Shown: positions 1 through 21,379 of the stretch, in pieces
How positions within the stretch are numbered: the first letter of the stretch is position 1
How the letters are laid out: the number at the start of each line of letters is the position of its first letter
IMG/VR virus record: IMGVR_UViG_3300044491_002161
Coordinates: 1-21,379 of that record
Length of the DNA stretch: 21,379 nt
Strand: one strand, 5' to 3'
Source: a virus
The notes under the pieces: generated by a model
Database searches by the model: none
Seen by the model: the letters and a program-made list of their open reading frames with translations, nothing else
What the model was told of the DNA's origin: nothing
Made by a program: the position numbers and the translations under genes

Positions 1-222
1 GGTGCATATGACTATTGGGAACTAATAAATCCTCCAGTTGTTAATGAAGATGGAATGATATGGGCAGTGAAAATTGGATCAAATAGGTTGCATGTACTCA
101 AGCATCTGTTGTATACTAGTGTAGATGCAGTATGTTTCGAAGACAGCGATAGTTTGGTACAGTATCATTACAAGTTAAAAGAGATAGATGTAAATGCATT
201 TAAACCAATCAACAATAGTTAA
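1..222 (+). CDS. Unknown protein, C-terminal part (5' end outside window)
   Basis: Frame 1 is open from the first base and stops with TAA at 220-222, giving the last 73 residues of a protein whose start lies upstream of the window. The visible part has aromatic and hydrophobic residues early (YDYWELINPP, near residues 3-12) and a mixed charged tail. I do not recognise a family. Its last 29 bases overlap the next gene in another frame, an arrangement common in packed phage genomes. Confidence 0.65.
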   Translation, partial: GAYDYWELINPPVVNEDGMIWAVKIGSNRLHVLKHLLYTSVDAVCFEDSDSLVQYHYKLKEIDVNAFKPINNS

Positions 223-691
223 GCAAAACACATATCCCAGTCAGGTTATAGGAGTAACACTTGTGGATATATCCAGCACAGGTGTGACCAGAGGTGAAGG
301 CAAAAAAAGAAATCAACACAGGAATTGGGAAACCACACTGCAAATTTTCAGTTTGTTGACACAGCCTATTGTAACTCAAGAACCTGTCTGTATAGATGCA
401 TGTAGTCCTGAAATAAAAGATGGACCTATGTGGAGAAAATACGGAAAATTTTTACAGTTTCAAGCCAGTATGCTTTTGCCAAAGTGCAACATGTGGGTAT
501 TTCAAGTTTGCAGTGAGAACACAGAAGTGTTTGGTCCTAATCTAGACAACTTGAGAAGCAGTTTTGATATGATACCTATAATTACAGGACTAGATGAAAC
601 AGTAACAATTCAGCCAGCGAGTTTTAACACAAAAAACAAAGAGTTGGTGAACATACAATTCTTTGACAGCAGTTTAGGTATTTTAAAATAA
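194..691 (+). CDS. Unknown phage protein, 165 aa
   Basis: This is an open frame of 165 residues starting at ATG 194, inside the end of the preceding gene, and stopping at 691. No good Shine-Dalgarno site is visible, and the next in-frame methionine is far inside, so 194 is kept. The sequence is soluble, with no membrane segment or signal peptide. It has four cysteines in its middle part (for example VCIDAC and LPKCNMW). A beta-rich virion or accessory protein is possible, but no family is recognised. It is followed by a 148-base gap that carries a late-promoter-like octamer. Confidence 0.7.
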   Translation: MHLNQSTIVKQNTYPSQVIGVTLVDISSTGVTRGEGKKRNQHRNWETTLQIFSLLTQPIVTQEPVCIDACSPEIKDGPMWRKYGKFLQFQASMLLPKCNMWVFQVCSENTEVFGPNLDNLRSSFDMIPIITGLDETVTIQPASFNTKNKELVNIQFFDSSLGILK

Positions 692-839
692 TATACCTAT
701 GTAAAGAACACAACTGTAGCATAAATATCAATGTACAGTGTACAAAAAAGATGCAGATAATAGGCATAAACTAGGCACAAATAAAAAACAAAACCAGGCT
801 CACAGTACAATCTAGCATCACCCAAAGGACGGTGAAAGT
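692..839 (+). other. Intergenic gap with late-promoter-like octamer and twin TGTACA palindromes
   Basis: This 148-base gap has no convincing gene. It contains CATAAATA at 720-727, two TGTACA palindromes one base apart at 732-737 and 739-744, and a ribosome binding site (AAAGGACGG, about 823-831) before the ATG at 840. If the octamer is a T4-type late promoter, the transcript would begin near 733, on the first palindrome, and carry a leader of about 107 bases. The two palindromes could be a protein binding site or chance in AT-rich DNA. Confidence 0.4.
720..727 (+). promoter_or_regulatory. T4-type late promoter, variant CATAAATA
   Basis: CATAAATA differs from the T4 late consensus TATAAATA at the first base only. 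It lies in an intergenic gap before the coiled-coil membrane protein at 840. The distance to that gene (112 bases) is longer than for the other copies in this window, so this is the least certain one. Confidence 0.4.
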
Positions 840-1094
840 ATGTCACAATTAGAGAAAGAGAGTCTTGAAGCACACGTTGATCTGTGTGGTGAAAGGTATA
901 AATCTTTGGAAAACAAACTAGACAACATGTCCAATCGCATGGACAGATTCGAAGCCATGCTAATGGAAGTTCGTGATGTAATGAATAAAATACGTTACGA
1001 CAGAGATAAACAATTAATAAGTTGGGGTGTCGCAATCATCGGCGCCTTGATTGCGGCCCTTGCCGGACTGGCATTCTACACATTCACAGTTTAA
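840..1094 (+). CDS. Coiled-coil protein with C-terminal membrane segment (XhlA/holin-like)
   Basis: This is an 84-residue protein. Residues 1 to about 58 are charged and heptad-like (LEKESLEAHVDL, then ENKLDNMSNRMDRFEAMLMEV), which predicts a coiled coil. Residues about 61-83 form a single hydrophobic segment (SWGVAIIGALIAALAGLAFY) ending three residues before the stop. This layout is that of XhlA/hemolysin-type phage proteins, which anchor in the inner membrane and help holin-endolysin lysis. No endolysin gene is seen nearby, so a role in lysis is inferred from architecture alone; a membrane-bound virion or host-modifying protein is equally possible. The start is supported by an AAAGGACGG ribosome binding site just upstream. 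Confidence 0.75.
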   Translation: MSQLEKESLEAHVDLCGERYKSLENKLDNMSNRMDRFEAMLMEVRDVMNKIRYDRDKQLISWGVAIIGALIAALAGLAFYTFTV

Positions 1095-1112
1095 ATTCTA
1101 AAACTAAACTAC

Positions 1113-1120
1113 GATAAATA
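1113..1120 (+). promoter_or_regulatory. T4-type late promoter, variant GATAAATA
   Basis: GATAAATAC is followed by CTTTT and then the ATG at 1126. In T4 the octamer covers about -13 to -6, so the predicted first transcribed base is the A of the ATG. No Shine-Dalgarno site fits between the octamer and the start codon. The gene may therefore be read from a leaderless message, or also from upstream read-through. Confidence 0.6.
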
Positions 1121-1125
1121 CTTTT

Positions 1126-1398
1126 ATGAAAATAGATGAAATAATAAGCGAAGCCATGGCTTGGGGAAAACGTGGAAACAAAGTTGTTCGCAAGTACAGA
1201 TGCACAAGTGGTAGAAGAAAAAGTCGCTTAGTGTCTAAGCCTTCGCAGTGTTTTGCCGCTCCGGATGTTAAAAAACGCATACGTTTGAAAATGACCAAGT
1301 TGCGTTTAGGCTCACGTATGGCCAGAAAAGCCAAACGTACAAAAGCAGTAAATCCAGCAAGTAAAAGAGTAGCCGCTTTGAATAGGAAAAGTAGATGA
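1126..1398 (+). CDS. Very basic small protein with head-targeting-like N-terminus (candidate internal head protein)
   Basis: This protein has 90 residues, of which about 30 are lysine or arginine spread over the whole chain after the first 14. The N-terminus, MKIDEIISEA, is the opposite in character: acidic and amphipathic, with two matches to the (I/L)-x-E cleavage rule of the T4 prohead protease gp21 (I3-D4-E5 and I7-S8-E9 before A10). T4 internal proteins carry such a removable capsid-targeting sequence and are injected with the DNA. I infer that this is a DNA-binding internal head protein, but no homologue was checked. It has two cysteines, C26 and C42, with a basic stretch between them. 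It overlaps the next gene by four bases (ATGA), implying coupled translation, and is preceded by a late promoter octamer. Confidence 0.75.
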   Translation: MKIDEIISEAMAWGKRGNKVVRKYRCTSGRRKSRLVSKPSQCFAAPDVKKRIRLKMTKLRLGSRMARKAKRTKAVNPASKRVAALNRKSR

Positions 1399-1646
1399 AG
1401 ATACAAGAGATAGTTGAAACAAAACTTACAGAAAAACAATACATTGTAAAGCAAGTGTTGAGCAACAGACTTATTGTTACTGATCCTGAACAACCAGACA
1501 TAGACATCACCATTGATCTAGATGATAGAATGATAGATGCAAATGGAGATATTGTTATCATACAACCAAGGCGTTCACCTAATGAAAGAGCAGTGTTGGC
1601 AAGACAGTTATTAAGACCAGGAGTACCCGTTGAAATAGAGGGATAA
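1395..1646 (+). CDS. Small unknown protein with MKIQEI N-terminus
   Basis: This 83-residue protein starts inside the stop of the preceding gene (ATGA overlap). Its N-terminus, MKIQEIVETK, resembles those of the genes at 1126 and 2975 and has two (I/L)-x-E sites (I3-Q4-E5 and I6-V7-E8), as expected for a gp21-type cleavable head-targeting peptide. The rest looks like a small beta-rich domain (YIVKQVLSNRLIVTDPEQPD, then IDLDD and DIVIIQPRR). The function is unknown. A small internal or head-associated protein is the inference from the N-terminus and neighbours. It joins the next gene through a TAATG junction. Confidence 0.7.
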   Translation: MKIQEIVETKLTEKQYIVKQVLSNRLIVTDPEQPDIDITIDLDDRMIDANGDIVIIQPRRSPNERAVLARQLLRPGVPVEIEG

Positions 1647-2551
1647 TGAATCAAGTACCAAGACAATCAAAATATTTTCCAAATACATTTAGTCAAACAA
1701 AAGCAAATAAACTTTCACAAAAGCAATTACAAGATTATCACAGAGATGGATTCACCAGAGAACCTCTGACACTGTTTGATAATGCACAAGATCTACAAAA
1801 CGTTTATAAAGAAATAACAGATTATTTGCCAAAAGATGTTGACCTAGGCAGATACAATCAACAGCACAAAAGCAGTAAGATGTTGTGGGAGATTGCACAC
1901 AACAAACATCTTGTGGAAGTTATGCAACAGGTGTATGGACCTAATGTTATAATCACTAATGTACAACTGTTTACAAAAAATAAATCACAACAATTTGCAG
2001 ACAAAACCAAAGTACCATTACATCAGGATCTATCTTACTATGATCATGAACCTAAAAAATTAACATCAGCCTGGTTAGCAATTACTGACGTAACACTTGA
2101 TAACAGTCCGGTGCAGTTTGTGCCTAGCAGTCACACCAATGGTGAATATCAGCACCAAGATGTAGATCCTGATAATGTTACAAACAGTCTGTACAAGAGT
2201 TTAGATCACATGGAATATCAACAGCAATTGGTGCCAGTAACAATGAAAGCAGGACAGTTTACACTACATGATGGTTGGGTAATACATGGTAGCAGTGCTG
2301 GCATAAGTAATAGAACAGGGTTACAAATACAATTTACAACTCCAGATGTAAAATTAAAAATACCTAAACCACCCTATGTAACTGTTGAACAGCAATGTGA
2401 ATGCAGTTTGGTGTGTGGTGTTGATGATTATGGATACAACAGTAAAATTAAAATACCACCACAAGGTGAAGTTGAACCAATACAAAAAAGAAATGCGTTA
2501 AGTACAGAATATCTTCCAACATGGATTAACTTGAGGAAACAAAATGTCTAA
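1646..2551 (+). CDS. Phytanoyl-CoA dioxygenase (PhyH) family Fe(II)/2-oxoglutarate oxygenase
   Basis: This 301-residue protein has the PhyH-type double-stranded beta-helix markers in order. An H-x-D iron-binding pair lies at H126-Q-D128. The TSAWLAITDVTLDNSPVQFVPSSH region at about 140-163 is typical of the family core. The second iron histidine is H214 (in LHDGWVIHGSSAGIS), and an arginine for 2-oxoglutarate is R223 in SNRTGLQIQF. All iron and cosubstrate residues appear intact, so the enzyme should be active. Marine T4-type phages often carry such oxygenases, but their substrates are mostly unknown; protein, nucleotide, lipid or small-molecule hydroxylation are all possible. It sits among likely head-protein genes, so a virion protein could be a substrate, which is speculation. 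A GAGGG ribosome binding site lies just before the ATG. Confidence 0.88.
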   Translation: MNQVPRQSKYFPNTFSQTKANKLSQKQLQDYHRDGFTREPLTLFDNAQDLQNVYKEITDYLPKDVDLGRYNQQHKSSKMLWEIAHNKHLVEVMQQVYGPNVIITNVQLFTKNKSQQFADKTKVPLHQDLSYYDHEPKKLTSAWLAITDVTLDNSPVQFVPSSHTNGEYQHQDVDPDNVTNSLYKSLDHMEYQQQLVPVTMKAGQFTLHDGWVIHGSSAGISNRTGLQIQFTTPDVKLKIPKPPYVTVEQQCECSLVCGVDDYGYNSKIKIPPQGEVEPIQKRNALSTEYLPTWINLRKQNV

Positions 2552-2945
2552 CATCAAATCTAGAATAACAAAGTTTTTCAAAGAACAGCCAAGACCAAAA
2601 GTAAAATTTAAAGTTGTAAACACAAGACATATAAGTGTAAACAATGTTCATGTGATAAAGAAAAACTGCTATTGGATTGTACAGAGACAAAAATTTACCT
2701 TTAAAAAGTCAGCAGTGGCCTATGCTGTTTATGAAATAAACAAGGATGATCAGAAGTCAAGAATGATAATAATACTTGATTCGCAACTGTCTAAACTACA
2801 CGAAGATATACTACAGTACAAAAGGCCCACCAATGATAAAATAGCAAAACTCAACCGTTTAAATAGGTTAAGTGCTGTATTGCCAGAGTATTATGCAACT
2901 AAAAAGCGTCTTGATAGTTTGGTGCAATCAGTTAAACTAGCATAA
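2544..2945 (+). CDS. Unknown basic protein, 133 aa
   Basis: This 133-residue protein overlaps the oxygenase gene by eight bases. A good ribosome binding site (GAGGAAA, about 2533-2539) supports ATG 2544. The protein is rich in lysine and arginine (for example FFKEQPRPKVKFKVV near the start). It ends in a helical, charged segment (KIAKLNRLNRLSAVLPEYY and KKRLDSLVQS) that may form a short coiled coil. No membrane segment or known motif is seen. Its position between the oxygenase and likely head proteins suggests a virion or morphogenesis role, but the function is unknown. Confidence 0.72.
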   Translation: MSNIKSRITKFFKEQPRPKVKFKVVNTRHISVNNVHVIKKNCYWIVQRQKFTFKKSAVAYAVYEINKDDQKSRMIIILDSQLSKLHEDILQYKRPTNDKIAKLNRLNRLSAVLPEYYATKKRLDSLVQSVKLA

Positions 2946-2948
2946 ATA
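2941..2948 (+). promoter_or_regulatory. T4-type late promoter, variant CATAAATA
   Basis: CATAAATAC starts at the last codons of the preceding gene and runs into the 29-base gap before ATG 2975. The predicted start of transcription is about 2954. A ribosome binding site (AAAAGGA, about 2961-2967) follows at normal spacing, so this is a standard leadered late gene. Confidence 0.65.
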
Positions 2949-2974
2949 CAATATAGAATAAAAAGGATTTCGCC

Positions 2975-4504
2975 ATGAAAATTACAGAAATGTTTACCAA
3001 ACCAACAAGTAAACAGGTTACAGAATTTACACAGAAAGTGTTTGGTCGCAGTATAGATATCAGTAAACTAGATGTTGCTAAAAGGCAACAGATTAGAGAA
3101 AGTGTTACAGCAACGTTGGCACGATATGACAATGTCAAAGGCACTAAAAAACACAACGAAAAAGAATACTTTCAGTTGAAACTTATTAAGGAAGCATTTG
3201 ACACATTTCAAGAAGATGATGTAGAAGAAGGAAATGAGTTTATTGATGCAAGACGTCAAGCCATTAAAGCAGGTAAAAAAGAATTTACTGTGGGTGGCAA
3301 AACATACAAAGTCACAGGCGATACAAGTCAAGAGATGCAGTCAGAGGATGCAGTAACTGAAAAAGAAGTTCCTACAAAAGCAGAAATAGATGAACTAGAA
3401 GATCGTAACCAACATGGCGAGGTTGCAGAAAAACTAGTCAAGGCTTTTGGAACAGACTTTGAGATTGCACTTGTGGATCTAGTCAACAGTATGCATGAAG
3501 ACAGAGGACACATCATGCCTGAAGAACAAAAGGCAAGAGATGCAATCATTAGCAAATACTATAACAAGATCAGTGAAGAAGTAAACGAAAAAACAATTGA
3601 ATACAAACCAAATCCAGGCAAGTACAGTTTTTATTCAACTCCAGAAATGAATTTGACTGTGCAAGAATTTGTACAAATGGTTAAAAAAGCAGATGCTGAT
3701 GGATATGGATCTGAAGTATTATATGATGCAGTGTATGGAAGATATGGACAACAAGTTGAAAACTATGTGGTAGAACTACAAAACGACATCAGTTCTGAGC
3801 AAGGACTACATCCAAAAGATGATTATGAGCAAATAGAACAAGAAGCATTTGAACAAATTCTAGGCGAAGATGTAATTGTGGACGAAGCAGAGCCAGGAAA
3901 CACAACACACAACATTGATTTTAGTAAACTTGATCCTGCAGACATCAATGCAATCAGTGAGATTGTCAATGACTATATAGAAACAAATATGCCAGATGAA
4001 GACAGCGAATACACATATGATATTGTAATTGACATTGACGAAGATCAAGAATCAACTGAAAGTGTTAATGAAAGTGTACAGGTTAATGAAGGCGAAATGG
4101 AAAAGTCAGAACTAGTGCTTGCCGCAAAAAGTATTGTTGACAAGTATGATGAAATGATCAAAGACGTAGGTGAATTGTTTAACGAAGACCTACAACCATT
4201 AGTTGATAAAATCAGAGATGAAATGGGCAGTGAAATTGCTGACCAATTCCAAAATGCAATGGGTCAAGCAGTAGATGACAGTTTAGACAATCTTAAATCT
4301 ACTAGAGATGCAACTGATGCCGCACAGAGAATATTAGTTGGAGATACCCCAGATGAGTTGCCACCAATGGGAGATATTGGTGCTGATACAGATGATGCTG
4401 AAATTGAACCTATAGATGATATAGAGGCTGACCCAGATGATTTTGGTGCCAGTGATGCCGCAGTAGGCGGAGATAACCCAATTGGTAGAGAGAAGAGGTC
4501 GTAA
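2975..4504 (+). CDS. Large acidic protein with MKITEM N-terminus (candidate head/core protein)
   Basis: This 509-residue protein is highly acidic, mostly in its second half, with D/E clusters such as DIDEDQESTESVNESVQVNE and the final DDAEIEPIDDIEADPDD. The N-terminus MKITEMFTK shares the M-K-I-x-E pattern of its neighbours and has a gp21-type site I3-T4-E5. The first 80 residues are basic to neutral and helical; the middle contains a compact segment near residues 210-290 rich in tyrosine and acidic residues. The C-terminus ends GGDNPIGREKRS, a basic tail after the acidic stretch. No enzyme motif is seen. A head scaffold or internal protein that is later processed is a reasonable inference, but direct homology was not checked. 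Its own late promoter and ribosome binding site lie upstream. Confidence 0.75.
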   Translation: MKITEMFTKPTSKQVTEFTQKVFGRSIDISKLDVAKRQQIRESVTATLARYDNVKGTKKHNEKEYFQLKLIKEAFDTFQEDDVEEGNEFIDARRQAIKAGKKEFTVGGKTYKVTGDTSQEMQSEDAVTEKEVPTKAEIDELEDRNQHGEVAEKLVKAFGTDFEIALVDLVNSMHEDRGHIMPEEQKARDAIISKYYNKISEEVNEKTIEYKPNPGKYSFYSTPEMNLTVQEFVQMVKKADADGYGSEVLYDAVYGRYGQQVENYVVELQNDISSEQGLHPKDDYEQIEQEAFEQILGEDVIVDEAEPGNTTHNIDFSKLDPADINAISEIVNDYIETNMPDEDSEYTYDIVIDIDEDQESTESVNESVQVNEGEMEKSELVLAAKSIVDKYDEMIKDVGELFNEDLQPLVDKIRDEMGSEIADQFQNAMGQAVDDSLDNLKSTRDATDAAQRILVGDTPDELPPMGDIGADTDDAEIEPIDDIEADPDDFGASDAAVGGDNPIGREKRS

Positions 4505-5037
4505 TGTATAAACCAGTAGATTTTGCAGAACTAAGAAAAAAATTAACACACATAGAACTGTTAGAACAAGTTGATAGGGAAAGTGTAAAACTAGATGATG
4601 TAAGGACAGGTCTTGAAGACCTTTTAGCAGAATACGAAAAAGATATAGAAGCATACAATAATGAACGTGCTGAGGTTGAAGCAGAACTAAAAGCACAAGG
4701 CATGGGTGATAAAGAAATTGAAGATGAAATCTCTGATGGTGATTATGATTTCCACTATTATCAAATTGATGATGTTGAAGATAAATTTAATGCATTAGAC
4801 GAACTGTTGAAAGACGGAAGTGCAGACGGACATGACATAGTTGGTGTTATATATTCTGATAATGCACCTTCAGATACTTCACCAAGAGAAGACTTTATGC
4901 GAGAAATTAAAAGCACAATCAAACAGAATCATCCAGAAGTATATGATAAACTTTTTATGTATGATGTTGGTGAGGCACAAATAGAAGTTGAAGATAATGT
5001 TAATAAATCAGCCGGCGTGATGGGATTTAAAAAATAA
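4504..5037 (+). CDS. Acidic coiled-coil protein, unknown, 177 aa
   Basis: This 177-residue protein is joined to the preceding gene by a TAATG junction, with AGAGG just upstream as ribosome binding site. Residues about 5-80 are long charged helices (LRKKLTHIELLEQVDRES and then LLAEYEKDIEAYNNERAEVE), likely a coiled coil. The rest is acidic with a DDYYQIDDVEDKF-like middle and a short C-terminal tail ending GVMGFKK. No catalytic motif, signal peptide or membrane segment is seen. Coupling to the acidic 509-residue protein suggests they are made in fixed ratio and may work together in head assembly. The function is not recognised. Confidence 0.72.
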   Translation: MYKPVDFAELRKKLTHIELLEQVDRESVKLDDVRTGLEDLLAEYEKDIEAYNNERAEVEAELKAQGMGDKEIEDEISDGDYDFHYYQIDDVEDKFNALDELLKDGSADGHDIVGVIYSDNAPSDTSPREDFMREIKSTIKQNHPEVYDKLFMYDVGEAQIEVEDNVNKSAGVMGFKK

Positions 5038-5038
5038 T

Positions 5039-5683
5039 ATGAGATTAAGAGAATTTACAACAGACAGTTCAGAAAGTTTAATGAGTATTGCACTACTGAT
5101 TGGACAACAACATCAAGAAGGTGATCCTGCTATGACAATGGATGCTTTCTTAGAAAAGTTGGACAATGCAGGTATTAACATGAACATCGAAAGTTTCAGA
5201 CAAGCATATGAAACAGATTCAAATGTACAGAGTGTTGTGAATGAACTGATCAGATCCAACAAACTAGATGGTGCAGAACTAGAATTTAAACCTGATGCCA
5301 ATGATGATACACCAGATGAACGTGTGAGCAAAATGGCAAGAAAGGCTGTAAAAACTAGAGAAAGCAAAATGAAAGGTGGTTCAGATTTTTATAAATTTAT
5401 GGGATATAAAGATTTAAAAGATTTGGATAAAGATAATAGACAACTTCCAAAAGTTATTACAGTTGAACCGTTTAAAAATCAAGGAGCACGAGTTAAAAAA
5501 CTTGGTAGTAAAGCACAAGGATATGGATATTACGACGAAGATACAAGTGATAGAACAAGTTGGGTACTTAAAAGAAACACAAAAACTACAGAGGGTTCAC
5601 GTCCAGGCAAGTTGAGCAAAGGACATCCTAACTATAAAAAACAAGCGGCGGCTATTGCCATCAGTAAGCAGAATGCAAAATAA
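5039..5683 (+). CDS. Unknown phage protein with MRLREF N-terminus, 214 aa
   Basis: This 214-residue protein starts one base after the previous stop codon. The N-terminus MRLREFTTDS resembles the M-[KR]-[IL]-x-E pattern of the genes at 1126, 1395 and 2975, with a possible gp21-type site L3-R4-E5. The first half is neutral to acidic and helical. The second half is basic and ends in a lysine-rich region with the string KGHPNYKKQAAAIAISKQNAK; small basic C-termini of this kind occur in many phage proteins. A processed head or internal protein is the inference. No enzyme motif is visible. Confidence 0.72.
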   Translation: MRLREFTTDSSESLMSIALLIGQQHQEGDPAMTMDAFLEKLDNAGINMNIESFRQAYETDSNVQSVVNELIRSNKLDGAELEFKPDANDDTPDERVSKMARKAVKTRESKMKGGSDFYKFMGYKDLKDLDKDNRQLPKVITVEPFKNQGARVKKLGSKAQGYGYYDEDTSDRTSWVLKRNTKTTEGSRPGKLSKGHPNYKKQAAAIAISKQNAK

Positions 5684-5916
5684 TGCGTGAATTAATGGAA
5701 AAGTTACAAAGTCTCAGAGAAGACATTAGAATAGACATGTTGGAAAACATGTTAGTGGATTCGCAAAAAATCAGGGCTCAACTAAAAGATGTACAAGATT
5801 ATGATAGTGATGATGATTTCTATGATGAATATTATTCTAGAGTATACCGTGCCACAGAAATGTTGGAAGATGAAATAGAAACATTGATAGGAATAATGCA
5901 AGGTGAGGAGAACTAA
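5683..5916 (+). CDS. Small acidic helical protein, 77 aa
   Basis: This 77-residue acidic protein starts at a TAATG junction with the gene before it. It is almost entirely helical by composition (MRELMEKLQSLREDIRIDML at the start, then an acidic DYDSDDDFYDEYYS near residue 40). No motif is recognised. It has no membrane segment. It is translated with its neighbours, and a chaperone-like or assembly role is possible but unsupported. A ribosome binding site is not evident, fitting translational coupling. Confidence 0.65.
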   Translation: MRELMEKLQSLREDIRIDMLENMLVDSQKIRAQLKDVQDYDSDDDFYDEYYSRVYRATEMLEDEIETLIGIMQGEEN

Positions 5917-5919
5917 AAC

Positions 5920-6279
5920 ATGGCAAATTTTCCTACAGGCACTCAAGCAAGAGAAAGAGCACAAGGTAACAATACACTGACACAACAGATTGCTATTATG
6001 GAAATAGCAGTATTAGATGCTATTGCAAGTGGTGTGTTCACTGTTAACATTACAAACAGTTCTACAGTAACTATACAAGGTACTACAATCACAGGTTCTC
6101 CAATGACAGATAATGATACTGATGGACTTAACTACTACAAAACTTGGCAAGGCACAATCACAGACACTGTCAAAACTGAACAAATGAATGAAATCATTAA
6201 TCATTTTCAAAATAAAGGCTATACAATAGCAAGAAAATCAACATCTGGCACATATTTCTATTGGCAAATAGACTGGTAA
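5920..6279 (+). CDS. Unknown phage protein, 119 aa
   Basis: This 119-residue protein has a good ribosome binding site (GGTGAGGAGAA, about 5903-5913) before ATG 5920. The N-terminal third is helical (MANFPTGTQARERAQGNN, then QQIAIMEIAVLDAIASG). A threonine-rich beta segment follows (VTIQGTTITGSPMTDNDTDG). The end, NHFQNKGYTIARKSTSGTYF, looks like a helix-strand unit. This pattern recalls short virion proteins of marine T4-type phages, but I cannot name a family with certainty. No catalytic residues are evident. It is followed by a sigma70-type promoter for the next gene. Confidence 0.7.
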   Translation: MANFPTGTQARERAQGNNTLTQQIAIMEIAVLDAIASGVFTVNITNSSTVTIQGTTITGSPMTDNDTDGLNYYKTWQGTITDTVKTEQMNEIINHFQNKGYTIARKSTSGTYFYWQIDW

Positions 6280-6290
6280 TGTGTTATAAT
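6261..6290 (+). promoter_or_regulatory. Sigma70-type promoter for the nuclease gene
   Basis: TTGGCA (6261-6266) and a perfect TATAAT (6285-6290) are separated by 18 bases. The -35 box differs from TTGACA at one base. Transcription would start near 6297, about 24 bases before the nuclease ATG at 6321. It is the only clear host-type promoter seen in the window. It lies among likely late genes, so the nuclease can be made early while its neighbours wait for the late promoters. Confidence 0.65.
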
Positions 6291-6320
6291 AAACTAAAGT
6301 AAAAAAATCAAAGAGTACAA

Positions 6321-7001
6321 ATGTTAATAAAAAAATATGACTATGCCCCTATGAGTAGGAAAACCATAGAGGGTAAAAGACACTATCAGACTCCTGATGG
6401 TTCAGCAGTTCCTAGTGTGACAACAATACTTGACAAAACAAAAACTGAAGAAAAGAAACAGGCTCTGCGTAATTGGAAAAGACGTGTGGGCGAACAAAAA
6501 GCACAACAAATAGTTACTGAAGCCGCTGGCAGAGGGACACGTATGCACAAGTGGCTTGAAGATTATGTAGAAACAGGAGTAATGGGAGAGCCTGGCAGTA
6601 ATCCTTACAGTCAACAAAGTCACCGTATGGCAAGTCTTATACTTGAACATGGTTTAAAAAATGCAAATGAATATTGGGGTACAGAAGTACCATTGTACTA
6701 CAGTGGATTGTATGCTGGTACAACAGATCTTGTGGGCACACACAAAAACTCGCCTGCCATAATGGATTTTAAACAAACGAACAAACCTAAGAAAACTGAA
6801 TGGATTGATGAATACTTTATGCAGTTGTGTGCTTATGCCCATGCTCATAACAAAATGTTTGACACAGACATTAACAAAGGCGTGATACTGATGTGTAGTA
6901 AAGACTATCAATATCAAGAATGGGTACTGGAGGGTAATGCATTTGACCATTATAGTGACATGTGGTTCAATAGAGTTGAACAATACTATAACGAATCATA
7001 A
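6321..7001 (+). CDS. PD-(D/E)XK (RecB/Cas4-like) exonuclease
   Basis: This 226-residue protein has the RecB-family nuclease motifs in order: GRGTRMHKWLE (G70 to E80, with H76), an acidic TEV at E122, GTTDLVG with D136, then AIMDFK with D149 and K151, and finally a Q168-x-x-x-Y-type helix (FMQLCAYAHAH). D136, D149 and K151 would bind the metal and carry out phosphodiester cleavage. Phages use such nucleases to process or degrade DNA, for example in recombination, replication or host DNA breakdown. Its own sigma70-like promoter lies just upstream, unlike neighbouring genes, which fits an early or middle DNA-metabolism role. An AAAGAG site may serve as ribosome binding site. The polarity of digestion cannot be read from the sequence. 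Confidence 0.85.
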   Translation: MLIKKYDYAPMSRKTIEGKRHYQTPDGSAVPSVTTILDKTKTEEKKQALRNWKRRVGEQKAQQIVTEAAGRGTRMHKWLEDYVETGVMGEPGSNPYSQQSHRMASLILEHGLKNANEYWGTEVPLYYSGLYAGTTDLVGTHKNSPAIMDFKQTNKPKKTEWIDEYFMQLCAYAHAHNKMFDTDINKGVILMCSKDYQYQEWVLEGNAFDHYSDMWFNRVEQYYNES

Positions 7002-7007
7002 TAAATA
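7000..7007 (+). promoter_or_regulatory. T4-type late promoter, variant AATAAATA
   Basis: AATAAATAC overlaps the stop codon of the nuclease gene (6999-7001) and lies 20 bases before the tail spike ATG. A strong ribosome binding site, AAGGAGA (7014-7020), lies between. The predicted transcript start is near 7013. Placement directly before a tail gene is what a late promoter should show. Confidence 0.7.
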
Positions 7008-7027
7008 CACTATAAGGAGAACGGCAA

Positions 7028-8608
7028 ATGGCAGTTGTACAAATTTCTAGAATACAACACAGAAGGGGAACTTCTGATAATTTACCTCAACTAGCAGTAG
7101 GTGAAATAGGATTAGCAGTAGATAACAGGAAAGTTTACATTGGAAACGGTGGAACAGATGCTCCAAAAACTGAGAACATTGAACTTTTAACAAATGTAAG
7201 CAGTGTTATCGACAGTGCGGAATCCTACACATACGCAGGTGCTCATGCAGGTTTTACAGCAACAACAGGCACCAGTGCCAATACTCCAACCACAAGAACA
7301 TTACAACGTAAGTTAGATGATTTTGCCAGTGTACTAGACTTTGGTGCAACAGGTGATGGAACTACTGATGACAGTGCCGCAATCAACAGAGCCCTCTATC
7401 AACTTTTTGCCAGAGAACAAAACACAAAAGTAAGACGCAGTTTGTATTTTCCAGCAGGTATATACAAAGTAGAAAGTGTGATAAAAATTCCTTCCTTTGC
7501 AAAACTAGTAGGTGAAGGACCTGAAAGCAGTATCATCAAAGGAACCAGTAGTTCAGTCACAGAGGTGGCAAGAACAGCAGACAGTCTACAACAAACTTCA
7601 AGTAATGTTGGAAGTGGGAGTGCAATACAACCAAAGTCAATTACAGTAGAAGGTATCAGTTTCAACACATCTGTAGACATAGATTGTTTTGTAGTTGATC
7701 AAGCACAGGATGTGCATTTTAGAAACTGTGAATTTAATGGACAATACACAAGTGCTCCTAGCATAGTAGGAAACAGCAATGCCGCTGTGTTGTTAACAAG
7801 TACAGCAAGTTACACCACACAACACATAACATTCAGCAGTTGTCAATTTGGTAAACACAATTTAGGTGTACTAGCAGACCACGATATGAAAAACATTGTA
7901 TTCAATGGCTGTAGTTTTAAAACACTGTTCAAAGGTTTTAAAATAGGTGAAAACAAAACAGGAAGTGCTCCTAGTGTAATAGGACCAAAAGGTGTAAGTG
8001 TAACCAATAGTCTATTTGATGCTATTTACAACAGTGCAGTTCATGTGTTCGCAGGTCCAGGTTTTATGAGTAGTTTTAACACATACAGAGATTGTGGTAA
8101 CAATGTACTAGGTACTGGTAATGCAACTGCTCCAGTTATCAATTACGCAGTTGGAGAATGTTATGCAATAGGTGACATTTTTGATCGACCAGATAGTGAT
8201 ATCACAACTCATGCAAGAATCAATGTAGATAGGAATCATGTAGCAAGTCTTGGTATGGAAGGTGCATTTGGTGTTAAATTTGGTGGTTACATCAGACAAT
8301 ATGGTCAAAGTGAAACACTAGACAACAACAGTACTGACCAAACAAGTTTACAGTTTGCTGATAATGGCAATAATTATGCAGTTGAAATAGATTATTTGAT
8401 TGAAAGAGGATCATTGTATAGACAGGGCAGAATGAGAATCACCCATAATGCAACAGCACAAGCCATAGATGATGATTTCAGTGAAAATAATGGTGATGTA
8501 GGTGTCACTTTTTCATTGACAAATTCAATAAATTTAACTACACTACAGTATACAACAACCAATACTGTAGACGCAACTTTCTTTTATAGTGTAAGAATAA
8601 TTAGATAA
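7028..8608 (+). CDS. Tail spike/fibre with Mtd-type N-terminus and pectate-lyase-like beta-helix
   Basis: This is a 526-residue receptor-binding or depolymerase-type tail protein. Residues 1 to about 45 (QISRIQHRRGTSDNLPQLAV, then GEIGLAVDNRKVYIGNG) match the N-terminal domain of the major tropism determinant and of many tail fibres; it docks to the particle. Residues about 97-115 (DDFASVLDFGATGDGTTDD) and the following FPAGIYKVESVI and LVGEGPESSIIKG are the start of a pectate-lyase-3-type right-handed beta-helix. Repeating strand patterns (ITVEGISFNTS, VHFRNCEFNG, ITFSSCQFGKH, IVFNGCSFKT) run to about residue 345. The C-terminal 130 residues are non-repetitive and may form the receptor-binding or trimerisation end. 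Whether it cuts polysaccharide is unknown. A strong ribosome binding site and late promoter precede it. Confidence 0.88.
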   Translation: MAVVQISRIQHRRGTSDNLPQLAVGEIGLAVDNRKVYIGNGGTDAPKTENIELLTNVSSVIDSAESYTYAGAHAGFTATTGTSANTPTTRTLQRKLDDFASVLDFGATGDGTTDDSAAINRALYQLFAREQNTKVRRSLYFPAGIYKVESVIKIPSFAKLVGEGPESSIIKGTSSSVTEVARTADSLQQTSSNVGSGSAIQPKSITVEGISFNTSVDIDCFVVDQAQDVHFRNCEFNGQYTSAPSIVGNSNAAVLLTSTASYTTQHITFSSCQFGKHNLGVLADHDMKNIVFNGCSFKTLFKGFKIGENKTGSAPSVIGPKGVSVTNSLFDAIYNSAVHVFAGPGFMSSFNTYRDCGNNVLGTGNATAPVINYAVGECYAIGDIFDRPDSDITTHARINVDRNHVASLGMEGAFGVKFGGYIRQYGQSETLDNNSTDQTSLQFADNGNNYAVEIDYLIERGSLYRQGRMRITHNATAQAIDDDFSENNGDVGVTFSLTNSINLTTLQYTTTNTVDATFFYSVRIIR

Positions 8609-8609
8609 A

Positions 8610-8625
8610 AAAGTATTCGTACTTT
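8610..8625 (+). terminator. Hairpin with TTCG tetraloop after the tail spike gene (possible terminator)
   Basis: AAAGTA (8610-8615), a TTCG loop (8616-8619) and TACTTT (8620-8625) form a perfect six-pair stem with a stabilising UUCG-type loop, directly after the tail spike stop codon. The stem is AT-rich and is not followed by a T run, so it is weak as an intrinsic terminator. It may instead protect the 3' end of the message. Confidence 0.4.
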
Positions 8626-8652
8626 AATCAATAAATCGCAAATATAGTATTT

Positions 8653-8671
8653 TATCATTTGGTTGATGATA
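8653..8671 (+). repeat. Inverted repeat before nrdA
   Basis: TATCAT (8653-8658) and ATGATA (8666-8671) are perfect inverted copies separated by seven bases. They lie in the 98-base gap before nrdA, about 36 bases from its ATG. This could be an operator or mRNA hairpin, or chance. No clear promoter boxes are seen in this gap, although the ATTAAATA at 8671-8678 resembles a weak late octamer. Confidence 0.3.
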
Positions 8672-8706
8672 TTAAATACAAAACAATTTTAACGTAGTAG
8701 GTCAAG

Positions 8707-11016
8707 ATGAATTCAAATATAAAAATTACAAAAAGAGATGGTACCAAAGAAAATTTAGATTTAGATAAACTGCACAAAGTGGTTTTTTATGCATGTGAAA
8801 ATATCACAGGTGTAAGTCCAAGTGAAGTTGAAATTAGAAGTCATCTACAATTTTATGATGATATAAAGAGTACAGATATACAAGAAACACTTATCAAAAG
8901 TGCCGCAGATCTTATATCAGATGAAACTCCAGGTTACCAATACGTAGCAGGTAGACTAATAAACTATCATCTACGTAAAATGGTATACAATGACTTTACA
9001 CCACCTCACCTTTATGAAATTGTTTGTAAAAATATCAAAGAAGGATTCTATGATTCTATGTTAACTGAAGAATATACAGAAGATGACTGGAATCAACTCA
9101 ATGACTACATCAACCATGACAGAGATGAAACATTAACTTATGCAGGAATGGAACAGTTCCGTGGCAAGTATTTGGTACAAAACAGAGTAACCAAACAAAT
9201 TTATGAGACACCACAGGTTGCTTATATGTGTATTGCCGCAAGTTTGTTTCACAGTTATCCTAAAGAAACAAGACTCAAGTGGGTAAAAGATTATTATGAT
9301 GCAATCAGTACATTTTATATAAGTTTACCTACTCCAGTAATGGCAGGTCTTAGAACACCACAAAGACAGTTTAGTAGTTGTGTACTTGTTGAAACTGATG
9401 ACAGTTTGGATAGTATCAATGCCACCACCAGCAGTATTGTAAAGTATGTAAGTCAAAAGGCAGGCATTGGTATTGGTGCTGGTAGTATTCGTGCCTTAGG
9501 ATCTCCAATTAGGAACGGAGATGCTTACCACACAGGTGTTGTACCATTTTATAAAATGTTTCAAAGTGCCACAAGAAGTTGCAGTCAAGGTGGTGTACGT
9601 AATGGTGCCGCTACATTATATTATCCTATTTGGCATCTTGAAGTTGAAGATCTGCTCGTGCTTAAAAATAACAAAGGTACAGAAGACAATCGTGTGCGTC
9701 ACATGGATTATGGTGTACAGTTTAGTAAACTTTTTTATGAGAGATTGATTAGTGGTGGTGATATCACACTGTTTAGTCCTAGTGACGTACCTGGACTTTA
9801 TGATGCATTTTTTGCCAATCAGGACAAGTTTAAAGAATTGTATGAAAAAGCAGAACGTAACACAAGTATCAGAAAGAAAACAATATCAGCATCAGAATTA
9901 TTTGCAAGTTTTATGGAAGAACGTAAAAACACAGGTCGTATATATCTTATGAATGTTGATCATGCAAATGAACACAGTAGTTTTAAAACAGATGTTGCAC
10001 CTGTCAAACAGAGTAATTTGTGTTGTGAAATAGATTTGCCTACAAAGCCTCTGAAAGATTTTAATGATCCTGATGGTGAAATTGCATTGTGTACACTGAG
10101 TGCAATAAATTGGGGGTTAATCAAAAGTCCAGATGATTTTAAAAAGCCATGTGAATTAGCAGTTCGTGGATTAGATGCATTGCTTACATATCAAGATTAT
10201 CCTGTGAATGCGGCCAAGAATGCCACAATGGGTAGACGTCCTTTAGGTATTGGTATTATTAATCTTGCTTTTTGGATGGCAAAGAATGATATGACCTATA
10301 GTAATCCTAACTTAGAAATGATTGATGAGTATGCTGAAGCATGGAGTTACTATTTGATAGAAGCCAGTGCTAAATTATCTATAGAACAAGGTCCATGTAT
10401 ATGGAACAATGAAACAAAGTATAGTGATGGTGTAACACCAAACATGACATACAAAAAAGATGTAGATGATTTAGTACCTCATGTAGAAAGAATGAATTGG
10501 AATAAACTAAGAGAAACACTAAAACACACAGGTATACGTAATAGCACACTAATGGCACTTATGCCTGCTGAAACATCTGCACAGATCAGTAACAGCACAA
10601 ATGGTATTGAACCACCACGTGCTTATGTTAGTGTGAAGCAAAGTAAAGATGGTGTGTTAAAACAAGTTGTGCCTGGATATCCAAGGCTAAAGAATAAATA
10701 CGAGTTGCTATGGGACCAACATAGTCCCCAAGGATACTTGAGTATTATGGCAGTGTTGCAAAAATATATTGATCAAGGTATAAGTGTCAACACCAGTTAC
10801 AACCCTGTGCATTATGAAGAAGAAAAAATACCTATGAGTACAATGTTGCAAGACTTATTGTACAGTTACAAGTATGGGTTAAAGCAGTTGTATTACTTTA
10901 ACACATATGATGGAAGTGGGGATGATATAGGAGATAGAGTACAAAGCATTACAATCGATGAATTGGATCAAGTACAAGAGGAAGATGATGCTCACTGTGA
11001 GAGTTGCGTAATATGA
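8707..11016 (+). CDS. nrdA: Ribonucleoside-diphosphate reductase alpha subunit, class Ia
   Basis: This 769-residue enzyme subunit reduces ribonucleoside diphosphates to deoxyribonucleotides with NrdB. The N-terminus (KITKRDGTKENLDLDKLHKVV) is an ATP-cone, so activity-site regulation may be kept. Active-site residues fall at the same numbers as in E. coli NrdA: C225 (QFSSC), N437, C439 and E441 (SNLCCEI), and C462 (IALCTLS). The radical-path tyrosines are Y729-Y730 (QLYYFNTYDG). The C-terminal shuttle pair is C764-x-x-C767 (AHCESCVI), spaced CX2C rather than the CX4C of E. coli. It overlaps nrdB by four bases (ATGA), giving coupled production. A weak AGG lies before ATG 8707. The glutaredoxin three kilobases downstream is a likely reductant. 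Confidence 0.97.
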   Translation: MNSNIKITKRDGTKENLDLDKLHKVVFYACENITGVSPSEVEIRSHLQFYDDIKSTDIQETLIKSAADLISDETPGYQYVAGRLINYHLRKMVYNDFTPPHLYEIVCKNIKEGFYDSMLTEEYTEDDWNQLNDYINHDRDETLTYAGMEQFRGKYLVQNRVTKQIYETPQVAYMCIAASLFHSYPKETRLKWVKDYYDAISTFYISLPTPVMAGLRTPQRQFSSCVLVETDDSLDSINATTSSIVKYVSQKAGIGIGAGSIRALGSPIRNGDAYHTGVVPFYKMFQSATRSCSQGGVRNGAATLYYPIWHLEVEDLLVLKNNKGTEDNRVRHMDYGVQFSKLFYERLISGGDITLFSPSDVPGLYDAFFANQDKFKELYEKAERNTSIRKKTISASELFASFMEERKNTGRIYLMNVDHANEHSSFKTDVAPVKQSNLCCEIDLPTKPLKDFNDPDGEIALCTLSAINWGLIKSPDDFKKPCELAVRGLDALLTYQDYPVNAAKNATMGRRPLGIGIINLAFWMAKNDMTYSNPNLEMIDEYAEAWSYYLIEASAKLSIEQGPCIWNNETKYSDGVTPNMTYKKDVDDLVPHVERMNWNKLRETLKHTGIRNSTLMALMPAETSAQISNSTNGIEPPRAYVSVKQSKDGVLKQVVPGYPRLKNKYELLWDQHSPQGYLSIMAVLQKYIDQGISVNTSYNPVHYEEEKIPMSTMLQDLLYSYKYGLKQLYYFNTYDGSGDDIGDRVQSITIDELDQVQEEDDAHCESCVI

Positions 11017-12197
11017 GTGTATTAGAATTAAAAGGTAAGAAAAAACATACAGAAAAATTAGCATTTTTTGATGGCGACATCGGAATGCAAAGATATGATA
11101 CAGTAAAGTATAGACAGTTTGATAAACTAACTGACAAACAGTTGGGTTTCTTTTGGAGACCTGAGGAAGTAGATATTCTCAAGGATTCAAAAGACTTCAA
11201 AGATTTAACCACACACGAAAAACATATCTTTACAAGTAATCTAAAAAGACAGATACTATTAGATAGTGTACAAGGACGTGCACCTGTAGAAGCATTTGGT
11301 AGTATCACTAGTTTACCAGAATTAGAAAACTGGATCATTACTTGGACTTTCAGCGAAACGATTCACAGCAAAAGTTATACACACATCATAAGAAACATTT
11401 ATTCAAATCCAAGTAAAATTTTTGATGAAATGAATGACATCAAAGAGATTGTAGAATGTGCTAACAGTATTACAGAATGTTATGATGAACTGATTGAAAA
11501 GTCACAGGTATACAATCTGTTTGGTGAAGGTGAACACGAGATCAATACATTCAGAGACACTGGTGGATTTAAAGCAGAAACTAGCACAAGAGTGCAAGTT
11601 GGTATGCCTAAAACTATCACAGTAAATTTGTATGAACTAAAAAAATTATTGTATAAAACATTGATGAGTGTAAACATACTAGAAGGCGTACGTTTTTATG
11701 TGAGTTTTGCATGTAGTTGGGCGTTTGCTGAACTTAAGAAAATGGAAGGCAATGCTAAGATCATTAAGTTTATTGCACGTGATGAAAATGTACATTTAGG
11801 ATCTACACAACAACTTTTAAAAATACTTCCTAAAGACGATCCAGACTATGCCAAGATAGCACAAGAAGTTGAAGATGAATGTATACAAATGTTTGTTGAT
11901 GCAGTTGATCAAGAAAAAGCATGGGCTGACTATTTGTTTTCAGATGGCAGTATGATTGGACTTAATAAACAGTTATTAGAAGATTATATTGAATGGATTG
12001 CAAACAAAAGAATGATTGCAGTAGGATTAAAAAGTCCATACAGTGTGCCAGCGGCAAATCCTTTGCCATGGACACAAAAATGGATATCAGGTGGAGAAGT
12101 ACAAGTGGCTCCACAAGAAACAGAAATATCAAGTTATATCATAGGTGGTACCAAACAGGATGTCGACAAAGACACATTCTCAGGATTTAGTCTCTAA
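11013..12197 (+). CDS. nrdB: Ribonucleoside-diphosphate reductase beta subunit, class Ia
   Basis: This 394-residue radical-generating subunit is counted from ATG 11013, which overlaps the nrdA stop (ATGA); a TTG nine bases upstream is less likely. Iron and radical residues are complete: D84 (ILLDSVQGR), E115 and H118 (FSETIHS), radical Y122 (SYTHIIRN), E224 (ILEGVRFY), and E258 and H261 (ARDENVHLG). W48 of the radical pathway is also present. Numbering equals E. coli up to Y122, then an insertion of about 20 residues shifts E204/E238/H241 to 224/258/261. It is therefore a standard diiron-tyrosyl class Ia subunit. It works with NrdA in the cytoplasm. Confidence 0.97.
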   Translation: MSVLELKGKKKHTEKLAFFDGDIGMQRYDTVKYRQFDKLTDKQLGFFWRPEEVDILKDSKDFKDLTTHEKHIFTSNLKRQILLDSVQGRAPVEAFGSITSLPELENWIITWTFSETIHSKSYTHIIRNIYSNPSKIFDEMNDIKEIVECANSITECYDELIEKSQVYNLFGEGEHEINTFRDTGGFKAETSTRVQVGMPKTITVNLYELKKLLYKTLMSVNILEGVRFYVSFACSWAFAELKKMEGNAKIIKFIARDENVHLGSTQQLLKILPKDDPDYAKIAQEVEDECIQMFVDAVDQEKAWADYLFSDGSMIGLNKQLLEDYIEWIANKRMIAVGLKSPYSVPAANPLPWTQKWISGGEVQVAPQETEISSYIIGGTKQDVDKDTFSGFSL

Positions 12198-12663
12198 AAT
12201 TTACAAATGGATTGACGAGGTACTGAGTGTACCAAATCCAGTTTTTAATAACTTACCGGCTTGTCCATATGCAAAGCAAGCCTGGAAAGACAACAGAGTA
12301 ATAGTCAAAGAACATGCAAGTTGGATAGATGCTTACAGTGATGTTGTAACTAGAAGTTATAACTTTAATGAATATGATGTTGTAATATTTGCATTTCCAC
12401 GTGAAAGTATTACACCAATGCATCTAAGTCAAGCAGTAGAAACACTTAACACTACATGGACACATGATCATGCAGTTATACTAGAAGATCATCCTGATGA
12501 ATTAGAAACAGTTAAAGGTTTTAGATTGAACTTTGGTGAATGTTGTTTGTTGTTTGTACAATCTCGTGGTAAATTAAAAACAGCAAGAGCAGACCTAGAA
12601 AGCAAAGGTTATTACAAACATTGGTCAAAAGAATATAAACAAGATGTCCAACACATACGTTAG
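12160..12663 (+). CDS. Unknown phage protein downstream of nrdB
   Basis: This is a protein of about 167 residues. ATG 12160 is chosen over an upstream ATG at 12145 because it reduces overlap with nrdB, but both remain possible and neither has a strong ribosome binding site. The sequence MSTKTHSQDLVSKIYKWIDE starts a helix. PACPYAKQAWKDN near residue 35 is a conserved-looking cysteine motif. EYDVVIFAFPRESITP near residue 75 looks like a buried strand. I recall this type of gene next to nrdAB in marine T4-type phages, without a proven role. The gene context suggests nucleotide metabolism or redox support, which is inference. Confidence 0.7.
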   Translation: MSTKTHSQDLVSKIYKWIDEVLSVPNPVFNNLPACPYAKQAWKDNRVIVKEHASWIDAYSDVVTRSYNFNEYDVVIFAFPRESITPMHLSQAVETLNTTWTHDHAVILEDHPDELETVKGFRLNFGECCLLFVQSRGKLKTARADLESKGYYKHWSKEYKQDVQHIR

Positions 12664-13090
12664 AATAAATTTAGAAAGGACATCATACCATCCTTTGATA
12701 AATGCCAAAGTAATTGTAGATCCTCCTGTAAAAAAATTACTAGACATCTATGAAAAGTATTGTGATTATAAACAATTCGAAAGTCCATACCCCTTTTATC
12801 CAGAACATTTTGGTAAAGCAGATACAGAACTAATAGGTTACTATGATGATGGTGAACTTATTGCTTGGAGTTATTATTTTATTGTAAATAAGCACATAGT
12901 AGAAAGTTTACAGTTTGCTTGGGATTATCAAAGACCAGATTATAGGTTAGGTATAATGAGTATGAAGCACGAATGTTGGTTCTACAAATCCAAAGGATAC
13001 AAGCAAATACTGTTAGGCGAATATGATGAATACAAAGAACAATTTGATGGATATGAAAAAGTCGGAAGAAGACTGGTGGCATCAACCTGA
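12644..13090 (+). CDS. GNAT/Ate1-like acyltransferase-fold protein (tentative)
   Basis: This 148-residue protein overlaps the previous gene by 20 bases. The central part, ELIGYYDDGELIAWSYYFIV followed by LQFAWDYQRPDYRLGIMSMK and CWFYKSKGYKQILLGEYDEY, resembles the fold shared by GNAT acetyltransferases and arginyl-tRNA-protein transferases: a strand, a beta-bulge substrate strand, an R-x-x-G-type acyl-donor region (RLGIMS), then a helix. The similarity is by eye only. If real, the target would be a protein or small molecule. No strong ribosome binding site is seen, so translation is probably coupled. Confidence 0.6.
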   Translation: MSNTYVRINLERTSYHPLINAKVIVDPPVKKLLDIYEKYCDYKQFESPYPFYPEHFGKADTELIGYYDDGELIAWSYYFIVNKHIVESLQFAWDYQRPDYRLGIMSMKHECWFYKSKGYKQILLGEYDEYKEQFDGYEKVGRRLVAST

Positions 13091-13745
13091 TGATTGCGAT
13101 CTATGGCATGACAACATAAAACACCGTTGGGTGTTTAATAAACTAGAAGTTGCAGTACGTTGTGGATACACAGCAGGTCCTGTACCCGTGTTACCACCTG
13201 TGGCAGGATACTATTGTCTGCGACCTATTTACAATCTAATAGGAATGGGCATAGGTGCTAGACGTGTGTATTTGGACACTGTAGATAATGATGTAGTTTA
13301 CAAGGATTCATATCCTAGTTCATTTTGGTGTGAATGGTTTGACGGTCCACATTACAGTATAGATTATGAATGGAAAAGAGGCAAATGGAAACCTGTGTTT
13401 GCTACACAGGGTTTTAACACACCAGAGAATATAGTACAGTTTGAACGTTGGATAAAAATTGATCCACCAGACATTCAACTTTATGGTTTTATAGATGACC
13501 TCAAAGACAACAAAGTGCTGAACATAGAATTCAAAGGTGACAAAGTTTTAGAAATACATCTACGGCATGGGAACATTAATGGAGACTGGTATGGTTTAGA
13601 TGCTAAAGAAATTATCCCTATTTGGCAAAACACACCAGAAACAGTTAAAACAAATTATCAAGCACAAGGATATAAATTTATCAGCAGACCTGCAGATACA
13701 TTAGGTTGGGTAGAAATTGAAAGAATAGGATTTTATTACAGATGA
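13053..13745 (+). CDS. Unknown phage protein, possibly ATP-grasp-like
   Basis: Starts at 13023, 13026, 13047 and 13053 are all in frame; 13053 (MKKSEEDWW) is chosen because it leaves the smallest overlap, giving about 230 residues. The protein is rich in tryptophan (for example DDCDLWHDNIKHRWVFNKLE). A glycine-rich string, RPIYNLIGMGIGARRVY, near residue 60 is followed by FWCEWFDGPHYSIDYEW. The arrangement of a KL-containing helix, a nucleotide-loop-like segment and E-x-H near the C-terminus (KVLEIHLRHG) recalls an ATP-grasp fold, which is a weak inference. Proteins of this type are widespread in phages, with unknown roles. Confidence 0.65.
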   Translation: MKKSEEDWWHQPDDCDLWHDNIKHRWVFNKLEVAVRCGYTAGPVPVLPPVAGYYCLRPIYNLIGMGIGARRVYLDTVDNDVVYKDSYPSSFWCEWFDGPHYSIDYEWKRGKWKPVFATQGFNTPENIVQFERWIKIDPPDIQLYGFIDDLKDNKVLNIEFKGDKVLEIHLRHGNINGDWYGLDAKEIIPIWQNTPETVKTNYQAQGYKFISRPADTLGWVEIERIGFYYR

Positions 13746-13933
13746 TGATACTAGGATATATACTTACAATGGTGTTTATAGATGTACAAGGTAATGTACA
13801 AGGTAAAGCACTAAATTACTATATAACACGCCAAGAGTGTCATGCTGATGTAGTAGAAAAAGAATTACAAGCACAACCTGGAATAGGTTACGTTTGTTTA
13901 GAAGATACATCAAATACAGGAGAAAAAATATGA
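13742..13933 (+). CDS. Small protein with hydrophobic N-terminus
   Basis: This 63-residue protein overlaps the previous stop (ATGA). Its first 14 residues (MMILGYILTMVFID) are hydrophobic and may be a signal peptide or a short membrane anchor. The rest is polar with two cysteines (QECHADVV and GYVCLED) that could pair by a disulfide if the protein is exported. No family is recognised. It overlaps the glutaredoxin gene start by four bases, so it is probably in the same transcript. Confidence 0.55.
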   Translation: MMILGYILTMVFIDVQGNVQGKALNYYITRQECHADVVEKELQAQPGIGYVCLEDTSNTGEKI

Positions 13934-14202
13934 TCACAGTTTACACAAAAGATTTATGTGGGTACTGTCATATGGCTATGTCATACCTAGACAAGCATGA
14001 GATAGAATACAAGGAGATTAACATTGACCATAACACAGAGGCTAAAAATTTTCTTAAAGAGGCTGGGCACTCTACTTGCCCACAGATCTACAACGGTGAC
14101 AACTTGCTCGTCGAAGGTGGTTGTAACGGATTACTTGCATTATCAAAACAAGAAATACTTGAAAGAGTAAATGGTTTTGATCTTGGCAAATTTGAAATAT
14201 AA
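13930..14202 (+). CDS. Glutaredoxin
   Basis: This 90-residue dithiol glutaredoxin starts at ATG 13930, supported by AGGAGA at 13918-13923; an upstream in-frame start at 13894 would add an unlikely basic tail. The active site is C10-G-Y-C13 (TKDLCGYCHMA), and the cis-proline loop is T49-C50-P51 (HSTCPQIY). The GGCNGL glutathione-binding segment follows near residue 63. It would pass electrons from glutathione to ribonucleotide reductase and other phage enzymes. Its nearness to nrdA and nrdB supports that role. Its stop codon overlaps a perfect late promoter octamer for the next gene. Confidence 0.93.
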   Translation: MITVYTKDLCGYCHMAMSYLDKHEIEYKEINIDHNTEAKNFLKEAGHSTCPQIYNGDNLLVEGGCNGLLALSKQEILERVNGFDLGKFEI

Positions 14203-14205
14203 ATA
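14198..14205 (+). promoter_or_regulatory. Perfect T4-type late promoter TATAAATA
   Basis: TATAAATA exactly matches the T4 late consensus. It overlaps the glutaredoxin stop codon and is followed by five bases (ATAGT) and the ATG of the PAAR gene at 14211. The predicted transcription start is the A of that ATG, as at 1113-1126, so the PAAR message may be leaderless. No Shine-Dalgarno site lies between. Confidence 0.75.
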
Positions 14206-14210
14206 ATAGT

Positions 14211-14495
14211 ATGTCCAGACCATTACAGAGATTAGGCGATATAAATGCCGCAGGTGGAAAAATTATTCTAGGTCATTTCAATGTGACTTGTAATGGAAGA
14301 CCAACAGCAAAATATATGAGTCTAGTAACTCCGCATCCAAGTTGTCCAAAGGTAAAAAAACACTGTGCTGCCAAAGCGGCCTTTCCAGGATCATTTAAAG
14401 TCAAAATAAATGGAAGTCCTGCTATTAGAGATGGTGACACTGATACCTGTGGACATCCTAGAGTTATGGGCAGTAATAACGTGAGATGTGGATAA
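14211..14495 (+). CDS. PAAR-motif spike-tip protein (gp5.4-like)
   Basis: This 94-residue protein belongs to the PAAR family that caps the membrane-piercing needle of contractile tails (T4 gp5.4 and type VI secretion). Signs are the opening RPLQRLGDINAAGGKI, the central GRPTAKYMSLVTPHPSCPK, and the end KINGSPAIRDGDTDTCGHPR with metal-binding candidates C45, H51, C85 and H87. The PAAR cone normally binds zinc through histidines and a cysteine. It is driven by a perfect late promoter and sits directly before a large structural gene, as expected for tail-tip genes. The protein confirms that the virus has a contractile tail. Confidence 0.9.
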   Translation: MSRPLQRLGDINAAGGKIILGHFNVTCNGRPTAKYMSLVTPHPSCPKVKKHCAAKAAFPGSFKVKINGSPAIRDGDTDTCGHPRVMGSNNVRCG

Positions 14496-14498
14496 ACA

Positions 14499-16403
14499 AT
14501 GGCGTGTAGTATAGGGATAGGCACTGTTGTAAGTTTGGCTTCTATGGGTCATACCTTAATGGGTGGCGGAGTTGCTAATGCAGGTGCTAGTGTAAGTAGT
14601 AAACTAGCAGGAATAGATGGTCCTGCAGGTGAGATGACAAAAGCAATCAGTAAAGGTGTTAGTTTTGCAAATGATGCCTCAGTTCCAACATTTACTTCAT
14701 CTGGTTTAAACAGTATGTTAAGTGGAGGTGCCGCTGACTTTGTAGGCAATGGCAGTTTAGTAGGCAAGGTAGGAGAAACTTTTCAAGGCACCCTTGGCAG
14801 TGGAAGTTTTGCTGATGCACTAGGAAGTCATACAGGTACACTATTTGGTGCTGGTCCGTTGGAGGCATTTCAAACTATCAGTAATGCAGATGGTTTTGCT
14901 GAAGTCAGTAAAATTATAGGTCCTGAAGTAGACTTTGCACTAAACAGTAGTTTTGGTAGTTCAGTCAGTGCTTTACAAGGAATCATACCCACGGGTGGCA
15001 CAAACTTTTTAGGTGAAGCAATAGCAGACTTTCAAGGAGTTGTAACCAACGGTTTAAGCAGTATTGAAAGTTTTGTCAGTGGTGCAATGGATACAATAGG
15101 TACTGAATTATCTGCACTGGGTGAACTTTTTAATGTTGATGATATAACAAACTTTGGAAATCCAGGACAATTTGTTAACAATGTTACCAAAGCAGGCGGC
15201 GCCGGAATAACAGGAATAGAAGATGCTTTAGTAGAAGCAGGGTTAGATACTAATTCATTTGGATTGTCTAGTAGTGTTTTCAACAACGATCTTAACAATG
15301 TGCTATCTGGTATTACTGGTTCTGAACTGATTGAAAATGCAGGTAAAGTTTTGAATTATACAGGTGATGTAACTGGATTTACAAGTATGGCAGACTTTAG
15401 TGATTTTGCAAAAGTTATGCCAAAAACATTGGCAACAACAAAATACAATGGTTTTGATGGATTCAGAGAGGCTCTTGCAAAAGTAGATCTAGGACAAATT
15501 GCAACTCCTGAAAATTTAGGCAAGTTAATTAAGAGTGTGGCCACAGTAAGTCTTCCAACAATAATGAATAAAATTGATCTACCAGTAGATGGTAATGCAC
15601 TTGCACAAATTACACAGGACTTTTTAGGTGGCAGTGGTACAGGTGGAAGCATTACTCTTGTGGATATGATAGGTAGTATGGGAGGTGTTGGTATAAACAA
15701 CAACAGCCAAGCATTTATAAATGCCTATGCCGCATTGAAACAAACTGGTGAACTAAATGCATTAGAAACAAAAGTAAACAAATATGACAAATTGTTTAAT
15801 GGTGATTATGGAGATGTTACAGGTATAAGTTTTACTGATCCTGATACAGGAATAGAACATGTAACAATGGATAGTTTTGTATCAGCAGTAAATGGACAAG
15901 TCGATTCAGAACTATCAGGAATAAACAGCAGAGCAAGTGCAAACAGTGTATTAAGCAGTGGTCTTTCAACACTGAAAGGACTGTGGAATAACATGCAGAA
16001 AAAGATAAGTGATGAGATTACGTTCCAAGGCAAAACAGATCTTCAACTAGATTCAAGAAACAGTGCAAAAGAAAATGCATACTTCTTCCAACAGAGTTTA
16101 GACAGTTATGCTAATGATCCAACAAAATCTTCTTTGATTACAGGCATGGTAGATGCCGCAATAAACAACGGAGATGTTGGTGGAGAATACATGCGAGTTG
16201 CGGTAACAGAACTACAGAATCAAAGAATAACAGAACCAAATGGTATTATATGGCGTAGTGCTAGACTAGACACAGGTACTCCACCTGAAGAAGATACATC
16301 AGATCAAGTGCCACTTGGAGCAAGAAGGTTCTCAGGAACTTACAATCAAGAAACTGAAAAGTTAGTTAACATCAATGGTATAACTTACGTATTAAATTTA
16401 TAG
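14499..16403 (+). CDS. Large glycine/serine-rich tail or baseplate protein, 634 aa
   Basis: This 634-residue protein begins three bases after the PAAR stop. The N-terminus has a small hydrophobic glycine-rich stretch (MACSIGIGTVVSLASMGHTL). Residues about 30-480 are rich in Gly, Ser, Ala, Asn and Thr, with repeating short patterns such as GSFADALGSHTG and GLSSIESFVSGAMD, which resemble extended or beta/helical fibrous structure. The C-terminal 120 residues become charged and helical. No lysozyme or peptidase motif is seen. Position after PAAR and before the end of the tail cluster suggests a baseplate, tail-hub or tape-like virion protein. I cannot name the family. Confidence 0.75.
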   Translation: MACSIGIGTVVSLASMGHTLMGGGVANAGASVSSKLAGIDGPAGEMTKAISKGVSFANDASVPTFTSSGLNSMLSGGAADFVGNGSLVGKVGETFQGTLGSGSFADALGSHTGTLFGAGPLEAFQTISNADGFAEVSKIIGPEVDFALNSSFGSSVSALQGIIPTGGTNFLGEAIADFQGVVTNGLSSIESFVSGAMDTIGTELSALGELFNVDDITNFGNPGQFVNNVTKAGGAGITGIEDALVEAGLDTNSFGLSSSVFNNDLNNVLSGITGSELIENAGKVLNYTGDVTGFTSMADFSDFAKVMPKTLATTKYNGFDGFREALAKVDLGQIATPENLGKLIKSVATVSLPTIMNKIDLPVDGNALAQITQDFLGGSGTGGSITLVDMIGSMGGVGINNNSQAFINAYAALKQTGELNALETKVNKYDKLFNGDYGDVTGISFTDPDTGIEHVTMDSFVSAVNGQVDSELSGINSRASANSVLSSGLSTLKGLWNNMQKKISDEITFQGKTDLQLDSRNSAKENAYFFQQSLDSYANDPTKSSLITGMVDAAINNGDVGGEYMRVAVTELQNQRITEPNGIIWRSARLDTGTPPEEDTSDQVPLGARRFSGTYNQETEKLVNINGITYVLNL

Positions 16404-16410
16404 GTATTAT

Positions 16411-16770
16411 ATGGAATGGGAAGACTTTAAAAAATTACATGAAAACCCTGGTTTACAATCAGATGATAGACTTTGGGAATATGACAATGATGGTTCACAA
16501 ATATATCAATTAAAGTGTGGATTTGGTTTAAAAACACTGTGGGACGGTGGTCGTGCTTATTGGGAAAAAAATTTTAATCCAGATCTAAAGTATGCAAATG
16601 AAATACATTTTGCAGTTAAAGGACACTTAATACCCAGCACTTGGGATCAACAATCAATAGATAGTATGGTCAATCAATACATCAAAAGACTTTGGGGAAA
16701 CTGTGAAAGAATGGTGTATTGCAAGGATAAATTTGAAAAATTATGGAATGACCGCTGTTTTAGTAATTGA
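16411..16770 (+). CDS. Unknown protein, 119 aa
   Basis: This 119-residue protein follows the structural gene by seven bases. It is rich in aromatic residues (MEWEDFKKLHENPG, DRLWEYDND, LKTLWDGGRAYWEKNF, IKRLWGNCERMVY). It has three cysteines, the last four residues from the end. No membrane segment or motif is seen. It is the last gene before the tmRNA locus. A small virion or accessory function is possible. Confidence 0.68.
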   Translation: MEWEDFKKLHENPGLQSDDRLWEYDNDGSQIYQLKCGFGLKTLWDGGRAYWEKNFNPDLKYANEIHFAVKGHLIPSTWDQQSIDSMVNQYIKRLWGNCERMVYCKDKFEKLWNDRCFSN

Positions 16771-16789
16771 CTTATGTTAAAATTCATGT

Positions 16790-16797
16790 TATAAATA
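16790..16797 (+). promoter_or_regulatory. Perfect T4-type late promoter TATAAATA directing the tmRNA
   Basis: TATAAATA (16790-16797) lies in the 30-base gap after the preceding stop codon. By T4 geometry the transcript would begin at about 16803; GGTAAAC at 16801-16807 is the start of the acceptor piece and pairs with GTTTATC at 16928-16934 in the coding piece. Transcription would thus start right at the 5' end of the RNA. This is the best evidence that the virus controls the tmRNA as a late gene. Confidence 0.78.
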
Positions 16798-16864
16798 TAA
16801 GGTAAACGTTGAAGCAAGTTGAAAAGTATACTGGACCCGGGGGCGGTACCCGGCATCTCCACCA

Positions 16865-16885
16865 ATAATTTTTCTACAGTTTTTT
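16865..16885 (+). other. Excised internal spacer of the permuted tmRNA precursor
   Basis: These 21 bases join the CCA end of the acceptor piece (16862-16864) to the first base of the coding piece (16886). In known permuted tmRNAs this segment is removed by RNase P and 3' processing to give two pieces. Here it is AT-rich and ends in a run of T. The short length fits an excised loop. Confidence 0.75.
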
Positions 16886-16969
16886 GGGGATGAAATAGGA
16901 TCGACAGGTATTATATAGGCAAGTGGAGTTTATCGGAGGCGAACGCGATATAGTCGCAAAACTATAAAT

Positions 16970-17014
16970 GCAAACGATAATTTTGCATCTGAAGAGTTAC
17001 GCCTAGCGGCGTAG
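16970..17014 (+). other. tmRNA tag reading frame, A-NDNFASEELRLAA stop
   Basis: The resume codon is GCA (16970-16972). Translation then reads AAC GAT AAT TTT GCA TCT and so on to TAG (17012-17014), giving the 14-residue tag ANDNFASEELRLAA. The NDNFA start is typical of alphaproteobacterial tags, and the LAA end is the usual ClpXP degron. An upstream GCA (16956) was rejected because it meets a stop after three codons. The inner part (SEELRL) looks unlike tags I know and may be specific to the virus. Confidence 0.9.
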
Positions 17015-17127
17015 TTCTACGGGGTTGGCAACTTACCTGGCAACAGAAAAGTTGCACTTTACTAAGGATAAAATATCCTAGGACCAAATAGGATAATAGG
17101 GTCAAATAAGCAAACAAAGGAAAAAGC

Positions 17128-17388
17128 ATGGCTAGAGGCAAAAGATCAAGTGGAAATAATTATACTTCTCGAGGCGAACGTAGAAACGTTGCTAAAGCAA
17201 TAGTAAAAGCCAATAGAAGAGACTACATTGAAAACAGAGGAATAGAAAGATTAGCCAATCAACTAAAAGCCTGGAAACGAGGTAGACGTGTTAGTGTTAC
17301 TATTGCTAATCCAGATAAAAATAATACTAAAGAACGTTTCATCAAAGTAGATGGTAACACGGCTTTTAGAACACAACAAGGAAAATAA
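17128..17388 (+). CDS. Small basic protein after tmRNA, unknown
   Basis: This 86-residue basic protein has a good ribosome binding site (AAAGGAAAAAGC) before ATG 17128. The N-terminus MARGKRSSGNNYTSRGERRN is arginine-rich, followed by a helical segment (NVAKAIVKANRRDYIENRG and LANQLKAWKRGRRVSV) and a short beta end. It looks like an RNA- or DNA-binding protein. It sits 23 bases after the tmRNA, within a ribosome-related block, so RNA binding is the more attractive guess. It does not match SmpB by eye: the SmpB core and its C-terminal tail are absent. Confidence 0.72.
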   Translation: MARGKRSSGNNYTSRGERRNVAKAIVKANRRDYIENRGIERLANQLKAWKRGRRVSVTIANPDKNNTKERFIKVDGNTAFRTQQGK

Positions 17389-17389
17389 T

Positions 17390-17701
17390 TTGATAGAAAA
17401 TGACATCATGGAGAAAGTGGTCAAGAACTTAGAAAATGTTTATGATCCTGAAATGCCAAGTGTTAGTGTTATACATTTGGGCCTCATATACGACATCAAA
17501 GTGACAGACACAGTTGTAAAAATTGTACACACACTGACTTCTCCTTTTTGTCCTTTTGCAGATCAAATTGTTGCAGATATTAAAAACGCAGGTTTAGAAC
17601 AAACTGGTGCGAGTGATTGTGAAGTTGAAACCACTTTCACTCCACCTTTTACTATGGACATGGTTCCAGAAGAAACAAAACTGATTATGGGATGGTATTA
17701 A
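17390..17701 (+). CDS. MIP18/SufT-like (DUF59) Fe-S assembly protein
   Basis: This is a protein of about 103 residues if started at TTG 17390, which has AAGGA just upstream; ATG 17408 lacks a ribosome binding site, and ATG 17351 would overlap the previous gene by 38 bases. The order of motifs fits DUF59: a helix, then VYDPEMPSVSVIHLGLIYDI (family pattern YDPE...DLGLIY), then HTLTSPFCPFADQIVADI with the conserved T-x-x-x-C-P cysteine, then EVETTFTPPFTMDMVPEETK. Family members (SufT, PaaD, MIP18) help deliver Fe-S clusters to target proteins. A phage copy could redirect host cluster assembly or serve a phage Fe-S protein, which is inference. Confidence 0.85.
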   Translation: MIENDIMEKVVKNLENVYDPEMPSVSVIHLGLIYDIKVTDTVVKIVHTLTSPFCPFADQIVADIKNAGLEQTGASDCEVETTFTPPFTMDMVPEETKLIMGWY

Positions 17702-17711
17702 GGAGATAATG

Positions 17712-18386
17712 ATGAATACAATTACATACAGTCATGGATATGACGAAGGACTGAGAAAGTTTATGTTGAACATGTTTCAACACACTTCATTAGGACTAGC
17801 ACTCAGTGGTATAGTCGCATACTTTACATATGCAAGTGGATTAATTTTTACACTAATGACTGGCCCAATGATGTGGGTTACAATGTTAGCACCACTAGGA
17901 ATGATATTTTGGTATGCTAGTGCAGGACAAAATTGGGGACTGTCTAAAACAAAAAACTTTTATTATGCTTTTACTGCCGTAATGGGTATAGGTTTAAGCA
18001 CATTGTTTGCAGTTTATACAGCCTACAGTTTAGTACAGGTATTTTTTATCACCAGTGCCACGTTTGCAGGTGCAAGTATCTATGGATACACAACAAAAAA
18101 AGATTTGACTGCATTTGGAAGTTTTTTAGTTATTGGATTGATAGGTATTATTATTGCTAGTATTGTTAACATTTTTCTTGCAAGTAGTGGATTACATTTT
18201 GCAATAAGCATTATAGGTGTAATTATTTTCACAGGACTTACAGCCTGGGACACACAAAGAGCAAGAGATATATATTATTCAAATGGTGGTGATGAAAGAT
18301 ATGGTGTACAATTTGCATTAAGTTTATACCTAAACTTTATAAACTTATTTCAAATGTTACTTGCACTACTAGGAAACAGAGAATAA
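17712..18386 (+). CDS. Bax inhibitor-1 family (YccA/YbhL-like) membrane protein
   Basis: This protein of about 224 residues has seven hydrophobic segments and little else, the TMBIM/Bax inhibitor-1 layout. Segments begin near residues 20, 44, 79, 105, 140, 158 and 197. The family motif near the C-terminus is visible as TAWDTQRARDIY. ATG 17712 is preferred over the ATG at 17709 because it leaves six bases after AGGAG. Bacterial members such as E. coli YccA sit in the inner membrane and can inhibit the FtsH protease. A phage copy could protect proteins from FtsH or change membrane permeability, which is inference. It joins the next gene by one base. Confidence 0.9.
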   Translation: MNTITYSHGYDEGLRKFMLNMFQHTSLGLALSGIVAYFTYASGLIFTLMTGPMMWVTMLAPLGMIFWYASAGQNWGLSKTKNFYYAFTAVMGIGLSTLFAVYTAYSLVQVFFITSATFAGASIYGYTTKKDLTAFGSFLVIGLIGIIIASIVNIFLASSGLHFAISIIGVIIFTGLTAWDTQRARDIYYSNGGDERYGVQFALSLYLNFINLFQMLLALLGNRE

Positions 18387-18387
18387 T

Positions 18388-19530
18388 ATGGATCCTAAAA
18401 TCAGTTTTATTTTAACCAACGAAGTTAAAAGACAAATGGAAACTGTTGAACTTATAGCAAGTGAAAACTTTGCCAGCGAAGCAGTGATGGATTTGTGTGG
18501 AAGTGTGTTTACTAACAAGTATGCAGAAGGTTACCCAGGCAAACGTTATTACAACGGTTGTAAGCAAATGGACGAAATTGAAAACCTAGCCATTGAACGT
18601 GTAACTGAACTATACAAATGCCAATTTGCAAATGTTCAACCTCACAGTGGTGTTAATGCTAACACTGCCGTATATCAAGCATTCATGACTCCGGGCCAAT
18701 GCATTCTAGGTATGGACCTCGCCAGTGGAGGTCATTTAAGTCATGGTGCGCCACCTACACTAAGTGGTAAAGTTTATAAGTCAGTTACTTACGGTGTACA
18801 CGATGATGGCTATATTGATTATGACGAGGTTGAAAAACTTGCGAGATTACATAAACCGCAAGTGATTGTCGCTGGTGCAAGTGCTTATCCAAGAGAGATA
18901 AACTGGCAAAGTTTTCGCTATATTGCTAATATGGTTGGTGCTAAATTGGTTTGTGATATGGCACACTACAGTGGATTGATAGCAGGAGAAGTATATCCTA
19001 ATCCATTACCTTATGCTGATGTTGTTACTTCAACAACACACAAAACACTACGTGGACCTAGAGGTGGAATGATACTGTGGAATGATCCTGACTACAAAAA
19101 GAAAATCAACAGTGCAATTTTTCCAGGTACTCAAGGTGGACCGTTAATGAATATTATTGCCGCAAAAGCACAGTGTTATTATGAAGCACAACAACCAGAG
19201 TTTAAACAATATGCAAAGCAGGTTATACTTAATGCACAGGCTATGTGTGAGGTTTTTGCAGACAAAGGATTCACGGTACAAACAGGTGGCACTGACAGTC
19301 ATGTGATATTACTGAATCTAAGTGACAACAAGTACAGTGGAAGAGAAGCCGCAGACATACTAGAAGATAATGGTATTACTGTGAACAAAAATGGTGTACC
19401 AAATGATCCAAGAAACTTTATAGAAACAAGTGGTATTAGGATAGGTACTGCCGCAGAAACAACACGTGGTTTAAAAGAAAAAGAGTTTAAAAGTATAGCA
19501 CATAAAATTTGTAATCTATTAGGAGAATAA
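18388..19530 (+). CDS. glyA: Serine hydroxymethyltransferase
   Basis: This 380-residue PLP enzyme converts serine and tetrahydrofolate to glycine and 5,10-methylene-tetrahydrofolate, which feeds thymidylate and purine synthesis. Motifs are ELIASENFAS (substrate), NKYAEGYPGKRYYNG, the PLP-binding histidine and aspartate in CDMAHYSGLIAG (D190, H193), and the Schiff-base lysine K219 in STTHKTLRGPRGG. The C-terminal TSGIRIGTAAETTRG is present. It is about 35 residues shorter than E. coli GlyA (417), losing the last C-terminal segment and a few N-terminal residues, but no catalytic residue appears missing. Phages carry this gene rarely; it complements the ribonucleotide reductase and glutaredoxin in the same window. 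A weak AGGAAAC precedes the ATG. Confidence 0.95.
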   Translation: MDPKISFILTNEVKRQMETVELIASENFASEAVMDLCGSVFTNKYAEGYPGKRYYNGCKQMDEIENLAIERVTELYKCQFANVQPHSGVNANTAVYQAFMTPGQCILGMDLASGGHLSHGAPPTLSGKVYKSVTYGVHDDGYIDYDEVEKLARLHKPQVIVAGASAYPREINWQSFRYIANMVGAKLVCDMAHYSGLIAGEVYPNPLPYADVVTSTTHKTLRGPRGGMILWNDPDYKKKINSAIFPGTQGGPLMNIIAAKAQCYYEAQQPEFKQYAKQVILNAQAMCEVFADKGFTVQTGGTDSHVILLNLSDNKYSGREAADILEDNGITVNKNGVPNDPRNFIETSGIRIGTAAETTRGLKEKEFKSIAHKICNLLGE

Positions 19531-19531
19531 C

Positions 19532-19735
19532 ATGGCCGCAAAAAAGAACAAAGACAGCAAGGCTTGGATGATCCCAGAAGGTGAAAAAAGAGAAAATGCA
19601 ACATATCATTTTGTTGCACACAAAACACTATCAATGATCAGAGAAGGCAAAAAACTGAAAATGAAAAAGTATCATCCAAAGTTAAGAAAGCACGTTTGGT
19701 TTATAGAAACTAAAATGCCATCACACAGTAAGTAA
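19532..19735 (+). CDS. Ribosomal protein bL33-like
   Basis: This 67-residue basic protein has AGGAG just before ATG 19532. Its second half, KKLKMKKYHPKLRKHVWFIETK, lines up with the bL33 ending [23 protein letters not shown], and its opening MAAKKNKDSKAW resembles the bL33 N-terminus MAKKNKD. It has no cysteines, so it is the zinc-free form. It is about 12 residues longer than usual (about 55), with an insertion near residues 15-30. bL33 sits near the tRNA exit site of the 50S subunit. Published surveys have found viruses that encode ribosomal proteins. It may enter host ribosomes, which is inference. Confidence 0.75.
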   Translation: MAAKKNKDSKAWMIPEGEKRENATYHFVAHKTLSMIREGKKLKMKKYHPKLRKHVWFIETKMPSHSK

Positions 19736-19741
19736 TGTTAT

Positions 19742-19833
19742 ATCAACTACGACATCAACAGTGTGATCCACTGTCCATTTTGCACGCCATTCACGCCAAC
19801 GTTTTTTATCTTTTCTAGCATAGAAATATTTAT
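19742..19833 (-). pseudogene. Minus-strand protein remnant without start codon (tentative)
   Basis: Read on the minus strand, about 30 codons give YFYARKDKKRWREWRAKWTV and then DHTVDVVVDITLLTV before a stop. The upstream codons hit a stop within three residues, and no ATG, GTG or TTG lies in frame. The composition looks more protein-like than random AT-rich DNA, so this may be the end of a lost gene or a frame used by another mechanism. An alternative frame has an ATG but only about 24 codons. Confidence 0.25.
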
Positions 19834-19856
19834 TTTAATACGTTATTAAAATATTA

Positions 19857-19905
19857 GTTACCCTGTTAAATATTCATGAGCATTTATGTTCATGGAGAGG
19901 GTAAC
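19857..19905 (+). promoter_or_regulatory. Inverted repeat GTTACCCT/AGGGTAAC in the leader of the secreted-protein gene
   Basis: GTTACCCT (19857-19864) and AGGGTAAC (19898-19905) are perfect inverted copies of eight bases. Inside lie a second pair, CATGA (19875-19879) and TCATG (19890-19894). The outer right arm overlaps the purine-rich GGAGAGGG likely to be the ribosome binding site for ATG 19911. Folding would therefore hide that site, suggesting translational control or an operator. Confidence 0.5.
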
Positions 19906-19910
19906 AAATA

Positions 19911-21379
19911 ATGAAAAGAACTTTATTAGTCGGTGCAGTCTTGACTGCATTAATGACAACAACCGCGTTGTCAGATACATCAAGTATGAATACCAGTGTA
20001 ACAGGTATGGGTATACTTGAAAATGATTATGTAAAAGCAGGTGTAAACGGAACATCGGGCACATTTGGCTCAGGTGGTGGTACAAGACCAGGATTACAGT
20101 ATGATTCAACAGGCACAGGAACATTTCCTGGAGACAGTGAGCAAGGTGATTACTTAACACCAGGATCACCGTTTGATGGCTTTGCTTTAAAAATTGATGG
20201 AACAAATAGTACAAACAACAACTCAGGGTCCAATGCATGGACAGATAGTGATGGACTTACAGACGGTACTAATACATTTACTTGGAATGGTACAAACACT
20301 GCACACACAGGTTGGGAAATTGAAAACATCTATAGTTTAGGTGCTACAAGTGAATATATCGATATCACAACAAATATTACTGCAGGTGGTTCAGCAGATG
20401 ATGTTTATTTTGGACGATTTATAGATCCAGATGCTATGCCAAAAGCAGGTGATACAAGTGCTACAGATAATGTATTAGGTTACTCAGGTATTCCTGATAG
20501 TAATGTTGCATTTAGTGAAGCAACAACAAGTCGTTATGCATTGGGTTTGTATTCAACAAACTCAAACGTTGATGCTGGTATTAGCAATGGTTGGACAACA
20601 GAAGCAGACGGTTACACAGGATCACCTTACACAGATAGTGATGGCAATAGTGTAAATTATGGTAATGGTGATGACACTATTGGTTTAACTTGGCATTGGT
20701 CAGGCGTAAGTTCAGGCGATATCCTTACTGCAGAATATGCTTACATTTTTGGTCCTAGTGCTTTTGGTGCGGCTGATACTGCTATTGAAGGTGGTGCAGG
20801 TGGTGGAACTGCAGGCGAAACACCTAGCGACTGGGGTGATGTCAATGATGAAGGATCAGCAACAGATGCCGCAAGTGGTCCAACTAAAATAGGAACTGCA
20901 ACATCAAGTGTTACAAGTCACACTGCATCAGAGACTACTAAAATACAAACTATTGCTAGAGAAAAAACTACTAGTACATTTGATGTATATGATGATGGTA
21001 CAAACACACTAACAGGTACAACAGTAGAAACTCTTATGCCTTTTACAGGACGTATAGATCAAATTGCATCAGCACAAGATGTTACAAGTACTGCAATACG
21101 CAATCTAACTTTTGATGGTCCAAAAGCAATTGGTATGGATAGTAAAATGAGTGGTGGACTAACTGGTACTACAAAAGGTGCAGTATTAGGTGCTAGTAAA
21201 ATAAACAATGACACAGGGTATGCTATTGCATTAGGTGCCGCAAAACTTAGTACTAGTTTAAAAGGCAATGATGATACTGTCACTGCTAAAACAAATGTAC
21301 TGGGTGTAAATGTAGGCAAAAAAGTCACACAAGGTGATGTGACAATAGGCTTAAAACATGCAATGACAGACTATGATGT
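19911..21379 (+). CDS. Large secreted or outer-membrane protein with signal peptide (3' end outside window)
   Basis: The frame starts at ATG 19911 and stays open for 489 full codons to the window end. The first 21 residues (MKRTLLVGAVLTALMTTTALS) form a classic Sec signal peptide with a basic start, a hydrophobic core and a likely cut after ALS. The rest is rich in Gly, Thr, Ser, Asn and Asp, with few Lys or Arg and no cysteine seen. Short repeated patterns include TSGTFGSGGG, DSDGLTDGTN and VTSHTASETT. The last 60 residues show alternating strand patterns (AIALGAAKLSTSLKG, KTNVLGVNVGKK, VTIGLKHAMTD) like an outer-membrane barrel beginning. A phage gene for an exported protein could change the host surface, for example to block superinfection. 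Length and function are incomplete. Confidence 0.75.
   Translation, partial: MKRTLLVGAVLTALMTTTALSDTSSMNTSVTGMGILENDYVKAGVNGTSGTFGSGGGTRPGLQYDSTGTGTFPGDSEQGDYLTPGSPFDGFALKIDGTNSTNNNSGSNAWTDSDGLTDGTNTFTWNGTNTAHTGWEIENIYSLGATSEYIDITTNITAGGSADDVYFGRFIDPDAMPKAGDTSATDNVLGYSGIPDSNVAFSEATTSRYALGLYSTNSNVDAGISNGWTTEADGYTGSPYTDSDGNSVNYGNGDDTIGLTWHWSGVSSGDILTAEYAYIFGPSAFGAADTAIEGGAGGGTAGETPSDWGDVNDEGSATDAASGPTKIGTATSSVTSHTASETTKIQTIAREKTTSTFDVYDDGTNTLTGTTVETLMPFTGRIDQIASAQDVTSTAIRNLTFDGPKAIGMDSKMSGGLTGTTKGAVLGASKINNDTGYAIALGAAKLSTSLKGNDDTVTAKTNVLGVNVGKKVTQGDVTIGLKHAMTDYD

Follow-up and report, generated by a model that had tools for sequence, protein, structure and literature searches.

Phage genes in the 21,379-nucleotide stretch of viral DNA analysed here (the window) surround an RNA gene that a preliminary description had read as a permuted, two-piece tmRNA with its own tag. 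Is this gene a complete tmRNA, does it belong to the virus, and what would a phage gain from it?

Anatomy and structural conservation of the tmRNA gene

The sole ARAGORN call in the window is a permuted tmRNA (tmRNA*) at 16772–17105 on the + strand, with the tag ANDNFASEELRLAA. Two Rfam covariance models match on the same strand. RF01849 (alpha_tmRNA) aligns over its full length (model positions 1–355) to 16763–17058 with 137.5 bits and an E-value of 6.5e-38, and RF04321 (tmRNA_permuted) aligns to 16803–17014 with 123.2 bits. The scores exceed the respective gathering cut-offs of 50 and 47 bits and place the gene among the permuted tmRNAs. The preliminary description had proposed the alpha_tmRNA search as the check on its reading, to be given up if no match was found; the match is strong, and the description proved right on all main points. 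The order of the gene is permuted, with CCA (16862–16864) followed by a spacer, and then by GGGG starting at 16886. The gene and the element preceding it are composed of the following parts:

16767–16797, + strand: promoter-like element TTGACT-N17-TATAAATA, recognized from the sequence and from a conserved slot in viral copies
~16803–16864, + strand: acceptor (tRNA-like 3′) piece, delimited by the RF04321 and RF01849 alignments and by covariation
16865–16885, + strand: spacer (intervening segment) of 21 nt without an ORF, read from the sequence
16886–~17058, + strand: coding piece, delimited by ARAGORN and Rfam (Rfam end; the ARAGORN end is 17105)
16970–17014, + strand: tag frame from the resume codon GCA to the stop codon TAG, encoding ANDNFASEELRLAA (ARAGORN coding part 199–243)

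The acceptor piece contains the 5′ strand of P2, the T-arm, the 3′ strand of the acceptor stem, and the encoded CCA. The coding piece is composed of the 5′ strand of the acceptor stem (GGGGAUG), a D-like loop, the 3′ strand of P2, the tag frame, and a terminal conserved CUGGCAACAGAA segment. The best estimate of the tmRNA 5′ end is ~16803, the first base of the RF04321 match. The 3′ end differs between the tools, the Rfam match being shorter than the ARAGORN call. All seven pairs of the acceptor stem are formed (GGGGAUG/CAUCUCC), including a wobble of the G3-U70 type; the alanine-type G-U and the 21-base spacer had both been described correctly.

The tag frame starts with an alanine resume codon, and its product ends with a hydrophobic AA before the stop codon. 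The ends of the tag, ANDN...LAA, are constant, and its middle varies, with ANDNFAHEDYALAA in L123, a 6.5-kb viral contig from a different metagenome, and ANDNFAHEEYALAA in L122, a contig from another metagenome than the window. Unusually long tags of 29 residues occur in the viral tmRNAs of L076, L091, L114, L326, and L341 (e.g. ANDNALSNVTFVDFSAPVTAVNEDFALAA).

Viral loci were gathered by a conserved D-arm motif, which is present in at least 120 IMG/VR stretches. The copies, from records that are fragments, were parsed by regular expressions, which miss divergent copies, and most of the parsed loci are read by ARAGORN as permuted tmRNAs. The alanine-type G-U at pair 3, the G3-U70-type identity element for alanyl-tRNA synthetase, is present in 88 of the 88 parsed viral copies. 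Variation in the acceptor stem at pairs 5 and 6 leaves them complementary in all but two of these 88. At pair 5, the window has a compensatory A-U for the U-A of L123, its closest relative. Among 33 diverse viral copies, covariation with few mispairs extends over the acceptor stem, the T-arm, and P2, where the exchanges include A-U/G-C/C-G and U-A/C-G. The P2-type helix proposed earlier to join the two pieces is thereby borne out. The compensatory pairs in the acceptor stem, P2, and T-arm indicate that the RNA structure is under selection. A chance resemblance to tmRNA is ruled out by the Rfam scores together with the covariation among viral copies. A crude test comparing own with swapped duplexes at the 5′ end of the acceptor piece gave 26 of 48. 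The energy of single-strand folding is unremarkable (z = -1.22), as calculated by a program that cannot model a two-piece, pseudoknotted RNA.

Proposed role of the tmRNA during infection

It is established for tmRNAs that the RNA is processed into two pieces, alanylated, and bound by SmpB, that it tags stalled nascent chains, and that it releases ribosomes. The two-piece tmRNA gene of the window is complete, permuted, and alphaproteobacterial in type, it belongs to a phage, and it would probably serve ribosome rescue during infection with the help of host factors. A single transcript would start from the sigma-70/late-box promoter just upstream of the gene. The transcript would be cleaved by host tRNA-processing enzymes at two sites, behind CCA and ahead of GGGG, with loss of the 21-nt spacer; pairing in P2 and in the acceptor stem would keep the resulting pieces together. 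Once charged with alanine and bound by host SmpB, the RNA would rescue ribosomes that have stalled on broken mRNAs in the infected cell and add ANDNFASEELRLAA for host proteases. We infer that the most likely benefit to the phage is rescue under conditions of heavy mRNA decay in the infected cell.

SmpB (PF01668), which the preliminary description suggested seeking in the virus, had no match in 20 other, related viral records, which reach up to 183 kb and are possibly incomplete; 10 of 14 control bacterial genomes were positive. A self-sufficient viral trans-translation module, with an SmpB of its own, was thus not found in these 20 records, and host SmpB is presumably used.

It is unlikely that the tmRNA serves mainly to tag host proteins for ClpXP, freeing amino acids or removing factors, rather than to rescue ribosomes for phage translation. 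The substrates of tmRNA are determined by stalled ribosomes and not by protein identity, and the sequence bears no sign of specificity. The tag is similar to ordinary alphaproteobacterial tags, RLAA ends included. However, the tag has kept its degron-like LAA C-terminal end, and host protein tagging is one of the options proposed by the authors of the study of the Methylophilales phage Melnitz (PMC9004378).

Inhibition of tmRNA by a phage-type fragment has a precedent (PMC4131195, PMC11915505), and the window RNA could likewise act as a decoy, titrating SmpB or blocking trans-translation in the host; this has been reported for the RNA of mycobacteriophage DS6A, which consists of the tRNA-like domain only. 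Both are tmRNA-derived RNAs of phages, and the lack of SmpB matches in the 20 viral records is in line with a decoy. However, the DS6A RNA is without a tag frame, whereas that of the window is complete, from resume codon to stop codon, and is accompanied by the conserved 3′ segment; the tag frames of relatives of the window gene are varied but likewise intact. None of this would be required of a decoy. The retention of the tag frame makes a decoy less likely, and we consider it very improbable.

Viral origin and relation to known tmRNAs

The immediate neighbors of the tmRNA gene in the window are:

14499–16403, + strand: 634-residue phage protein, function unassigned; its L123 counterpart (96% identity) is directly followed by the tmRNA
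16411–16770, + strand: 119-residue ORF between the 634-residue gene and the tmRNA, missing at the equivalent position of L123
17128–17388, + strand: 86-residue protein of the phage lineage, downstream of the tmRNA, with 91% identity to its L123 counterpart and 94% to that of L122

The stop codon of the 119-residue ORF overlaps the -35 box of the promoter-like element. The upstream part of the window encodes an exonuclease, a tail-spike-like protein, ribonucleotide reductase subunits, and a PAAR protein. Downstream, the 86-residue protein is followed by a PF01883 iron-sulphur assembly protein, a Bax1-I membrane protein, and a serine hydroxymethyltransferase, which are consecutive at 17351–19530. 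Counterparts of PF01883, Bax1, and GlyA are present in the viral contigs L046, L049, L068, and L110, and T4-like Aeromonas phages carry a GlyA homolog.

In L123, nrdB, the PAAR gene, the 634-residue gene, the tmRNA, the 86-residue gene, PF01883, and Bax1 follow each other in the order of the window, with 52–98% identity. L122 matches the right-hand side of the window, and the order tmRNA-86 aa-PF01883-Bax1 is common to all three. Of the other loci fetched, the 57 closest in sequence to the window tmRNA are all viral, and the first bacterial locus comes only after them. The placement of the tmRNA among phage genes, as originally described, is corroborated by the matching genes on both sides of the tmRNA in L123. 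A host-virus chimera with the tmRNA on its host side, which the preliminary description had named as a possible pitfall, is ruled out by the synteny with L123 and L122. A recent pickup of host ssrA, as a transduction remnant or as host sequence in a chimeric contig, is suggested by the alphaproteobacterial tmRNA family and by the host-like neighbors (the PF01883 protein, Bax1-I, and serine hydroxymethyltransferase), but is largely refuted and extremely improbable, since the gene order recurs in contigs from other metagenomes, the host-like neighbors occur in four further viral contigs, and both the promoter and the beginning of the acceptor piece conform to the viral type.

The window gene resembles alphaproteobacterial ssrA (RF01849; e.g. 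Caulobacter and Candidatus Pelagibacter) in its permuted order, alanine G-U, T-arm, D-loop, and ANDN...LAA tag. In contrast, the host acceptor piece has a 5′ hairpin, which is absent from the viral copy, and the viral copy has a viral-type promoter. Two loci labelled as Pelagibacter have the tag ANESYAIAA. No close relatives of the tmRNA, the 634-residue protein, or the 86-residue protein were found in isolated phages among the phage records searched. The source of the window is an uncultured, probably marine phage, with a probable T4-like (Kyanoviridae-related) affinity and a probable alphaproteobacterial host.

A survey from 2022 reported tmRNAs in 402 phages, with 133 unique structures, of which 53 were predicted to be two-piece and 50 of these were marine or aquatic; a two-piece tmRNA was published for phage Melnitz and related pelagimyophages (PMC9004378). 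The window gene therefore adds to a known class, and the earlier view that a permuted tmRNA is unusual in a phage is not supported, as such genes are published for marine phages and abundant in IMG/VR. As in the window, the tmRNA of the T4-like marine phage Melnitz is permuted and of the alphaproteobacterial type. It is preceded by TTGACA-N17-TATAAATA, the same element as in the window, and its tag, ANDNYVPVDYALAA, matches ANDNFASEELRLAA in style although the two differ in sequence. Melnitz differs from the window in its neighbor genes, in a long spacer with an ORF, and in a glutamine riboswitch, of which Rfam found none above threshold in the window. Less expected than the gene itself are the promoter comparison and the genes in the spacers, both of which are properties of the phage group rather than of the window copy alone.

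Promoter and spacer of phage tmRNA loci

In the promoter-like element, TTGACT is located at 16767–16772 and TATAAATA at 16790–16797, with a predicted start at ~16803. TATAAATA coincides with the T4 late box, and TTGAC with a sigma-70 -35 box. Measured from the T-arm, TATAAATA occupies the slot that it has in the window in 47 of 83 viral tmRNAs and in 0 of 96 bacterial ones (background ~0.0025 per slot), and is part of 80 of the 83 promoters with TTGAC at a 16–19-nt spacing at tmRNAs, compared with 3 of 107 elsewhere in the viral contigs, where TATAAT predominates; viral tmRNA copies share descent, hence they do not count as independent events. The comparison points to a promoter common to phage tmRNAs that would combine a sigma-70 -35 box with a T4 late box, and that appears phage-specific in the loci sampled. 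TATAAATA is not clearly over-represented before the other ORFs of the viral contigs (rank 7 of 56 permutations), and its role as a late promoter is therefore unproven. A late-only promoter was not adopted, given this result and the presence of the -35 box at 17 nt. The idea of one promoter serving both early and late infection would fit the sequence, but is unproven. The promoter of the Melnitz tmRNA was called early by its authors (PMC9004378).

The spacers of viral tmRNAs are longer than those of bacteria (median 86 nt versus 34 nt), with 33 of 83 viral but only 2 of 99 bacterial spacers reaching at least 100 nt. ORFs of at least 35 residues are present in 25 of the 83 viral and 2 of the 99 bacterial spacers. 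Viral spacer ORFs of at least 40 residues number 17, compared with 3.8 expected by shuffling (maximum 10 in 200 shuffles). The 21-nt spacer of the window has no ORF.

A family of 64-residue proteins (MEIIWHILLTVC...) is represented by 79 usable loci in the viral contigs L272–L351. In 27 of these, the gene lies exactly within the tmRNA spacer, in the arrangement CCACCA-TAAGGACA...ORF...TGA-TGGGG (e.g. L272:2931–3326 and L327:2932–3313, where the surrounding tmRNAs pass the Rfam models). The other 52 loci are free copies, often positioned just upstream of a tmRNA-type promoter. Purifying selection is similar in nested and free copies, with median dN/dS of 0.18 and 0.17, respectively. In Melnitz, a free copy directly precedes the tmRNA, and a different ORF starts in the spacer. 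The spacer of L123 contains a 47-residue ORF with a hydrophobic stretch. Such small spacer ORFs, unrelated to the family, were observed in L123 (5180–5335), L043, L085, L016, L073, L080, and L352 (Melnitz), some of them conserved between contigs. Some viral spacer ORFs terminate within the coding piece, at a conserved GAAATAG. Elsewhere in the window, a 63-residue ORF at 13742–13933 is similar by eye to the 64-residue spacer family and has no PHROG match.

The consulted part of the 2025 tmRNA database paper describes spacers with a tRNA gene and with a repeat; nested protein genes are not mentioned in that part, which does not prove their absence from the paper. In the literature searched, we found no report of phages housing small protein genes in the discarded spacer of a tmRNA precursor. 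We give an even chance to the possibility that, in this group of phages, the locus of the two-piece tmRNA works as a compound device, in which a promoter that may serve both host sigma-70 and the phage late system is combined with a spacer used as a cassette site for small genes, so that one transcript would yield both the tmRNA and the mRNA of a small protein. The window would then be a member with an empty cassette.

The window adds a representative of an uncultured phage lineage to the marine phages known to carry their own ribosome-rescue RNA, and within viruses the tmRNA gene is under selection for its structure and tag. The comparison makes two ideas testable: that a single promoter drives phage tmRNA expression in early as well as late infection, and that phages accommodate small protein genes in the spacer that is discarded from the tmRNA precursor. 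If the locus is indeed such a compound device, it would be more than a captured host gene.
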